Assembly (NCBI RefSeq): GCF_000813745.1
Contig: NZ_JWLC01000018.1
Coordinates: 62,001 to 126,000 of the forward strand
Source: Leisingera sp. ANG-M1
GTDB taxonomy: Bacteria; Pseudomonadota; Alphaproteobacteria; Rhodobacterales; Rhodobacteraceae
DNA: 64,000 nt
Reading direction: 5' to 3'
In this document: positions 1 through 64,000 of the stretch, piece after piece
Layout of the letters: the number at the start of each line of letters is the position of its first letter
Numbering within the stretch: the stretch's first letter is position 1
The notes under the pieces: generated by a model
Seen by the model: the letters and a program-made list of their open reading frames with translations, nothing else
Databases searched by the model: none
What the model was told of the DNA's origin: nothing
Position numbers and translations under genes: made by a program

Positions 1-467
1 CATACCATCCGGTCCACAAACCAGAGCTTGCCGCCCACCATCACTGCAAGCCCGAAAAGAGTGAATCCCGGATCAAGCTGCCAAATACCCAGCAGCCAAG
101 GCAGCGCACCCAGGCCCGAGACCCAGGCCAGCCCTTTGGCCCAGCGGGCATGATGCGCGGGAATGGGCACGTGCCGGCGGTTCAGGAAGACCCGCTCTCC
201 GAAGGTGCCGCGGGAGGCCCAATTGACCGTGCTGGCTGGCGGTCCAAAGGCGCGCGGGTTCCACCAGGTCCAGACCAGAACAAGCGCCACCGGCAGCAGC
301 GCACCCCAGCCCAGCCAGACGCGGGACCAAACAGCCAGCGTCATCAGCGGCAGAACTGTCATCCGGCTGTATACGCTCCAGGGGTTTGCATGCCTCGCCC
401 AGGCGGCCTCATCCATGCGCATCAGCTTCTCGGAGGCTGCAAAAAGATCGAACCGGCGGCGGGTCAT
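1..467 (-). CDS. DUF6653 family membrane protein (3' end cut by window edge)
   Basis: Reading the minus strand from the ATG at 467 gives an open frame of 155 codons that runs off the left edge without a stop. The protein starts MTRRRFDLFAASEKLMRMDE and continues with WARHANPWSVYSRM, then a hydrophobic stretch (about residues 38-65) rich in Trp, then NWASRGTFGERVFLNRR and a second hydrophobic stretch near residues 110-145. This arrangement matches what I recall of the DUF6653 family, small membrane proteins of unknown function. It is divergent from the thioredoxin-TPR gene, with 74 bp between the two starts. Function unknown; family assignment is from memory of the motif pattern. Confidence 0.7.
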   Translation of the reverse strand, partial: MTRRRFDLFAASEKLMRMDEAAWARHANPWSVYSRMTVLPLMTLAVWSRVWLGWGALLPVALVLVWTWWNPRAFGPPASTVNWASRGTFGERVFLNRRHVPIPAHHARWAKGLAWVSGLGALPWLLGIWQLDPGFTLFGLAVMVGGKLWFVDRMV

Positions 468-541
468 GGGCAAACTCCTCTCTTGGTTTCCGGCGCGCAG
501 GATTCCATATAGGGGGCAAGTTCCAAGCGGAGAACAATCTG

Positions 542-1468
542 ATGAGCGAAATTCTTGGCAGCGCCGCACCGGCGGGCGATCTGATCAAAGACGTGACCGA
601 AGCCACCTTCATGCAGGACGTTGTGGAAGCGTCGATGCAGGCGCCGGTGATCGTGGATTTCTGGGCGCCCTGGTGCGGCCCTTGCAAGACGCTGGGCCCG
701 ATGCTGGAAGCGGCCGTGACCAAGGCCAAAGGCGCGGCGACCATGGCCAAGATCAACGTGGACGAAAACCAGCGGCTGGCCCAAGCGCTGGCGCAGCAGG
801 GGCTGCCGCTGCAGTCGATCCCTACCGTGGTTGCCTTTGTCCAAGGCCGTCCTGTCGATATGTTCCAGGGGGCGCTGCCCGCCTCCGAAATCGATGCTTT
901 CCTTAAGAAGGTGATCGAAGCCGCAGGGGGCTCTGCCGACGGCGGGCTTGGCGAAGCGCTGGAAGCGGCCGAGCAAATGCTGGCCGAAGGGGCCGTTGCG
1001 GACGCGGCGCAGACTTTTGCGGCCATTCTCGGTGAAGACGGCAGCAACGCTGCGGCTTATGGCGGGCTGGCACGCGCGCATATTGCGCTGGGCGATTTGG
1101 ACCAGGCAGAAGCGGTGCTGAACGGCGCTCCGGCGGAGATTGCGGAAGCTGCGGAAATCGAAGCGGCATTTGCGCAGATCGAATTGGCGCGGCAAGCGGA
1201 GAATGCAGGCCCGGTTGCGGAACTGCGGGCCGCTGTCGAGGCCAGCCCGGACGACCACCAGGCGCGGTTTGATCTGGCCCAGGCTTTGCATGCGGCGGGC
1301 GATGCCGAAGCTGCTGTGGCAGAGCTTCTGGAGCTGTTCCGCCGCGACCGGGAGTGGAGCGATGGCGCCGCCAAGACGCAGCTGTTCACCATTTTCGATG
1401 CGCTCAAGCCGAACGATCCGGTGGTTCTGAACGGGCGCCGCAAACTGAGCTCGCTGATATTTGCCTAA
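542..1468 (+). CDS. Thioredoxin-TPR fusion protein (CnoX/YbbN-like co-chaperone)
   Basis: 308 aa. Residues about 20-130 form a thioredoxin fold with WCGPC at 44-48 and a cis-Pro segment (QSIPTVV). The remainder is Ala-rich helical repeat sequence typical of the TPR_19/TPR_20 domains of YbbN/CnoX. Those proteins act as cytoplasmic chaperedoxins, holding unfolded clients and protecting cysteines; E. coli CnoX lacks an intact CXXC while alphaproteobacterial members keep it, as here. The ATG at 542 is chosen because the thioredoxin homology begins just after it and the frame upstream is low-complexity. It is followed by the LON-domain gene after 27 bp and by Trm112, probably one operon. Confidence 0.88.
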   Translation: MSEILGSAAPAGDLIKDVTEATFMQDVVEASMQAPVIVDFWAPWCGPCKTLGPMLEAAVTKAKGAATMAKINVDENQRLAQALAQQGLPLQSIPTVVAFVQGRPVDMFQGALPASEIDAFLKKVIEAAGGSADGGLGEALEAAEQMLAEGAVADAAQTFAAILGEDGSNAAAYGGLARAHIALGDLDQAEAVLNGAPAEIAEAAEIEAAFAQIELARQAENAGPVAELRAAVEASPDDHQARFDLAQALHAAGDAEAAVAELLELFRRDREWSDGAAKTQLFTIFDALKPNDPVVLNGRRKLSSLIFA

Positions 1469-1495
1469 CACCGGGGCAGCGCTACACTCTGTCCC

Positions 1496-2140
1496 ATGAT
1501 CCAGGCTGCCGAACTGCCGGACACGATTGCCGTGTTCCCCCTGCCCGGGGCGCTGTTGCTGCCCCGCTCGCGGCTGCCGCTGCATATCTTCGAGCCGCGC
1601 TACCTGCAGATGCTGGAAGACACTCTGAAGACGCGGCAGCGGCTGATCGGCATGGTGCAGCCCTTTCCGAACCCGCATGGCGGGGAGGAAGAGCTGCACA
1701 GCATCGGTTGCGCCGGGCGGGTCACCCAGTTTTCCGAGACCGAGGACGGACGGTACCTGATCACCCTGTCCGGTGTCTCCCGCTTCCGTATCACCCGCGA
1801 GGCCAGCGGCTTCACGCCCTACCGGCGCTGCGACGTCAGCTGGGCGGGGTTCGACCGGGATCTGGGCCGGTCGGAGGCGGATGACACGCTGGACCGGCCG
1901 TCGTTTCTGGATCTTCTGGAACGGTTCTTTTCGGCACGCAGCCTTTCGACTGACTGGGAAGCACTGAAAGAAGCCGAGGATGAATTGCTGATCAATTCCC
2001 TGGCGATGCTTCTGGAGTTCGACCCCGAGGACAAACAGGCCTTGCTCGAGGCGCCCTGTCTTGCCACAAGACGGGAAACGCTTGTCACTTTGATCGAATT
2101 CGCCCTGCGCGGCGGATCTCATGAGGAAACATTGCAATGA
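1496..2140 (+). CDS. LON peptidase substrate-binding domain protein
   Basis: 214 aa consisting of a single Lon N-terminal-type domain: it opens with [28 protein letters not shown], the classic start of that domain, and ends without any AAA+ or protease part. Stand-alone proteins of this kind are common in alphaproteobacteria; their role is not firmly established, though substrate recognition for proteolysis is usually assumed. The stop codon overlaps the start of the Trm112 gene by 4 nt (ATGA), so the two are very likely translated together. Confidence 0.85.
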
Positions 2141-2325
2141 CCGAACCACAGGCGCCTGTCTTTGACCGGCGGATGCTGGAAGCCTTGGTCTGCCCGCTGA
2201 CGCAGACGGTGCTGGAGTATGACTCTCAGGCGCAGGAGCTGATTTCCCGGGCGGCCAATGTGGCCTTTCCGATCCGCAATGGTATCCCGGTCATGCTGGT
2301 GGACGAAGCCCGCGAACTGGATTGA
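2137..2325 (+). CDS. Trm112 family protein
   Basis: 62 aa with [21 protein letters not shown] at the N-terminus and [17 protein letters not shown] near the C-terminus, the two conserved blocks of Trm112/YcaR-like proteins. In eukaryotes and archaea Trm112 is an activator of methyltransferases; the bacterial homologues are small and only partly characterised. Most of the zinc cysteines are missing (one Cys remains), as in other bacterial members. It overlaps the LON-domain gene by 4 nt and is the last gene of the three-gene run. A family B repeat lies 41 nt after its stop. Confidence 0.85.
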
Positions 2326-2366
2326 TCCTGCCGCCAGCTTGCGCATTCCGCCTGCCTTGGTGCGGA

Positions 2367-2446
2367 GCTCCCGCGCCTTCAGGTGCACCGGCTGCGCCGG
2401 CACCCCTTGCCAGGCTTGGGCCCGGCGCCGCGCCAAGGCGCGGCGC
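2367..2446 (+). repeat. Family B intergenic repeat, copy 1
   Basis: An 80-bp element with box 1 GCTCCCGCGC (2367), box 2 CTTGGGCCCGGC (2415-2426) and a terminal perfect hairpin, GCGCCGCGCC (2425-2434) against GGCGCGGCGC (2437-2446). It sits between the convergent Trm112 and ubiH genes. Similarity to the copy at 10425 continues weakly past the hairpin (GCGCT.CTAC and GGTTTTCCA-like tracts). The rest of the gap, to 2635, holds nothing else I can identify. Confidence 0.75.
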
Positions 2447-2635
2447 GGTTGCGCTCTACAGCAACGCTGCGGGTTTCCAAGCGGGATTGCTGTTGCGTCG
2501 GAGCTAATTTCCTGTCGTTGAGAGCCTATGTTGTGCTTGCGTTTTGCGCTGCGGCACCGCGCGGCAGCGAGGTGCCGGGCCCAACTGTGCAGGTACATCC
2601 CCGGATGTTCCGGAGCAGGCGGGAGGGTCCCGGTG

Positions 2636-3862
2636 TCAGATCGGGCGGCCTTGCAGAAGCCGTGGCATATCGCCGGTCAGGCCTGCGGCCTCGCGCACAA
2701 AGCCGCGGCGCAGGCCGGGGAGTGCGCCCGCCAGCCCCATGCCAATGTCCCGGCCCAGCCGCAGCAGCGGGTTGTCGTTGGAAAACAGCCGGTTGAACAC
2801 GTCGGTGGCCGCAACCAGAGACGCGGTGTCGAAGCGGCGCCATTGCTGGTAGCGCTCCATCACCAGGAGCGAGCCGATATCTTCACCGCGGCGGGTAGCT
2901 CCAGTGATCACTTCGGCAAGCGCTCCGACGTCGCGCAGCCCGGCGTTCAGCCCTTGGCCTGCAATCGGGTGCATCCCATGCGCAGCGTCGCCGATCAGCG
3001 CCATGCGGTCACCGATGAAGCTGTTGGCGATGGTCAGGTTCAGCGGGTAGGTGAAGCGTTTGCCTGCCAGGGAGATCTCCCCCAGGAAATCGCCAAACCG
3101 CGGGCGGAGGGCCTGGATGTAACCGTCGTCGTCCAATGCATGGATCGCTTTGGCTGTCTCTGTCCGCTCGCTCCACACGATGGAGGAGCGGTTGCCGGGC
3201 AGCGGCAGGATCGCCAGCGGCCCCGGCGGCATAAAAAACTGATGCGCGATGCCGTTGTGCGGCTTTTCGTGGTCGATGGCGCAAACCAGTGCTGTCTGGC
3301 CGTAATCCCAGCCGGTGCGCTTGATGCCCGCGCGCTGGGCGGTGCCGCTGCGGCGTCCGTCCGAGCCGACCAGAACCTGGCCGCGCAGCTCTCCGCCGTC
3401 GTCCAGCGAGACGGTCACACCGGTTGTGTCCGGCGCCTGCGCCACCACAGTGCGGCCTGATACCAGCGTGACGCCGGGCGCATCTTCCATCGCTTGCAGA
3501 AAGGCGCGGCGCAGATAGCGGTCCTCGACCATATAACCCATCGGGCCTTCTTCCAGTTCGGCATGGTCGAAATGGATGAAAAAAGGCGACGGCCCCTGGC
3601 CCGCATGGCCGTCTGTCACCTTGATCTCCAGCATGGCTTGCGCGTTGTCTCCAACGTGCTGCCACACGCCGATCTGCTGCAGCAGCCGCTGCGAGGCCAG
3701 CGCCAGCGCATAGCCGCGCCCGTCAAAGCCTTCGTCAGCAAGTTTGTCCGGGGTGAGCGAGTCGACCACGGTGACGCTGTGCCCGGTCTGCGCCAGGGCC
3801 AGGGCAAGGGCAGGGCCGTTCAGCCCGCCGCCCACGATCAGGATATCACACGCATTTTTCAT
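2636..3862 (-). CDS. ubiH: UbiH/UbiF/COQ6-type FAD-dependent hydroxylase
   Basis: 408 aa. The N-terminal dinucleotide fold (CDILIVGGGLNGPALALALAQTGHSV) and the C-terminal flavin motif GDAAHGMHPIAGQGLNAGLRD identify the ubiquinone-ring hydroxylase family of class A flavin monooxygenases, which act at the membrane in ubiquinone synthesis. Whether this is the C5, C6 or C1 hydroxylase cannot be told by eye; alphaproteobacteria often use one or two enzymes with broadened regiospecificity. I chose the ATG at 3862 over the in-frame ATG at 3898 because the fold starts immediately after it and a GCGGGG Shine-Dalgarno-like tract precedes it. Divergent from the amidase gene. Confidence 0.85.
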   Translation of the reverse strand: MKNACDILIVGGGLNGPALALALAQTGHSVTVVDSLTPDKLADEGFDGRGYALALASQRLLQQIGVWQHVGDNAQAMLEIKVTDGHAGQGPSPFFIHFDHAELEEGPMGYMVEDRYLRRAFLQAMEDAPGVTLVSGRTVVAQAPDTTGVTVSLDDGGELRGQVLVGSDGRRSGTAQRAGIKRTGWDYGQTALVCAIDHEKPHNGIAHQFFMPPGPLAILPLPGNRSSIVWSERTETAKAIHALDDDGYIQALRPRFGDFLGEISLAGKRFTYPLNLTIANSFIGDRMALIGDAAHGMHPIAGQGLNAGLRDVGALAEVITGATRRGEDIGSLLVMERYQQWRRFDTASLVAATDVFNRLFSNDNPLLRLGRDIGMGLAGALPGLRRGFVREAAGLTGDMPRLLQGRPI

Positions 3863-3973
3863 GCCCCGCAATATGCGCCTGCTGGCGGGATTGTCCATGC
3901 AGGAAGCGCGGGATTGTGCCTGCGTCCTGCTGCCGCTACCGTCGGCGCCGAAGGTTTAGGAGTGAATGGGCAA

Positions 3974-5305
3974 ATGAAAGACTGGCTGACGATGACCGCC
4001 GCTGATCTGGGACGCGGGATTGAGGCGGGTGAAATCAGCCCTGTGGCGCTGACCCGCTGCTATCTGGACGCGATCGATGCCCATCCGCTGAAAGACCGGA
4101 TTTATACCCAAGTGACCCATGACCGCGCCCTGGCCGAGGCTGCAGCCGCTGAGGCGCGCGCCGGCCTGGGGCTGCGCCGCTCGCTGCTGGACGGCGTACC
4201 CATCAGCTGGAAGGACCTGTTCGACAGCGCAGGCACCACAACCGAATCCGGTTCGGACCTTCTCAAGGGCCGGGTGCCGGAGCAGGACGCAACAGTGCTG
4301 CGCAATGCGACGCTCATGGGGACTGTTTGCCTCGGCAAGACCCATATGAGCGAGCTGGCCTTCTCCGGCCTTGGCTTCAACCCGGTCAAGGAAACGCCGC
4401 CTTGCGTCAATGATCCAGAGGCCGCACCCGGAGGGTCGTCCTCCGGCGCAGCGGCGTCTGTGACCTACGGGCTGGCGGCTGCGGGCATTGGCTCGGACAC
4501 TGGCGGATCGGTGCGGATCCCGTCGTCCTGGAATGATCTGGTGGGGCTCAAGACCACCTCCGGCCGGATCACCCTGGAAGGCGTGGTGCCGCTGTGCCTG
4601 AAGTTCGACACCATCGGCCCGCTGGCGCGCTCCGTCGAGGACGCGGGCCTGCTGCTGGGCGTCTTGGAAGGCACCCCCGGCCCGGATCTGCGCTGCCCGG
4701 CTTCACTCAAAGGGCGCCGTTTCGCCGATTTACAGACTGTGGCGCAGAATGATCTGGACCCGAAAATAGCGGCAGCTTACCAGGAAACGCTTCAAAAGCT
4801 GAAAGATGCAGGCGCCGAAATCGTGCCGCTGGACGTGCCCGCGCTGGAAGAGGCCATGGGCCTCAGCCCGATTCTCTACACCACCGAAGCCTACGGGCTG
4901 TGGAAAGACGTGATCGAAGCTTCGCCGCAGCTGATGTATGCGGAAATCCTGGAACGCTTCCGCTCCGGCGCGCAATTCAGAGGCTCGGACTACGTCGCGG
5001 CCTGGGGCAAGCTGGAGCAGTGCCGGATGGCCTGGGATCAGGCCGTGGCCGGGTTTGATGCGGTGCTGAGCCCGGTGTCTCCAATCCTGCCGCCGAACAT
5101 GGAGCGGTTGCAAAACGATCACGGCTACTATGTCCAATCCAACCTGCTGGCGCTGCGCAACACCCGGATTGGCAATCTGATGGGGCTCTGCGGGCTGTCG
5201 CTGCCGACCGGCACCCCTAGCTGCGGCCTGCAGGTGCTGGGCCAGCCGGACTGCGAAGAGGCCCTGCTGCGCATCGGCGCCGCGATCGAGGCGGCCTTGG
5301 CCTGA
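3974..5305 (+). CDS. Amidase (amidase signature family)
   Basis: 443 aa. The Ser-cisSer-Lys triad of the amidase signature family is visible: Lys80 in SWKDLFDSAG, cis-Ser155 in PGGSSSGAAASV, and the nucleophile Ser179 in GSDTGGSVRIPS. The length is normal for the family. Substrate is unknown. It could be a general amide hydrolase; it is not next to gatB, so a role as GatA is unlikely. The start at 3974 follows AGGAG at 3958-3962; a GTG at 3962 is an alternative but would overlap that ribosome-binding site. The 111-bp gap to the divergent ubiH should hold both promoters. Confidence 0.85.
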   Translation: MKDWLTMTAADLGRGIEAGEISPVALTRCYLDAIDAHPLKDRIYTQVTHDRALAEAAAAEARAGLGLRRSLLDGVPISWKDLFDSAGTTTESGSDLLKGRVPEQDATVLRNATLMGTVCLGKTHMSELAFSGLGFNPVKETPPCVNDPEAAPGGSSSGAAASVTYGLAAAGIGSDTGGSVRIPSSWNDLVGLKTTSGRITLEGVVPLCLKFDTIGPLARSVEDAGLLLGVLEGTPGPDLRCPASLKGRRFADLQTVAQNDLDPKIAAAYQETLQKLKDAGAEIVPLDVPALEEAMGLSPILYTTEAYGLWKDVIEASPQLMYAEILERFRSGAQFRGSDYVAAWGKLEQCRMAWDQAVAGFDAVLSPVSPILPPNMERLQNDHGYYVQSNLLALRNTRIGNLMGLCGLSLPTGTPSCGLQVLGQPDCEEALLRIGAAIEAALA

Positions 5306-5414
5306 AAGCCACATTTGGCCCATCGGGCCACTCACCGGGTGGACGCATCCGCCCGCCCTCTGTAACCTAAGGCGCAAACGGGGCGCCAATGATCCCGTGA
5401 CCGAGGCATAAGAC

Positions 5415-6593
5415 ATGGATTTTCCTGAGCGGTTTTCGAACCTGCCAGCCTACGCGTTCCCGCGCCTGCGGGCGCTTTTGGACCATCACACCCCTGGCGG
5501 GGATGTGGTGCATATGACCATTGGCGAGCCGAAACATGCGTTTCCGGCCTGGGTCACCGATGTCATCACCGAAAACGCGGCCGGGTTTAACCAGTACCCG
5601 AACAACGACGGCACCCCCGAACTGCGCGGCGCCATCTCGGACTGGATCAGCCGCCGTTACGGTGTGACGACGGATCCCGAAACCCAAATTATGGCGCTGA
5701 ACGGCACCCGCGAGGGGCTTTACAATGCCGCCATGGCGCTCTGCCCGGAGCAGAAGAACGGGCAAAAGCCGGTGGTGCTGATCCCGAACCCCTTCTACCA
5801 GGTCTATATGGTGGCCACGCTCTCAGTCGCGGCTGAGCCGGTGTTTGTGCCCGCGACCGCTGCGACCGGCCATCTGCCGGACTACGAGAACCTGCCTGAG
5901 GATGTGCTGAACCGCACCGCCGTGGCTTATATCTGCTCGCCTGCCAACCCGCAGGGGGCGGTGGCCTCGCGCGATTACTGGACCCGGCTGATCCAGCTGG
6001 CGGAAAAGTACGATTTCCGTATCTTCGCGGACGAATGCTATTCCGAGATTTACCGCGATGAGGCGCCTGTGGGTGCGCTGACCGTCGCGCAGGAGCTGGG
6101 TGCCGATCCCGAGCGGGTGGTGCTGTTCAACTCGCTGTCCAAACGGTCGAACCTGCCGGGCCTGCGCTCTGGCCTGATCGCCGCCGGCCCTGATACCATC
6201 AAACGTGTGAAACAGCTGAGGGCCTATTCCGGCGCACCGCTGCCGGCACCGTTGCAGGCGGCTGCGGCCCGGGTCTGGGCAGATGAGGCACATGTGGTGG
6301 AGAACCGTGCGCTCTACCAGGAAAAATACACCATCGCCGACGAGGTCTTTGCTGGCCTCAACGGCTATATGGCACCCCAGGCGGGTTTCTTCCTGTGGCT
6401 GCCAGTGGAAAACGGCGAGAAGGCCGCGCTGAAGCTATGGCAAGAGACCGGCGTGCGGGTGCTGCCTGGCGCTTACCTGGCGCAAGGCGAACCGGGACAG
6501 AACCCGGGCGAGACATATATCCGGGTGGCGCTGGTCGCACCCTCCGAGGACACCCGCAAGGCGCTGACCACGCTGCGCGGTTGCCTCTACTGA
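5415..6593 (+). CDS. dapC: Class I/II aminotransferase, probably succinyldiaminopimelate transaminase
   Basis: 392 aa PLP fold type I enzyme. The Schiff-base lysine is K243 in SLSKRSNLPGLRSG, and the NPxNP-type block ICSPANPQGAV is present. The SKRSN.PG.RSG form is typical of DapC (N-succinyl-L,L-diaminopimelate aminotransferase, lysine and peptidoglycan precursor pathway), and the N-terminus RFSNLPAYAFPRLRALL also fits that group. Other class I aminotransferases cannot be excluded without a tree. It is 109 bp after the amidase and 116 bp before ftsK, so probably transcribed on its own. Confidence 0.75.
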   Translation: MDFPERFSNLPAYAFPRLRALLDHHTPGGDVVHMTIGEPKHAFPAWVTDVITENAAGFNQYPNNDGTPELRGAISDWISRRYGVTTDPETQIMALNGTREGLYNAAMALCPEQKNGQKPVVLIPNPFYQVYMVATLSVAAEPVFVPATAATGHLPDYENLPEDVLNRTAVAYICSPANPQGAVASRDYWTRLIQLAEKYDFRIFADECYSEIYRDEAPVGALTVAQELGADPERVVLFNSLSKRSNLPGLRSGLIAAGPDTIKRVKQLRAYSGAPLPAPLQAAAARVWADEAHVVENRALYQEKYTIADEVFAGLNGYMAPQAGFFLWLPVENGEKAALKLWQETGVRVLPGAYLAQGEPGQNPGETYIRVALVAPSEDTRKALTTLRGCLY

Positions 6594-6709
6594 GATTTCG
6601 CTGCGCGGCCCAACGAGCAGGGCGGGCCGCACAGCCAAAACCAATAATCGGGCGCACAGACCTGCGGTGAACAGCGGGCAGCGCCGTAAGATACGGAACT
6701 GAGGTAGGC

Positions 6710-9700
6710 ATGGCATTTCAAACCCGCAGCCGCGATCCGCTGCTCGACAGCAACATGCAGGCGGCCATTGAAAAGCGCGGCAAGGAATTGATCGGGATCG
6801 CCCTGATCCTGGCGGGGCTGGCGGTTGCCGCCATGCTGGGCTCCTACACGCCCGAAGATCCGAACTGGACCGTCTCCACCGACGCGCCGGTGCAAAACTG
6901 GCTGGGCCGTCCCGGCGCCTCTGTCTCCTTCATCCTGATTACCCTGTTCGGCAAGGCCAGCTGGGCGCTGCCGCTGTTCCTGTTTGCCTGGGGTGCGCGC
7001 TTTGTGCTGCACCGGGGCGAGGACCGGGTGGTCTGGCCGCTGCTTTTGTCGGTGCCGTGGCTGCTGGTGGTGGCCCTGCACATGGAGACCCTGAACGCCA
7101 GCAGCAGCTGGCAGCAGAACTATGATTTCGGCCTCGGCGGCATGGTTGGCTATACCTTCCTCGGCGCGCTGCTGGCGCTCTTGCCGGTCAGCCTGCATTT
7201 CATGGTCAAAATCATGTCCCTGCTCAGCGCCGCTGGCATGATTGCCCTTGGCTGCGCGGTGCTGGGGTTCACCTGGCCCGAAGTGAAAAAGGGCCTGCAC
7301 AAGGTGATGATCGGCCTGATCCTGGGCTATGGCGCAGTTGCCGCATTGCTGGGCCGCGGTGCCTCGAACGGCCTGCAGGCGGCCCTCACCTACCGCAAGG
7401 AACGCGCAGCCCGCGCCGAGGCCGCTGAAGAGTACACCGATGTGGCAGCCGAGCCGGAGATGTTTGAGGACTATCCGGACGACACCTACGTGGAGGAAGC
7501 TGTTCAGCAAGAGACTGAAGCTCCTGCCAAAGGTGGCCTGCTGTCGCGGGTGCCGGGCCTGATCCGCCGCGCCGCGCCTGAAGCTGAGGCTGAAAACCTC
7601 TATACCGCAGAAGCGCAGGCATATGAGCCGGAAGACCGTCCCGAAGACGGCGCGTCTCCGGAAGACCGGGTGTCGCAGAAAATCGCCAATGCGGTGCGCA
7701 TCCGCCGCGCCGCCGAAGTGCCGCCGGAAGAAGACCCCAACCTGCCGCTCACCAAGGGTCGCGGCCAGCGCCCGGCACCGCTGATCTTCAACTCTGTAGC
7801 AGCAGACGATGGCCTGCCGCCGGAGCCGCCGCTGACAGCCGCGCAGGTGCCTGCCGCCCCGCTGCCGGAAGAGCCGCCGCTGACCTGGCAGGCACCGGAA
7901 GAGGAAACCGATGTGCCCGAAGGCTCGGATTCCGCGGTGCAAACGCGTGCCGATGCCGAAGATTTTGCGGCTGACCATGGCATGATTACCCCGGACCATG
8001 TGGCCTCTGAAGCGCTGCCGGATGTTGCTAAACCCGCCACGCCCGTCGATGCTGCACCTGTTCCTCAGGCCGCCGCACCTGCCGCGCCGGGCCCGCGCCT
8101 GACGGTTGACCTGCCGGTGGCAGAGCCCCGCAAGGCCGTGGTCGAAAAGCCAGCCCGCAAGGCCGTGCAGCCCTCCGCCCGCGCCAAGGCAGAGGCCCAG
8201 CCCAAGCTGGCCTTTGAAGACAGCAGCAGCGATTTCGAACTGCCGCCGCTCAATCTGCTGACCAACCCGATGAGCATCGAGCGCCACCACCTCAGCGATG
8301 AGGCGCTGGAGGAAAACGCGCGGATGCTGGAAACCGTGCTGGACGACTATGGCGTCAAGGGTGAGATCGTCTCGGTGCGCCCCGGCCCTGTTGTCACCAT
8401 GTATGAGCTGGAGCCGGCGCCGGGCCTCAAGGCCTCCCGCGTGATCGGCCTGGCCGACGACATAGCCCGTTCCATGTCGGCGCTGTCCGCGAGGGTCTCT
8501 ACCGTGCCTGGCCGCACCGTGATCGGTATCGAATTGCCGAACGAGAACCGCGAAAAAGTGGTGCTGCGTGAAATCTTGTCGTCGCGCGACTTTGGCGACG
8601 GCAACCACGCACTGCCGCTGGCGCTGGGCAAGGACATCGGCGGCGACGCCATGGTCGCAAACCTCGCCAAGATGCCCCACCTGCTGATCGCCGGTACCAC
8701 CGGCTCCGGTAAGTCGGTGGCGATCAACACCATGATTCTGTCGCTGCTGTATAAGCTGACGCCGGATGAATGCCGCCTGATCATGATCGACCCCAAGATG
8801 CTGGAACTCAGCGTCTATGACGGCATCCCGCATCTGCTGTCGCCGGTTGTGACCGATCCGAAAAAGGCGGTCGTCGCTCTGAAATGGGTGGTCGGCGAGA
8901 TGGAAGACCGCTACCGCAAGATGTCCAAGATGGGCGTGCGCAACATCGCGGGCTACAATGGCCGGGTGAAGGAAGCACTGGCCAAAGGCGAGCTGTTCTC
9001 GCGCACTGTTCAGACCGGGTTCGATGACGACACGGGCGAACCGGTGTTCGAGACCGAAGAATTCGAACCCAAGGCGCTGCCCTATATCGTCGTGATCGTC
9101 GACGAGATGGCCGATTTGATGATGGTTGCGGGCAAGGAGATCGAAGCCTGCATCCAGCGTCTGGCGCAGATGGCGCGGGCATCGGGCATCCACCTGATCA
9201 TGGCCACCCAGCGCCCCTCGGTGGACGTGATCACCGGCACCATCAAAGCCAACTTCCCGACCCGGATTTCCTTCCAAGTGACGTCGAAAGTCGACAGCCG
9301 CACCATCTTGGGCGAAATGGGCGCCGAGCAGCTTCTCGGCATGGGCGACATGCTCTATATGGCCGGCGGCGCCAAGATCACACGCTGCCACGGCCCCTTC
9401 TGTTCTGATGAAGAGGTCGAGGAGGTGGTGAACCATCTCAAGCAGTTCGGCCCGCCGGACTATGTCGGCAGCGTGCTGGACGGCCCGGATGAGGACAAGG
9501 CTGACAATATTGATGCGGTTCTGGGGCTGAATACCGGCGGCAATACCGATACCGAAGACGCTCTTTATGACACCGCAGTTGCCATTGTGATCAAGGACCG
9601 CAAATGTTCGACGTCCTACATCCAGCGCAAGCTGGCGATCGGCTATAACAAGGCAGCCCGGCTGGTTGAGCAGATGGAGGACGAGGGCGTTGTCTCGGCT

Positions 9701-9745
9701 GCTAACCATGTGGGCAAGCGGGAAATTCTTGTTCCCGAACAATAA
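6710..9745 (+). CDS. ftsK: DNA translocase FtsK
   Basis: 1011 aa, with the full FtsK layout. About residues 20-190 hold four membrane segments ([34 protein letters not shown] and others). A Pro/Glu/Ala-rich linker runs to about 510. The motor domain has Walker A GTTGSGKS near 661 and Walker [13 protein letters not shown] near 795, followed by [13 protein letters not shown]. The C-terminal gamma winged helix ([30 protein letters not shown]) recognises KOPS sequences. The protein pumps chromosomal DNA through the septum and activates XerCD at dif. GAGG at the usual distance supports the ATG at 6710. A 12-bp-stem hairpin follows the stop, and lolA lies downstream, as in many alphaproteobacteria. 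Confidence 0.96.
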
Positions 9746-9762
9746 GCTGACGAAATTCCGCC

Positions 9763-9790
9763 GATGCCGGGCCCTAGCGGGTCCGGCATC
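9763..9790 (+). terminator. Hairpin after ftsK
   Basis: A 12-bp stem (9763-9774 with 9779-9790, one G.T pair) and the four-base loop TAGC, starting 18 nt after the ftsK stop. It is followed by the pyrimidine-rich TTCACTTCT, not a pure T run. Probably a transcription terminator or mRNA 3'-end stabiliser between ftsK and lolA. Confidence 0.65.
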
Positions 9791-9824
9791 TTCACTTCTG
9801 CAGCAGCGTACCTATGTTGAGCTC

Positions 9825-10409
9825 ATGAAACGGATTGCCCTTGCCCTTGCGCTGACCCTAGCTGCCCCCGCTTCCTGGGCGGCCGAGCAACTGAGCCTTA
9901 ATGAGATCTCCCGCTATCTGAATGGGATCAAGACGGCGTCTTCGCCCTTCACCCAAGTTAATGACGACGGCAGCCTGTCCACCGGCAAGCTTTATATGCA
10001 CCGGCCGGGGCGGATGCGGTTTGAGTATGATGGCAATGGCGGCGGCACCGTGGTGGCTGGCGGCGGGGCTGTGGTGATCCACGACCCCAAGTCGAACCAG
10101 CCGCCGGAAACCTACCCGCTGAAGCGCACGCCGCTGTCGATCATCCTGGCCCGCACTGTTGATCTGGGACGCGCCAATATGGTGGTGGGGCATTCCTTTG
10201 ACGGCACCTCGACCATCGTGCGGGCGCAGGATCCGGAGCATCCGGATTATGGCAGTATCGAACTGATGTTCACTGGCGATCCGGTGGAGCTGCGCAAATG
10301 GGTGATCCACGACAGCGCCGGTGGTCAGACAACCGTTATCCTTGGAGGAATGGAGACCGGCCAGCCGCTGTCCTCCAGCCTGTTCACCACCAGCGGCCGT
10401 TCCCGCTAA
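9825..10409 (+). CDS. lolA: Outer-membrane lipoprotein carrier protein LolA
   Basis: 194 aa. The N-terminus MKRIALALALTLAAPASWAAE is a clear Sec signal peptide with an AxA-type cleavage site near residue 20. The mature part shows the LolA pattern: LNEISRYLNGIKTASSPFTQVNDDGSLSTGKLYMHRPGRMRFEYD and later IVIHDPKSNQ. LolA shuttles lipoproteins across the periplasm from LolCDE to the outer membrane. The ATG at 9825 is used because the signal peptide begins there. It follows ftsK with a hairpin in between and ends 15 nt before a family B repeat. Confidence 0.9.
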   Translation: MKRIALALALTLAAPASWAAEQLSLNEISRYLNGIKTASSPFTQVNDDGSLSTGKLYMHRPGRMRFEYDGNGGGTVVAGGGAVVIHDPKSNQPPETYPLKRTPLSIILARTVDLGRANMVVGHSFDGTSTIVRAQDPEHPDYGSIELMFTGDPVELRKWVIHDSAGGQTTVILGGMETGQPLSSSLFTTSGRSR

Positions 10410-10424
10410 GGCAAGAGCCGCGGG

Positions 10425-10503
10425 GCTCCCGCGCCCGCAGGTGCGGCTGCTGACGCAGCCACACCTTGGCGGCCTTGGGCCCGGCGCCGGGCTGATGCCC
10501 GGC
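10425..10503 (+). repeat. Family B intergenic repeat, copy 2
   Basis: A 79-bp element with box 1 GCTCCCGCGC (10425), box 2 CTTGGGCCCGGC (10474-10485) and a final hairpin, GCCGGGC (10486-10492) against GCCCGGC (10497-10503). It begins 16 nt after the lolA stop, at the convergent junction of lolA with the lytic transglycosylase gene. Confidence 0.75.
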
Positions 10504-10595
10504 GCAGCAGCGCTTCTACTGTCTGGCAAGGCGGTACTACTGCTGATGCAGAAGCCGGTTTTCCAGTCCCGCGCGGCCCGCTTAAGAGCGGGACC

Positions 10596-10654
10596 GCACC
10601 GCGCCTTGGCGCGGTGCCCCGCCCAACGGCCGAAGGTCTTTCGCAAGAAAGACC
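10596..10654. other. Two perfect hairpins in the lolA/transglycosylase gap
   Basis: First hairpin: GCACCGCGCC (10596-10605), loop TT, GGCGCGGTGC (10608-10617). Second: GGTCTTTC (10635-10642), a GCAA tetraloop of GNRA type, then GAAAGACC (10647-10654). They lie downstream of both convergent genes, so they probably mark the transcript ends. No long T run follows either. The gap 10410-10688 contains no coding region I would support. Confidence 0.6.
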
Positions 10655-10688
10655 ATGCGGCGGGCGGGAGCCTTCCGTTTGCGGGAGA

Positions 10689-11276
10689 TCACCGGAACTT
10701 GCGGCACGTCGCGAGCTGGGCCTGGTAGGTCTCAGCGCGGGACTGAACCTGGCCCGCTACCCGCAGCAGCCAGGATTTCGAGCGGTAGCTGCCTCTGGCG
10801 TAGCCGGTGTGGCCTTCGTGATAGGCCAGGTACTGATTGCGCGCGTCATAAAGCGGGATGCCGTTCTTCTCGTAGCTTTTGCGCATGTACCAGCCCATGA
10901 AATCCGTCGCATCGCTGATCCGGTCGCGCTTGGCACGGCGCCGCCCGGTGTCGCGGCGGTAGTCGTCCCAGGTGCCGTCCAAAGCCTGGCTGTAGCCGTA
11001 AGCGCTGGACTGCCGCCCGACCGGGATCACTCCCAGCACAAATTGATGCGGTGTGCGCGCATCGCCACGGAACCGGCTCTCGTGATAGATCGTCGCCATC
11101 TGCACATGAACCGGCACACCCCAGCGGCGCTGGGTGGCACGGAAGGCTTTCAGGTATTCCGGCCGCTCCTTGATGATGCTGCATGCATTATCCAGATTGC
11201 GCGGCGGCGATTTGTGCCCGCCTCCGCAAGACGCAACCGCCAAGAGGAGAACGAGGGCGCTTATGAGTCTGCTCAT
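10689..11276 (-). CDS. Lytic transglycosylase (SLT) domain lipoprotein
   Basis: 195 aa. The N-terminus MSRLISALVLLLAVASCGGG carries a lipobox (AVASC), so the mature protein should be acylated at Cys17 and membrane-anchored. The body has the soluble-lytic-transglycosylase pattern: VHVQMATIYHESRFRGDART with the likely catalytic Glu in YHESRF, then SSAYGYSQALDGTWDDYRRDTG and NQYLAYHEGHTGYARGSY. Such enzymes cleave peptidoglycan between MurNAc and GlcNAc. It is read toward lolA; upstream, 58 bp away, is the AEC transporter gene in the same direction. Confidence 0.88.
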   Translation of the reverse strand: MSRLISALVLLLAVASCGGGHKSPPRNLDNACSIIKERPEYLKAFRATQRRWGVPVHVQMATIYHESRFRGDARTPHQFVLGVIPVGRQSSAYGYSQALDGTWDDYRRDTGRRRAKRDRISDATDFMGWYMRKSYEKNGIPLYDARNQYLAYHEGHTGYARGSYRSKSWLLRVAGQVQSRAETYQAQLATCRKFR

Positions 11277-11334
11277 TGCCTCTGCCCATTATCTTGTTTT
11301 GGCCAAGTTTAGCGGATTGCCAGGCGTGTGGAAA

Positions 11335-12222
11335 TCACAATTCAATAAGCCGGCTCAGCAGCAGCGGCAGCAGCACCGCCGACATCAGGGTGGAAACCAC
11401 CACCAGACCTGCCACCGCACTGGAATCCGCCTCGAATTTCTCCGCCAGCAGATAGGCGGTCACCGCAACCGGCGTTGCGAGCTGCAGGATCAGTACGCCG
11501 GACGCAACAGGATCCAGCCCGAACGCCGCCGCAAGCCCCCAGCCCGCCGCGGCGCAGATCAGGAATTTCACCAGGGAAAACGCAACGGCTGTCCCGGTCT
11601 TCCCCGGTGTCAGCCGCGCCACCGCCGTGCCCAGGGTAATCAGCATCAACGGCACCGCCATCTGCCCGGTCAGCTCCAGCGCGTTGGTGAGAAAGCGCGG
11701 CGTCTCCCAGTCCTGCCACAGGAACAGCCCGCCCAACAGCGTTGCCCAGACCATCGGCTCGCGAATGGCTTTGCTGCCTGCGCTGCGGCCCGCAACCAGA
11801 TAGATGCCATAAGTAAAGGACAGGATGGCTGAAACTGCCAGCATGACAACGGCATAGCCCAGCCCAGCCTCGCCAAAGGCAAACAGCGACAGGGGGATGC
11901 CCAGGTTCCCGGTATTGCCGAACACAAAGGGCGCCATGTAGGTCTGCCGGTCCAGCCGCCCCAGCCGGCACAGCACCTCGCCCGCAACCGCCAGCAGCAA
12001 ATGGCCCGCCAGCGCGGCCAGCATAAAGGTGCCGAGCGCGCCCTTGTCCAGGTCGGTCTGCATCAGCGCGGTGAAGATCAGGCAGGGCACCGCCAGCGTC
12101 ATCGCCAGCCGGGTCACGAACTGGGTGCGGTACTCAAACCCCAGCTTCACCCAGATAAAACCGGCCGCGGCCAGCAAAAACACCGGAGCGGTGATTTCGA
12201 GCACTGTCAAAGCAAGGTTCAC
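11335..12222 (-). CDS. AEC family transporter
   Basis: 295 aa and almost entirely hydrophobic, with about ten membrane segments in two halves. The N-terminal half contains FVFGNTGNLGIPLSLFAFGE, the conserved Asn/Pro-rich block of auxin efflux carrier (AEC)-type transporters; the C-terminal half has ILQLATPVAVTAYLLAEKF. The family exports or imports small carboxylates and related solutes in bacteria; no substrate can be inferred here. It is divergent from hspQ with an 85-bp gap. Confidence 0.87.
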   Translation of the reverse strand: MNLALTVLEITAPVFLLAAAGFIWVKLGFEYRTQFVTRLAMTLAVPCLIFTALMQTDLDKGALGTFMLAALAGHLLLAVAGEVLCRLGRLDRQTYMAPFVFGNTGNLGIPLSLFAFGEAGLGYAVVMLAVSAILSFTYGIYLVAGRSAGSKAIREPMVWATLLGGLFLWQDWETPRFLTNALELTGQMAVPLMLITLGTAVARLTPGKTGTAVAFSLVKFLICAAAGWGLAAAFGLDPVASGVLILQLATPVAVTAYLLAEKFEADSSAVAGLVVVSTLMSAVLLPLLLSRLIEL

Positions 12223-12307
12223 AGTCTGTTTCCCTGAAAATTTGCGTCAAGAGTTGGACAATCCCTGCGCCTGCGCGCTATTTAAATCAGACGGGGGCTG
12301 CAAGACC

Positions 12308-12634
12308 ATGATGAGAACACGAGCAAAATACAATCTTGGACAGGTCGTCCGCCACCGGAAGCACCCCTTCCGCGGGGTGGTGTTCGACGTCGATCCCGAG
12401 TTTGCCAATACCGAGGAATGGTACGAGGCCATTCCCGAGGACAGCCGGCCGGTAAAAGACCAGCCGTTCTACCATCTTCTGGCCGAAAACGATCAGACTT
12501 ACTACGTGGCATATGTCTCGGAGCAGAATCTGGTTGCCGACTACTCGGGTGAGCCTATAGGACACCCGGATGTGCCTGAAATGTTTGGCAATTTCGACGG
12601 TGGCGCCTATGCGCTGCACTATCAGCTGAACTGA
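12308..12634 (+). CDS. hspQ: Heat shock protein HspQ
   Basis: 108 aa. The sequence TRAKYNLGQVVRHRKHPFRGVVFDVDPEF followed by QPFYHLLAENDQTYYVAYVSEQNLV is the signature of HspQ/YccV, a small heat-induced protein that binds hemimethylated DNA and acts as a specificity factor for Lon. Two adjacent ATG codons (12308 and 12311) are possible starts; a GGGGG tract about 10 nt upstream serves either. Its 3' end is only 25 bp from the convergent gamma-glutamyltransferase gene. Confidence 0.92.
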   Translation: MMRTRAKYNLGQVVRHRKHPFRGVVFDVDPEFANTEEWYEAIPEDSRPVKDQPFYHLLAENDQTYYVAYVSEQNLVADYSGEPIGHPDVPEMFGNFDGGAYALHYQLN

Positions 12635-12659
12635 GCGCCGCACCGTCCCGGCTCCGGTA

Positions 12660-14234
12660 TCAATAGCCGAGCGCACAGCCATCCTTGCGCGGATCGCTGG
12701 CGCCTTCCAGCACGTCCGAAACATGGATCCGGACCGCTTGCGCACCGCCCAGAGGTGTGTCCGGGACCTCAATTTTGTGCCCCATGTCTGCCAGCTCCTG
12801 GCGCACCGATGCCGCATAACCGCGCTCGACCTTCAGCACGGCGCCATCGGCAAAGCAGCGTGGCGCGTCGATGGCGGACTGAAGATCCATCCCGAAATCG
12901 CTAAGGTTCGAAACCAGCCGCGCATGGCCCGTGGGCTGATATCCGCCGCCCATGACGCCAAACGGCATAATCACGCCGCCGTCCTGTTTCAGCATGGCTG
13001 GAATGATTGTGTGCATCGGCCGCTTGCCGGGGCCGAACTCGTTCGGATGGCCCTCCTCCAAAGTGAACCCGGCTCCGCGGTTCTGCAGCAGGATGCCGAA
13101 CTTTTCGGATGCGATGCCGGAGCCAAAGCCGTGGAAAATCGAATAGATCAGCGACACCGCCATGCGGTCCTTGTCCACCACGGTGATATAGACGGTGTCC
13201 TTATGCACGGCTTCCGTCAGCGGCGCGGCGGTCGGCATGGCCCGCTTCGGGTCGATCAGGGCGGCCAGATGCTCCGCTGTTTCCGGCGCCAGCATGTGTT
13301 CCAGCCGGGCGGTATGCTCCGGGTCGGCCAGAAACCGGTTGCGCGCATCATAGGCAAGCTTGGCCGCCTCTGCTTCGATATGTGCCCGCCCGGCACCAAA
13401 CGGATCCATGCCGGCGATGTCGAAATGCTTCAGGATATTCAGCAGCAAAAGCGCTGTGGCACCCTGACCGTTGGGTGGATGCTCCACCAGGTCAATGTCC
13501 TTGTAGCGTCCCTCCACTGGCTGGGTGGCAAAGCTTCTGGCAGAGGCAAAATCTTCCAGTGTGTGAATGCCGCCCAAGGCTGACAGGGCGCCGGCCATAT
13601 CCTCGGCCACTTCTCCGGTGTAAAACGCGTCCCGCCCGTCCCGGGCGATGCGGCGCAGGACTTCGGCCTGGCCAGGCGCGCGGAATACATCACCTGCTCG
13701 CAGCGGCTGGCCGTCTTGCAAGTAATGCTGCCGGGCTGCGCCTTGCAGTGTCCCGGCGCTGTTCTGCCAGTCAAACGCGGTGCGCGGCGCCACGGGCACG
13801 CCTTCTTCGGCATAGTGAATGGAAGGCTGCAGCAGCGCATCCAGCCCTAGCCGCCCTTCGCTTTCGGCCAAGCGGCAGAAGGCGTCAATTGCACATGGAA
13901 CGGTGACCGCTTCCGGGCGGTCCAGCGGCACCGCTGCCAGCCCTTGCGCCCGCAGTTCTGCTGCGCTGGCGCCTGCCGGGGCGCAGCCGGAGCCGTTTAA
14001 GGCCCGGACGCCGCGGCCAGGGCGGGAATAGAGTACAAAGCAATCGCCGCCGATCCCGGTCATTTGCGGCTCGCAAATGCCAAGCAGAACCGCACCTGCC
14101 AACGCCGCGTCCATCGCATTGCCGCCGCGTTTCAGGATGTCCACCGCCACGTTTGCCGCCAGCGGATGGGAGGTCGCGCAAAGACCGTTTGCGGCAAAGA
14201 CTGCAGACCGGCCGGGAAGATGGAAGTCGCGCAT
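12660..14234 (-). CDS. ggt: Gamma-glutamyltransferase family protein
   Basis: 524 aa. N-terminal ATSHPLAANVAVDILKRGGNAMDAALAGAVLLGICEPQMTGIGGDCFVLY is the standard opening of the large subunit. The self-cleavage and nucleophile Thr is in HKDTVYITVVDKDRMAVS, followed by the small-subunit block IIPAMLKQDGGVIMPFGVMGG. These Ntn-hydrolases transfer or hydrolyse gamma-glutamyl groups such as that of glutathione, or act as cephalosporin acylases. No Sec signal is evident at the N-terminus (MRDFHLPGRS), so it may be cytoplasmic, as other alphaproteobacterial paralogues appear to be. I chose the ATG at 14234 because GAGGAG precedes it; an ATG at 14255 is upstream in frame. Confidence 0.87.
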   Translation of the reverse strand: MRDFHLPGRSAVFAANGLCATSHPLAANVAVDILKRGGNAMDAALAGAVLLGICEPQMTGIGGDCFVLYSRPGRGVRALNGSGCAPAGASAAELRAQGLAAVPLDRPEAVTVPCAIDAFCRLAESEGRLGLDALLQPSIHYAEEGVPVAPRTAFDWQNSAGTLQGAARQHYLQDGQPLRAGDVFRAPGQAEVLRRIARDGRDAFYTGEVAEDMAGALSALGGIHTLEDFASARSFATQPVEGRYKDIDLVEHPPNGQGATALLLLNILKHFDIAGMDPFGAGRAHIEAEAAKLAYDARNRFLADPEHTARLEHMLAPETAEHLAALIDPKRAMPTAAPLTEAVHKDTVYITVVDKDRMAVSLIYSIFHGFGSGIASEKFGILLQNRGAGFTLEEGHPNEFGPGKRPMHTIIPAMLKQDGGVIMPFGVMGGGYQPTGHARLVSNLSDFGMDLQSAIDAPRCFADGAVLKVERGYAASVRQELADMGHKIEVPDTPLGGAQAVRIHVSDVLEGASDPRKDGCALGY

Positions 14235-14358
14235 AAACCTGCTCCTCGCTGTCAATGCGCTGAGCCTAGGAGCGCGCCCCGGGAAGGCAACTCAAAACTG
14301 CCTGAAGGCGGGCAGAACGGCACGTAACAGGAATGGCGGAGGAATTTGAGCGAAATGT

Positions 14359-14444
14359 CCCCGGTGCCGCGTTCTGGTGGGGGCTAGGACACGCGGCACC
14401 AGGGGAAGCTCGTTTCAGCTACAGGTAAGTTTTCGCCTACCTGT
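14359..14444. other. Two strong inverted repeats between the RsbW-like gene and ggt
   Basis: Hairpin 1 pairs GGTGCCGCGT (14363-14372) with ACGCGGCACC (14391-14400), extended by CCCC (14359-14362) against GGGG (14402-14405) across a one-base bulge. Hairpin 2 pairs ACAGGTA (14421-14427) with TACCTGT (14438-14444). On the minus strand they lie after the RsbW-like gene and before ggt, so they may be a terminator, a 5' leader of ggt or a small RNA. The gap 14235-14537 shows no coding potential. Confidence 0.6.
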
Positions 14445-14537
14445 TGGGCATTGGCGGGCCAGGATTGCGGCGCCAATGTGGCAAAGCGTTAAAAGTGGAG
14501 TAAACGGTAGGCTGGCAGCTTGGCGGCTGCACCGGCC

Positions 14538-14990
14538 TCAGACTTTGGCTGCGGGGCTGGTCACCTGGATTTCAAAGCACAGCGACAGATTGTTGTTGCC
14601 CTCGGTGCGTTCATATTGAACCTGGCTGGCGAGCTCGCGGATCAGGAACCAGCCGAAGCCGCCTTCCGGGAGGTCTTCGGTGGCGACACTGACATCTGCG
14701 GGCTTGCCCGCCGGCAGCTCCCCTTCCGGGAAGGGCGCGCCGGCGTCCTGAATGCTGATCCACAGACGTTCCGGATACAGCTCGCCCCGTATCAGCACAT
14801 CACCCGGGACGGCGCCTTCATAGGCGTGTTCGACGACGTTGTTCACGGCTTCGGTCAAGGCGATCTGCACCTCGTCCACGCGGGTGCCCGGTATCCCCAG
14901 GGACCGCAACTGGGTCACGACGGACGAGATGCCGGAGCGGGCATCCAAATTCGTGGCCGTGAACGAGCAGGCAAAGGTTTTTACCATCAA
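14538..14990 (-). CDS. Anti-sigma-factor-type ATPase (RsbW/SpoIIAB-like)
   Basis: 150 aa GHKL ATPase domain: N box TEAVNNVVEHAYEG, G1 box QDAGAPFPEG and G2 segment EGGFGWFLIRELASQVQYER. It is the right length for a stand-alone RsbW-like serine kinase/anti-sigma factor. Such proteins sequester a sigma factor or another partner and phosphorylate a STAS-domain antagonist. The STAS partner is the next gene upstream, 32 bp away on the same strand. No PP2C phosphatase or sigma factor lies beside them in this window. The second Met (14987) is an equally good start. Confidence 0.82.
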   Translation of the reverse strand: MMVKTFACSFTATNLDARSGISSVVTQLRSLGIPGTRVDEVQIALTEAVNNVVEHAYEGAVPGDVLIRGELYPERLWISIQDAGAPFPEGELPAGKPADVSVATEDLPEGGFGWFLIRELASQVQYERTEGNNNLSLCFEIQVTSPAAKV

Positions 14991-15022
14991 ATTCTCGCTT
15001 TGCGCCGCCAGCGCATTCGTCT

Positions 15023-15367
15023 TCAGGAGTTTGCGCCAGCCGGTGCGGTTGCGTCGCTTAGGGTGCCGTAAAGGTCAAAGACCGTGTCCATGCGGGTGAG
15101 CCGGAACACTTTTTCCACCATCGGGGTTAGCCCGGCCAGGTCCAGCTTGCGGCTGCCGCCCAGCTGCTTCATCGCGGCGACAATGGCGCCGAGGCCGCTG
15201 GAATCGATAAACTGCACGTCGGACAGATCCAGAATGACACGGTCCGGCCCGCTTTCGGTTTCGGTGCGCATGTCTTCCTTGAATTGGATGGCCATGGCGG
15301 CGTCGATGCGCTCGGCATTGACTTTGACGATCTGGGCATCGTCCGTCATGGTGGTGGTCAGGCTCAT
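15023..15367 (-). CDS. STAS-domain anti-sigma factor antagonist (RsbV/SpoIIAA-like)
   Basis: 114 aa. The STAS core DRVILDLSDVQFIDSSGLGAIVAAMKQLG contains the probable phosphorylated serine at residues 56-57 (IDSSGL). LAGLTPMVEKVFRLTRMDTVFDLYGTL is the typical C-terminal half. It should bind the neighbouring RsbW-like kinase in a phosphorylation-dependent way. The ATG at 15367 is preceded by GGGGGAC, a good ribosome-binding site; an upstream in-frame ATG at 15415 would add 16 unconserved residues. Confidence 0.87.
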   Translation of the reverse strand: MSLTTTMTDDAQIVKVNAERIDAAMAIQFKEDMRTETESGPDRVILDLSDVQFIDSSGLGAIVAAMKQLGGSRKLDLAGLTPMVEKVFRLTRMDTVFDLYGTLSDATAPAGANS

Positions 15368-15462
15368 ATTTGTCCCCCGGGATGTAACGTCATTTGCCAG
15401 CACTCTAGACCGCAAAGCTTACTATTCTGTAGGTATTATTTTGACGATTGGAGGAAAATTGC

Positions 15463-16635
15463 ATGAAAGATGTTGTTATCGCCGGAGCGGCCCGGACGCC
15501 GATGGGCGGGTTCCAGGGTATGTATGACGGGGTGACAGCAGCGGAGCTGGGCGGCGCCGCCATCCGGGCCGCGCTGGAAGGCGCCAGAGCTGAAACCGTG
15601 GACGAGGTGCTGATGGGCTGCGTGCTGCCTGCAGGCCAGGGGCAGGCGCCTGCGCGCCAGGCGGGGTTTGCCGGCGGGCTTGGTGAAGACGTTCCCGCGA
15701 CCACGCTCAACAAGATGTGCGGCTCCGGCATGAAGGCGGCGATGATCGCTTTTGACCAGATTGCCCTGGGCCATGCGGAGACGATGATCGCTGGCGGCAT
15801 GGAGAGCATGACCAATGCGCCCTATGTGCTGCCCAAGATGCGCGGCGGCGCCCGTATCGGACATGGCCAGGTGATTGACCACATGTTCCTGGACGGGCTG
15901 GAAGACGCCTATGACAAGGGCCGCCTAATGGGCACCTTTGCCGAGGACTGTGCCGAGAAATACCAGTTCACCCGTGAAGCCCAGGACGAATATGCGCTAA
16001 AGTCGCTGGCCAATGCCTTGGAGGCGCAGGAGAGCGGCGCCTTTGACGGGGAAATCGCGGCGGTGACCGTGAAATCCCGTAAAGGCGACATTGTGACGGA
16101 TGCGGACGAGCAGCCGAAATCGGCGCGCCCTGAAAAGATTCCCACGCTGAAACCCGCCTTCCGCAAGGACGGCACCGTGACCGCGGCCAATGCTTCCTCC
16201 ATTTCCGATGGCGCCGCAGCGCTGGTGCTGGCCTCGGCTGACGCCGCCGAAGCGCAGGGCCTGCAAGTCCGCGCCCGCATCCTGGGCCATGCCAGCCATG
16301 CCCAGGCGCCGGGCTGGTTCACCACTGCACCGGTGCCGGCCGCGCAGAAGCTGCTGAAAAACATCGGCTGGCAGGTGGAAGATGTCGACCTGTGGGAGGT
16401 GAACGAAGCCTTTGCCGTGGTGCCGATGGCCTTCATGCACGAAATGGGCATTGCGCGCGACAAGGTGAATGTGAACGGCGGCGCTTGCGCGCTGGGCCAC
16501 CCGATCGGCGCTTCCGGTGCGCGGATCATGGTCACCCTGCTGAACGCATTGGAAAAGCGCGGCCTGAAACGCGGCGTGGCGGCCATCTGCATCGGCGGCG
16601 GCGAAGGCACGGCGATTGCGATCGAGCGGGCCTGA
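15463..16635 (+). CDS. Acetyl-CoA C-acetyltransferase (thiolase)
   Basis: 390 aa. The acyl-accepting Cys86 is in NKMCGSGMKA, the second block is NVNGGACALGHPIGASGARI, and the C-terminal catalytic Cys is in AICIGGGEGTA. It condenses two acetyl-CoA to acetoacetyl-CoA, or cleaves 3-ketoacyl-CoA. There is no phaB or 3-ketoacid pathway neighbour, so the direction of use is not indicated. The ATG at 15463 follows TTGGAGGAAAATTGC, an excellent ribosome-binding site. Divergent from the STAS gene, with a 95-bp gap. Confidence 0.93.
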   Translation: MKDVVIAGAARTPMGGFQGMYDGVTAAELGGAAIRAALEGARAETVDEVLMGCVLPAGQGQAPARQAGFAGGLGEDVPATTLNKMCGSGMKAAMIAFDQIALGHAETMIAGGMESMTNAPYVLPKMRGGARIGHGQVIDHMFLDGLEDAYDKGRLMGTFAEDCAEKYQFTREAQDEYALKSLANALEAQESGAFDGEIAAVTVKSRKGDIVTDADEQPKSARPEKIPTLKPAFRKDGTVTAANASSISDGAAALVLASADAAEAQGLQVRARILGHASHAQAPGWFTTAPVPAAQKLLKNIGWQVEDVDLWEVNEAFAVVPMAFMHEMGIARDKVNVNGGACALGHPIGASGARIMVTLLNALEKRGLKRGVAAICIGGGEGTAIAIERA

Positions 16636-16641
16636 TCCCTT

Positions 16642-16669
16642 TTCATCTGGCCCGAAATATCCTCGGGGG
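16642..16669 (-). repeat. Family A intergenic box, copy 1 (minus orientation)
   Basis: Read on the minus strand this is CCCCCGAGGATATTTCGGGC followed by CAGATGAA. A hairpin of GGGGGC and GCCCCC tracts (about 16690-16711) precedes it on that strand, the same architecture as the copy at 44635. It lies between the thiolase and fRMsr genes. Confidence 0.65.
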
Positions 16670-16734
16670 TGAATTGACCGCCAGGTCAAGAGGGGGCAGA
16701 CAGCCCCCTTACCCGCGTTGAAGGAGAGGTCCCC

Positions 16735-17190
16735 ATGCAGGCCGACTACCAAACCCTAGCCAAGACCATCGCCGCACTCACCGAAGGTGAAACAGATGAG
16801 GTGGCGCTGATGGCCACCGTGGCTTGCGAAGTGCATCACTCGGACGACCGCTTCGACTGGACCGGTTTCTACCGTGCTGTGGCGCCTGAACTGCTGAAGA
16901 TCGGCCCGTACCAGGGCGGCCACGGCTGCCTGCAGATCCCGTTTTCCCGCGGCGTCTGCGGTGCGGCGGCACGAACTGGCGAAGTGCAGCTGGTGCCGGA
17001 TGTGGAGGCTTTCCCCGGCCATATTGCCTGCGCGTCCTCGACCCGGTCGGAGCTGGTGCTGCCGGTCAGGGACGGGCAGGGGGAGCTGATCGGGGTATTT
17101 GACATCGACAGCGATCAGCCGGATGCCTTCACCCAGGAGGATGCGGAGCAGCTGGCGGCGATCCTGGCCCAAGTGTTCGGCCGGTTGTGA
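16735..17190 (+). CDS. msrC: Free-methionine-R-sulfoxide reductase (GAF domain)
   Basis: 151 aa single GAF domain. Three cysteines fall where fRMsr enzymes have theirs: Cys65 (GCLQIPFSRG), Cys75 (GVCGAAA) and Cys99 (FPGHIACASSTRSELVLPV). The block FDWTGFYR...IGPYQG is also typical. The enzyme reduces free methionine-(R)-sulfoxide and so repairs oxidised methionine. The gene is flanked by oppositely oriented family A boxes on both sides and may be transcribed alone. Confidence 0.9.
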   Translation: MQADYQTLAKTIAALTEGETDEVALMATVACEVHHSDDRFDWTGFYRAVAPELLKIGPYQGGHGCLQIPFSRGVCGAAARTGEVQLVPDVEAFPGHIACASSTRSELVLPVRDGQGELIGVFDIDSDQPDAFTQEDAEQLAAILAQVFGRL

Positions 17191-17231
17191 TTCGGGACTG
17201 AAGGGGCTTTGCCCCTCGGCCTGGCGGCCTC

Positions 17232-17260
17232 ACCCCAGGGTATTTAGAACCAGAAAGAAG
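17232..17260 (+). repeat. Family A intergenic box, copy 2
   Basis: The core is CCCCAGGGTATTTAGAACC followed by AGAAAGAAG, preceded by a short AGGGGC/GCCCCT hairpin near 17202-17216. It lies just downstream of the fRMsr stop and immediately before a conventional terminator. Confidence 0.65.
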
Positions 17261-17261
17261 C

Positions 17262-17291
17262 AGCCCGGCGCCTTTATGCGCTGGGCTTTTT
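17262..17291 (+). terminator. Rho-independent terminator after fRMsr gene
   Basis: AGCCCGGCGC (17262-17271) pairs with GCGCTGGGCT (17278-17287) with one wobble pair and a 6-nt loop, followed by a five-T run ending at 17291. It separates fRMsr from the regulator gene downstream. Confidence 0.85.
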
Positions 17292-17307
17292 CATGGGATG
17301 TCCCGGT

Positions 17308-17354
17308 CCGTGAAAAAATGCTTGGAAATTTCACGGATTCGGGGCATCGTGAAA
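17308..17354. promoter_or_regulatory. Three alternating CGTGAAA half-sites, probable operator
   Basis: CCGTGAAA (17308-17315) and its exact inverse TTTCACGG (17329-17336) are followed by CGTGAAA (17348-17354), which again pairs with TTTCACG. Centres are about 21 and 19 bp apart, close to two helical turns. The array ends 17 bp before the XRE-cupin start codon, so autoregulation by that protein is the simplest reading. This is inference; no binding motif for the regulator is known to me. Confidence 0.6.
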
Positions 17355-17371
17355 AACGAGGAGATTTTTTC

Positions 17372-17959
17372 ATGGACGGGAGAGGACTGGTGAACGACCA
17401 GGCGCTGGCAGCGGCCACATTGGGAGCGGATATCCGTGCCTTGCGCAAGGCACGGGGGCTGACGCTGGCGGACATCGCCGCGATGCTGAACCGTTCGGTC
17501 GGCTGGCTGAGCCAAGTCGAGCGGGACATGTCGGAGCCGTCAATCTCGGATTTGCGCGAGCTCGCACAGGCGCTGGGCGTGCCGATGTCGATGCTGTTTG
17601 CTCATTCCGAAGCACCGGCCGAGGAGCACGGTTACGTGGTGCGGGCGGGCAGCCGGCGCCCGATGGGCTCGGGCGAAGAAGGCTTGATCGAAGAACTGCT
17701 ATCCCCGGATCTGACCGATGACTTCGAGATGGTGCATTCCACTTTCCAGCCGAACTCGCGGATGCAGACCCCAGCGCACCGGCCGACGCAGGAAGTCGGC
17801 TACATGATTTCGGGCAAGCTGGACCTGCTGATTGGCGGCCGCGCCTTTACCGTTGGCCCGGGCGACAGCTTCCGGATCAAGCATGAACCCTACCAGTGGT
17901 CGAACCCCTATGACGTGCCTGCCGTGGCGGTCTGGGTCATCGCCCCGCCGGTCTACTGA
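17372..17959 (+). CDS. XRE-family regulator with C-terminal cupin domain
   Basis: 195 aa. The helix-turn-helix lies at about residues 19-70 (LGADIRALRKARGLTLADIAAMLNRSVGWLSQVERDMSEPSISDLRELAQALGVPM). The cupin_2 domain is at about 120-190 (QEVGYMISGKLDLLIGGRAFTVGPGDSFRIKHEPYQWSNPYD). Such proteins usually sense a small metabolite in the cupin and repress or activate a neighbouring catabolic operon. The lysE gene starts 2 nt after its stop, and the betaine genes follow. The ATG at 17372 has a good AACGAGGAG ribosome-binding site. The inverted repeats just upstream suggest that it controls its own operon. Confidence 0.9.
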   Translation: MDGRGLVNDQALAAATLGADIRALRKARGLTLADIAAMLNRSVGWLSQVERDMSEPSISDLRELAQALGVPMSMLFAHSEAPAEEHGYVVRAGSRRPMGSGEEGLIEELLSPDLTDDFEMVHSTFQPNSRMQTPAHRPTQEVGYMISGKLDLLIGGRAFTVGPGDSFRIKHEPYQWSNPYDVPAVAVWVIAPPVY

Positions 17960-17960
17960 C

Positions 17961-18590
17961 ATGAGCTTTGAGGCCTGGACCATATTCGCGCTGTTCTGGG
18001 TGGTCTTTGTGACCACGCCCGGCCCCAATGCCGTCAATTGCATCTCCAATGGCATGGCGCTGGGGTTCCCAAAGGCGATGGTGGGCGTGCTGGCCATCCT
18101 GACGCAGGCGTCGGTCTTCCTGATCCTTTCGGCCCTTGGCGTGACGGCCCTGATTGCGGCCTCTCCCGCCGGGTTCATGACTGCCAAAATTGCCGGCGCC
18201 GGCTTTCTGATCTGGATGGGCGTGCGCGGCTGGATCAATGCGACCCGTCCGGCGCCAGCGGCAGAGCGGCCAACCCGGCATGTCTATCTGCACGCGCTGG
18301 CAGTGGCGGTGATCAACCCCAAGAGCGTGGCAGGCTATCTGGCGGCTTTTTCCCAGTTCGTGCAGCCCGGGGTGCCGGTCTGGGAGCAGATGGCGGTGAT
18401 CATGCCGACCGCGCTGATCATCACCGCGCTCAGCTACACCGGTTTCACAGCTCTGGGCGCAGGCCTTGGCCGCGCGGCCATGAAGGCCGTGTTCAACACC
18501 TGGCTGCGCCGCGGCATGGCACTGTGCTTCATCATCTACGGCATGCTGCTGGGTACCAGCGCTGCGCCACAATTGGAGGCAGCACGATGA
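17961..18590 (+). CDS. LysE family translocator
   Basis: 209 aa with about six membrane segments. FALFWVVFVTTPGPNAVNCISNGMALG at the N-terminus is the conserved TPGPN block of LysE/RhtB amino-acid exporters, and HALAVAVINPKSVAGYLAAFSQF is the second conserved block. The substrate is unknown. It sits between the XRE-cupin regulator (2 nt upstream) and the first GFA gene (4-nt ATGA overlap), so it belongs to the operon. A role in exporting an amino acid or methylated intermediate from betaine breakdown is possible but unproven. Confidence 0.9.
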   Translation: MSFEAWTIFALFWVVFVTTPGPNAVNCISNGMALGFPKAMVGVLAILTQASVFLILSALGVTALIAASPAGFMTAKIAGAGFLIWMGVRGWINATRPAPAAERPTRHVYLHALAVAVINPKSVAGYLAAFSQFVQPGVPVWEQMAVIMPTALIITALSYTGFTALGAGLGRAAMKAVFNTWLRRGMALCFIIYGMLLGTSAAPQLEAAR

Positions 18591-18988
18591 TCAAAGGATC
18601 CTGCCTGTGCGGCGCGGTTGCCTTCGAGCTCACACCGCCCCTGCGGCCGGTCTACGCCTGCCATTGCACCCAGTGCCGCAAGACCTCCGGGTATTTCTGG
18701 GCCGCAACATCGATCCCGGATGAGGCGCTTGCGCTGATCCGGCAAAACGGTCTGCGCTGGTTCCAGTCGAGCGAAACCACCAAGCGGGGGTTCTGCGGCA
18801 AGTGCGGCTCCAGCCTGTTCTGGGTGCCGGAGGGCGAGGGGCGCACGGTGGTGGCCGCCGGCGCCATCGATACCCCGACGGATCTGCAAACCAAGGCGCA
18901 TGTCTTCATAGCGGACAAGGGCAATTACTACGAGATCGCCGACGGCCTGCCGCAATGCGCCGGTTTCAAGGGAGATGAAGATGCTTAA
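18587..18988 (+). CDS. GFA family protein (CENP-V/GFA zinc domain), first copy
   Basis: 133 aa. Zinc ligands are visible as CLCG (Cys6, Cys8), CHCTQC (Cys25, 27, 30) and GFCGKCGSSLFW. The family is named after the glutathione-dependent formaldehyde-activating enzyme Gfa, but many members have unknown substrates. The start overlaps the lysE stop by 4 nt. A second GFA gene overlaps its 3' end. Formaldehyde units are released by dimethylglycine and sarcosine oxidation, encoded immediately downstream, which makes a formaldehyde-linked role attractive but unproven. Confidence 0.88.
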   Translation: MIKGSCLCGAVAFELTPPLRPVYACHCTQCRKTSGYFWAATSIPDEALALIRQNGLRWFQSSETTKRGFCGKCGSSLFWVPEGEGRTVVAAGAIDTPTDLQTKAHVFIADKGNYYEIADGLPQCAGFKGDEDA

Positions 18989-19352
18989 AGGATCCTGCCT
19001 TTGCGGCGACATCCGGTTTGAAACCGCGGCCAAGCCGCAAGGCGCTTCGATGTGCCATTGCAGCCAGTGCCGCAAGCAATCGGGCGGCATCTGGTCCTCG
19101 GCCTATGTCAAGGACACGGAGCTGACCATCACCGGATCGGTCAGCTGGTATGAAGCCAGCCCGCAGGCCAAACGCGGCAGCTGCCCGCGCTGCGGCTCCT
19201 TCCTGTTCTGGAAGGCGCATGACGAAGACACCACCAGCTTTGCGCTTGGCGCCGTCGACGGCGCCACGGGGATGAAGATCGAAAAGCACATCTTCACCGC
19301 CAGCAAAGGCGATTTTTACGAGATTGCGGACGGCGTGCCGCAAAAGGACTGA
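18981..19352 (+). CDS. GFA family protein, second copy
   Basis: 123 aa from the ATG at 18981. It carries the same zinc pattern as its neighbour: KGSCLCGDIRFE, MCHCSQCRKQSGG and GSCPRCGSFLFW. The two proteins share the closing motif (DKGNYYEIADGLPQ against SKGDFYEIADGVPQ), so they are tandem paralogues. I prefer 18981 to the ATG at 18975 because GGGAG (18970-18974) abuts 18975 but sits 6 nt from 18981. The gene overlaps the first copy by 8 nt and ends 15 nt before the DMGDH-type gene. Confidence 0.87.
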   Translation: MLKGSCLCGDIRFETAAKPQGASMCHCSQCRKQSGGIWSSAYVKDTELTITGSVSWYEASPQAKRGSCPRCGSFLFWKAHDEDTTSFALGAVDGATGMKIEKHIFTASKGDFYEIADGVPQKD

Positions 19353-19367
19353 GACTAGGGAGCTATC

Positions 19368-21815
19368 ATGTCTGATTTTCCAACCAAGGCCCGCGTGGTC
19401 ATCATCGGCGGCGGCGTTGTCGGCTGCTCGTCGCTCTTTCACCTGGCCAAGAAAGGCTGGACCGATTGTGTGCTGCTGGAGAAGAACGAGCTGACTGCCG
19501 GCTCGACCTGGCACGCGGCCGGCAACGTGCCGACCTTCTCGACCTCCTGGGCGATCATGAACATGCAGCGCTACTCGACCGAGCTGTATTCCGGCCTGGC
19601 CGAAGCGGTCGATTACCCGATGAACTACCATGTTTCGGGTTCGATCCGTCTGGCGCACAGCAAAGAGCGGATGCAGGAATTCGAGCGCGCCATGTCCATG
19701 GGCCGCTACCAGGGCATCCCGATGGAGATGTGGACCCCGGAAGAAACCAAGGAGCACTATCCCTTCCTGGAGACCCATGACCTGACCGGGGTTCTCTATG
19801 ACCCGACCGATGGCGACATCGACCCGGCACAGCTGACCCAGGCACTGGCCAAGGGTGCGCGCGACATGGGCGCGAAGATCCTGCGCTTCACCCCGGCGAC
19901 CGGTGTGACCCAGCACGAAGACGGAACCTGGACCGTTCACACCGAAAAGGGCGACATCGACTGCGACTATGTGGTGAACGCCGCCGGTTACTATGCGCAG
20001 CGCGTGGGCGAGATGTTCAAGCCCTACGGCGGCCGGACCGTGCCTGCCATGGTGATGGAGCACCAGTACCTGCTGACCGAACAGATCCCCGAGGTCGAAG
20101 CCTGGTCCAAGGAACACGGCGGCAAGCTGCCCCTGATCCGCGACGTGGACGTGTCCTACTACCTGCGTCAGGAAAAGCACGGCTACAACTTGGGGCCTTA
20201 CGAGCCGAACTGCAAAGGCCACTGGCTGACCGAAGACGATCCGATGCCCGAGGACTTCTCGTTCCAGCTTTGGCAGGAAGATCTGGACCGGATCGAAGAC
20301 ATCGTCACCGACGCGATGGAGCGGGTGCCGCTGATGGCGTCCTCCGGTGTTTCCAGCGTCATCAACGGCCCGATCCCCTACGCCCCCGACGGCCTGCCGA
20401 TGATCGGCCCGATGCCCGGCGTGACAAACGCGTTTGAAGCCCACAGCTTCACCTTCGGCATTGCCCAGGGCGGCGGCGCCGGCAAGGTGCTGGCCGAATG
20501 GATCGTCGATGGCCACACCGAATGGGACATGTGGGCGGTCGATCCGCGCCGCTATACCGACTATACCGACCAGGACTACTGCAACCAGAAAGGCCTGGAA
20601 GTCTACGGCAACGAATACGCCATGCACTTCCCGCACCACGAATGGCCGGCGGCTCGCGACAAGAAAGTCAGCCAGGTCCATGCCAAGATCAAAGATCTGG
20701 GCGGCGTGATGGGCGCCTATAACGGCTGGGAACGTGCCAACTGGTTTGCCAAGGATGGTGACGACACCTCGGAAGAGGCCACTCACACCTGGGGCCGCTC
20801 CGGCCCGTGGCAGCAGCGTATCCAGGAAGAATGCGAAGCAGTCCGCGACGGCGTCGGCGTTCTGGACCTGCCGGGCTTCTCCCGCTTCAACCTGGAAGGC
20901 GAAGGCGCAGCGGAATTCCTGCGCGGCCTGGTGACCGGCGGCCTGCCTAAGGTGGGCCGGATGAACCTGGTCTACTTCTCGGACGACCGCGGCCGTATCC
21001 TGACCGAGATGTCCTGTGTCCGTCATGGCGAAGACCACTTCACCATGATCACTGCAGGCTCGGCCCAGTGGCACGACTTCGAGATCCTGCGCAACGCGCT
21101 GCCCGCAGGCCTGACCCTGACCGACCGCACCACCGAATTCGCGACCATGATCGTCACCGGTCCGAAATCGCGTGAGCTGTTTGCTGGGATCTCGGACGCC
21201 GATCTGTCGCTTGGCTGGCTGACCCACCAGGAAGCCACCGTCGCAGGCAAGCCCGCCTTCCTGGCGCGCGTCTCCTACGCCGGCGAACTCGGCTGGGAAG
21301 TCCACTGCGCCAACGAGCATCAGGCCGACATCTATGCAGCTCTGATCGAAGGCGGCGCCAAGCCGTTCGGCATGTACGCGCTGAACTCGCTGCGGATCGA
21401 AAAGGGCTACCGCACCTGGAAGGGCGATCTGTCGACAGACTACTCGCTGCTCGAAGGGGGCCTGGAGCGTTTCGTCAAGCTGGACAAACCGCAGGATTTC
21501 CCGGGCAAAGCCGCGATCCAGAACGAAAAGCAGCAGGGCGTGAAGAAGACCTTCGTCACCCTGATTGTTGAGGCTGGCGATGCCGATGCGCCTTACATGT
21601 CCTGCATCTGGAAAGACGGCGAGATCGTGGGCGAGACCACTTCGGGCGACTGGGGCTACCGTGTGAACGCCTCCATCGCGCTGGGCATGGTGCGCCCTGA
21701 GCTGGCAAAGCCGGGCACTGAGCTGGAAGTTGAGATCTACGGGCAGAAATGCCGTGCGGTGGTTCAGAAGGACGAACCGCTGTGGGATCCGGCCAACGAG
21801 CGCCTGCGCGCCTGA
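19368..21815 (+). CDS. DMGDH-type FAD/folate oxidoreductase (dimethylglycine dehydrogenase-like)
   Basis: 815 aa. The N-terminal DAO fold opens ARVVIIGGGVVGCSSLFHLAKKGW. LTAGSTWHAAG (about residues 42-52) carries the His that binds FAD covalently in mammalian DMGDH. GSIRLA and YDPTDGDIDPAQLTQALAKGARDMGAKI also match DMGDH rather than SARDH. The C-terminal half is a GcvT-like folate domain (AYNGWERANWF through YGQKCRAVVQKDEPLWDP). Predicted reaction: N,N-dimethylglycine to sarcosine, passing the methyl carbon to tetrahydrofolate or releasing it as formaldehyde. It is a paralogue of the protein at 23948. AGGGAG supports the ATG. Confidence 0.85.
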   Translation: MSDFPTKARVVIIGGGVVGCSSLFHLAKKGWTDCVLLEKNELTAGSTWHAAGNVPTFSTSWAIMNMQRYSTELYSGLAEAVDYPMNYHVSGSIRLAHSKERMQEFERAMSMGRYQGIPMEMWTPEETKEHYPFLETHDLTGVLYDPTDGDIDPAQLTQALAKGARDMGAKILRFTPATGVTQHEDGTWTVHTEKGDIDCDYVVNAAGYYAQRVGEMFKPYGGRTVPAMVMEHQYLLTEQIPEVEAWSKEHGGKLPLIRDVDVSYYLRQEKHGYNLGPYEPNCKGHWLTEDDPMPEDFSFQLWQEDLDRIEDIVTDAMERVPLMASSGVSSVINGPIPYAPDGLPMIGPMPGVTNAFEAHSFTFGIAQGGGAGKVLAEWIVDGHTEWDMWAVDPRRYTDYTDQDYCNQKGLEVYGNEYAMHFPHHEWPAARDKKVSQVHAKIKDLGGVMGAYNGWERANWFAKDGDDTSEEATHTWGRSGPWQQRIQEECEAVRDGVGVLDLPGFSRFNLEGEGAAEFLRGLVTGGLPKVGRMNLVYFSDDRGRILTEMSCVRHGEDHFTMITAGSAQWHDFEILRNALPAGLTLTDRTTEFATMIVTGPKSRELFAGISDADLSLGWLTHQEATVAGKPAFLARVSYAGELGWEVHCANEHQADIYAALIEGGAKPFGMYALNSLRIEKGYRTWKGDLSTDYSLLEGGLERFVKLDKPQDFPGKAAIQNEKQQGVKKTFVTLIVEAGDADAPYMSCIWKDGEIVGETTSGDWGYRVNASIALGMVRPELAKPGTELEVEIYGQKCRAVVQKDEPLWDPANERLRA

Positions 21816-21870
21816 TCAGCGCGGGAAGCCCGGGCTTAACCTGTCCGGGCTGACGCCTGAAAAAAAGTCG

Positions 21871-21913
21871 GCCTGCGCCGCCGGATCGTTTCATGTATCC
21901 TGGCGGCGCAGGC
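21871..21913. other. Perfect 12-bp hairpin upstream of the BHMT-like gene
   Basis: GCCTGCGCCGCC (21871-21882) pairs perfectly with GGCGGCGCAGGC (21902-21913), with a 19-nt loop. On the minus strand the stem is followed by CGAC and then seven T (21866-21860), the form of an intrinsic terminator for transcription running leftward. On the plus strand it lies in the leader of the BHMT-like gene. A weaker AGCCCGG/CCGGGCT hairpin near 21827-21851 follows the DMGDH stop. Confidence 0.7.
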
Positions 21914-21937
21914 GCTCCACGGAAAGGTCACTGTGCT

Positions 21938-22834
21938 ATGGCTGAGATCACGCTTCTGGATGGCTCGATCGGGCAGGAGGTTGTCAAACGCTCCGGCGAC
22001 CGTGCGACGCCGTTGTGGTCCACGTCGGTGATGATCGAAAAGCCCGAAGTGGTGGGCCGCGTTCACGCCGACTACTTCGCCGCCGGTGCAACCATTGCCA
22101 CCATGAACACCTATGCCGTGCTGCGCGACCGCCTGGTCCGTGCCGGTATCGAAGAGTATTTCGAAGAATTGCTGACCAAGGCTGCTGCGCAGGCGGCGGC
22201 CGCGCGCGAAACACATGGCGCGGGCCGCGTTGCTGCTGCGCTTGGTCCACTGATTGCCTCCTACCGGCCCGACATCTGCCCGCCTGCGGACGAGGCTAAG
22301 GTCGTCTACGCCGAACTGGTCCATTTGCTGGAACCGAATGCGGACCTGTTCCTGATCGAAACCGTCTCCTCGCTGGAGCAGGCCAAAGGCGCGCTGCTGG
22401 GCTGTGCGGGCACGGACAAGCCCGTCTGGCTGGCCGCATCTGTCTCCGATGAGGACGGCACCCTTTTGCGCTCCGGCGAGCCGCTGGCCGGTCTCGTCCC
22501 GCTGATCGAAGACTTCCAGCCGGAGGCGGTGCTGCTCAATTGCTCCCGCCCCGAGGTGATCGGCGCGGGCCTGGAGATCGTGAAAAGCTTCGGCAAGCCT
22601 TTCGGCGCCTATGCCAACGGCTTCACCCGGATTTCCGAAGGCTTCCTCAAGGACGCTCCCACCGTCGACGCGCTGGAGCAGCGCCAGGACCTGGGGCCGG
22701 AAGCTTATGCGGAATTTGCGATGGGCTGGGTTGCTCAAGGCGCGACAATCGTCGGCGGCTGCTGCGAGGTAGGCCCGGAGCACATCGCCGAACTGGCCCG
22801 CTGCTTGCGCGCGGCCGGGCACCGGATCGTCTGA
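21938..22834 (+). CDS. Homocysteine S-methyltransferase (betaine-homocysteine methyltransferase-like)
   Basis: 298 aa. ITLLDGSIGQEV starts the barrel, and the zinc thiolates are visible as VLLNCSRPEVIG and the C-terminal GGCCEVGPEHIAEL, the Cys and Cys-Cys pattern of Pfam S-methyl_trans. The family moves a methyl group to homocysteine to make methionine. The methyl donor is not fixed by the motifs; glycine betaine is inferred from the flanking DMGDH- and SARDH-type genes, since the product of betaine demethylation, dimethylglycine, is their substrate. The ATG at 21938 starts the conserved block. The GlxA-type regulator follows after 16 bp. Confidence 0.85.
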   Translation: MAEITLLDGSIGQEVVKRSGDRATPLWSTSVMIEKPEVVGRVHADYFAAGATIATMNTYAVLRDRLVRAGIEEYFEELLTKAAAQAAAARETHGAGRVAAALGPLIASYRPDICPPADEAKVVYAELVHLLEPNADLFLIETVSSLEQAKGALLGCAGTDKPVWLAASVSDEDGTLLRSGEPLAGLVPLIEDFQPEAVLLNCSRPEVIGAGLEIVKSFGKPFGAYANGFTRISEGFLKDAPTVDALEQRQDLGPEAYAEFAMGWVAQGATIVGGCCEVGPEHIAELARCLRAAGHRIV

Positions 22835-22850
22835 CGGGAGGGGGATCAGC

Positions 22851-23864
22851 ATGGCAAAAACGGACAAACTCAAAGCCGCCGACCCGGCCCGGGTCTGGAC
22901 CATCGACATTGTTGTCTGCGAAGGCTTCGTGCTGACCGAGATGTCAGCGGTGGTCGAAGTGCTGCGGATCGCCAACCGGGTGCTGGCCCAGCCGCCGTTC
23001 AAATGGACCATGCGGTCGCTGCAGGGCGGGCGGGTTGGCTGCAAGGCGGGCCTCAGCGTCGACACTGAACCCTTCGCCGCCAAGCCGGACGCGGATTTCG
23101 CCTTCTTCCTCGGCAATTCCGACCCGGACCACCCCGGCCTCAGCCTGGGCCGGGTGATCTCCAGCTACACTTCGCGCGGCGGCAAGGTCTATCTTCTGGC
23201 CGAGGCCGCCGCCCGCTACATCCGCGACCAGGGCGGCGCCGCCGGGCGGCTGACCACCCACTGGGAAAACTCCGCCCTCCTGCGTGAGCGCATGGGGCTG
23301 AACGACGCCAGCCACGCGCTGGCCAGCGAGGATGGGCTGGTTGTCACATGCGCGGGCATGGGCTCCACCGTCGACATCGTACTGGCACTGGTCGGGCGCC
23401 TGACCTCAGCGGCGGCGCAAATGACCGTGGGCAACATCATGCTGCACGAACAGGTGCGCGACTTCTCCTCGCTGCAGCCCTTTGCCGGCGCCAAGCCGAC
23501 GATCACCGGCGACAGCGACCTCGACCACTGCATCCGTATCATGCAGGACAACATCGAGGAGCCGGTGCCGATCAGCGAAATCGTTGACGAGCTTGGGATT
23601 TCCACCCGCTCGCTGGAACGCAAGTTCAAGACCTTCCTGGGCACCACCCCCAACGGCTTCTACCGCGAAATGCGCCTCTCCAAGGCCAACAACCTCTTGC
23701 TCAACACCACCATGAGCGTGCGCGAAATCGGCCTCGCCTGCGGCTTTCCCAACGGATTCTCCAGCCTTTACAAGAGCTTCTTTGGAATCACTCCCTTTGC
23801 CTTGCGCAAGCGCCGCAGGCTGGGAGAGGACAGTTCGGAAAATATCCTCAAGGCCGGAGAATAG
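22851..23864 (+). CDS. GlxA/GbdR-type AraC regulator with DJ-1/PfpI-like N-terminal domain
   Basis: 337 aa. Residues about 15-190 form a class I glutamine-amidotransferase-like sensor domain (WTIDIVVCEGFVLTEMSAVVEVLRIANRVL). Residues about 225-325 are an AraC helix-turn-helix pair (ISEIVDELGISTRSLERKFKTFLGTTPNGFYREMRLSKANNLL, then MSVREIGLACGFPNGFSSLYKSFFGITPFALRKRRR). Pseudomonas GbdR, which activates betaine and dimethylglycine catabolism, has this architecture, and the location between the BHMT-like and SARDH-type genes agrees. It is probably the activator of the island. GGGAGGGGG precedes the ATG. Confidence 0.88.
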   Translation: MAKTDKLKAADPARVWTIDIVVCEGFVLTEMSAVVEVLRIANRVLAQPPFKWTMRSLQGGRVGCKAGLSVDTEPFAAKPDADFAFFLGNSDPDHPGLSLGRVISSYTSRGGKVYLLAEAAARYIRDQGGAAGRLTTHWENSALLRERMGLNDASHALASEDGLVVTCAGMGSTVDIVLALVGRLTSAAAQMTVGNIMLHEQVRDFSSLQPFAGAKPTITGDSDLDHCIRIMQDNIEEPVPISEIVDELGISTRSLERKFKTFLGTTPNGFYREMRLSKANNLLLNTTMSVREIGLACGFPNGFSSLYKSFFGITPFALRKRRRLGEDSSENILKAGE

Positions 23865-23947
23865 CTGCGGAAGCCTGACGTTTTTGATGCATTTTCCGCC
23901 GCCTATTCATGATAATCAGGCGCAAACACTGACTGTGGAGCGATGAC

Positions 23948-26398
23948 ATGAGCGATCTTCCCAACAAGGCCCGTGTGGTCATTATCGGCGGCGGCGTGAT
24001 CGGCTGCTCGGTGGCCTATCACCTTGCGAAACTGGGCTGGAAGGATGTGGTGTTGCTGGAGCGCAAGCAGCTGACCTCCGGCACCACTTGGCACGCCGCG
24101 GGCCTAATTGCCCAGTTGCGCGCCACCGCCAACATGACCAAGCTGGCGAAGTACTCGCAGGAGCTCTACGGCTCGCTGGAAGAAGAAACCGGCGTCGCCA
24201 CCGGCTTCAAGCGCTGCGGCTCGATCACCGTGGCCCTGACCGAAGAGCGCAAGGAAGAGATCTTCCGCCAGGCCGCCATGGCGCGCGCATTTGGCGTTGA
24301 GGTCGAGGAAATCTCGCCGGAAGAAGTCAAAGCCCGCTACGAGCACCTGAACATTGGCGATGTGACCGGCGGCGTGTGGCTGCCGAAAGACGGCCAGGGC
24401 GACCCGGCCAACATCGCACTGGCCCTGGCCAAAGGCGCCCGCCAGCGCGGCGCGCTGGTCAAGGAGCGCATTAAGGTCACCGGCATCTCCAAGGAAGGCC
24501 GCCGCGTCACTGGCGTTGACTGGGCCAGCGACGACGGCCAGTCCCAGGGCCACATCGAAGCCGACATGGTGGTGAACTGCGCCGGCATGTGGGGCCACGA
24601 GGTTGGCCGCATGGCGGGCGTCAACGTGCCGTTGCACGCTTGCGAGCACTTCTACATCGTGACCGAAGGCATCGAAGGCCTGACCCAGATGCCGGTGCTG
24701 CGCGTCCCGGACGAATGCGCCTACTACAAGGAAGACGCAGGCAAAATCCTGCTCGGCGCCTTTGAGCCCAACGCCAAGCCCTGGGCAATGAAGGGTATCC
24801 CGGACAGCTTCGAATTCGACCAGCTGCCCGAGGATTTCGACCACTTCGAGCCGATCCTTGAAGCCGCCTGCAACCGTATGCCCATGCTGGCCGAGGCAGG
24901 TATCCACACTTTCTTCAACGGCCCCGAGAGCTTCACTCCGGATGATGCCTACCACCTGGGCCTGGCGCCCGAGATGGACAACTTCTGGGTTGCCGCGGGC
25001 TTCAACTCGATCGGCATCCAGTCCGCGGGCGGCGCCGGCATGGCGCTGGCGCAGTGGATGGACGAAGGCGAAAAGCCCTTCGATCTGGGCGACGTGGACA
25101 TCTCCCGTATGCACCCGTTCCAGGGCAACAAGACCTATCTGTTCGAGCGCTCGAAAGAGACCCTGGGCCTCTTGTACGCCGACCACTTCCCCTACCGCCA
25201 GAAGGCCACCGCCCGCGGCGTGCGCCGCACCCCGTTCCACCACCACCTGCTGGAGCAGGGCGCGGTTATGGGCGAGATCGGCGGCTGGGAGCGTGCCAAC
25301 TGGTTTGCCAATAAAGGCCAGGAGCGCGAGTACCAGTACAGCTGGAAGCGCCAGAACTGGTTCGAGAACTCGGCGGCTGAACACAAGGCAGTCCGCGAAA
25401 ACGTCGGCATGTACGACATGTCCTCTTTCGGCAAGATCCGCGTCGAAGGCCCGGACGCCGAAAAGTTCCTGAACTACATCTGCGGTGCCAACCTGTCGGT
25501 TCCGGCGGGCAAGATCGTCTACACCCAGTTCCTGAACTCCCGCGGCGGCATCGAGGCCGACGTGACCGTCACCCGCCTGTCTGAGACCGCCTATCTGGTG
25601 GTGACCCCGGCGGTGACCCGTCTGGCCGACCAGACCTGGATGATGCGCCACGTGGGCGACCACCGCGTGGTGATCACCGATGTGACCGCAGGCGAAGGCG
25701 TGCTGGCTGTAATGGGCCCGAACGCCCGCGAGCTGCTGCAGAAGGTCTCGCCGAACGACTTCTCCAACGAAGTGAACCCCTTCGGCACCGCGCAGGAGAT
25801 CGAGCTGGGCATGGGCCTCGCCCGTGTGCACCGCGTGACCTATGTGGGCGAACTCGGCTGGGAGATCTATGTCAGCGCCGACATGGCGGGCCACGCGTTC
25901 GAAACCCTGTGGGAAGCAGGCCAGGACATGGGGCTCAAGCTCTGCGGCATGCACATGATGGACAGCTGCCGCATCGAAAAGGGCTTCCGCCACTTCGGCC
26001 ACGACATCACCTGCGAGGACAATGTGATCGACGCAGGCCTGGGCTTTGCAGTGAAGACCGACAAGGCGGATTTCATCGGCAAGGCCGCCGTGCTGGAGCG
26101 TAAGGAAACCGGACCCAAGAACCGCATGCTGCAGTTCAAGCTGACCGATGCTGAACCGCTGTTGTTCCACAACGAGCCGATCATCCGCGACGGTAAATAC
26201 GTGGGCTACCTCAGCTCCGGCAACTACGGCCATACTCTGGGGGCTGCCATCGGCATGGGCTATGTGCCGTGTGAAGGCGAGAAAGCAGCTGACGTGCTGG
26301 CCTCGACCTACGAGATCGACGTTTGCGGCGTAAAGGTGAAGGCAGAGGCCTCCCTGAAGCCGATGTACGATCCGAAATCGGAGCGGGTGAAGGCCTAA
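23948..26398 (+). CDS. SARDH-type FAD/folate oxidoreductase (sarcosine dehydrogenase-like)
   Basis: 816 aa, with the same two-domain plan as the protein at 19368: DAO domain then GcvT-like folate domain. The flavin region reads LTSGTTWHAAGLIAQLRAT, closer to mammalian SARDH (SGTTWH) than to DMGDH (AGSTWH), and EEETGVATGFKRCGSITVA also fits. Predicted reaction: sarcosine to glycine with transfer of the carbon to tetrahydrofolate, closing the betaine-to-glycine pathway. The choice between sarcosine and dimethylglycine as substrate rests on these motifs only. It ends 33 nt before a strong terminator. Confidence 0.83.
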   Translation: MSDLPNKARVVIIGGGVIGCSVAYHLAKLGWKDVVLLERKQLTSGTTWHAAGLIAQLRATANMTKLAKYSQELYGSLEEETGVATGFKRCGSITVALTEERKEEIFRQAAMARAFGVEVEEISPEEVKARYEHLNIGDVTGGVWLPKDGQGDPANIALALAKGARQRGALVKERIKVTGISKEGRRVTGVDWASDDGQSQGHIEADMVVNCAGMWGHEVGRMAGVNVPLHACEHFYIVTEGIEGLTQMPVLRVPDECAYYKEDAGKILLGAFEPNAKPWAMKGIPDSFEFDQLPEDFDHFEPILEAACNRMPMLAEAGIHTFFNGPESFTPDDAYHLGLAPEMDNFWVAAGFNSIGIQSAGGAGMALAQWMDEGEKPFDLGDVDISRMHPFQGNKTYLFERSKETLGLLYADHFPYRQKATARGVRRTPFHHHLLEQGAVMGEIGGWERANWFANKGQEREYQYSWKRQNWFENSAAEHKAVRENVGMYDMSSFGKIRVEGPDAEKFLNYICGANLSVPAGKIVYTQFLNSRGGIEADVTVTRLSETAYLVVTPAVTRLADQTWMMRHVGDHRVVITDVTAGEGVLAVMGPNARELLQKVSPNDFSNEVNPFGTAQEIELGMGLARVHRVTYVGELGWEIYVSADMAGHAFETLWEAGQDMGLKLCGMHMMDSCRIEKGFRHFGHDITCEDNVIDAGLGFAVKTDKADFIGKAAVLERKETGPKNRMLQFKLTDAEPLLFHNEPIIRDGKYVGYLSSGNYGHTLGAAIGMGYVPCEGEKAADVLASTYEIDVCGVKVKAEASLKPMYDPKSERVKA

Positions 26399-26431
26399 GC
26401 ACCTCTCCAGTGCATTCACCTGCCCGTATCA

Positions 26432-26459
26432 CGCCCCGGCCCTGTGCCGGGGCGTTTTT
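26432..26459 (+). terminator. Rho-independent terminator closing the betaine island
   Basis: CGCCCCGGC (26432-26440) and GCCGGGGCG (26446-26454) form a 9-bp stem with the loop CCTGT and are followed by TTTTT. It lies 33 nt after the SARDH-type stop. Confidence 0.93.
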
Positions 26460-26466
26460 CGTTTGG

Positions 26467-26515
26467 GTCCCCGCGGGGACACCCTGAGTTTTCCAGCCCT
26501 GTCCCTGCGGGGACA
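26467..26515. repeat. Two GTCCCYGCGGGGAC palindromes
   Basis: GTCCCCGCGGGGAC (26467-26480) and GTCCCTGCGGGGAC (26501-26514) are near-identical self-complementary 14-mers starting 34 bp apart, between the terminator and dnaN. Nothing else is recognisable in 26399-26691. I find no TTATCCACA DnaA box there. Confidence 0.6.
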
Positions 26516-26691
26516 GTTCCGGGTTCTGCTGCAACGTTTGCCCCGGTTTGGCCCTTATGCCGCGCAGCGCCTCTTGACCCCGCCGGAAATCCCTTGGAGA
26601 AATCCATAAAAAGCCTTGTGCGGCAGGGGTAAACAGGTAGGTTGCTTGTCCCGGCTACTGACACGGGCGCCTGACGAAGAGGATTTGGGAC

Positions 26692-27810
26692 ATGAAGATC
26701 AGCATCGAACGCGGCACGCTTCTCAAGGCTGTGGCTCAGGCACAGTCGGTGGTCGAGCGCCGCAACACCATTCCGATCCTGGCAAATGTGCTGATTGAAG
26801 CCGAAGGCGACAGCGTCCAGTTCCGCGCCACCGACCTGGATATCGAGGTGGTCGACAAGGCCCCCGCCCAGGTCGAGCGCGCCGGCGCCACCACCGTGGC
26901 CGCCACCACCCTGCACGAGATTGTCCGCAAGCTGCCCGACGGCGCGCTGGTCACCCTGACCGCCGACGCCGCAACCGGCCGTCTGGCGGTGGAGGCCGGC
27001 CGGTCGAACTTCTCGCTGGCCACCCTGCCGCGCGAGGACTTTCCGGTGATGGCATCGTCTGAGTACCACTCGAATTTTGCGGCCAAGGCGGCAGTGCTGC
27101 GCCGCCTGTTCGACAAGTCGAAATTTGCGATCTCCACCGAGGAGACCCGTTATTATCTGAACGGTGTTTACCTGCATGTGTCCTCCGCCGATGGCGGCAA
27201 GGCGCTGCGTGCCGTGGCCACCGACGGCCACCGTCTGGCCCGCATCGACGCAGAGCTGCCGCTGGGAGCCGAGGACATGCCGGGCGTGATCGTGCCGCGC
27301 AAAACCGTGGGCGAGCTGCGCAAACTGCTTGATGATGACGACATGGACATTGCGGTCTCGGTCTCGGAAACCAAGGTACGCTTTGCCACTCCGAACATCA
27401 CTCTGACCTCCAAGGTGATCGACGGCACCTTCCCCGACTACACCCGGGTGATCCCGGCCGGCAACACCCGCCGTCTGGAAGTGGATGCGTCGGAATTCGC
27501 CCAGGCCGTGGACCGGGTGGCAACGGTGTCGTCGGAACGCTCCCGCGCGGTGAAGCTGCAGCTGGAAGAGGACCGTCTGATCCTGTCCGTGAACGCACCG
27601 GACAGCGGTGCTGCGGAAGAAGAGCTGGGCGTTGCCTACAATGACGAACGGCTGGAAATCGGGTTTAACGCTAAGTACTTGCTGGAGATCGCCAATCAGG
27701 TGGACCGTGAGAATGCGGTGTTCATGTTCAACTCTTCGGGCGACCCGACCCTGATGCGGGAAGGCAACGACGAAAGCGCTGTCTACGTCGTGATGCCGAT
27801 GCGGGTTTGA
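26692..27810 (+). CDS. dnaN: DNA polymerase III subunit beta (sliding clamp)
   Basis: 372 aa. It starts MKISIERGTLLKAVAQAQSVVERRNTIPILANVLIEA and ends VFMFNSSGDPTLMREGNDESAVYVVMPMRV, the conserved ends of the beta clamp; ATDGHRLARIDAELP is the familiar middle block. The clamp tethers polymerase III to DNA. GAGGA precedes the ATG. Downstream are recF, a LysE-family gene and gyrB. dnaA, which often precedes dnaN, is not present; the gene upstream is the SARDH-type flavoprotein. Confidence 0.97.
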   Translation: MKISIERGTLLKAVAQAQSVVERRNTIPILANVLIEAEGDSVQFRATDLDIEVVDKAPAQVERAGATTVAATTLHEIVRKLPDGALVTLTADAATGRLAVEAGRSNFSLATLPREDFPVMASSEYHSNFAAKAAVLRRLFDKSKFAISTEETRYYLNGVYLHVSSADGGKALRAVATDGHRLARIDAELPLGAEDMPGVIVPRKTVGELRKLLDDDDMDIAVSVSETKVRFATPNITLTSKVIDGTFPDYTRVIPAGNTRRLEVDASEFAQAVDRVATVSSERSRAVKLQLEEDRLILSVNAPDSGAAEEELGVAYNDERLEIGFNAKYLLEIANQVDRENAVFMFNSSGDPTLMREGNDESAVYVVMPMRV

Positions 27811-27830
27811 TCGCCTGACGGCGATGCCTC

Positions 27831-27857
27831 CGGCGGGGATATTTTAGGCCAGAAGAA
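27831..27857 (+). repeat. Family A intergenic box, copy 3
   Basis: The core reads CGGCGGGGATATTTTAGGCC followed by AGAAGAA, between dnaN and recF, 20 nt after the dnaN stop. The upstream hairpin is degenerate here (TCGCC/GGCGA near 27811-27824). Confidence 0.6.
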
Positions 27858-27860
27858 CTA

Positions 27861-27870
27861 GGGAGCTCCC
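27861..27870 (+). promoter_or_regulatory. recF ribosome-binding site inside a palindrome
   Basis: GGGAGCTCCC is self-complementary, and its left half is the Shine-Dalgarno sequence for the GTG start at 27873. Pairing between two mRNA strands or with nearby sequence could mask the site. It also resembles box 1 of family B. Confidence 0.5.
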
Positions 27871-27872
27871 GC

Positions 27873-28970
27873 GTGCTGGCTCTGACCTCACTCGTTTTGT
27901 CCCATTTCCGCTCGCATTTGCGGGCGGAATTGCGTTTGGACGGGCGGCCGGTGGCCATCCACGGCAACAATGGTGCGGGCAAGACCAATATACTGGAAGC
28001 GGTGTCGCTGTTCTCGCCGGGGCGCGGTTTGCGCCGCGCCAGCGCCGCCGACATGGCGCGCCAGCCGGAGGCGCTGGGGTGGAAGCTGAGAGGGGAACTG
28101 CGGGCGCCGACGCAGGTCTATGAGGTGGAAACCTGGTCCGAGGGCGGCAATGCCCGGCAGGTGAAAATCGACAATAAATCCGCCAGCCAGATTGCCTTGG
28201 GGCAGGTGGCGCGGGTGGTTTGGCTGATCCCTGCGATGGACCGGCTGTGGATCGAGGCGGCCGAGGGGCGCAGGCGGTTCCTGGACCGGATTGCGCTCAG
28301 TTTCGAGCCCTCCCATGCTGAGGCGTCGCTGGCTTATGAAAAGGCGATGCGCGAGCGCAACCGCCTGTTGAAGGAACAAATCCGCGACGCCGCATGGTAC
28401 CGGGTGCTGGAAGACCGGATGGCCGCGGCCGGGCACCGGATCCATGCGGCCCGGGTGCAGGCGGTGGACCTGCTGCAGCTGGCGCAGGCGGAGGCGGAAA
28501 CCGCGTTTCCGGCGGCTGAGCTGGAGCTCATGCAGTCGGAGGGCAGCATGCCGTCGACGGAGGGAGACTTCCGGGAAGCGCTGGAGGAGAGCCGTTTCCG
28601 GGATCTGGCGGCGGGGCGTACCCTGGTGGGGCCGCACCGCACCGATCTGATCGGCACCTACCAGACTAAGGGTGTTCCGGCCAAGGATTGCTCGACCGGC
28701 GAACAGAAGGCGCTGCTGGTGTCGCTGATCCTGGCAAATGCGCGGGCGCTGGCGCAGCGCGAGGGGGCTCCCCCGATCCTGCTGCTGGACGAGGTTGCGG
28801 CGCATCTGGATGCGGCGCGGCGGGCGGCGCTTTATGATGAGATCTGCGCCTTGGGAACCCAGGCCTGGATGACCGGGACCGGGCCGGAATTGTTTGCGGA
28901 GCTGGGCGCGCGGGCGCAGATGCTGGAAGTTTCCGACAGCAGCGGCGCATCAGAGGTTATTCACCGATGA
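27873..28970 (+). CDS. recF: DNA replication and repair protein RecF
   Basis: 365 aa SMC-like ATPase. Walker A GNNGAGKT is at residues 31-38; the signature region is STGEQKALLVSLILANARAL and Walker B is PPILLLDEVAAHLD. RecF with RecO and RecR loads RecA at gaps. The start is GTG (VLALTSLVLSHFRSH), with GGGAG seven nucleotides upstream; no ATG fits the conserved N-terminus. It lies 62 bp after dnaN and overlaps the next gene by 4 nt, so it is co-transcribed with it. Confidence 0.95.
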   Translation: MLALTSLVLSHFRSHLRAELRLDGRPVAIHGNNGAGKTNILEAVSLFSPGRGLRRASAADMARQPEALGWKLRGELRAPTQVYEVETWSEGGNARQVKIDNKSASQIALGQVARVVWLIPAMDRLWIEAAEGRRRFLDRIALSFEPSHAEASLAYEKAMRERNRLLKEQIRDAAWYRVLEDRMAAAGHRIHAARVQAVDLLQLAQAEAETAFPAAELELMQSEGSMPSTEGDFREALEESRFRDLAAGRTLVGPHRTDLIGTYQTKGVPAKDCSTGEQKALLVSLILANARALAQREGAPPILLLDEVAAHLDAARRAALYDEICALGTQAWMTGTGPELFAELGARAQMLEVSDSSGASEVIHR

Positions 28971-29587
28971 CGGTTACTTCCTGGGACCTGGTGCTTTATG
29001 CCGGCGCCTTGCTAATCCTGTTCCTGACCCCCGGCCCGGTGTGGCTGGCCTTGATGGCGCGCTCGGTTTCGGGCGGTTTCCAGGCAGCCTGGCCGCTGGC
29101 GCTGGGGGTGGCGTGCGGCGATATCCTGTGGCCGCTGGTGGCTGTGGCAGGGATGTCCTGGGTGGTGTCGGAATTCACCGGCATAATGACTGTTTTGCGC
29201 TGGGTGGCCTGTTTGATGTTCCTTGGTATGGGCTATCTGCTGATCCGTCACGCGGGTGAGGCGGTGCAGGAGAACAGGGCACTGACAAGGCCCGGCATCT
29301 GGGCCGGTTTTTTGGCTGGGATTGCCGCGATCCTGGGTAATCCCAAGGCGATCCTGTTTTACATGGGCGTGCTGCCTGGGTTCTTTGATCTGTCGGGGAC
29401 ATCTGGGGCGGACGTGGCGGCAATTGTGACCTTGTCCTTTGTCATCCCGTTGGCCGGCAATCTGGCCCTGGCGGGTATGGTCCACCGGGTGCGCAAGGCC
29501 ATTTCTTCGCCACGGACCCTGCGCCGGATCAACCTTGTGTCGGGCGGTTTGCTGATCGGCGTCGGGCTGATCATTCCCTTCACCTGA
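28967..29587 (+). CDS. LysE family translocator inserted between recF and gyrB
   Basis: 206 aa with about six membrane segments and the LysE/RhtB block LILFLTPGPVWLALMARSVSGGFQAAWPLALGVACGD; the second block is GIAAILGNPKAILFYMGVLPGFFDLSG. It is a putative amino-acid or small-metabolite exporter of unknown substrate. The ATG overlaps the recF stop (ATGA), so expression is tied to the replication genes. It is not a close copy of the LysE protein at 17961. Confidence 0.9.
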   Translation: MTVTSWDLVLYAGALLILFLTPGPVWLALMARSVSGGFQAAWPLALGVACGDILWPLVAVAGMSWVVSEFTGIMTVLRWVACLMFLGMGYLLIRHAGEAVQENRALTRPGIWAGFLAGIAAILGNPKAILFYMGVLPGFFDLSGTSGADVAAIVTLSFVIPLAGNLALAGMVHRVRKAISSPRTLRRINLVSGGLLIGVGLIIPFT

Positions 29588-29727
29588 AGACTGCTGCTGC
29601 GGGCCGGGCAAGGGATTGCCTGATAGGGCACGCGCAGCTTGGATTCGGCAAGAAAATTAGGGCTCTGCGGGTGACATTCCGCCCGGGGTTTCGTATAAAT
29701 TCCGGAAGCAAAGACAGGAAAATGTGA

Positions 29728-32145
<2,418 letters not shown>

Positions 32146-32162
32146 CTTTTTGTAGGGATCCC

Positions 32163-32215
32163 CATAGCGCTGCGGATACCCCATAGTTTTGCGGAATCCG
32201 CTCATAGTTCTGCGG
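32163..32215. repeat. Three CATAGNNNTGCGG direct repeats after gyrB
   Basis: CATAGCGCTGCGG (32163), CATAGTTTTGCGG (32182) and CATAGTTCTGCGG (32203) are spaced 19 and 21 bp apart, about two helical turns. They begin 18 nt after the gyrB stop and end before the terminator, so they are probably within the gyrB 3' UTR. No protein known to me binds this 13-mer. Confidence 0.7.
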
Positions 32216-32250
32216 TTCGTGTTTTGAGCCCTTGTTGGTTTTTGCTCATG

Positions 32251-32279
32251 ATGCCCCGCCGGCAGTTGCGGGGCATTTT
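32251..32279 (+). terminator. Rho-independent terminator after gyrB
   Basis: ATGCCCCGC (32251-32259) pairs with GCGGGGCAT (32268-32276), with an 8-nt loop and then TTTTC. It is the likely end of the gyrB transcript. Confidence 0.85.
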
Positions 32280-32326
32280 CTTGTCGGCAACTCTGGCCGC
32301 GCTCGAAATGAGCAAATTTCCCACAA

Positions 32327-32578
32327 ATGGATCTAGGCAGAAAGCAGCGGCATGTTTGCGCGTTCTTCTTCACTATCGCGCACGCCGGCGAAATGCAGAC
32401 GAAAGCAGGGGCGGACACGTTGCTGGAACCGCCGCAGGCTGGCTACATGATCTGTGCGCAAGGTTACCGCGACCTGGGCGAGCAGCCGTATCCGCCCTGG
32501 TTCTGCACCGGCGGCGACCTCTACCTGCTGCAGATCCAGGGCGGCAAGCTGTGCAGAGCATCGCGCTTTGTGCTTTAA
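32327..32578 (+). CDS. Small hypothetical protein, doubtful
   Basis: An 83-codon frame from ATG 32327; an internal ATG at 32393 would give 61 aa starting MQTKAGADTLLEPPQAGYMICAQGYRD. No good ribosome-binding site precedes either. The C-terminal part (GYRDLGEQPYPPWFCTGGDLYLLQIQGGKLCRASRFVL) has a protein-like composition with three Cys and many aromatic residues, and I do not recognise it. It could be a real small protein, the remnant of a longer gene, or chance in a 523-bp gap between gyrB and the DUF3137 gene. Confidence 0.35.
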   Translation: MDLGRKQRHVCAFFFTIAHAGEMQTKAGADTLLEPPQAGYMICAQGYRDLGEQPYPPWFCTGGDLYLLQIQGGKLCRASRFVL

Positions 32579-32668
32579 ACGCTTAGTTGTCTGGCACAAG
32601 CCGCGCTATATTTGACCTAAGCCACCTCGGTTCCCATTTTGCAGCCGCGTAATTTCAAGGATTTCCAG

Positions 32669-33634
32669 ATGACCGAATACCGTTTTGCTGAACAGGAACC
32701 TCATGAGGCTGGATTCGCAGACGTGTATGAAAACGAAGTCTCTCCTTTTCTGAAAGAGATGGAAATTCTGCGGACCCGCAGTTTGGCCAAGAGAAAGCTC
32801 TGGGTTGGGATTGTTATACCTCTGTCTGCCGGGCTGGCATTTTGGAGCGGCATGGCGGTGCATCCCGCATTGGCCTTCTTCCCGCTGTTCCTAGGCTTTG
32901 TTCTGGCATTCCTGCTTTGGGTTCAGCGGGGCGACAAAGTGGAACGCGCTGCGGCCGCGTTCCTGCCACCGGTTTTGTGCCGTTTCCTGGGCAGCATGGA
33001 GATGACCCGGGAGGTGCCCGGCGGGTTCATGCCTTTGGAGAGGCTGCGGGACCTTCGGCTGCTGCCGCACGGCAGCGAGGCAAACCAGAGCCTGGCGGTG
33101 ACCGGCCAGTGGCGGGATGTGAACTACAAAGTGCTTAGCCTGACATGCCGGCAAAGGGAGCGGGATTCGGAGGGGGATGTCCGCTACCATGAGGTTTTCT
33201 CAGGCATTTTGCTGCAGGTCGACTGCCCGGTGGACATGCCTTGCACTGTCTTTCTGCGGGATTTCGGGGAGACCCTGAATAAGGTGAACAAATGGTCGAG
33301 CCCGGCTGTGCCGCCGCACCGCTGGGAATTTGCAGACCCGGGCATTGAGAATGTTTTTGAGGTTTACTCCGATGACATTGATCGCGCCAGCCAGCACCTT
33401 GGACAGAATTTCCCGTGTAAATTCATTGATATGGCCAAGTCGTTCCAGGGAGGGCGGGAATACTGCGAGGCGGCGTTCGAGGGTCATGATTTCTATCTCG
33501 CTCTGCGATTGCCGCACAGATTTCTGGGGTTTAACCTCGGGAACGACCCGCTGCATCTGGCGGATGAACCAATCCGCCGCGCCTTGGCCGACTTGGTGAT
33601 GCCGCGGCGCGTTATCGATATGCTGCTGGATTGA
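32669..33634 (+). CDS. DUF3137 domain protein
   Basis: 321 aa. Two adjacent membrane segments lie at about residues 43-64 and 66-90 (KLWVGIVIPLSAGLAFWSGMAV, then PALAFFPLFLGFVLAFLLW), followed by a soluble domain with the DUF3137 pattern (GFMPLERLRDLRLLPHGSEANQSLAVTGQWRDVNYKVLSLTCRQRER, FSGILLQVDCP). The family has no known function. The ATG at 32669 is preceded by AAGGA. It lies 110 bp upstream of the histidine kinase gene and is probably a separate unit. Confidence 0.8.
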   Translation: MTEYRFAEQEPHEAGFADVYENEVSPFLKEMEILRTRSLAKRKLWVGIVIPLSAGLAFWSGMAVHPALAFFPLFLGFVLAFLLWVQRGDKVERAAAAFLPPVLCRFLGSMEMTREVPGGFMPLERLRDLRLLPHGSEANQSLAVTGQWRDVNYKVLSLTCRQRERDSEGDVRYHEVFSGILLQVDCPVDMPCTVFLRDFGETLNKVNKWSSPAVPPHRWEFADPGIENVFEVYSDDIDRASQHLGQNFPCKFIDMAKSFQGGREYCEAAFEGHDFYLALRLPHRFLGFNLGNDPLHLADEPIRRALADLVMPRRVIDMLLD

Positions 33635-33664
33635 CAGCTAAGGAATCCGGCAGCTTCTCTGGCG

Positions 33665-33691
33665 GATACAATTGATACAGTTCGCGATACA
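33665..33691. promoter_or_regulatory. Three GATACA repeats upstream of the kinase-regulator pair
   Basis: GATACA occurs at 33665, 33674 and 33686; the last two are part of a tandem 12-mer (GATACAGTTCGC, GATACAGTTTCG). OmpR-family regulators typically bind direct repeats with 10-12 bp spacing, so these are candidate sites for the regulator at 36075 acting on its own operon. This is inference from position and spacing. Confidence 0.5.
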
Positions 33692-33744
33692 GTTTCGAAA
33701 TCTGGGTGCTGTTTAAGCGCCACGCCGTATCAAAGGACCGCGTA

Positions 33745-36072
33745 ATGAGCACGACCCCGCACCCTGCGCCGCCGCCTGCCGGGCTGTCCGGGGGAAACCT
33801 AAGCGCCGCGCAGTATCAAGACTTGCTGAATGCAATGGAGGACGGCGCCGCTCTGTTCAATGCGGATAGCCGGCTGATCTGTTGCAACACCCGGTTTGCG
33901 GAGATGCTGCTGCCAAAGGGCCAGCTGCCGCCGGAACCTGGCGTCTCCCTGCAAGACCTTTTGCGGGGCCTTGCGGTAACGGGCCATCTGAAACGCCCGA
34001 CTGCTGCGGAAACTGAGGGTTTTGTTTCTGGCAGCGCTGTGTTTGGCGGTGGCGGCCTGCCTGCCGAACTGGAAACAGCGGCTGGGCGCACTCTTGTGTC
34101 CTCCGCCAAAACAACCGGCCTTGGCGGGCTGTTGGTTACCTTGCGGGATGCCAGCCGCGAGCGGCACTCGGATCAGGTTGCCCGGGACATGCTGCTGGAC
34201 GCGTTCCAGGCTCTGGATGAGGGGCTGGTCCTCTGCGATGAGAACATGCGGTTTGTGTTCGGTAACAAGGCCTGGCTGAAAATGATGTACGGCAGCCGTC
34301 CGCATCTGGCCCCGAAACCCGGAGATCACGTTGTCGAGAAAGTCATCGAGCTGGTGGAGGATGGATTCTACGACATCCCTGAGGGCCAGAGCCACGAGGA
34401 CTTCATCAACTGGCTGATGGTTGAAATGGCCCAGCACGGCAAACAGGTGGAAATCAGGACTGCCGAGGGTAAGCATTACGTTGGCGCATCGCATCTGACT
34501 GCCTTTGGCGGGTCGCTGCTGTTTGTGCGGGATCTGACCGAGCAGCGCCAGGCTGAAGCCACCCGGCTGGAAGCGGTGAACGACGCAATTGACGCAGTGG
34601 ATTACCCGCTGGTTCTGTTTGATTCCGAGGAGAAGTTCGTACTGGCCAACAAGGCCTGGTACGCCATGATCGCTCCGACAGGGCTGGATCCGCAGCCGGG
34701 GGAGCCGGGGGCAGAGTTTTTCTGGTCGACGATCGAAAGCGGGTATTATGTCTGGCCCGAGGAGATGAGCAAAGAAGAGTTCTATGCCCACGGCATGGCA
34801 CTGATCTATAACTATGGGCGCGAATTCCCGCTGCAGACGTCGGATGGCCGGATCTTTCTGGCCAGCTCGAATGTCACGGCGCTTGGAGGCTACCTGCTGT
34901 CCTACCGTGAGATCACCGAACAGGTCCGCGCCGAAGCAGAACTGCAGGAACAGCGCGAGCTTGCCCATCAGAATGAAAAGCTGTCGGCGCTTGGCGAATT
35001 GCTGGCCGGAGTCGCCCACGAGTTGAACAACCCGCTGTCGGTGGTGTTCGGCTACAGCCAGATGCTGCAGGGCAAGGTTCAGGACCCGGTGCTGTCGGAG
35101 CGAATAGATCTGGTGTGCAAATCCGCCGAGCGCGCGGGCAAGATCGTCAAGACCTTCCTGGCGATGGCCCGTCAGCGCCCGACCCGGATCGAGATCTGCT
35201 CGCTGAACGATATCGTGGCCACGGCGCTGGAAGTCTCGGGGTATTCGCTGAAGGCCAACGGAACAATCGTGGAGACCGAACTGGACGAAACCGCGCCGCC
35301 TGTCGCTTGCGACTTCGATCAGCTGGCCCAGGTTTTCAGCAACCTGATCGTCAATGCCGGCCATGCCCTGCAGGACCAGCGGGAAGATGGCCGCATCATG
35401 GTACGTTCGTATCACGAAGCGGAGACGGACCGCACCGTGGTTGAGATCAGCGACAATGGTCCAGGCATCCCCAAGGACATCCAAAGCCGGATTTTCGAAC
35501 CGTTCTTCACCACAAAGGACGTTGGCGAAGGCACGGGGGTCGGCTTGGCCTTCAGCCACAAGATTGTCGAAAGCCACAAAGGCGAGCTGTCCCTGCAGTC
35601 GGCGCCCGGCACCGGGACCAGCTTCTACGTCAAGCTGGATGCGGCGCAGAACACAGACGCTCAGGCCGAAGTGGAACGGATCGGTCTGGAGCCGGAAGAG
35701 ACGTTGTCGGTTCTGGTGGTTGATGACGAGGCCGGCGTCGCGCAGCTGCTGCATGACCTGCTGAAAGAAGAGGGATATTGCGTCGAGTCCACAACCAGCC
35801 CGCGCGAGGCTCTGCGCCTGATTGAAGCCCGGCCGTTTGACGTGGTTCTCAGCGACTTCAAGATGCCCGATATGGATGGCGAGGAATTCTACGAGGCGCT
35901 GCGGGTAATTTCCCCGGAGTGTGCCAGCCGGATCGGCTTTGTCACCGGCGATGCGCTCAGCGGGAATGTCCGGGACTTCTTTGCCCGCTCGGAACGCCCG
36001 TTTATTGAAAAACCAATTATCAAGCGCGAGCTGCTGACCCTGATCCGGCTTGTGCTCTACAGCTTGGAATAA
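33745..36072 (+). CDS. PAS-domain histidine kinase with C-terminal receiver domain
   Basis: 775 aa, with no membrane segment, so cytoplasmic. Up to three PAS-like segments (about 20-110, 145-255 and 275-390, PAS_7 type with DEGLVLCDENMRFVFGNKAW and YPLVLFDSEEKFVLANKAW) are followed by HisKA with His425 in VAHELNNPLSVVFGYSQML. The HATPase has NLIVNAGHAL, ISDNGPGIP and GEGTGVGLAFSHKIVESH. A receiver has the phospho-acceptor near Asp704 (LSDFKMPDMDGEEF). The signal is unknown. The response regulator gene begins 2 nt after its stop. I chose ATG 33745, preceded by AAAGGA. Confidence 0.9.
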   Translation: MSTTPHPAPPPAGLSGGNLSAAQYQDLLNAMEDGAALFNADSRLICCNTRFAEMLLPKGQLPPEPGVSLQDLLRGLAVTGHLKRPTAAETEGFVSGSAVFGGGGLPAELETAAGRTLVSSAKTTGLGGLLVTLRDASRERHSDQVARDMLLDAFQALDEGLVLCDENMRFVFGNKAWLKMMYGSRPHLAPKPGDHVVEKVIELVEDGFYDIPEGQSHEDFINWLMVEMAQHGKQVEIRTAEGKHYVGASHLTAFGGSLLFVRDLTEQRQAEATRLEAVNDAIDAVDYPLVLFDSEEKFVLANKAWYAMIAPTGLDPQPGEPGAEFFWSTIESGYYVWPEEMSKEEFYAHGMALIYNYGREFPLQTSDGRIFLASSNVTALGGYLLSYREITEQVRAEAELQEQRELAHQNEKLSALGELLAGVAHELNNPLSVVFGYSQMLQGKVQDPVLSERIDLVCKSAERAGKIVKTFLAMARQRPTRIEICSLNDIVATALEVSGYSLKANGTIVETELDETAPPVACDFDQLAQVFSNLIVNAGHALQDQREDGRIMVRSYHEAETDRTVVEISDNGPGIPKDIQSRIFEPFFTTKDVGEGTGVGLAFSHKIVESHKGELSLQSAPGTGTSFYVKLDAAQNTDAQAEVERIGLEPEETLSVLVVDDEAGVAQLLHDLLKEEGYCVESTTSPREALRLIEARPFDVVLSDFKMPDMDGEEFYEALRVISPECASRIGFVTGDALSGNVRDFFARSERPFIEKPIIKRELLTLIRLVLYSLE

Positions 36073-36074
36073 AC

Positions 36075-36776
36075 ATGAACCACACTGTCCTTGTCTGCGA
36101 TGACGAAGCTCCATTGCGCCAGATGCTCAAAGATTATCTCGGTGATTGCGGATATGCCGTGCGGGAGGCTGCGGATGCTGCCGCGATGATGGCGCTGCTG
36201 GCGGAAGAAGAGCCCGACCTGGTCATTCTGGATGTGCAGATGCCGGGCAAGGACGGCTTGGCAGCTCTGCGGGAAATCCGGGCGGCCTCAAAAGTGCCGG
36301 TGATGATGCTGACCGCGGCAGGCGACGTTGTGGACAAGGTGCTGGGCCTGGAATTCGGAGCCGATGACTATATCGTCAAACCGGTGGACCTGCGTGAGCT
36401 GCAGGCCCGGATCAAGGCTGCAATCAGGCGCAGTGCGATACAGGAGCAAGCGCAAAAGGTTCATGACCGGTTGAGCGGAACAGTGGACTTCGGCCCCTGC
36501 AGGCTCGACCTGGACGGAGCCCGGCTGTTTGGGCCGGACGGTGAAGAGATTGCCATCACGGCCATGGAATTCAGCCTGCTGCGGGTCTTTGCCGAAAACC
36601 GCGGCCGGACCCTGAACCGGGACCAGCTGCTGGACAAGGCGCATGACCGGGGCTGGGAGCCGTTTGACCGGTCGATAGATCTTCGCATTTCCCGGCTGCG
36701 GCGCAAGATCGAGACAAACCCCGCCAAACCGGAGGTAATCCGCACGGTGCGCGGTATCGGTTATATTTTCGGGTAA
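36075..36776 (+). CDS. OmpR-family response regulator
   Basis: 233 aa. The receiver domain has acidic pocket DDE at 9-11, phospho-acceptor Asp53 in LVILDVQMPGKDG and Lys in DDYIVKPVDLRELQARI. The C-terminal winged helix (GPDGEEIAITAMEFSLLRVFAENRGRTLNRDQLLDKAHDRGWEPFDRSIDLRISRLRRKIE) is Trans_reg_C. It pairs with the kinase 2 nt upstream and may bind the GATACA repeats before that gene. The targets are unknown. Confidence 0.93.
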   Translation: MNHTVLVCDDEAPLRQMLKDYLGDCGYAVREAADAAAMMALLAEEEPDLVILDVQMPGKDGLAALREIRAASKVPVMMLTAAGDVVDKVLGLEFGADDYIVKPVDLRELQARIKAAIRRSAIQEQAQKVHDRLSGTVDFGPCRLDLDGARLFGPDGEEIAITAMEFSLLRVFAENRGRTLNRDQLLDKAHDRGWEPFDRSIDLRISRLRRKIETNPAKPEVIRTVRGIGYIFG

Positions 36777-36819
36777 GCCGCGCTGCGGCGGCAATGGCCG
36801 GTTTGTCCTAGGGCTGGTC

Positions 36820-37128
36820 TCAGCCCATGATCAGGTATTCCACGGTCGTGAACGCCATCTCGTAAGGGCAGAACAGATCCGGCTGACCTGCAGCAGAGGC
36901 TGGCTCGGGATCCGGGTTTACGGCGGGAGCCAGCTCCAAACCGGTGAATATGACCGGGTCGTGGCCGTCGGTATCTGCAAGCGGCACCGGCTCGATCCAG
37001 GCTTTGCCGCGTGCAAAGGCCAGCGGTTCGTCGCTGCCGTCCAGGTCAAACCAGGCGGGGGCAGACGGTCTGTCTTCGTTCCCTTCCGAGCTTCCGGGCA
37101 CGCCATCGAGTTTTGCAAATACGGGCAT
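36820..37128 (-). CDS. Small acidic protein with Hcp-like N-terminus
   Basis: 102 aa with an excellent AGGAGA ribosome-binding site 7 nt before the ATG. It is acidic and Pro-rich and has no membrane segment or signal peptide. The first residues, MPVFAKLDGVPGSSEG, resemble the opening of type VI secretion Hcp tube proteins (MxxFxKxDGxxGES), but the length and the rest do not match Hcp, and no type VI genes are nearby. It is convergent with the OmpR-type regulator and downstream of the TetR gene on the same strand. I do not recognise the family. Confidence 0.6.
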   Translation of the reverse strand: MPVFAKLDGVPGSSEGNEDRPSAPAWFDLDGSDEPLAFARGKAWIEPVPLADTDGHDPVIFTGLELAPAVNPDPEPASAAGQPDLFCPYEMAFTTVEYLIMG

Positions 37129-37252
37129 CGTCGTGTCTCCTGTTCTCCTGCGCAGCTAGCGCCAGGCGAACACTGGATACGGGGGCCAGTTGTCAGAATG
37201 TCACCGCGTTCTGTTTCAAATGTACCAGCAGCACCACGGCCTTGCCGGCCTG

Positions 37253-37918
37253 TCAGCTGTTGGCGCGGTGCGGGTGAGGTTGCAAGGCTTCTGCGTGGCC
37301 TGGAAACAGAGTCTGTGCAAACTGCAATGTCTGCGCCAAGGCGTCTTCGCGGCTGCAGCTGTGCGGGAACAGGTGCAGCTTTTGCCAATAGCCATCGGTT
37401 AGCGTGTCAATCCAATTACCCGCCAGCAGGGCCTTGCTTGGGTCCTCGGGCGCCAGCTGCTGGCAGATGCCGCGCAGAGCGTCAGCGCGTTTCCTTTCAA
37501 ACACGCTGGTGATCTCGGCATATTGCGGGACAAAGTTCTGCTCGCCCCAGAAAGCAAACCAAACCGCTAGAGTGTCGGGAGTGCACAGATCCGCGTCAAA
37601 GTCGGCGGTCAGGACGGCGCGCAGCCGGGCAGCGGGATTTTGCGGAGCTTGCTCCAGAGCCGCGTGCCAGCGGGTCTCGTATTTCTCGTAGAGATCGCGC
37701 AGCACCGCGGCCAGGATGCCGTTCTTGGACTTGTAATAGAAAACCGCCACACCCTGCGACAGACCGGCCTCGTTCGCCACGGTCGCAAGCGTGGTCTTGG
37801 CCAGCCCATGGGTCACGATCGAGCGGAAAGCGGCGTCAAGAATCTGCCTCCGCCGCTTGTCTGCGTTGTCCTTGCGTTCCTTGCGCGGCTTCTTGCCGCT
37901 GGCGGCAACTGCGCTCAT
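37253..37918 (-). CDS. TetR-family regulator, BetI-like
   Basis: 221 aa. The N-terminal helix-turn-helix (RRRQILDAAFRSIVTHGLAKTTLATVANEAGLSQGVAVFYYKSKNGILAAVLRDLYEKY) and the downstream AVWFAFWGEQNFVPQYAEI with LAGNWIDTLTDGYWQKLHL match the BetI_C group. BetI represses choline-to-betaine genes in enterobacteria; relatives control other amine catabolism. It is divergent from the class III aminotransferase, with the palindrome TTGAGCGCTCAA in the gap, so it most likely represses that gene and itself. There are no betA, betB or choline transporter genes here. Confidence 0.87.
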   Translation of the reverse strand: MSAVAASGKKPRKERKDNADKRRRQILDAAFRSIVTHGLAKTTLATVANEAGLSQGVAVFYYKSKNGILAAVLRDLYEKYETRWHAALEQAPQNPAARLRAVLTADFDADLCTPDTLAVWFAFWGEQNFVPQYAEITSVFERKRADALRGICQQLAPEDPSKALLAGNWIDTLTDGYWQKLHLFPHSCSREDALAQTLQFAQTLFPGHAEALQPHPHRANS

Positions 37919-37989
37919 GCCAACCTCATGCGTTCCTCTATTTCCCTTGTTTCACAATTACCTGAGGCTGTCAGCCCGCTAAAATTTAA

Positions 37990-38001
37990 TTGAGCGCTCA
38001 A
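37990..38001. promoter_or_regulatory. TTGAGCGCTCAA palindrome, probable TetR operator
   Basis: A perfect 12-bp palindrome 72 bp before the TetR start and 104 bp before the aminotransferase start. It resembles BetI-type operators of the TTGAACGTTCAA form. Its location in the shared divergent promoter region supports control by the TetR protein at 37253. Confidence 0.7.
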
Positions 38002-38104
38002 ATAATCTTTACGCGAGCGCCGGGATCGCCTAGGGTCTGGTAACCGGCAGAGGCAGCGCAGCAGTGCCGCCTTGCGGTGTTCTGGGACGGATCAGGCGGA
38101 CATC

Positions 38105-39484
38105 ATGAGCAAAATGACCATGCACAAGTTCAGCAACGCCCCGGCAGCAGAGACCCTGCAGGCCTGGGACAGGACACATCAGCTGCATCCCTGGATGGCG
38201 ATGGATGAATGGCGGAGCTACGACAACATGCTCGTCGACACGGCGGACGGTATCTACATGTGGGATGCGGCCGGCAAGCGCTACATCGACGGGCCAGGCG
38301 GCATGTGGTGCACCCAGATCGGGTATGGACGCCAGGACATGGCAGATGCCATCGCCGCGCAGGTGATGAAGCTGCCCTATACCTCGCCTTTCACCAACAC
38401 CACCGAACCTTCGGCAGTGCTGGCCCGCAAGCTGGCTGAACGCGCACCGGGGGATCTGAACAACGTCTTCTTCACCACCGGCGGCTCCACCGCGGTGGAT
38501 ACCGCGCTGCGCACCATGCAGTATCTGAACAACCGGCGCGGCCTGCCGGAGAAGAAACTGATCCTGGCGCGGGAGAAGGGCTACCACGGCTCCACCTATC
38601 TGGCCCATTCGGTGACCGGCAAGGAGCGCGACCAGAGCCAGTTCGATTTCGAGACCCGGCTGGTGCATTTTCTGCCGGATGTGAACCCCTACCGCCGGCC
38701 GGACGGGATGAGCGTCGAAGCCTGGTGTGACGCGAAAGTGGCTGATTTAGAGACTGCTATCGGTACTTTGGGAGCGGACAAGATTGGTGCCTTCATCGCC
38801 GAACCCATCCTCAGTTCAGGCGGGGTGATCGTGCCGCCGCCCGGCTACCACGAGCGGACCTGGGAGATCTGCCGGGCGCATGACATCCTTTATATCTCCG
38901 ACGAGGTGGTCACTGGCTTCGGCCGTCTGGGGCACTGGTTTGCCTCCGAAGAGCTGTTCGGCATCCAGCCCGACATGATCACCTGTGCCAAGGGTCTGAC
39001 GTCGGGCTATCTGCCGCTGGGCGCCTGCATTATTTCGGATCGGGTGATGCGGCAAATGAGTCACCTGGGCGAACCCTCGGGCTACACCAATGGCTACACC
39101 TATTCCGGCCACCCGGTGAGCTGTGCTGCAGCTTTGAAAAACATCGAAATTTTCGAAGAAGAGGGCATACTGGAACATGTGCGCGCAGTGACGCCGCATT
39201 TCCAGGCCCGGCTGCAGGATCTGAAAAAGTTCAGTATCGTCGGCGACGCCCGCGGCATGGGACTGCTCGGCTGTATCGAGGGGCGGGCGGATGACCTGGA
39301 GGCGGAGCGCCAGCTTGGTGCGCAAATAGATGCCGCCTGCGAGGCCCGCGGCCTGCTGGTGCGTCCGTTGATCAATATGGCGGTGTTTTCGCCGCCGCTG
39401 ATCATCAGCCTGGAGCAGATCGACGAAATGTTCGGTGTCCTCGAGGCCGCCTTGCAGGAGGTGCAGGACAAACTGACCGGCTGA
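38105..39484 (+). CDS. Class III (omega) aminotransferase
   Basis: 459 aa PLP enzyme. Conserved blocks are [62 protein letters not shown]-type [37 protein letters not shown] and the PLP lysine in [16 protein letters not shown]. Length and motifs fit amine- or omega-amino-acid:pyruvate transaminases (polyamine, taurine or beta-alanine type); the donor cannot be told by eye. The gene is under a divergent BetI-like repressor. The ATG at 38105 is used because it starts the conserved N-terminus. It is not obviously in an operon with coxC, which starts 70 bp after its stop. Confidence 0.88.
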
Positions 39485-39517
39485 ATGCCGTGCCAGAAGA
39501 TCCGCAGGCGCGGGTTC

Positions 39518-39543
39518 ACCACAGCTTTATTGCAGGCTGTGGT
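39518..39543. other. Inverted repeat between the aminotransferase and coxC
   Basis: ACCACAGC (39518-39525) and GCTGTGGT (39536-39543) are perfect inverse copies 10 nt apart, ending 11 nt before the coxC start. It could be a terminator stem for the aminotransferase (no T run follows), an operator, or a structure limiting coxC translation. Confidence 0.5.
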
Positions 39544-39554
39544 GCAAGCGGCTA

Positions 39555-40694
39555 ATGATTCCCGTCATGCAGGTTTTGGACTACACCCATAACCAAGGGC
39601 TTGTGGCGGCTTCCTTTTTCGTTGCGCTGGTAGCAGGGTTCACGGGGCTGTCGCTGACCAAAGGACTGTCCGCGCGCTCCTTTGCGCAGCGGAAGCTGGC
39701 GATTGCACTGTCGTCTGTGGCGCTGGGCGGCGGCATCTGGTCGATGCATTTTGTGGCCATGCTCGGTCTGCAGCTGCCGATCCAGTTCTATTATGACTCC
39801 GCGGTCACTCTGGCCTCTGCGCTGGTGGCGATACTGGTGGTCGGTGTGGCGCTCCTGATCCTGCATTTCTGGCAGCGCACCCGGATGACCCTCGCATTGG
39901 CCGGCACTACGGTAGGGCTGGGGGTGCTGGCGATGCATTACATCGGCATGGCCGGGCTGGAGCTGTGCCGCGCGCTCTATACACCCGGGGGCATTGCCTT
40001 GGCGGTTGCGGCCTCCTGCGCGCTGAACATCGCGGCGTTCTCAATTGCCTATGGCGAGCGCAGCCACCGCAACATTCTTTTGGGCACTGCCGGGTTTGGT
40101 TTGGCGGTTTTCACCGTCCATTTCATCGCAATTGCTGGCACCAGTTTCATTCCGCTGGAAGTGACCAGCCAAGTCGGGCCCCTGATCGGCAATGAGACAC
40201 TGGCCATTGGCGTGGTGCTGACCAGCTTTGCCCTTTGCGGGGCGTTTCTGCTGACCGGGGTGACATTCCTGAAGCCATCGTCTGCCGCACAGGTAGAGCC
40301 GCCCGACGGGTCGGCTCCTCAGCCCGGAGTCCAGGCAGAACCGGAAGCCGAGGCGGCGCCGGTCTCGCGGCAGATCCCTTATGAGCAGGAAGGCCGTACC
40401 CAGTTCTTCAGCACCGATGCGGTGGCGGCGATCCGGGCCGAGGGGCATTACACCCATCTCTACACCGCGGCTGGCCAGCACTTTTGCAGCTGGTCTATCA
40501 CCGAGGCCGAGCGGCGGCTGGCGCAGACGGATTTCATCAAGACCCACCGCTCTTATCTGATCAACCCGGCCCATGTCAGCGGGTTCGAAAGGCTGAAAGA
40601 CAATGGTGTCTGCCACTTCGATATCCCGGGACTGGCCAAGGTGCCGGTGTCGCGCTCGCGGCTCAAGGACGTGCGGGCGGCATTGGGGGTGTAG
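39555..40694 (+). CDS. coxC: CoxC-like membrane regulator (MHYT sensor plus LytTR DNA-binding domain)
   Basis: 379 aa. Seven or so membrane helices carry three MHYT-type motifs (SMHFVAML, AMHYIGMA and TVHFIAIA), proposed to bind copper or sense gases such as CO, O2 or NO. After a Pro/Glu-rich linker (about 235-275) comes a LytTR domain (TDAVAAIRAEGHYTHLYTAAGQHFCSWSITEAERRLAQTDFIKTHRSYLINPAHVSGFERL). CoxC and CoxH of Oligotropha have this architecture, and the gene lies directly upstream of coxM. Two direct repeats after its stop are its likely target. Start: ATG 39555 or 39567; no clear ribosome-binding site. Confidence 0.87.
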   Translation: MIPVMQVLDYTHNQGLVAASFFVALVAGFTGLSLTKGLSARSFAQRKLAIALSSVALGGGIWSMHFVAMLGLQLPIQFYYDSAVTLASALVAILVVGVALLILHFWQRTRMTLALAGTTVGLGVLAMHYIGMAGLELCRALYTPGGIALAVAASCALNIAAFSIAYGERSHRNILLGTAGFGLAVFTVHFIAIAGTSFIPLEVTSQVGPLIGNETLAIGVVLTSFALCGAFLLTGVTFLKPSSAAQVEPPDGSAPQPGVQAEPEAEAAPVSRQIPYEQEGRTQFFSTDAVAAIRAEGHYTHLYTAAGQHFCSWSITEAERRLAQTDFIKTHRSYLINPAHVSGFERLKDNGVCHFDIPGLAKVPVSRSRLKDVRAALGV

Positions 40695-40700
40695 GCCGCG

Positions 40701-40733
40701 CGCATTTCGTGCGCTCCTATTCGCATTTCGTGC
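40701..40733 (+). promoter_or_regulatory. Two CGCATTTCGTGC direct repeats, probable LytTR operator of coxMSL
   Basis: The 12-mer CGCATTTCGTGC is perfectly repeated at 40701-40712 and 40722-40733, a 21-bp period. LytTR proteins bind pairs of short direct repeats about 21-22 bp apart, and each copy contains TTCGTG, which fits the TTNNNG half-site reported for the CO-responsive RcoM regulators. The pair ends 88 bp before the coxM start and directly follows the LytTR-domain gene. Confidence 0.75.
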
Positions 40734-40821
40734 AGAAAGCCGCGAAAATGGTTGAAATCCCCGGGCCTTAGCAGGCCGCTGCAGACAGTCTCTTCCTCAG
40801 CCAGTTGAGGGAGGACAAGCG

Positions 40822-41676
40822 ATGATACCAGCGGCGTTTGAGTATCACAGACCGGCGGATATGGCCGGCGTGATCGCGCTTTTGGAAGAACACGGGGATG
40901 ACGCGCGGGTAATGGCGGGCGGGCACAGCCTGATCCCGATGATGAAACTGCGCATGGCAGAGATACCCCACCTGATCGACCTGCAGGACGTGGCCGGGCT
41001 GAAGGGGATTGCTGTGGCTGAAGGCCGGGTAACCCTCGGCGCCATGGTAACTCAGCATGAGCTGATCCAGCACCAAGGGTTGGCCAATACCGCCCCGATC
41101 CTGCGCGAGGCTGCGCTGGTGATTGCCGACCCGCAGGTGCGCTACATGGGCACCGTCGGCGGCAATGTCGCCAATGGCGATCCGGGCAACGACATGCCTG
41201 GCCTGATGCAGTGCCTGGATGCGGAGTTCACCCTTGTTGGCCCCGATGGCCAGCGTACTGTCGCCGCCCGCGACTTCTATGAAGCGGCCTATATGACCGA
41301 GCGCGAGGATGAAGAAGTTCTGACAGCGATCAGCTTTGCGGCGCCTTCGGGCGGCTACGCTTATGAAAAGCAGAAGCGCAAGATCGGCGACTACGCAACG
41401 GCTGCCGCTGCGGTGATCCTGCAGAAGGACGGCGGCACCTGCGCGGCGGCCTCCATCGCCATGACCAACCTCAGCGATGTGCCGGTGTGGTCGGACGCGG
41501 CAGGTGAGGCCCTGACGGGCACCTCCGTGGACGCTGCAGCCGTCAGCGCCGCCGTTCAGGCTGTTCTCGATGACATCGACCCGGTTGAGGACAACCGCGG
41601 CCCGGTGGCGTTCAAGCGCCATGTGGCCGGTATCATCCTGACCCGCGCCATCCAGCGCGCCTGGGGCCGCGCATGA
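40822..41676 (+). CDS. coxM: Carbon monoxide dehydrogenase medium (FAD) subunit
   Basis: 284 aa. FAD-binding motifs of the xanthine-oxidase-type medium subunit are present: [27 protein letters not shown] (AGGHS) and [16 protein letters not shown] (TIGG). It passes electrons from the iron-sulfur subunit to quinone. GGGAGGAC precedes the ATG. It is the first structural gene after the LytTR repeats and is followed by coxS after 13 bp and then coxL, the standard M-S-L order of CO dehydrogenase. Confidence 0.95.
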
Positions 41677-41689
41677 GGGAGGAGCGGAG

Positions 41690-42184
41690 ATGAGCGACAA
41701 GATGCATATCAAACTGAAGGTGAACGGCGAGGACCGCGAGTTTCTGGCCGAACCGCGCGAGCTGCTGATCTATGCCCTGCGCGAGCACCTGGACCTGACA
41801 GGCCCGCATGTGGGCTGCGACACCTCCCACTGCGGTGCCTGCACCGTCACCATTGACGGCAAATCGGTGAAATCCTGCACCATGTTCGTGGCCCAGGCCA
41901 ACGGCGCCGAGATCACCACCATCGAAGGCATCGGCCAGCCCGACGCTTTGCACGTGCTGCAGGAGAGTTTCCGCGAGCATCACGGGCTGCAATGCGGCTT
42001 CTGCACCCCGGGCATGATCACCCGCGCGACCAAGCTGCTGGAGGAGAACCCGGACCCGACGGAGGAGGACATCCGCTTTGGCATGGCCGGCAATATCTGC
42101 CGCTGCACCGGCTACCAGAACATCGTGAAATCGATTCAGGTTGCCGCCACTGAAATGAACTCAGCCAAGGAGGCCGCGGAATGA
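41690..42184 (+). CDS. coxS: Carbon monoxide dehydrogenase small (2Fe-2S) subunit
   Basis: 164 aa. The plant-type [2Fe-2S] cluster is bound by [12 protein letters not shown] (Cys43, 48, 51) and a further Cys in KSCTMF. The second cluster is bound by [11 protein letters not shown] and [14 protein letters not shown]. Size and motifs are exactly those of the CoxS/CutS family. The stop overlaps the coxL start (ATGA), so both are translated from the same message in near-equal amounts. Confidence 0.96.
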
Positions 42185-44598
42185 ACGATATGACCCCCGA
42201 CCGCGACGACCGTTCCGCAAACCTCAAGGGCATGGGATGCTCCCGCAAGCGGGTGGAAGACGTCCGCTTCACCCAGGGAAAAGGCAACTACGTCGATGAC
42301 GTGAAACTGCCCGGCATGCTGCACGGCGACTTTGTGCGCTCTCCCTACGCCCATGCGCGGATCAAATCGATTAATACTGAGGCCGCCATGGCGCTGGACG
42401 GTGTGGTGGCCGTGCTGACGGCCGAGGATCTGGCACCGCTGAGCCTGCACTGGATGCCGACCCTTGCGGGCGACAAGCAGATGGTGCTGGCCGATGGCAA
42501 GGTACTGTTCCAAGGCCAGGAGGTCGCCTTTGTGGTGGCGCGCGACCGCTATGTGGCCGCCGACGCAGTGGAGCTTGTCGAGGTCGACTACGAAGAACTC
42601 CCTGTCCTCGTCGACCCGTTTGAGGCGCTGCAGTCCGATGTGGTCCTGCGCGAGGATCTGGAGCCCGGCGCCGACGGCGCGCATGGCCCCCGCAAGCATC
42701 ACAACCACATCTTCCTGTGGGAAGCGGGCGATGAGGAAGCCACCAACCAGGTGCTGGACGAAGCCGAAGTGGTGACGGAAGAGACCATGTACTACCACCG
42801 CACCCACCCTTGCCCGCTGGAGACCTGCGGCTCGGTGGCGTCGATGGACAAGGTGAACGGCAAGCTCACTCTCTGGGGCACCTTCCAGGCGCCGCATGTG
42901 GTGCGCACTGTGGCCTCGCTGCTGTCGGGGATTGAGGAGCACAACATCCGGGTGATCTCGCCAGACATCGGCGGCGGTTTTGGCAACAAGGTGGGGGTCT
43001 ACCCCGGCTATGTCTGCTCCATCGTGGCCTCGATCGTCACCGGCAAGCCGGTGAAATGGATCGAGGACCGGATGGAAAACCTGATGTCCACCGCCTTTGC
43101 CCGCGACTATTGGATGACCGGCAGGATCTCGGCCACCAAGGAGGGCAAGATTACCGGGCTGCACTGCCATGTTACGGCCGACCACGGGGCCTTCGACGCC
43201 TGCGCCGACCCTACCAAATACCCGGCCGGCTTCATGAACATCTGCACCGGCTCCTATGACATTCCGGTGGCCTATCTGGGTGTCGACGGCGTCTACACCA
43301 ACAAGGCGCCGGGCGGGGTCAGCTACCGCTGTTCCTTCCGTGTAACTGAGGCGGTCTATTTCATCGAGCGGATGATCGAGGTTCTGGCGATTGAGCTGAA
43401 CATGGACGCGGCTGAGCTGCGCCGGATCAACTTCATCAAGAAGGAGCAGTTTCCCTACACGGCTGCACTGGGCTGGGAATATGACTCCGGCGACTATCAC
43501 ACGGCTTGGGACAAGGCGCTGAAAACGGTGGAATATGACGCGCTGCGCCGCGAGCAGGCGGAGCGGGTCGAGGCCTTCAAGCGCGGCGAGACCCGCAAGC
43601 TGATGGGCATCGGGCTGAGCTTCTTTACCGAGATCGTCGGCGCCGGGCCGGTCAAGAATTGCGATATTCTCGGCATGGGCATGTTTGACAGCTGCGAGAT
43701 CCGCATCCACCCGACAGGCTCGGCCATCGCACGGCTCGGCACCATCAGCCAGGGCCAAGGGCATGCGACCACCTTTGCCCAGATCCTGGCCAGTGAGACC
43801 GGCATCCCCGCCGACAGCATCACCATCGAGGAAGGCGATACCGACACCGCACCCTACGGCCTCGGCACCTACGGCTCGCGCTCGACCCCGGTGGCGGGGG
43901 CCGCGACGGCTCTGGCAGGCCGCAAGATCCGCGCAAAGGCGCAGATGATCGCGGCCTACCTGCTGGAGGTGCACGACGACGACGTGGAATTCGACGTCGA
44001 CCGCTTCGTGGTCAAGGGCGCGCCGGAGCGGTTCAAGACCATGAAGGACATCGCCTATGCCGCGTATAACCAGGCCATTCCGGGCGTGGAACCGGGGCTG
44101 GAGGCAGTGAGCTACTACGACCCTCCGAACATGACCTATCCCTTTGGCGCCTATGTCTGCGTGATGGATATCGACGTTGACACCGGGGTGCCGGAGATCC
44201 GCCGTTTCTATGCGCTGGATGACTGCGGCACCCGCATCAATCCGATGATCATCGAAGGTCAGGTGCATGGCGGCCTGACCGAGGCGCTGGCCGTCGCGCT
44301 GGGGCAGGAGATTGCCTATGACGATCTGGGCAATGTGAAGACCGGCACGCTGATGGACTTCTTCCTGCCCACCGCCTGGGAGACGCCAAACTACGAGACG
44401 GATCACACGGTGACCCCTTCGCCGCATCATCCGATCGGCGCCAAGGGCGTGGGTGAAAGTCCGCATGTGGGCGGGGTGCCCTGCTTCTCCAATGCGGTGC
44501 AGGATGCGTTCCGGGCCTTTGGCCTGCGCCATACGCAAATGCCGCATGATCATTGGCGGATCTGGAAAACTGCCAATGACCTGGGCCTGCATGGGTGA
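42181..44598 (+). CDS. coxL: Carbon monoxide dehydrogenase large (Mo-Cu) subunit, form I type
   Basis: 805 aa. The active-site loop is SYRCSFR at 381-387, where form I enzymes have AYxCSFR; Cys384 corresponds to the copper-binding Cys388 of Oligotropha and separates it from the form II AYRGAGR enzymes. The C-terminal catalytic Glu is in [21 protein letters not shown], and [18 protein letters not shown] is another family block. The enzyme oxidises CO to CO2 at a MoSCu centre with a molybdopterin cytosine dinucleotide cofactor. The Ala-to-Ser change at 381 is unusual to me. A hairpin and family A box follow before coxD. Confidence 0.95.
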
Positions 44599-44634
44599 AG
44601 GGTTTCGGACCAGCTTGGCTTGGTCCGACCCGCC

Positions 44635-44690
44635 GGAGGGGGCGCTGCCCCCTCCGGACCTCCCCCGGGATATTTATTGCCAGAAGAAGA
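44635..44690 (+). repeat. Family A repeat, copy 4 (hairpin plus box) between coxL and coxD
   Basis: The hairpin GGAGGGGGC (44635-44643), loop GCT, GCCCCCTCC (44647-44655) is followed by the box CCCCCGGGATATTTATTGCC plus AGAAGAAGA (44662-44690). A further hairpin, TCGGACCA/TGGTCCGA, lies at 44605-44628. All are inside what should be one cox transcript, so the element may process or stabilise mRNA and not end it. Confidence 0.7.
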
Positions 44691-44703
44691 GTGGATCCCA
44701 TTT

Positions 44704-45579
44704 GTGACACATGGTGAGCTGAAAGAGGCGTTGGCCGCACAAGGCTATGTTGCTGGAGAGGATCTGGCGATGGCGGTGCACTTGGCGCTGGCGCTGGGGC
44801 GGCCGCTGCTGCTGGAAGGGGCGGCAGGCGTCGGCAAGACCGAGGTGGCCCGGGTGCTGGCAGCGGTTTTGGAAACCCAGCTGATCCGGCTGCAGTGTTA
44901 TGAAGGGCTGGATGCGGCGCAGGCAATCTATGAGTGGAACTATCAGCGCCAGCTGCTGGCGATCCGGGCTGCGGCTGAGGATGGCGAGACCGGGCGGGCA
45001 GTGGAGAGCCGCATCTTCTCGGAAGAGTTCCTGCTGGAACGGCCGCTGCTGAAAGCGATCCGGCAGGAGACGCCTCCAGTCCTGTTGATCGACGAGATTG
45101 ACCGCGCGGATGAGGAATTCGAAGCCTATCTGCTGGAGGTGCTGTCAGAGTTTCAGATCACCGTGCCGGAGCTTGGCACCATTTCCGCCACTTCCCGCCC
45201 GGTTGTGATCCTGACCGCCAATGGCACCCGCGACCTCAGCGATGCGCTGCGGCGGCGTTGCCTCTATGCCCATGTGGACTATCCGGATCCGGCTGCCGAG
45301 CTTGCCATTCTGCAGGTCCGCTGTGCTGGGATGGAAGACCGCCTGGCCCGGCAGGTCGTTGGATTTGTGCAGGCTTTGCGCAAGGAAGAGCTGGAGAAAA
45401 CCCCCGGCATTGCCGAAACTCTTGATTTTGCGGCGGCGCTTATGGGGCTGGGCGTTGCCGACCTGACCGATGATCCGCATCAGTTGCAGGCAACCTTGGC
45501 CGCTTTGCTGAAGACCCAAAGCGACCGCGCAAACATCACCACAGAGGTTGCGCAGCGCTTGGCGGGGCGGGCGGCATGA
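44704..45579 (+). CDS. coxD: CoxD, MoxR-type AAA+ ATPase for CO dehydrogenase maturation
   Basis: 291 aa from GTG 44704. Walker A is GAAGVGKT (39-46), Walker B PPVLLIDEIDRADEEFEAYLLEVLSE, sensor 1 VILTANGTRDLSDALRRRCLY. MoxR ATPases work with VWA-domain partners, here CoxE, which starts in a 4-nt overlap. Oligotropha CoxD is needed to insert sulfur and copper into the Mo centre. No ATG fits the N-terminus: candidates are GTG 44704 and TTG 44677, both within or just after the family A repeat, so the start is uncertain. Confidence 0.92.
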   Translation: MTHGELKEALAAQGYVAGEDLAMAVHLALALGRPLLLEGAAGVGKTEVARVLAAVLETQLIRLQCYEGLDAAQAIYEWNYQRQLLAIRAAAEDGETGRAVESRIFSEEFLLERPLLKAIRQETPPVLLIDEIDRADEEFEAYLLEVLSEFQITVPELGTISATSRPVVILTANGTRDLSDALRRRCLYAHVDYPDPAAELAILQVRCAGMEDRLARQVVGFVQALRKEELEKTPGIAETLDFAAALMGLGVADLTDDPHQLQATLAALLKTQSDRANITTEVAQRLAGRAA

Positions 45580-46754
45580 GCCGGGTGACGCGGTTTGCGG
45601 TCCGCGACCCGGGGCCGGCTGCCCGGATGGCGGGTTTCATGGCGCATTTGCGGGCCAATGGGCTGCGACTGGGGGCTTCGGAAACCCGGGCAGCACTGGA
45701 GGCGCTGACCTGTGTTGACGCCTGGAATGCCGATGACTGCTGCCGCGCGCTCAAAGCGGTCTGTGCCGGCAGCGCGGATGATGCGGCCCGGTTCGGCGAT
45801 CTGTTCGACAGTTTTTGGCGCAATGGCGGGCGGGTTTCTTCCAAGGCCGTACCGGTGCCATCGCTGGATATGTCCTCGGTTCATTCTTCGCGCGAGACCA
45901 AAGGCGAAGACAGGAGCAGCGGCGGCAAAGCCAGCGCACCGGATGGCGGCGGCGGTGCAGCAGAAACCGGCGGCGAGGGTAAGCTGGCCGCCGTCGCAAC
46001 ACGGAACCTGATGAAGCAAGATCTGCGCGACCTGGTGCAGAAGGAAGACATCGCCGCAGCGGAAACCGTGGCCCGCCGCTTGGGTGCGGCGCTGCGCGAC
46101 CGGCGCGCGCGCCGCCGCAAGGCCTCCCGCAAGGGCAGGGAACTGCATCTGCGCAAGGTAATCCGCAGCAGCCTGTCCACGGGCGGAGAACCTTTGCGCC
46201 TGTACCGGAAAACCCGCCCGGACCGGCCGGTAAAGATTGTGGCCATCTGTGACGTTTCCGGCTCGATGACGCTGTACGCCCGCGTTTTTCTGGCCTTTTT
46301 GGCTGGCCTGATGCGCGCTGACCCGGCCAGCGATGCCTATCTGTTCCACACCCGCCTGGTGCGGATCACCGATGCGTTGCGCGACAAGGATGCCTTGCGC
46401 GCGCTGGGCCGGCTGTCGGTCATGGCGGAGGGCTTTGGCGGCGGTTCAAAAATCGGTGCGTCGCTGGACCATTTCTCACGCAGCTATGCGCGCCGCTTCG
46501 TGGACGGCCGCACCGCGGTTCTGATCCTGTCGGATGGCTATGACACCGATCCGCCTGAACTGCTGGGCGCGGCGCTGGCGCGGCTGCGCAAGCGCGGCTG
46601 CCGGATCATCTGGCTTAACCCGATGAAGGGCTGGGCCGGATATGAGCCTATCGCCCGCGGCATGGCAGCCGCCCTTCCGCATCTTGACCTGTTCAGCGCG
46701 GCGAACCGCTTGGAAGACCTGGCCGCCCTGGAACCGGAGCTTGCCCGGCTATGA
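45576..46754 (+). CDS. coxE: CoxE, VWA-domain protein for CO dehydrogenase maturation
   Basis: 392 aa. An N-terminal helical part (FMAHLRANGLRLGASETRAALEAL) is followed by a low-complexity linker near 110-140. The C-terminal VWA domain has the metal site VAICDVSGSMTLYARVFLAFLAGLMR and later FGGGSKIGASLDHFSR and LILSDGYDTDPPELL. It is the expected partner of the CoxD ATPase; the pair is needed in Oligotropha for assembly of the Mo-Cu site. The gene overlaps both coxD and coxF by 4 nt. Confidence 0.92.
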   Translation: MSRVTRFAVRDPGPAARMAGFMAHLRANGLRLGASETRAALEALTCVDAWNADDCCRALKAVCAGSADDAARFGDLFDSFWRNGGRVSSKAVPVPSLDMSSVHSSRETKGEDRSSGGKASAPDGGGGAAETGGEGKLAAVATRNLMKQDLRDLVQKEDIAAAETVARRLGAALRDRRARRRKASRKGRELHLRKVIRSSLSTGGEPLRLYRKTRPDRPVKIVAICDVSGSMTLYARVFLAFLAGLMRADPASDAYLFHTRLVRITDALRDKDALRALGRLSVMAEGFGGGSKIGASLDHFSRSYARRFVDGRTAVLILSDGYDTDPPELLGAALARLRKRGCRIIWLNPMKGWAGYEPIARGMAAALPHLDLFSAANRLEDLAALEPELARL

Positions 46755-47551
46755 CACCTGCAGAACTAACAGACCGGGATCTTGCGGTCGTGACCCAGGC
46801 GCTGCGCTCTGAAGGTGCGCCTTTTGCTATTGCCACAGTGATCCGCACGGCGGGCCTGACCGCCGCCAAGCCCGGGGCTAAGGCCGTGCTGCTGGCGGAT
46901 GGCGAGATTGCCCATGGCTGGGTGGGCGGCGGCTGTGTGCGTGCAGCGCTGGCGCGCGCGGTGAAGCAGGCGGTGGCAGGGGGCCAGCCGCAGCTGATCT
47001 CGCTGAAACCGCAGGACATGCTGGAGGCCGAAGGCATCACCCCGGGCACCGAACAGGATGGTATCCGCTTTGCCAGGAACGGCTGCCCCTCCAAGGGCTC
47101 GCTCGACATCTTTGTTGAGCCGGTGCTGCCGCGGCCAGAACTGGTCGTCTATGGCGCATCGCCTGTGGCCGGGGCGCTGAAAACCTTGGCAGAACAGTTT
47201 CACTGGATGGTTACAGAGGGCAGCGCAGACGCGCCCCCTGCAAATGTGCCAGATAGCACCCGCCGGATGGTCGTGGTGGCCACACAGGGCAAGGACGATG
47301 CAGCCAGCCTGCGCGGGGCGCTGAACGCAGGGGCGGAGTTCGTCGCTTTTGTCGGCAGCCGCCGGAAGTTCGCCTCTCTTTCCGTAAAGCTGATCGGGGA
47401 GGGGTGTGATCCCATCCTTTTGGCCGCCGTCCAAGCTCCGGCAGGCCTGGCCATCGATGCCGTCACCCCGGAGGAGATTGCCCTCTCAATCCTGGCGCAG
47501 CTGACACAGGTGCGGCGCCGGCGCCAGCGCGGAGATCAAAGCGATGACTGA
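46751..47551 (+). CDS. coxF: CoxF, XdhC-family maturation protein
   Basis: 266 aa. N-terminal XdhC/CoxI domain: FAIATVIRTAGLTAAKPGAKAVLLADGEIAHGWVGGGCVRAALARAV. C-terminal Rossmann-type half: PELVVYGASPVAGALKTLAEQFHWMV and MVVVATQGKDDAASLRGALNAGAEFVAFVGSRRKFASL. Members bind the molybdenum cofactor and help its sulfuration and insertion. The stop overlaps a 44-aa small ORF by 8 nt. Confidence 0.9.
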   Translation: MTPAELTDRDLAVVTQALRSEGAPFAIATVIRTAGLTAAKPGAKAVLLADGEIAHGWVGGGCVRAALARAVKQAVAGGQPQLISLKPQDMLEAEGITPGTEQDGIRFARNGCPSKGSLDIFVEPVLPRPELVVYGASPVAGALKTLAEQFHWMVTEGSADAPPANVPDSTRRMVVVATQGKDDAASLRGALNAGAEFVAFVGSRRKFASLSVKLIGEGCDPILLAAVQAPAGLAIDAVTPEEIALSILAQLTQVRRRRQRGDQSDD

Positions 47552-47678
47552 CAGCAGCCTCCCCCGCAGCACCAAACCTGGCGGCTTTCTGGCCCGGCTG
47601 TGGCGGCGCTTGGCGCAGGTTTCACTGTCCAAGGAACACGCCGAGCTGCTGTCCAAGATCAAATTTCCCTGTTGCTAA
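47544..47678 (+). CDS. 44-aa small protein encoded between coxF and coxG
   Basis: The ATG at 47544 overlaps the coxF stop (ATGACTGA, 8 nt), with GGAG nine nucleotides upstream. The frame runs 44 codons to TAA at 47676, and coxG starts 13 bp later, so the ORF exactly fills the gap in the operon. The peptide begins MTDSSLPRSTKPGG, continues with a basic amphipathic stretch FLARLWRRLAQVSLSKEHAELLSKI, and ends KFPCC. The terminal Cys pair and the amphipathic helix suggest membrane contact or metal or thiol chemistry, but I recognise no family. The packing argues that it is a real gene. Confidence 0.72.
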   Translation: MTDSSLPRSTKPGGFLARLWRRLAQVSLSKEHAELLSKIKFPCC

Positions 47679-47691
47679 GAAGGAACCGCAT

Positions 47692-48141
47692 ATGGAACTG
47701 AACGACGAGATCATCATCGACGCACCGATGGCCCGGGTCTACGAGGCTTTGAATGACCCGGAGATCCTGCGGCAATGCATTCCGGGCTGCGAAGAGCTGA
47801 TCAAACATTCCGATACCGAGCTGGAAGCCAAGGTTGTGCTCAAGGTTGGCCCGGTAAAGGCGCGCTTCAGCGGCAACGTCGAGCTGGACACCTCAGGCGC
47901 GCCGGACGCGTTTTCACTGTCCGGTCAAGGCAATGGGGGGGCAGCAGGCCACGCCAAAGGCGGCGCTGATGTGACGCTGGAGGAAGCAGATGGCAAGACG
48001 GTGCTGAAATACACTGCCAAGGCCGAGATTGGCGGCAAGCTGGCGCAGCTGGGCAGCCGGCTGATCCAGAGCACGGCCAAGAAGCTGGCGGCTAAGTTCT
48101 TTAAGAAATTCGCAGAGGTCATGGCGCCTGCCGATGCCTGA
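47692..48141 (+). CDS. coxG: CoxG, SRPBCC-family CO dehydrogenase accessory protein
   Basis: 149 aa SRPBCC/polyketide-cyclase-like fold: MELNDEIIIDAPMARVYEALNDPEILRQCIPGCEELIK, then LKVGPVKARFSGNVELD and AKAEIGGKLAQLGSRLIQSTAKKLAAKFFKKFAEVM. The C-terminal basic helix is typical. CoxG recruits CO dehydrogenase to the cytoplasmic membrane in Oligotropha; in Mycobacterium a relative delivers menaquinone to a hydrogenase, so quinone transfer is also possible. AAGGAA precedes the ATG. It is the last gene of the cox run. Confidence 0.9.
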   Translation: MELNDEIIIDAPMARVYEALNDPEILRQCIPGCEELIKHSDTELEAKVVLKVGPVKARFSGNVELDTSGAPDAFSLSGQGNGGAAGHAKGGADVTLEEADGKTVLKYTAKAEIGGKLAQLGSRLIQSTAKKLAAKFFKKFAEVMAPADA

Positions 48142-48164
48142 CGCAGGCTGAAGGTTTCCAGACC

Positions 48165-48201
48165 GCCCGCGCAGCCTATGGGTTGTGCGGGCAGAAATTT
48201 T
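48165..48201 (+). terminator. Probable terminator after coxG
   Basis: GCCCGCGCA (48165-48173) pairs with TGTGCGGGC (48184-48192) with one G.T pair and a 10-nt loop, then AGAAATTTTG. The T run is short and delayed, so this may be a weak terminator. The rest of the 48142-48439 gap holds the FNR box and an AT-rich stretch at 48240-48300. Confidence 0.55.
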
Positions 48202-48297
48202 GCTCAGCCTCTTGCAGCGGGATAACCCGGTAGGGCTGACAAATTTACACTTTCGGTTTTTTGAATATTTTGTTTTTCGAAATCAAACGCTTCTGAA

Positions 48298-48311
48298 ATG
48301 ATTCAGATCAA
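48298..48311. promoter_or_regulatory. FNR/FnrL-type box upstream of nap genes
   Basis: ATGATTCAGATCAA matches the FNR consensus TTGAT-N4-ATCAA at 9 of 10 positions. It lies about 129 bp before the napE start in an AT-rich region, suitable for oxygen-responsive control of the nap operon. Confidence 0.72.
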
Positions 48312-48439
48312 TGTGCCCTCCGGCGGTCCTGAGCATTCTCCGGTCAGCGTAGCAGCGCTGCATTGAAGAACCAGAATCACGAGGGGTTCTTTCCAGCCCG
48401 CCTTGCTGCGCTACTTTTGTAGGAGCCAAGGAGGACAAA

Positions 48440-48589
48440 ATGTCCGAACAGCCAACCAAAGCCGAAGAACGGAACACCTTCCTGTTCCTCGCCGTGGTTC
48501 TGGCGCCAGTCCTGGCGGTGGGAATCGTCGGCGGCTACGGGTTGATCGTCTGGATCTCCCAAATTTTCTTGGGTCCCCCGGCCGGGTAA
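48440..48589 (+). CDS. napE: NapE, small membrane protein of periplasmic nitrate reductase
   Basis: 49 aa, too short for automatic ORF cut-offs but clear: MSEQPTKAEERNTFLFLAVV continues into a single membrane helix (LAPVLAVGIVGGYGLIVWISQIF) and ends LGPPAG, the standard NapE sequence pattern. GGAGG lies just before the ATG. NapE is found in many alphaproteobacterial nap operons; its role is unknown. napF follows after 12 bp. Confidence 0.93.
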   Translation: MSEQPTKAEERNTFLFLAVVLAPVLAVGIVGGYGLIVWISQIFLGPPAG

Positions 48590-48601
48590 GGGGCCAGGCC
48601 G

Positions 48602-49117
48602 ATGCCAGCGCATGCCAGCACAGCCCCCTCGCGCCGCGCCTTTCTGACTGGCCGTGTCGCGCGCCCCGAGCCGCAATTCCGCCCGCCATGGACGGATGAG
48701 GACCGGGTGCAGGCGCATTGCACCAGTTGCAATGCCTGCGTGGAGAGCTGTCCGGAACAAATCATTGAATTCGACAGCCGGAACCGCCCGCGGATCAATT
48801 TCCGGGGCAGCGAGTGCACCTTTTGCGAGGTCTGTGCTGAAGCCTGCCCAAAGCCGGTTTTCGATTTGCTGCAACCGTCTCCCTGGCCGGTCACCGTAAG
48901 TATCGGTGATGACTGTCTTTTGTCCGCGGGCATCAGCTGCCAGCTCTGCACCGACAGCTGTGATCCGCGCGCCCTTCGGATGGATCTGTCAGTGCGCCCG
49001 GTTGGCGCCATCCGGATTGATCCTGAGGCCTGCAGCGGCTGCGGCGCCTGCCTTGCCACCTGTCCCAATGACGCCATCGCCATCTGCGACCCACGCCAGC
49101 AAAGGAGCCACGCGTGA
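48602..49117 (+). CDS. napF: NapF, ferredoxin-type protein
   Basis: 171 aa. Cysteine clusters CTSCNACVESCPEQ, CTFCEVCAEACPK and CSGCGACLATCPND bind [4Fe-4S] centres; CQLCTDSCDP is an additional Cys group. The N-terminal SRRAFLTGR is typical of NapF and not a working Tat signal. NapF is a cytoplasmic protein that interacts with NapA before export and may help load or reactivate its cluster. The stop overlaps napD by 4 nt. Confidence 0.93.
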   Translation: MPAHASTAPSRRAFLTGRVARPEPQFRPPWTDEDRVQAHCTSCNACVESCPEQIIEFDSRNRPRINFRGSECTFCEVCAEACPKPVFDLLQPSPWPVTVSIGDDCLLSAGISCQLCTDSCDPRALRMDLSVRPVGAIRIDPEACSGCGACLATCPNDAIAICDPRQQRSHA

Positions 49118-49392
49118 CAGAAGAGCTTCACATTTCCAGCCTGCTGGTGCGCAGCAATCCGGCCCGCATGGCGGCCGTGCTGGAGACCATCACATCCATG
49201 CCCAACGCCGAGATTTCGCAAACCGATCCCTCGGGCAAAATCGTTGTCCTGTTCGAAGCGGACAGTGACCGTGCCATCGGCGATGCCCTGGCAAAGATCC
49301 AGCTTCTCGACGGCGTCGCCAGCGCGGCGCTTGTCTTCCATCAGGCTTGCGATGCCCAGGAACTCGCCCTTCAAGAAGGAACCCTCCAATGA
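49114..49392 (+). CDS. napD: NapD, NapA-specific chaperone
   Basis: 92 aa. [44 protein letters not shown] followed by [21 protein letters not shown] is the NapD ferredoxin-like fold pattern. NapD binds the Tat signal peptide of NapA to hold back export until the cofactor is in. The gene overlaps napF and napA by 4 nt each. Confidence 0.94.
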
Positions 49393-51887
49393 CCGGAATT
49401 ACCCGCCGTGACGCCATCAAGGCGCAGGCTGCTGCCGCTGCGGCGCTTGCTGCCGGGCTGCCGATCCCTGCCGCCGCGCAGAACCTTGTTACCGACGCCG
49501 ACCTGACTCAGCTGAAATGGTCGAAGGCACCCTGCCGCTTCTGCGGCACCGGCTGCTCGATCATGGTTGCGACCAAGGCCGGCCGCGTGGTGGCTACCCA
49601 TGGCGACACCCAGGCCGAGGTGAACCGCGGCCTGAACTGCGTCAAAGGCTACTTCCTCTCGAAGATCATGTATGGCGCCGACCGCCTGACCACGCCTTTG
49701 CTGCGCAAGACCAACGGCGAATACGACAAGAACGGCGAATTCACCCCGGTTTCCTGGGATGAGGCCTTCGACATCATGGCCGAGAAGTGGAAGAAGACTC
49801 TGGCCGAGAAAGGCCCCGAAGGCATCGGCATGTTCGGCTCCGGCCAGTGGACTGTTTGGGAAGGCTACGCAGCATCCAAGCTGATGAAAGCGGGCTTCCG
49901 CTCCAACAACATCGACCCCAACGCGCGCCACTGCATGGCCTCGGCCGTGGGCGGATTCATGCGCACCTTCGGCATCGATGAGCCGATGGGCTGCTATGAC
50001 GACTTCGAGAACGCCGACGCCTTTGTGCTGTGGGGCTCGAACATGGCGGAGATGCACCCGATCCTCTGGACCCGCATCACCGACCGCCGGTTCAGCCATC
50101 CGCATGTGCAGGTGGCGGTGCTGTCGACTTTCACTCACCGCAGCTTTGACCTGGCCGACATCCCGGCGGTCTTCGCCCCGCACACCGACCTGGTGATCCT
50201 GAACTACATCGCCAACTACATCATCCAGAACGACGCGGTGCATAAGGACTTCGTCAGCAAACACGTGAACTTCCGCCGCGGCAATACGGACATCGGCTAT
50301 GGCCTGCGCCCCGAGCACCCGCTGGAGCAGGCAGCCGTGAATGCCGGCAAGGCAGGCGGCTCCGAGCCGATGTCTTTCGAGGAATTCGCCGAGTTCGTTT
50401 CCGAGTACACGCTGGAAAAAGCAGAGGAAATGTCCGGTGTTCCGGCTGCGACTCTGGAGAAGATCGCCAAGCTTTATGCCGATCCCGACACCAAGGTCAT
50501 GTCGCTGTGGACCATGGGCACCAACCAGCACACCCGCGGTGTCTGGGTGAACAACCTGCTCTACAACATCCACCTGCTGACCGGCAAAATCTCCACCCCG
50601 GGCAACTCGCCGTTTTCGCTGACCGGCCAGCCCTCTGCCTGCGGCACCGCGCGCGAGGTGGGCACCTTCTCGCACCGTCTGCCTGCCGACATGGTGGTCA
50701 AGAACCCCGAGCACCGTGCCTATGCCGAAAAGATCTGGAAACTGCCCGAGGGTACCATTCCGGGCTGGGTCGGCTCCCATGCGGTGAAGCAGAACCGCGA
50801 CCTGAAGGACGGCAAAATCAACTGCTACTGGGTTCAGGTGAACAACAACATGCAGGCCGCTCCCAACATCATGGAGGAAGGGCTGCCGGGCTACCGCAAC
50901 CCCGACAACTTCATCGTGGTGTCCGATGCCTATCCGACGGTGACCGCCGAAGCTGCCGACCTGATCCTGCCCGCTGCCATGTGGGTGGAGAAGGAAGGCG
51001 CCTATGGCAACGCTGAACGCCGCACCCAGTTCTGGTACCAGCTGGTCAACGCGCCGGGTGAATCCATGTCCGACCTGTGGCAGCTGGCGGAATTCTCCAA
51101 GCGCTTCACCACCGACGAGGTCTGGCCGGCTGAGCTGCTGGACGCCAACCCGGAGTTCAAGGGCAAGACCCTGTTCGACGTGCTGTTCGCCAACGGCAAG
51201 GTCAACAAATACGAGCTGACCGAGAAGGCCCGCGAATACGGCAACCACGAATCCGAGGACTTCGGCTTCTACATCCAGAAAGGCCTGTTCGAGGAATACG
51301 CCGAATTCGGCCGCGGCAAGGCCCACGATCTGGCGCCGTTCGACACTTACCACGAGGTGCGCGGCTTGCGCTGGCCCGTGGTGGACGGCAAGGAAACCCA
51401 GTGGCGCTTCAAGGAAGGCTCCGACCCCTATGTGACCCCGGGTTCCGACTACGAGTTCTACGGCAAGCCCGATGGCAAGGCGGTGATCTTTGCGCTGCCT
51501 TACGAGCCGCCGGCGGAAAGCCCGGACGAGGAATACCCGATGTGGCTGGCCACCGGCCGTGTGCTGGAGCACTGGCACTCCGGCTCGATGACCCAGCGGG
51601 TGCCCGAGCTGTATCAGGCCGTCCCCGATGCGCTGTGCTACATGCATCCGGATGACGCCAAGGCCATGGGCTTCAGGCGCGGCACCGAGGTGAAAATCAT
51701 CTCGCGCCGCGGTGAAATGCGCACCCGGGTCGAGACCCGCGGCCGCAACAAACCGCCCAAGGGGCTGGTCTTTGTGCCCTGGTTCGATGCGCGCCGGCTG
51801 ATCAACAAAGTCACGCTGGATGCCACCGATCCGATCTCGAAACAGACGGACTTCAAGAAATGCGCAGTCCGTATCGAAGCAGTGTGA
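49389..51887 (+). CDS. napA: Periplasmic nitrate reductase catalytic subunit NapA
   Basis: 832 aa. Tat signal: [30 protein letters not shown]. [4Fe-4S] ligands: [12 protein letters not shown] and LNCVKGYF. The Mo-coordinating Cys is in [19 protein letters not shown]. The C-terminal bis-MGD domain includes [23 protein letters not shown] and [17 protein letters not shown]. The enzyme reduces nitrate to nitrite in the periplasm with electrons from NapB. The ATG at 49389 starts the Tat signal and overlaps napD. Confidence 0.98.
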
Positions 51888-51895
51888 GGCCCGTC

Positions 51896-52366
51896 ATGAA
51901 ACATTTCCGTCTCGCTATCCTGGCTGTTCCGGTTTTTATGGCCACGGCAGCCGTCGCCCAGAACCAGGTTGCCACGCTGCGCAACAATGCGCCGCTGGAC
52001 CAGGAGGGTGAAGCCACCCAGATCCCCGGCATCGTGAACACCGACATCCGCCAGGTGCGCAACTATCCGGACCAGCCGCCGCTGATCCCGCATAAGACCG
52101 ACAACTATCAGGTTGATCTGAATTCGAACAAATGCCTGACCTGCCACAGCCGCACCGCGGTGGAGGTCAGCCAGGCGCCGATGATCTCGGTCACCCACTT
52201 CATGGACCGTGATGGCCAGACCCTGGGTGCAGTCAGCCCGCGGCGCTACTTCTGCAACCAGTGCCACGTGGTGCAGACCAACGCGCGGCCGCTGGTCGAG
52301 AATGAGTTCGTCGATGTGGACCGCGTGATCGACTACGTGAACGCGCAGCAGAGCGGGGCGGACTGA
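51896..52366 (+). CDS. napB: NapB, dihaem cytochrome c subunit
   Basis: 156 aa. Sec signal peptide [22 protein letters not shown], then two haem sites, CLTCH and CNQCH, with [12 protein letters not shown] and [12 protein letters not shown] as NapB hallmarks. It is the periplasmic electron donor to NapA. The ATG at 51896 starts the signal peptide and lies 8 nt after the napA stop. The stop codon shares its last base with the napC start. Confidence 0.96.
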
Positions 52367-53034
52367 TGATTGGTTTCCTCAAACGGCTCTGGTGGATCAT
52401 CCGGCGTCCCAGCGCCTATTTCTCGCTCGGCTTTCTGACCATGGGCGGCTTTGTGATGGGGATCATCTTCTGGGGCGGCTTCAACACCGCGCTGGAAGTC
52501 ACCAACACCGAGGCCTTCTGCACCAGCTGCCACGAGATGCGCGACAACGTGTTCGAGGAGCTGAAGCCGACGATCCACTACTCCAACCGCTCCGGCGTGC
52601 GCGCCTCCTGCCCGGACTGCCACGTGCCGCACAACTGGACCAATAAGATCGCCCGCAAGATGCAGGCCTCCAAGGAGGTCTGGGGCAAGATCTTCGGCAC
52701 CATCAACACGCGGGAGAAATTCCTGGAGCACCGGCTGGAACTGGCGCAGCACGAATGGGCACGGCTTGAGGCAAACGACAGCCTTGAGTGCCGCAACTGC
52801 CACTCGGACGAGTCCATGGACATCACCCGCCAGTCCAAGCGGGCGGCGGATGCGCATGAGCGTTTCCTGTTCACCGGTGAGAAGACCTGCATCAACTGCC
52901 ACAAGGGCATCGCCCACCAGCTGCCCGACATGGGCGAGGCTGCTGCCCAGGACCACGCCCGCCTGCTGCCTCCGTCCGAGGGCGAAGGCCTCTTGGCCAG
53001 TACCCGCAGCTATCTGGGGATGAGCGGCCACTGA
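52366..53034 (+). CDS. napC: NapC, membrane tetrahaem quinol dehydrogenase
   Basis: 222 aa. One N-terminal membrane anchor ([22 protein letters not shown], about residues 20-42), then four haem c sites: CTSCH, CPDCH, CRNCH and CINCH. NapC oxidises ubiquinol and hands electrons to NapB. It is the last gene of the operon; a strong terminator starts 26 nt after the stop. Confidence 0.97.
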
Positions 53035-53060
53035 CGCAGAGCGTTCCGTGCAAAGCTGAA

Positions 53061-53093
53061 AAAGGCCGCTGCCCATTGGGAAGCGGCCTTTTT
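53061..53093. terminator. Bidirectional terminator between napC and trhO
   Basis: AAAGGCCGCT (53061-53070) pairs with AGCGGCCTTT (53082-53091), flanked by A and T runs on the two sides, so it can end transcription from napC and from the convergent trhO gene. Confidence 0.93.
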
Positions 53094-53118
53094 AGTGTCT
53101 GATTTACGGGCTGCGGGT

Positions 53119-54030
53119 TTACAGCGGGATGCTGCCCAGATGGCCTTCACCGCGTTCGCGGGCCAGTTTCATCTGCTTTTGCCGTTCCCGGAACCGGGCC
53201 TTGTCCTCGTCCGAGGTCTGATCGATGCACAGGTGGCAGGAGACCCCCTGTTCAAACTCGGGCCGCTCCTGGTCCACGGGCAGAATCGGACGGCGGCAGC
53301 CGTGGCACAGCTCATGCGGACCTTCCGCCAGCCCGTGGCCGACTGACACCCGGTTGTCGAAGACAAAGCATTCGCCTTCCCAGGTGCTGCTCTCCGCGGG
53401 CATTTCCTCCAGGTAGCGCAGGATGCCGCCTTTCAGGTGATAGACATCCTCCACCCCCTGGCCCAGCAGGTAGTTGGTCGATTTCTCGCAGCGGATGCCA
53501 CCGGTGCAGAACATCGCCACCCGCTTGTTGTGGAAGCGATCCTTGTTTTCTTCCCACCAGGCCGGGAAATCGCGGAAGCTTTCGGTCTTGGGGTCGATGG
53601 CACCTTCGAAAGTGCCAATCGCCACCTCGTAATCGTTGCGGGTATCGATCAGCACCACATCGTCCTGGCGGATGAGGTCGTTCCATTCTTCCGGCTCGAC
53701 GTAGTGGCCAACTGAGGCAAGCGGGTCCACGTCAGGCTGCCCCATGGTCACGATCTCTTTCTTCAGCCGCACCTTCATCTTGCCGAACGGCGGTTCGGCG
53801 GCAATCGCCTCTTTCCACTCCAGCCCGGCGCACCCCGGCAGCGCCTTAATATGCGCCAGCACCGCGTCGATACCTGCCCGCGGGCCGGCGATAGTACCGT
53901 TGATCCCCTCCTGCGCCAGCAGCAGCGAGCCCTTGACGCCTTGCGCCTGGCAAAGCTCCAGCAGCGCTGGCTTGATCGCAGCGGGATCGGGAAAACGGGT
54001 GAAGTGATAGAGGGCAGCAATCGTGTACAT
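53119..54030 (-). CDS. trhO: tRNA uridine-34 hydroxylase TrhO (rhodanese-related)
   Basis: 303 aa. N-terminal YceA-type domain (MYTIAALYHFTRFPDP...LLLAQEGINGTIAGPRAGIDAVLAHI), central rhodanese domain with the active-site loop MFCTGGIRCEKSTNYLLGQG, and a C-terminal cysteine-rich zinc region (CHGCRRPILPV...VSCHLCID). TrhO makes 5-hydroxyuridine at the tRNA wobble position using O2. The length is typical of the family. Convergent with napC. Confidence 0.92.
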   Translation of the reverse strand: MYTIAALYHFTRFPDPAAIKPALLELCQAQGVKGSLLLAQEGINGTIAGPRAGIDAVLAHIKALPGCAGLEWKEAIAAEPPFGKMKVRLKKEIVTMGQPDVDPLASVGHYVEPEEWNDLIRQDDVVLIDTRNDYEVAIGTFEGAIDPKTESFRDFPAWWEENKDRFHNKRVAMFCTGGIRCEKSTNYLLGQGVEDVYHLKGGILRYLEEMPAESSTWEGECFVFDNRVSVGHGLAEGPHELCHGCRRPILPVDQERPEFEQGVSCHLCIDQTSDEDKARFRERQKQMKLARERGEGHLGSIPL

Positions 54031-54210
54031 GCCCCGCCCTTAGAACCCTGGCGGGGGTAATTCAAGAGAAAGAACTGCCGCCTGCACGCCAGTAAAATAA
54101 GGGGAGTGGCAGTATCCTTAACGCTTCACGGCCGCCCGGCCGCCTAGCAACAGTTCCCAAGACAGCTCCGCACCGCTAGATATTGTGTAGGCCGGAAAAA
54201 GGAGCAGGTG

Positions 54211-54807
54211 ATGACCCAGGCGCTGATCGTTGTCGATGTGCAGAACGATTTCTGTCCCGGAGGCGCGCTGGCAGTGCCGGGCGGGGATGAGGTGGTGGCC
54301 CCCATCAACGCGATGATGGTGCAGTTCGACACTGTTATCCTGACTCAGGACTGGCACCCGGCCGGTCATTCCTCCTTTGCCTCATCGCATCCTGGCAAGG
54401 CGCCGTTTGAAACTGTTGAAATGGCCTATGGCACCCAGGTGCTCTGGCCCGATCATTGTGTCCAAGGCAGCGATGGCGCCGCGTTTCATGAGGAGTTGCG
54501 CACCGATGGCGACCTGATCCTGCGCAAGGGATTCCGGGTCGGGATCGACAGCTACTCAGGGTTCTTCGAAAACGATCAGACGACGCCCACTGGCCTCGAA
54601 GGCTATCTGCGCAGCCGGGGGATCACCGGGCTCACTCTGGCCGGGCTGGCCACCGATTTCTGTGTCGCTTTCACCGCGCTGGATGCGGCGCGGCTTGGCT
54701 TCGCTGTGACCGTCGATCTGACGGCCTGCCGGGCGATTGACCTGGACGGCTCTTTGCAGGCGGCGCTGACACAGATGAAAGAAGCCGGAATTGTTCTGCA
54801 ATCCTGA
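54211..54807 (+). CDS. pncA: Nicotinamidase
   Basis: 198 aa isochorismatase-fold hydrolase. Catalytic residues: Asp9 (ALIVVDVQNDFCPGGAL), Lys in LILRKGFRVGIDSYSGFF and Cys in GLATDFCVAFTALDA. The metal site is QDWHPAGHSSF. It deamidates nicotinamide to nicotinate. Its pathway partner pncB is 2.4 kb downstream on the same strand. AAGGAG lies before the ATG at 54211; a GTG at 54208 is adjacent. Confidence 0.94.
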   Translation: MTQALIVVDVQNDFCPGGALAVPGGDEVVAPINAMMVQFDTVILTQDWHPAGHSSFASSHPGKAPFETVEMAYGTQVLWPDHCVQGSDGAAFHEELRTDGDLILRKGFRVGIDSYSGFFENDQTTPTGLEGYLRSRGITGLTLAGLATDFCVAFTALDAARLGFAVTVDLTACRAIDLDGSLQAALTQMKEAGIVLQS

Positions 54808-54876
54808 GTTGATGCCTGAAAAAATTAACAATATCCGGGTTAGGCTGCCCGGGTACCCGGACGGCAAGGCGGATTG

Positions 54877-57138
54877 ATGGAAACTGCGGACGGGGCCGGC
54901 AGCGGCCCCCTAGCCAGCTATTACAGGAAATACGGCTCGCTTGAGCTGCTGCTGCGCTATGCCCGCGGCCGTGTCCGCCTGTTCTGGGGGCGGCAGCTTT
55001 TCATGGGGCTGGCCTTTCTTGTGCTGGGTCTGGTGGTGCCGCCGCTGTACGCGCTGGCGGGCTATGCCATTTCTCTTGCCGGCGATGCTGCCGATTGCCT
55101 GCTGCTACGCCAGGCCGATGCGCTGACCCGGCGCGGCATGCGGGAGGGCACCCTGCGGCTGCTGACGTCTCTGACGGCCTTTCTGCATGCAGCGGCCCTT
55201 AGTGCCGCTGCTTCGGTGCCGTTCTTCGTGGAGATGCCCTCGCTGATGGCGCATACCCATAACGAACCGCTGTTTACTATCGGGTTGCTGGCGGGGGCGG
55301 CGATCAATGCCGGCCTGGTGCTGCCCTATCATCCGCGCGCAGTTGTCACCAAACTGCTGGTCTATGCAGCTTTGCCGGTTGCCTTCCTTGCGTATGAAAT
55401 CATCGAGGCGCCGGTTCTGGCGCCGATGTACAATTTGCACTTGGCCGGGCTGGCGGTGCTTTATGGCTCTTTTTGCTGGTTCCTCGCCTTTGTCATGCGC
55501 AATTCCAGCCGGGCCCGCAGTCATACGCTGGCCCAGGCGCTGCAGCAGCAGGAACTGGAGAGCGCCTATGCCCGGCTCTATGAGCAGCAGATGGAGGCCA
55601 AGCGCCTGGCCCTGGTGGCGGAAAACGCCAACGACAGCGTGATGCTGATGGACCGCGACGGGCGCATCACCTGGGTCAATGACAGTTTCACCCGCCTGAC
55701 CGGCTATTCTTATGAAGAGGCTGTGGGCCAGATGCCCGGCGATCTGCTGAACAGCGGTGAAACCGATGCGGCCACCATCCGCCAGCTGCAGGACAGCGTC
55801 CGCTATGCCCGGCCGGTGCGGGTGGAAATCCGCAACCGTCGCAAGGACGGGGAGCGGATCTGGATCGAGACCAGCCAGGTGCCGATGCTGGACAGTGCAG
55901 GCGAGCTGGAAACCCTGATTGCGGTGGAGCGGGACATTTCCGCCGCCAAGGAGCACGCCCGGCAGCTGGAAGAGGCCCGGATTGCCGCCGAAGAAGGCGC
56001 GCGGGCCAAGGCCGACTTCCTGGCCACTATGAGCCATGAGATCCGCACGCCGATGAACGGGGTGATCGGTATGGCGCAATTGCTGCGGGACAGCGGGCTG
56101 AACGAAGAACAGGACGCCTATGCCGGAACCATTCTCAGCTCCGCGGATACGTTGCTGGCGCTGATCAACGATGTTCTGGATGTGTCCAAAATGGATGCCG
56201 AAGGAGTTTCCTTCAGCCGTGCGAATTTCGACCCTCGCGCCTGTTTCGGCGAGACAATTCAGCTGCTGCAGGGACAGGCGGATGCAAAAGGGCTGGAGCT
56301 GCTGCTCGACATTCATGATGCGGTGCCCGCTCAGCTGTATGGAGACGACCGGCGGATCCGGCAGATCCTGATGAATCTTGCCGGTAACGCGATCAAATTC
56401 ACCGAACAGGGACGGGTTACGGTCACCCTCGGCGCGGAGCCGGCGGCGGCGGGCTATGACCTGCTGTTCTCGGTTGCCGACACCGGGATCGGCATCGCCA
56501 AGGAGAAGCTTGAAACGGTGTTTGACCGGTTCTCGCAGGCAGACGCGGCAATCAGCCGGCGTTTTGGCGGCACCGGCCTTGGCTTGGCGATTTGCCGCCG
56601 CCTGAGCGAGGCGATGGATGGCAATATCTCGGTGTCATCCGAATTGGGAGCGGGCTCCTGTTTCACAGTACGGCTGCGGTTGGGCCTTGCCAGAGCGGAA
56701 CCCCGCGCGGAGCCGGCCGTGCCGCCGCGGTCCGCCGGTCTGCAGGTTCTGGATGGATTGCGGGTGCTGGTGGCTGAAGACAACGCGGTGAACCGGGTGC
56801 TGCTGGAGAAATTCCTGCAAGCGGCCCCGGTGGAACTGGCCTTTGCCAAAGACGGCCGGGAAGCTGTCGCGCGGTTCGAGGCCTTTGCTCCGGATATCAT
56901 CCTGATGGATATGTCGATGCCGGAGATGGACGGGCTGGAAGCCACCCGCGCAATCCGTACCTTGCCGCGCCCGCAGCCGGCCATTGTGGCGCTCACCGCC
57001 AATGCCTTTGCCTCCGACAGGGAGGCGTGTCTTGCGGCAGGCATGGATGAATTCATGAGCAAGCCGGTTAACCGGGGCAAACTGCTGGAACTTCTGGAAC
57101 AGCTGGCGCCGCAGGTGCAAAGCCGCCGCGCGGGCTGA
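54877..57138 (+). CDS. Hybrid sensor histidine kinase (membrane, PAS, HisKA, HATPase, receiver)
   Basis: 753 aa. About five to six hydrophobic segments occupy residues 40-215. A coiled-coil stretch (ALQQQELESAYARLYEQQMEAKRLAL) leads into a PAS/PAC domain (NDSVMLMDRDGRITWVNDSFTRLTGYSYEEAVGQMPGDLL). HisKA has His387 in MSHEIRTPMNGVIGMAQLL; HATPase has NLAGNAIKF and DTGIGIAKEKLETVFDRFSQAD. The receiver has Asp678 in IILMDMSMPEMDG. There is no dedicated regulator or Hpt gene beside it. It lies between pncA and pncB in the same direction; whether it senses NAD-related signals is unknown. Confidence 0.9.
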   Translation: METADGAGSGPLASYYRKYGSLELLLRYARGRVRLFWGRQLFMGLAFLVLGLVVPPLYALAGYAISLAGDAADCLLLRQADALTRRGMREGTLRLLTSLTAFLHAAALSAAASVPFFVEMPSLMAHTHNEPLFTIGLLAGAAINAGLVLPYHPRAVVTKLLVYAALPVAFLAYEIIEAPVLAPMYNLHLAGLAVLYGSFCWFLAFVMRNSSRARSHTLAQALQQQELESAYARLYEQQMEAKRLALVAENANDSVMLMDRDGRITWVNDSFTRLTGYSYEEAVGQMPGDLLNSGETDAATIRQLQDSVRYARPVRVEIRNRRKDGERIWIETSQVPMLDSAGELETLIAVERDISAAKEHARQLEEARIAAEEGARAKADFLATMSHEIRTPMNGVIGMAQLLRDSGLNEEQDAYAGTILSSADTLLALINDVLDVSKMDAEGVSFSRANFDPRACFGETIQLLQGQADAKGLELLLDIHDAVPAQLYGDDRRIRQILMNLAGNAIKFTEQGRVTVTLGAEPAAAGYDLLFSVADTGIGIAKEKLETVFDRFSQADAAISRRFGGTGLGLAICRRLSEAMDGNISVSSELGAGSCFTVRLRLGLARAEPRAEPAVPPRSAGLQVLDGLRVLVAEDNAVNRVLLEKFLQAAPVELAFAKDGREAVARFEAFAPDIILMDMSMPEMDGLEATRAIRTLPRPQPAIVALTANAFASDREACLAAGMDEFMSKPVNRGKLLELLEQLAPQVQSRRAG

Positions 57139-57201
57139 TTTCCTTTGCCCCCGCCGGCGGGCTATCCTATCAATCAGTGATCCTTAAGCACGAGGCCGCC
57201 G

Positions 57202-58491
57202 GTGGATATTGCAACCCGCGTCTATAATCACAAATGGAAGATCGATCCGATTGTCCGGTCGCTGATCGACACTGATTTCTACAAGCTTTTGATGTGCCAG
57301 TCGGTGTTCCGCAACAAGCCGGACACCACGGTGGCCTTCTCGCTGATCAACCGTTCCTCACAGGTGCCGCTGGCACGGCTGATCGACGAGGGTGAGCTGC
57401 GCGAGCAGCTTGATCACATCCGCTCGCTGTCGCTCAGCCGCGGCGAAAGCACCTGGCTGCGCGGGAATACCTTCTATGGCAAGCGGCAGATGTTCCGCCC
57501 CGATTTCATGGAATGGTTCGAAGGCCTGCGCCTGCCGCCCTATCAGTTGGAGCGCAAGGGCGATCAGTACGAGCTGACTTTCGAAGGCAAATGGCACGAG
57601 GTCATGCTGTGGGAGATTCCAGCGCTGGCGGTGCTAATGGAGCTGCGCTCGCGTGCCGTGATCAACAGCATGGGCCGGTTCGAGCTGCAGGTGCTCTACG
57701 CCCGCGCCATGACCCGGGTCTGGGAAAAAATAGAACGCCTGCGCGAAGTGGAGGGCTTGACGATTGCCGACTTCGGCACCCGCCGCCGCCACTCCTTCCT
57801 CTGGCAGGACTGGTGCGTGCAGGCAATGCTCGAGGGGCTGGGGGAGAAGTTCACCGGCACCTCCAACTGCCTCATCGCCATGCGCCGCGAGGTGGAGGCG
57901 ATCGGCACCAACGCCCATGAGCTGCCGATGGTCTATTCGGCGCTGGCCGAAGGCGACGCGGCGCTGGCGCAAGCGCCCTATGATGTACTGTCGGATTGGC
58001 ATGACGAGCACGAGGGCAACCTGCGCATCATCCTGCCGGACACCTACGGCACCAAGGGTTTTCTAGACCGTGCGCCCGACTGGCTGGCAGGCTGGACCGG
58101 CATCCGCATCGACAGCGGGGATCCCGTCAAGGGTGCCGAGGTGGCGATCAACTGGTGGCAGCAGCGCGGTGAGGATCCGGCGGACAAGCGTGTGATCTTT
58201 TCCGATGGGCTGGATGTGCAGCAGATCCAGGATCTGCACGCGCAGTTCTCGGGGCGCACCAAAGTGTCCTTTGGCTGGGGCACGCTTTTGACAAATGATT
58301 TCCGCGGACTGGTGCCGGAGGATGCGCTGGCGCCGTTTTCGCTGGTCTGCAAGGCGGTGGCCGCCAATGGGAAGCCCACCGTGAAACTGTCGGACAACCC
58401 GGAAAAGGCAATGGGGCCTGCGGAAGAAATCAAGCGCTACAAACGGGTGTTCGGCGTTGGCGCGCAAGAGCGGCTGGACGTCATCGTCTGA
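57202..58491 (+). CDS. pncB: Nicotinate phosphoribosyltransferase
   Basis: 429 aa. Diagnostic blocks: SLIDTDFYKLLMCQSVFRNKPDTTVAFSLINRS, FGTRRRHSFLWQDWCVQAMLEGLGEKFTGTSNCLIAM, and GIRIDSGDPVKGAEVAINWW. It makes nicotinate mononucleotide from nicotinate and PRPP in the Preiss-Handler NAD salvage route, following PncA. The start is GTG 57202 with GAGG about 10 nt upstream; no ATG fits. A family B repeat follows 32 nt after the stop. Confidence 0.95.
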   Translation: MDIATRVYNHKWKIDPIVRSLIDTDFYKLLMCQSVFRNKPDTTVAFSLINRSSQVPLARLIDEGELREQLDHIRSLSLSRGESTWLRGNTFYGKRQMFRPDFMEWFEGLRLPPYQLERKGDQYELTFEGKWHEVMLWEIPALAVLMELRSRAVINSMGRFELQVLYARAMTRVWEKIERLREVEGLTIADFGTRRRHSFLWQDWCVQAMLEGLGEKFTGTSNCLIAMRREVEAIGTNAHELPMVYSALAEGDAALAQAPYDVLSDWHDEHEGNLRIILPDTYGTKGFLDRAPDWLAGWTGIRIDSGDPVKGAEVAINWWQQRGEDPADKRVIFSDGLDVQQIQDLHAQFSGRTKVSFGWGTLLTNDFRGLVPEDALAPFSLVCKAVAANGKPTVKLSDNPEKAMGPAEEIKRYKRVFGVGAQERLDVIV

Positions 58492-58523
58492 GATTGCGCT
58501 AGCGGTGCCAGCAGCAACGGGCA

Positions 58524-58602
58524 GCTCCCGCGCGTCGCCCATGCTTTGAAAAGCAAGGCCGCCCCTTGGGCCCGGCAGGCCGCGCCGGAGGCGCGGCCTG
58601 CC
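58524..58602 (+). repeat. Family B intergenic repeat, copy 3
   Basis: A 79-bp element with box 1 GCTCCCGCGC (58524), a small TGCTTT/AAAGCA hairpin, box 2 CTTGGGCCCGGC (58565-58576) and a perfect 13-bp hairpin, 58574-58586 against 58590-58602, with loop GGA. It lies in the 159-bp convergent gap between pncB and the aldehyde dehydrogenase gene. Confidence 0.8.
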
Positions 58603-58650
58603 TCCGGCGAGGTGAAAAGCACAGCGCAAAACCTCCGGCGTCAACCGGTT

Positions 58651-60108
58651 TCAGCCGTGATGGGCCGCCACCGTTTTCAGCTGAGAAAAGCCGTAGAGCG
58701 CCTCAAACCCTTTTTCCCGGCCGTGGCCGGATTTCCCGACCCCGCCAAATGGCAGCTCCACACCGCCGCCGGCCCCGTAATTGTTGATGAAGACTTGTCC
58801 CGCCCGCAGCTGCTTCGCCAGCCGCATCTGGCGGCTGCCGTCACGGGTCCAAATGCTGGCGACCAGCCCGTATTCCGTGGCATTCGCGATCCGGAGAGCC
58901 TCGGTTTCGGTTTCAAACGGGATCAGGACCTGCACCGGCCCAAAGATTTCTTCGCGCGCCAGGACATGATCCTCCGGCACATCGGCAAACAGTGTCGGGC
59001 GCACATAAGCGCCGCCCTCGGGGGCGTGCGGGACGACAGTTGCCTGGGCTGCAACCGGCAGTCCTGAGCCCTGTTCCAGATACCTTTCCACAATCTGCTT
59101 CTGGCGGGCAGAGATCAGCGGCCCGACCCGCAAATCTTCGGCTGCTGGCCCCACGGTTAGGGCGGTGTAAGCCTCAGCCATCCGCGCCTTAACGTCTGCA
59201 TACACCCCGCGCTGCACCAGAATCCGCGAGGAGGCCGAGCAGGTCTGGCCTGCGTTCTGAATGCCTGCGTTCACAAGGAAGGGAAGGGCCGCATCCAGAT
59301 CGGCGTCATCAAACACCAGTTGCGGCGACTTGCCGCCCAGCTCCAGCGTCACCGGCACAACATTGGCGCCTGCCGCCTGCTGCACCAGTGCGCCTGTTTT
59401 GACAGAGCCGGTGAAGGAAATGTGCTGAACACCAGGATGCCCGGCCAAAGCCGCGCCGGCCTCGGCGCCCAGGCCCGGTACCACATTCAGAACCCCGGCG
59501 GGCAAACCGGCCTCAATGGCGATACAGGCAAAGGCCAGAGCTGTCAGGCAGGCCTCCTCGGCGGGTTTCAGCACGCAGGCGTTGCCCATCGCCAGCGCCG
59601 CACCGACCGAGCGGCCGATGATCTGCATCGGATAGTTCCAGGGCACGATATGCCCCGTGACCCCGTGCGGCTCGCGCAGGGTATAGACGGTGTAGCCATC
59701 CAGATAGGGAATGGTTTCCCCCATCACCTTATCCGCCGCGCCGCCGTAGAACTCGCAGTAGCGCGCCAGCGCCACCGCATCGGCGCGCGCCTGGGTGAGC
59801 GGCTTGCCCACATCCATGGCTTCCAGCACCGCCAGGTCTTCAACCCGCTCCAGTACCAGCTGTCCGATGCGGGTCAGGATGCGGCCCCGCTCCAGCGCGG
59901 TCATCGCACCCCATTCCCCCTCCAGTGCGGCGCCTGCTGCTGCGACCGCTGCGTTGATGTCGGCTTCGCTGCCCCGGGCGATCCGGCAGATTTCGCTGCC
60001 GTCCGATGGATTCATCAGCGGCAGGGTTTCGCCGCTGGCAGCAGGCAGCCATTCTCCACCGATGAGGCAGAGCGCGGGATCGAACCAGAGAGGGGAGGTG
60101 TCAGTCAT
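58651..60108 (-). CDS. Aldehyde dehydrogenase (NAD(P)-dependent, betaine/aminoaldehyde-like)
   Basis: 485 aa. VPWNYPMQIIGRSVGAALAMGNACVLKPAEEA binds the cofactor. The general base is in VTLELGGKSPQLVFDDADLD and the catalytic Cys in NAGQTCSASSRILVQ. The C-terminus is ELPFGGVGKSGHGREKGFEALYGFSQLKTVA. It resembles betaine-aldehyde and gamma-aminobutyraldehyde dehydrogenases, but the substrate cannot be fixed by eye. It is the last gene of a five-gene minus-strand operon with oligopeptide-type ABC genes and overlaps the GNAT gene by 8 nt. An ATG at 60111 is an alternative start. Confidence 0.9.
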   Translation of the reverse strand: MTDTSPLWFDPALCLIGGEWLPAASGETLPLMNPSDGSEICRIARGSEADINAAVAAAGAALEGEWGAMTALERGRILTRIGQLVLERVEDLAVLEAMDVGKPLTQARADAVALARYCEFYGGAADKVMGETIPYLDGYTVYTLREPHGVTGHIVPWNYPMQIIGRSVGAALAMGNACVLKPAEEACLTALAFACIAIEAGLPAGVLNVVPGLGAEAGAALAGHPGVQHISFTGSVKTGALVQQAAGANVVPVTLELGGKSPQLVFDDADLDAALPFLVNAGIQNAGQTCSASSRILVQRGVYADVKARMAEAYTALTVGPAAEDLRVGPLISARQKQIVERYLEQGSGLPVAAQATVVPHAPEGGAYVRPTLFADVPEDHVLAREEIFGPVQVLIPFETETEALRIANATEYGLVASIWTRDGSRQMRLAKQLRAGQVFINNYGAGGGVELPFGGVGKSGHGREKGFEALYGFSQLKTVAAHHG

Positions 60109-60574
60109 CATGCGCTCCTGCGATGTCGAAGCTGTAGCTTTTGATCTGATGTTCGGTGAAAGGCGCGCCTTCGCGCAAGTCCCGGATACCCGGCAGAATG
60201 CTGAGACAGGTGCCCCAGAAGGCCACCGCCTCGCGTGAGGACTTGGACAGCCCCATGCGCCAGCGGCCCGGAAATTCGCGGAGTATCAAGGTGGCCGCCT
60301 GCTGCCCCCAGCCCCGGCGGCGATGCTGCGGCAGGATGCAGAATTCCGACAATTCGCGCCGGTCATCCGGCAGGTTCAGCACGATGGCAAACCCGATGCG
60401 CCGGATATCATTCAGGATCCAGAAGGCGGTCACGTCCTTGCGGTTCAGCATCTGGCCTGCCCGCTCCGTGGGATCAATGACGGCCTGCGGGGCGACTTCG
60501 GCAAAATAAGGTGCCAGCGCTGCGGCAAAGAAGGCCTGCTCCCGCGGCATGATCAGTGCCAGCGCCAGGGTCAT
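60101..60574 (-). CDS. GNAT-family N-acetyltransferase
   Basis: 157 aa. The acetyl-CoA loop is LSEFCILPQHRRRGWGQQAATLIL (R-x-x-G-x-G/A type), with VTAFWILNDIRRIGFAIVLNLPDDRRE before it and SREAVAFWGTCLSIL after it. The acceptor is unknown; the position between the ABC ATPase and aldehyde dehydrogenase genes (overlaps of 4 and 8 nt) suggests that it modifies the imported compound or one derived from it. Confidence 0.82.
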   Translation of the reverse strand: MTLALALIMPREQAFFAAALAPYFAEVAPQAVIDPTERAGQMLNRKDVTAFWILNDIRRIGFAIVLNLPDDRRELSEFCILPQHRRRGWGQQAATLILREFPGRWRMGLSKSSREAVAFWGTCLSILPGIRDLREGAPFTEHQIKSYSFDIAGAHDD

Positions 60575-62163
60575 GCGGCCCCCTGATCCAGATCGGGCAG
60601 CACTGGCGCGGCGGCAATCAGCTGCCGGGTGTAGGGATGCTGCGGGTTGCTGAAAACGGTTTCGGTTTCGCCCTGCTCGACAATCTGCCCCTGCTGCATC
60701 ACCAGGCAGCGGTCAGTGATCGTGCGCACCACGCTCAGGTCGTGGCTGATGAACAGATAGGTGAGGGCGTAGGCCTCGCACAGCTCTGCCAGCAGGTCGA
60801 GGATACGGGCGCGGACAGACACATCCAGGGCCGAGACCGCCTCATCAAATATGATCAGCTCCGGCCGCGTGATCAGCGCTCGGGCAATGGCGATCCGCTG
60901 CCGCTGGCCGCCGGAGAACTGGTGGATGTATTTCTGTGCATCGTCAGGCTGCAGTCCAACGGCGGTGAGGGTTTCGGCAATCAGGTCTCTGCGAGCTGTC
61001 CCCGTTGGCGGGTCTGGCAGCGTGTAGAAAGGCTCGGTGATCAGCCGCTCAACCCTATGACGCGGATTGAAGCTGCCGTAGGGGTCCTGAAACACCACTT
61101 GCATCTTGCGGCGGAGGCTGGGGGCAAGGTGAGTCGTGACGGGTTGCCCATCCAGGCGAATCGCGCCTTGCTGCAGCGGTTCCAACCCCAGAATTGCCCT
61201 TGTTAGGGTCGATTTTCCGCAGCCCGACTCACCAACAAGCCCCAGCCGCTCTCCGCGGTTCAGGGTAAAGGAGACACCGTTCACGGCACGGAATGTGCCG
61301 GGTTTGGAGAACAGCGACTTGCGTGGCGTCTTGTAGTCGCGCACCGCGTTCCTGACCTCCAGCAGCGGGGCAGGGGCAGGCGGGGCCGGCAGCGCGACCT
61401 GATGGTTCGAGGCGGCAAACAGCATCTGCGTGTAAGGATGGCGCATATTGCGCAGCAGCCAATCCGTATGGCCGGTCTCCACCACCTCGCCGTGGCGCAT
61501 GACAACGATCCGGTCGGCCAGATCTGCCACCACCGCCAGATCGTGGGTGATGATCAGCAGCCCCATGCCATAGTCCTGCACCAGATCCTTCAGCAGATCG
61601 AGAATCTGCGCCTGGGTGGTCACGTCCAGCGCGGTGGTCGGCTCATCCGCGATCAGCAGCTTGGGACGCAGGGCGATGGCCATGGCAATCACCACCCGCT
61701 GGCGCTGGCCGCCAGACAGTTCATGCGGATAGCGCGTCAGGGGAAAGCGGTCCGCAGGCAGCCCGACCCGGTCCAGCACCTCGCGCGCGCGGGCTTCGGC
61801 CTCGGCGCGGGCCATTGCTTTGTGGATCAGGATGGTCTCCATCACCTGTTCGCCAATGGTTTTGACCGGGTTCAAGGCTGTCATCGGCTCTTGGAAGACC
61901 ATGCCCACGGATTGACCGCGAATGGCACACATCTCAGTCTCGGACTGCTCCAGCAACTGTGTGCCGTCCAGTGTTATGTAGCCTTTCGCCTGTGCGAGTT
62001 CCGGCAGCAGCCCCAACACCGCCAGCGCGGTCATCGACTTTCCCGAGCCGCTTTCGCCGGTGACGGCCACGATCTCGCCCGGGTCGACGTGGAAAGACAC
62101 ATCTTTCAACACCGGGAGGCAGCCGATGGAGAGCGACATATGGGTGACATCCAGCAAGGTCAT
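60571..62163 (-). CDS. Fused two-domain ABC transporter ATPase (dipeptide/oligopeptide type)
   Basis: 530 aa with two complete ABC cassettes in one chain, equivalent to DppD plus DppF. Domain 1 has Walker A GESGSGKS (about 35-42), signature LSGGQRQRV and Walker [13 protein letters not shown]. Domain 2 has GESGCGKS near residue 320, FSGGQRQRI and [12 protein letters not shown]. The start is ATG 62163 ([14 protein letters not shown]); the open frame continues upstream, but that part is the other reading of the permease gene. It overlaps the permease by 4 nt and the GNAT gene by 4 nt. Confidence 0.93.
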
Positions 62164-62975
62164 GCGCGTGCCACCCGCAGTTTCGGGTCCAGGTAGTCGC
62201 GCAACCCGTCGCCCAGCAGGTTCAGCCCCAGCACCGTCAGGATAATGGCCGAGCCGGGGACCAGCGCCAGATGCGGGGCAAAGCTCACCATGGTTTGCGC
62301 ATCGGCCAGCATCCGGCCCCAGCTGGGCGTGGGCGGCTGAGCACCCAGGCCGACGTAGGACAGGCCGGCCTCGGCCAGGATCGCCAGCGAGAACTGGATG
62401 GTGCCTTGCACGATCAGCAGGTTCATGACGTTGGGCAGGATGTGCTCGGCCGAAATACGCGCTGCACTTTTGCCTGCCACCCGGGCTGCCAGGATGAACT
62501 CGCGCTCCCAAAGGGACAGCGCCGCGCCGCGGGTGATGCGGGCAAAGACGGGAATGTTGAAGATGCCGATGGCGATGATGGCGTTGACGGCACCGGCGCC
62601 CAGGACGGCCGTGATCAGGATGGCGATCACCAGCGACGGGAAGGCAAAGACCAGATCGTTGCCGCGCATAATCCCCTCGTCCAGCCATGACCCTTTGCGT
62701 GCTGCCGCGGCCAGCCCCAGCGGCACGCCGGCCCCCATGCCGATACCCACGGCGACCAGTGCCACGGCGATAGAGGTACGGGCGCCGACCATGATCATCG
62801 ACATCAGGTCGCGCCCGAAATGATCGGTGCCCAGCCAGTGCTGCCCGTTGGGGGTTTGCAATTTGGCCGGGATGTTCAATGCGGCGTGATCGAACGGCGT
62901 CCATAAGAACGACACCGCCGCGGCCAGCAGCACCAGTGCGGACAGCAGGCCGCCAAGGATCAGGTTGCGGCTCAT
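62160..62975 (-). CDS. ABC transporter permease, DppC/OppC type
   Basis: 271 aa. An N-terminal membrane helix (LILGGLLSALVLLAAAVSFLW), then HWLGTDHFGRDLMSMIMVGARTSIAVALVAVGIGMGAG, the classic DppC opening, and the EAA loop region around EFILAARVAGKSAARISAEHILPNVMNLLIV. About six membrane segments. It forms the pore with the DppB-type protein encoded just upstream; the genes overlap by 4 nt. Confidence 0.93.
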   Translation of the reverse strand: MSRNLILGGLLSALVLLAAAVSFLWTPFDHAALNIPAKLQTPNGQHWLGTDHFGRDLMSMIMVGARTSIAVALVAVGIGMGAGVPLGLAAAARKGSWLDEGIMRGNDLVFAFPSLVIAILITAVLGAGAVNAIIAIGIFNIPVFARITRGAALSLWEREFILAARVAGKSAARISAEHILPNVMNLLIVQGTIQFSLAILAEAGLSYVGLGAQPPTPSWGRMLADAQTMVSFAPHLALVPGSAIILTVLGLNLLGDGLRDYLDPKLRVARA

Positions 62976-63919
62976 GTCAGGCTCCTGAGGCGCGGGTCCA
63001 CCAGTGCATAGGCGAGATCGACCAGGAAGTTCACCGTGATCACCGCAAAGACCAGCAGCATCACCACTGATTCCACTACGATCAGATCGCGCGAGGAGAT
63101 CGCCTGGAACACCAGCCGCCCAAGGCCGGGCAGGTAGAAGACCTGCTCGATGATGATGGCGCCTGCCAGAAGGAAGGAGAATTGCAGGCCGATGATGGTC
63201 AGCACCGGGATCAGTGCATTGCGCACGCCATGCCGCCACAGCGCTTGATTCCGGGTCAGCCCCTTGGCGCGGGCGGTGCGCATGAAGTCCTCACCCAGTA
63301 TGTCCAGCAGCGACGAGCGCATAACCCGGGTCAGGATCGCCGCCTGCGGCAGCGCCAGCGCAATGGCGGGCAGGGTGAGCGCATGCAGGCCTGCCCAAAG
63401 CCCGGCTTCCCAGCCGGGGAACCCGCCGGCCCCGAACCAGCGCAGGTTGATAGCAAAGATCAGCACCAGCATCATCGCAAACCAGAAGTTCGGCACCGCA
63501 ACGCCCAGCTGCGTGGCGCCGGTCACCGCCATATCTCCCGCCTTGCCTCGGCGGGCAGCGGCGTAGATGCCTGCGGGAAAAGCGATCAGGGTGGAGAGGG
63601 TCAGAGCGTAGACCGCCAGCGGCAGCGACACCCACAGCCGGTCAGCAATCATCCCGGCCACCGGCGTGCGGTAGGTATAGGAGGTACCGAAATCGCCGCC
63701 CAGCATGCCTATGACCCAGGTCAGGTACCGGGCAGGCTTGCTTTGGTCCAGCCCTAGTTCGGCCTTCAGCGCAGCAACCGTATCCGCCTGCGCATTCACT
63801 CCCAGCATGAAGGAAGCGGGATCGCCCGGAGCAACCTCAACCACAAAGAAGATCACCAGCGAGGCAGCAGCCAGGCTGAGAAGCAGGGACAGAAGGCGTT
63901 TCAAGGCATAGCGCAGCAT
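62972..63919 (-). CDS. ABC transporter permease, DppB/OppB type
   Basis: 315 aa. MLRYALKRLLSLLLSLAAASLVIFFVVEVAPGDPASFMLG is the standard N-terminus (VAPGDPA), followed by GLDQSKPARYLTWVIGMLGGDFGTSYTYRTPVAGMIADRLWVSLPLA. The EAA-like loop is EDFMRTARAKGLTRNQALWRHGVRNALIPVLTIIG. I chose ATG 63919 because the family homology begins there; an upstream in-frame ATG at 63997 would add 26 unconserved residues. The gene for the solute-binding protein is not in the window and may lie beyond 64000. Confidence 0.93.
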   Translation of the reverse strand: MLRYALKRLLSLLLSLAAASLVIFFVVEVAPGDPASFMLGVNAQADTVAALKAELGLDQSKPARYLTWVIGMLGGDFGTSYTYRTPVAGMIADRLWVSLPLAVYALTLSTLIAFPAGIYAAARRGKAGDMAVTGATQLGVAVPNFWFAMMLVLIFAINLRWFGAGGFPGWEAGLWAGLHALTLPAIALALPQAAILTRVMRSSLLDILGEDFMRTARAKGLTRNQALWRHGVRNALIPVLTIIGLQFSFLLAGAIIIEQVFYLPGLGRLVFQAISSRDLIVVESVVMLLVFAVITVNFLVDLAYALVDPRLRSLT

Positions 63920-64000
63920 TGCGGCTACGTTAGGTCTGCGTAAAGCAGCGGTCCAGAGAAGAAGCTGGAGAACGTTGCGGACGGCGAAAAAAATCACTCC

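Follow-up and report, generated by a model that had tools for sequence, protein, structure and literature searches.

What switches the carbon monoxide dehydrogenase genes coxMSL of a roseobacter on and off, and does the DNA in front of coxM hold the site at which this happens? Roseobacters are among the marine CO consumers. Microbes equipped with CO dehydrogenases use up the greater part of oceanic CO production (PMC13240472, excerpt). In the open-access literature, searched by titles and the beginnings of abstracts, we found no description of how coxMSL is switched in roseobacters and none of a CoxC operator next to coxM. We analyzed a stretch of 64,000 nucleotides (64 kb, the window) from Leisingera sp. 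ANG-M1, in which the gene of the putative regulator CoxC precedes coxM and a pair of direct repeats lies between the two.

The repeat pair and its surroundings

The features needed in the following are listed here with their window coordinates.

39555–40694, plus strand: coxC, MHYT-LytTR carbon monoxide sensor and proposed binder (Pfam MHYT 101 bits, LytTR 62 bits)
40401–40685, plus strand: LytTR DNA-binding domain of CoxC, residues 283–377 (PF04397, 62 bits)
40701–40713, plus strand: predicted operator unit 1, CGCATTTCGTGCG; conserved column block in 94 loci; 21.4 bits with a matrix whose training set includes this locus
40722–40734, plus strand: predicted operator unit 2, CGCATTTCGTGCA, 21 bp after unit 1; 23.5 bits with the same matrix, trained in part on this locus
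40743–40755, plus strand: place of a third unit, CGAAAATGGTTGA, strongly degenerate; register taken from relatives; −9.8 bits with the same matrix, trained in part on this locus
40808–40815, plus strand: ribosome-binding site of coxM, AGGGAGGA, conserved in 94 loci
40822–41676, plus strand: coxM, flavoprotein subunit of CO dehydrogenase (Pfam), proposed first controlled gene
41690–42184, plus strand: coxS, named from place and sequence
42181–44598, plus strand: coxL, named from place and sequence

The 12-bp word CGCATTTCGTGC occurs exactly at 40701–40712 and again at 40722–40733, 21 bp from start to start, within the 127-bp gap between coxC and coxM. The sequence-only reading had pointed out this pair and its flanking genes, and both were found as it described them. 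The first copy begins 6 nt past the coxC stop codon, and 88 nt separate the second from the coxM start codon at 40822. Both units contain TTCGTGC, which corresponds to a TTNNNGC core.

No further exact copy of CGCATTTCGTGC is present in the 64-kb window. With up to two mismatches, 11 single copies were counted where 11.9 are expected. What is rare is thus not the loosely matched single word but the spaced pair: by our own arithmetic, a perfect 12-bp direct repeat should arise in about 4 per 10,000 gaps of 127 bp. In the complete 5.37-Mb genome, GCANNTCGTG-N11-GCANNTCGTG has a single exact match, the pair in the coxC-coxM gap; allowing up to two mismatches gave 13 matches compared to 20 for the reversed control.

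The MHYT domain of CoxC is its membrane domain. Two LytTR domains were found in the whole genome, that of CoxC and one in a further protein that shows no sensor domain above the Pfam cut-off. RcoM, which joins a heme PAS domain to LytTR, is not among these two proteins and is unsupported as the binder of the repeats.

CoxL of the window reads SYRCSFR at the motif position. The active-site motif of form I enzymes is AYxCSFR.

Conservation in the gaps of relatives

When 198 genomes of the family were searched for CoxC, 69 showed a match of any kind and about 40 a strong one; the search was extended to the genus, to plasmids and to named genomes (best 80 of at least 586 loci). From the 176 loci collected, 131 contain coxM and 102 are distinct over the last 120 bp upstream of it. 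A coxC gene no more than 600 bp ahead of coxM is present in 97 of these 102; the remaining five are L157, in which coxC is 3.8 kb off and the pair is perfect, L170, unusable with only 69 bp of upstream sequence, and L172, L173 and L174.

In each of the 97 distinct gaps we determined the highest-scoring pair of GCANNTCGTGC units, with spacings of 12 to 32 bp allowed. As this unit was picked after the first alignments had been inspected and some loci are close kin, the resulting counts are not independent tests. The best pair is spaced by 21 bp in 50 gaps, 20 bp in 42, 19 bp in three, and 15 and 23 bp in one each, which places 92 of the 97 at 20 or 21 bp. The gap with a best spacing of 15 bp is that of Afipia, in which a 20-bp pair scores equally (14/18). 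Pair scores of at least 15/18 were reached in 93 of the 97 gaps, while among 510 shuffled regions two reached 15 and none scored higher; in 94 of the 97, none of 60 shuffles matched the observed score. Across the set, the identity of coxM to the window's coxM drops as low as 60 %. L094 and L108 possess both coxC and coxM without a significant pair in the shuffle scan. This comparison of other coxC-coxM gaps had been proposed by the sequence-only reading, and the absence of the repeats that it named as a possible outcome was not seen.

A column profile was built from 94 loci, comprising those with a score of at least 15 and a spacing of 19–21 bp plus L157 and leaving out L049, L093, L094 and L108. 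The conserved unit spans 13 bp, CGCANYTCGTGCA, and appears as two blocks of the form C-G-C-A-N-Y-T-C-G-T-G-C/A-A/G separated by an unconserved spacer carrying little information. G at unit position 0 and T at position 5 are found in 94 of 94 loci in both units. Besides the two units, the ribosome-binding site is the only strongly conserved block. Loci of one subgroup encode a CoxC with an extended C-terminus; there, unit 1 forms part of the coxC coding sequence and is nonetheless preserved (e.g. L053).

Specificity in family and class

Among 197 genomes of the family, 26 contain the strict pair GCANNTCGTG-N10/11-GCANNTCGTG, each of them once, so that no second strict-pattern site indicating a wider regulon was found in any of the 26. 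It stands directly upstream of coxM in 25 genomes, the exception being G046, and the reversed pattern gave 20 matches across the same 197 genomes. Expressed differently, 25 of the 43 coxM-bearing family genomes carry the strict form. A chance origin of the repeat pair is ruled out by the window and genome counts, the shuffles and this specificity throughout the family.

That the repeats act in RNA, or are a functionless duplication that arose by chance or mutation, is very improbable. A 12-bp repeat can come from duplication and a stop codon is close to the site, but conservation of the unit next to an unconserved spacer in 94 loci, its retention even within coxC coding sequence and the position of 25 of the 26 strict family matches at coxM all speak against this explanation.

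Where coxC lies apart from coxM (L022, L200), the pair sits at coxM (L157, L184). In G007, where 3.8 kb separate the two genes, the pair is perfect and remains at coxM; in L184 the pair is present though coxC of that genome is about 11 kb distant.

Four of the 43 coxM-bearing family genomes (G008, G083, G102 and G109) lack coxC. No pair was detected in L173 (G008) and L172 (G083), where 54 and 42 of 60 shuffles, respectively, were equal or better; L170, with its short upstream sequence, belongs to G102. L174 (G109) features a partial pair that 7 of 60 shuffles equal and that scores above 15 bits with the matrix described below; it is perhaps a relic. The LytTR search returned no domain in G083 and G102 and one each in G008 and G109, and this coxC-less control set is small and not clean.

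In a scan of the class, coxM reached the cut-off in 13 of 289 genomes. Nine of the 12 newly read loci show a pair of at least 15 at 20 or 21 bp, among which those of L184 and L188 were equalled by 1 and 2 of 100 simple shuffles. The three exceptions are L185 and L187, both beside coxC, and L190, which has no adjoining coxC match. L185 contains coxC and coxM with no significant pair. In L187 (G381) the best unit pair before coxM is 31 bp apart, about three helical turns, though with the matrix a pair spaced by 20 bp scores 15.0 bits.

The Afipia operator as a reference

The sequence-only reading held that the DNA target of CoxC is, to its knowledge, not established. This is wrong, as a target was published in 2024: according to the available excerpt of PMC11347149, the LytTR domain of Afipia carboxidovorans CoxC binds the promoter PcoxB, upstream of coxB, via three direct repeats of the form TTNNNGCN. 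That work is a reporter and gel-shift study in E. coli, in which CoxC represses at PcoxB and CO together with copper relieves the repression (PMC11347149, excerpt). The CoxC proteins of Afipia and of the window are 31 % identical.

We derived a 13-column matrix from 79 of the 94 profile loci, all of Rhodobacterales type; Afipia was excluded, and exclusions followed a hand-made list of loci taken as outside Rhodobacterales. Whenever this matrix is applied to our loci, 79 of those scored are its own training loci. All 133,057 bp of the Afipia plasmid pHCG3 were scanned on both strands for pairs 19–22 bp apart. The first rank, with 22.3 at 25687, lies inside the PcoxB region, and the second, with 21.4 at 28727, is the Afipia coxC-coxM gap. 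Rank 3, with 17.0 at 37939, starts 14 nt past a second MHYT-LytTR gene in the coxH-coxI gap (names assigned from the gene order in the excerpt of PMC11347149), and rank 4, with 15.2, lies within a hydrogenase gene. When 200 column-permuted matrices were used instead, 186 placed none of their top three matches in the five cox gaps, 14 placed one and none placed more. Four other spacing ranges yielded at most one cox-gap match of low score among their top four.

As a matrix made without Afipia ranks the proven operator PcoxB first and cox gaps second and third, the repeats before coxMSL are very probably a CoxC operator, a prediction drawn from sequence comparison, as is binding of the site by the CoxC of this genome. 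The operator proposal of the sequence-only reading thereby stands in its core, with a conserved pair and a matrix that finds the Afipia operator; its description as a pair does not extend to many relatives, in which the repeats form a triple.

A regulator other than CoxC could be considered, as the genome encodes a second LytTR protein and L174 retains a partial pair without coxC. However, that second protein shows no sensor domain above the Pfam cut-off, and in three of six operator-bearing genomes checked (G055, G007 and G151), all of which have the pair, the only LytTR domain found is that of CoxC. Together with the matrix placing the proven CoxC operator first, this disfavors another binder, which we regard as improbable.

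The site described here shares with PcoxB the direct repeats, the TTNNNGC core, the cox genes and an MHYT-LytTR CoxC, and it obeys the same sequence rule. It differs in lying after coxC and before coxM instead of upstream of coxB, and in consisting of two identical 12-bp words 21 bp apart. The Afipia-type operator has three repeats and overlaps the −35 box of the promoter it controls (PMC11347149, excerpt). A third unit is seen at rhizobial loci and is degenerate in the window, and no sigma-70-like promoter was found in 40600–40900. Sites of this kind are already known; what is added here is a conserved site next to coxM together with its consensus and, possibly, a new register for PcoxB.

The published PcoxB repeats, taken from the mutant primers (PMC11347149, excerpt), are TTACCGCC at 25704, TTTGGGCA at 25733 and TTGCGGCA at 25759, hence 29 and 26 bp from start to start. 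The matrix units, CGCAGTTCATGCG at 25687 and CGCCGTTGGTGGA at 25708, follow a different register. TTTGGGCA lies 20 bp after the second matrix unit, with a poor matrix score of −9.9, and the published third repeat is unexplained by the matrix register. The published mutation of repeat 1 changes G to C at 25709, a base that is invariant in the 94-locus profile, so that the loss of binding in this mutant fits both registers. A re-registration of PcoxB is possible from the sequence.

From the consensus operator at coxM, two CoxC-type sites in addition to PcoxB are expected for the cox cluster of Afipia. The pair at 37939–37971 behind coxH is a third CoxC-type pair of this cluster, with units 20 bp apart. 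The second MHYT-LytTR gene of pHCG3 (36724–37924) is annotated as two overlapping reading frames.

Third unit, promoter and direction of control

A motif search in the 79 non-redundant stretches following unit 2 returned TTTC[AG]TTGATTT with a log-likelihood of 148, compared to 52–60 in four shuffled sets. Among the 40 sites above 4 bits, 31 fall at two offsets that correspond to 20–21 bp after unit 2, which means that 31 of the 79 regions carry the motif at the expected offset. It may represent a degenerate third repeat or a promoter element. In the window this third unit is degenerate and very weak.

A search for a −10 element downstream of the third unit yielded a leader block instead. In many Rhodobacterales loci (e.g. 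L016, L027 and L028), this conserved block of approximate sequence AGAACATTTGCTT is located ahead of the ribosome-binding site, some 30 nt upstream of coxM; it seems absent from the window and its close relative L039. A TATGCAG-like box spotted by eye is too loose to be claimed as a −10 element. Concerning autoregulation, no pair of at least 15 bits was detected upstream of coxC in the loci scanned, many of which covered some hundred bases; the only far upstream match of the matrix is PcoxB of Afipia, upstream of coxB.

We propose that the LytTR domains of CoxC would bind successive CGCANYTCGTGCA units on one helix face, two turns (20–21 bp) apart; two of the units are strong, and many relatives add a third, weak one. 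If the Afipia case is a guide, CoxC would be bound in the absence of CO and keep coxM off; CO, which the MHYT domain would bind with copper assisting, would release it, allowing CO dehydrogenase to be made. Repression of coxM is the somewhat likelier sign of control, taken from a single orthologue with 31 % identity. A consensus operator before coxM in combination with a copper-dependent CO sensor provides a directly testable switch for coxMSL.

CoxC might also activate from the same site, binding with CO upstream of the promoter and recruiting RNA polymerase in the manner of RcoM1. RcoM1 of Paraburkholderia xenovorans LB400 is a heme-based sensor and activator bound upstream of −35, at repeats TTCNNGCA whose 12–13 bp spacers amount to 20–21 bp from start to start (PMC11347149, excerpt). 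The likeness of TTCGTG to the TTNNNG half-site of RcoM, noted by the sequence-only reading, is borne out against this consensus: unit and spacing match, with TTCGTGCA of unit 2 fitting fully and TTCGTGCG of unit 1 differing in the last base. Between the end of the site and the ATG lie 88 bp, and no good −35/−10 pair was found beside it, which leaves room for activation of the RcoM1 type. On the other hand, the one CoxC examined represses and is set free by CO (PMC11347149, excerpt), and we consider activation unlikely. The site also differs from that of RcoM1, a heme sensor, in its degenerate third unit and in being linked to a gene for an MHYT-LytTR protein.

Classical LytTR sites are pairs of 9-bp direct repeats 10–13 bp apart (PMC11347149, excerpt). 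They share with the site upstream of coxM the direct repeats at about two helical turns and a linked gene with a LytTR domain, but the unit here is a longer and different one (13 bp, CGCANYTCGTGCA) and the linked gene encodes a one-component membrane gas sensor.

MHYT-LytTR genes apart from coxM

In Sinorhizobium meliloti, all four loci examined (L055, L207, L211 and L212) show an MHYT-LytTR gene followed by repeats scoring 31.6–33.4 bits. The same order is seen in Rhizobium leguminosarum, with 28.9 bits in L209 and a weak 13.2 in L208. No coxM was found within 4 kb at the loci of these two species (9.1-kb stretches). Their repeats consist of TTCGTGC-like units at +21 and +19. In Rhizobium jaguaris (L210) the repeats are followed by coxM. 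L078, L101, L106 and L110 carry CoxC-like genes but neither coxM in the stretch nor a good pair in the 400 bp that follow the gene, so the repeats do not generally go with the regulator gene by itself. The repeats accompany a lone regulator gene in one rhizobial group; considering the pairless lone regulators together with the pairs that stay at coxM when coxC lies apart, they usually precede the presumed target gene.

A further, somewhat doubtful reading is that the repeats next to coxM represent the principal and more ancient type of CoxC operator among alphaproteobacteria and follow one rule, that the published register of PcoxB is wrong, and that Sinorhizobium and Rhizobium employ the module of regulator and operator anew for something other than CO oxidation. 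Should this be true, the rule would consist of CGCANYTCGTGCA units, up to three in register and 19–21 bp apart; on pHCG3, the first two real units of PcoxB would begin at 25687 and 25708 and the third at about 25728, and the effect of the published change in repeat 1 would be due to the G at 25709. The reused module would then stand before a degenerate EAL-domain reading frame.

Such a short degenerate EAL-domain frame follows the repeats at 5184–5217 of L055 and likewise in L207, L209, L211 and L212. It scores 30.0 and 29.5 bits, just under the Pfam cut-off of 31.3; part of the domain is missing, and the frame varies between strains.
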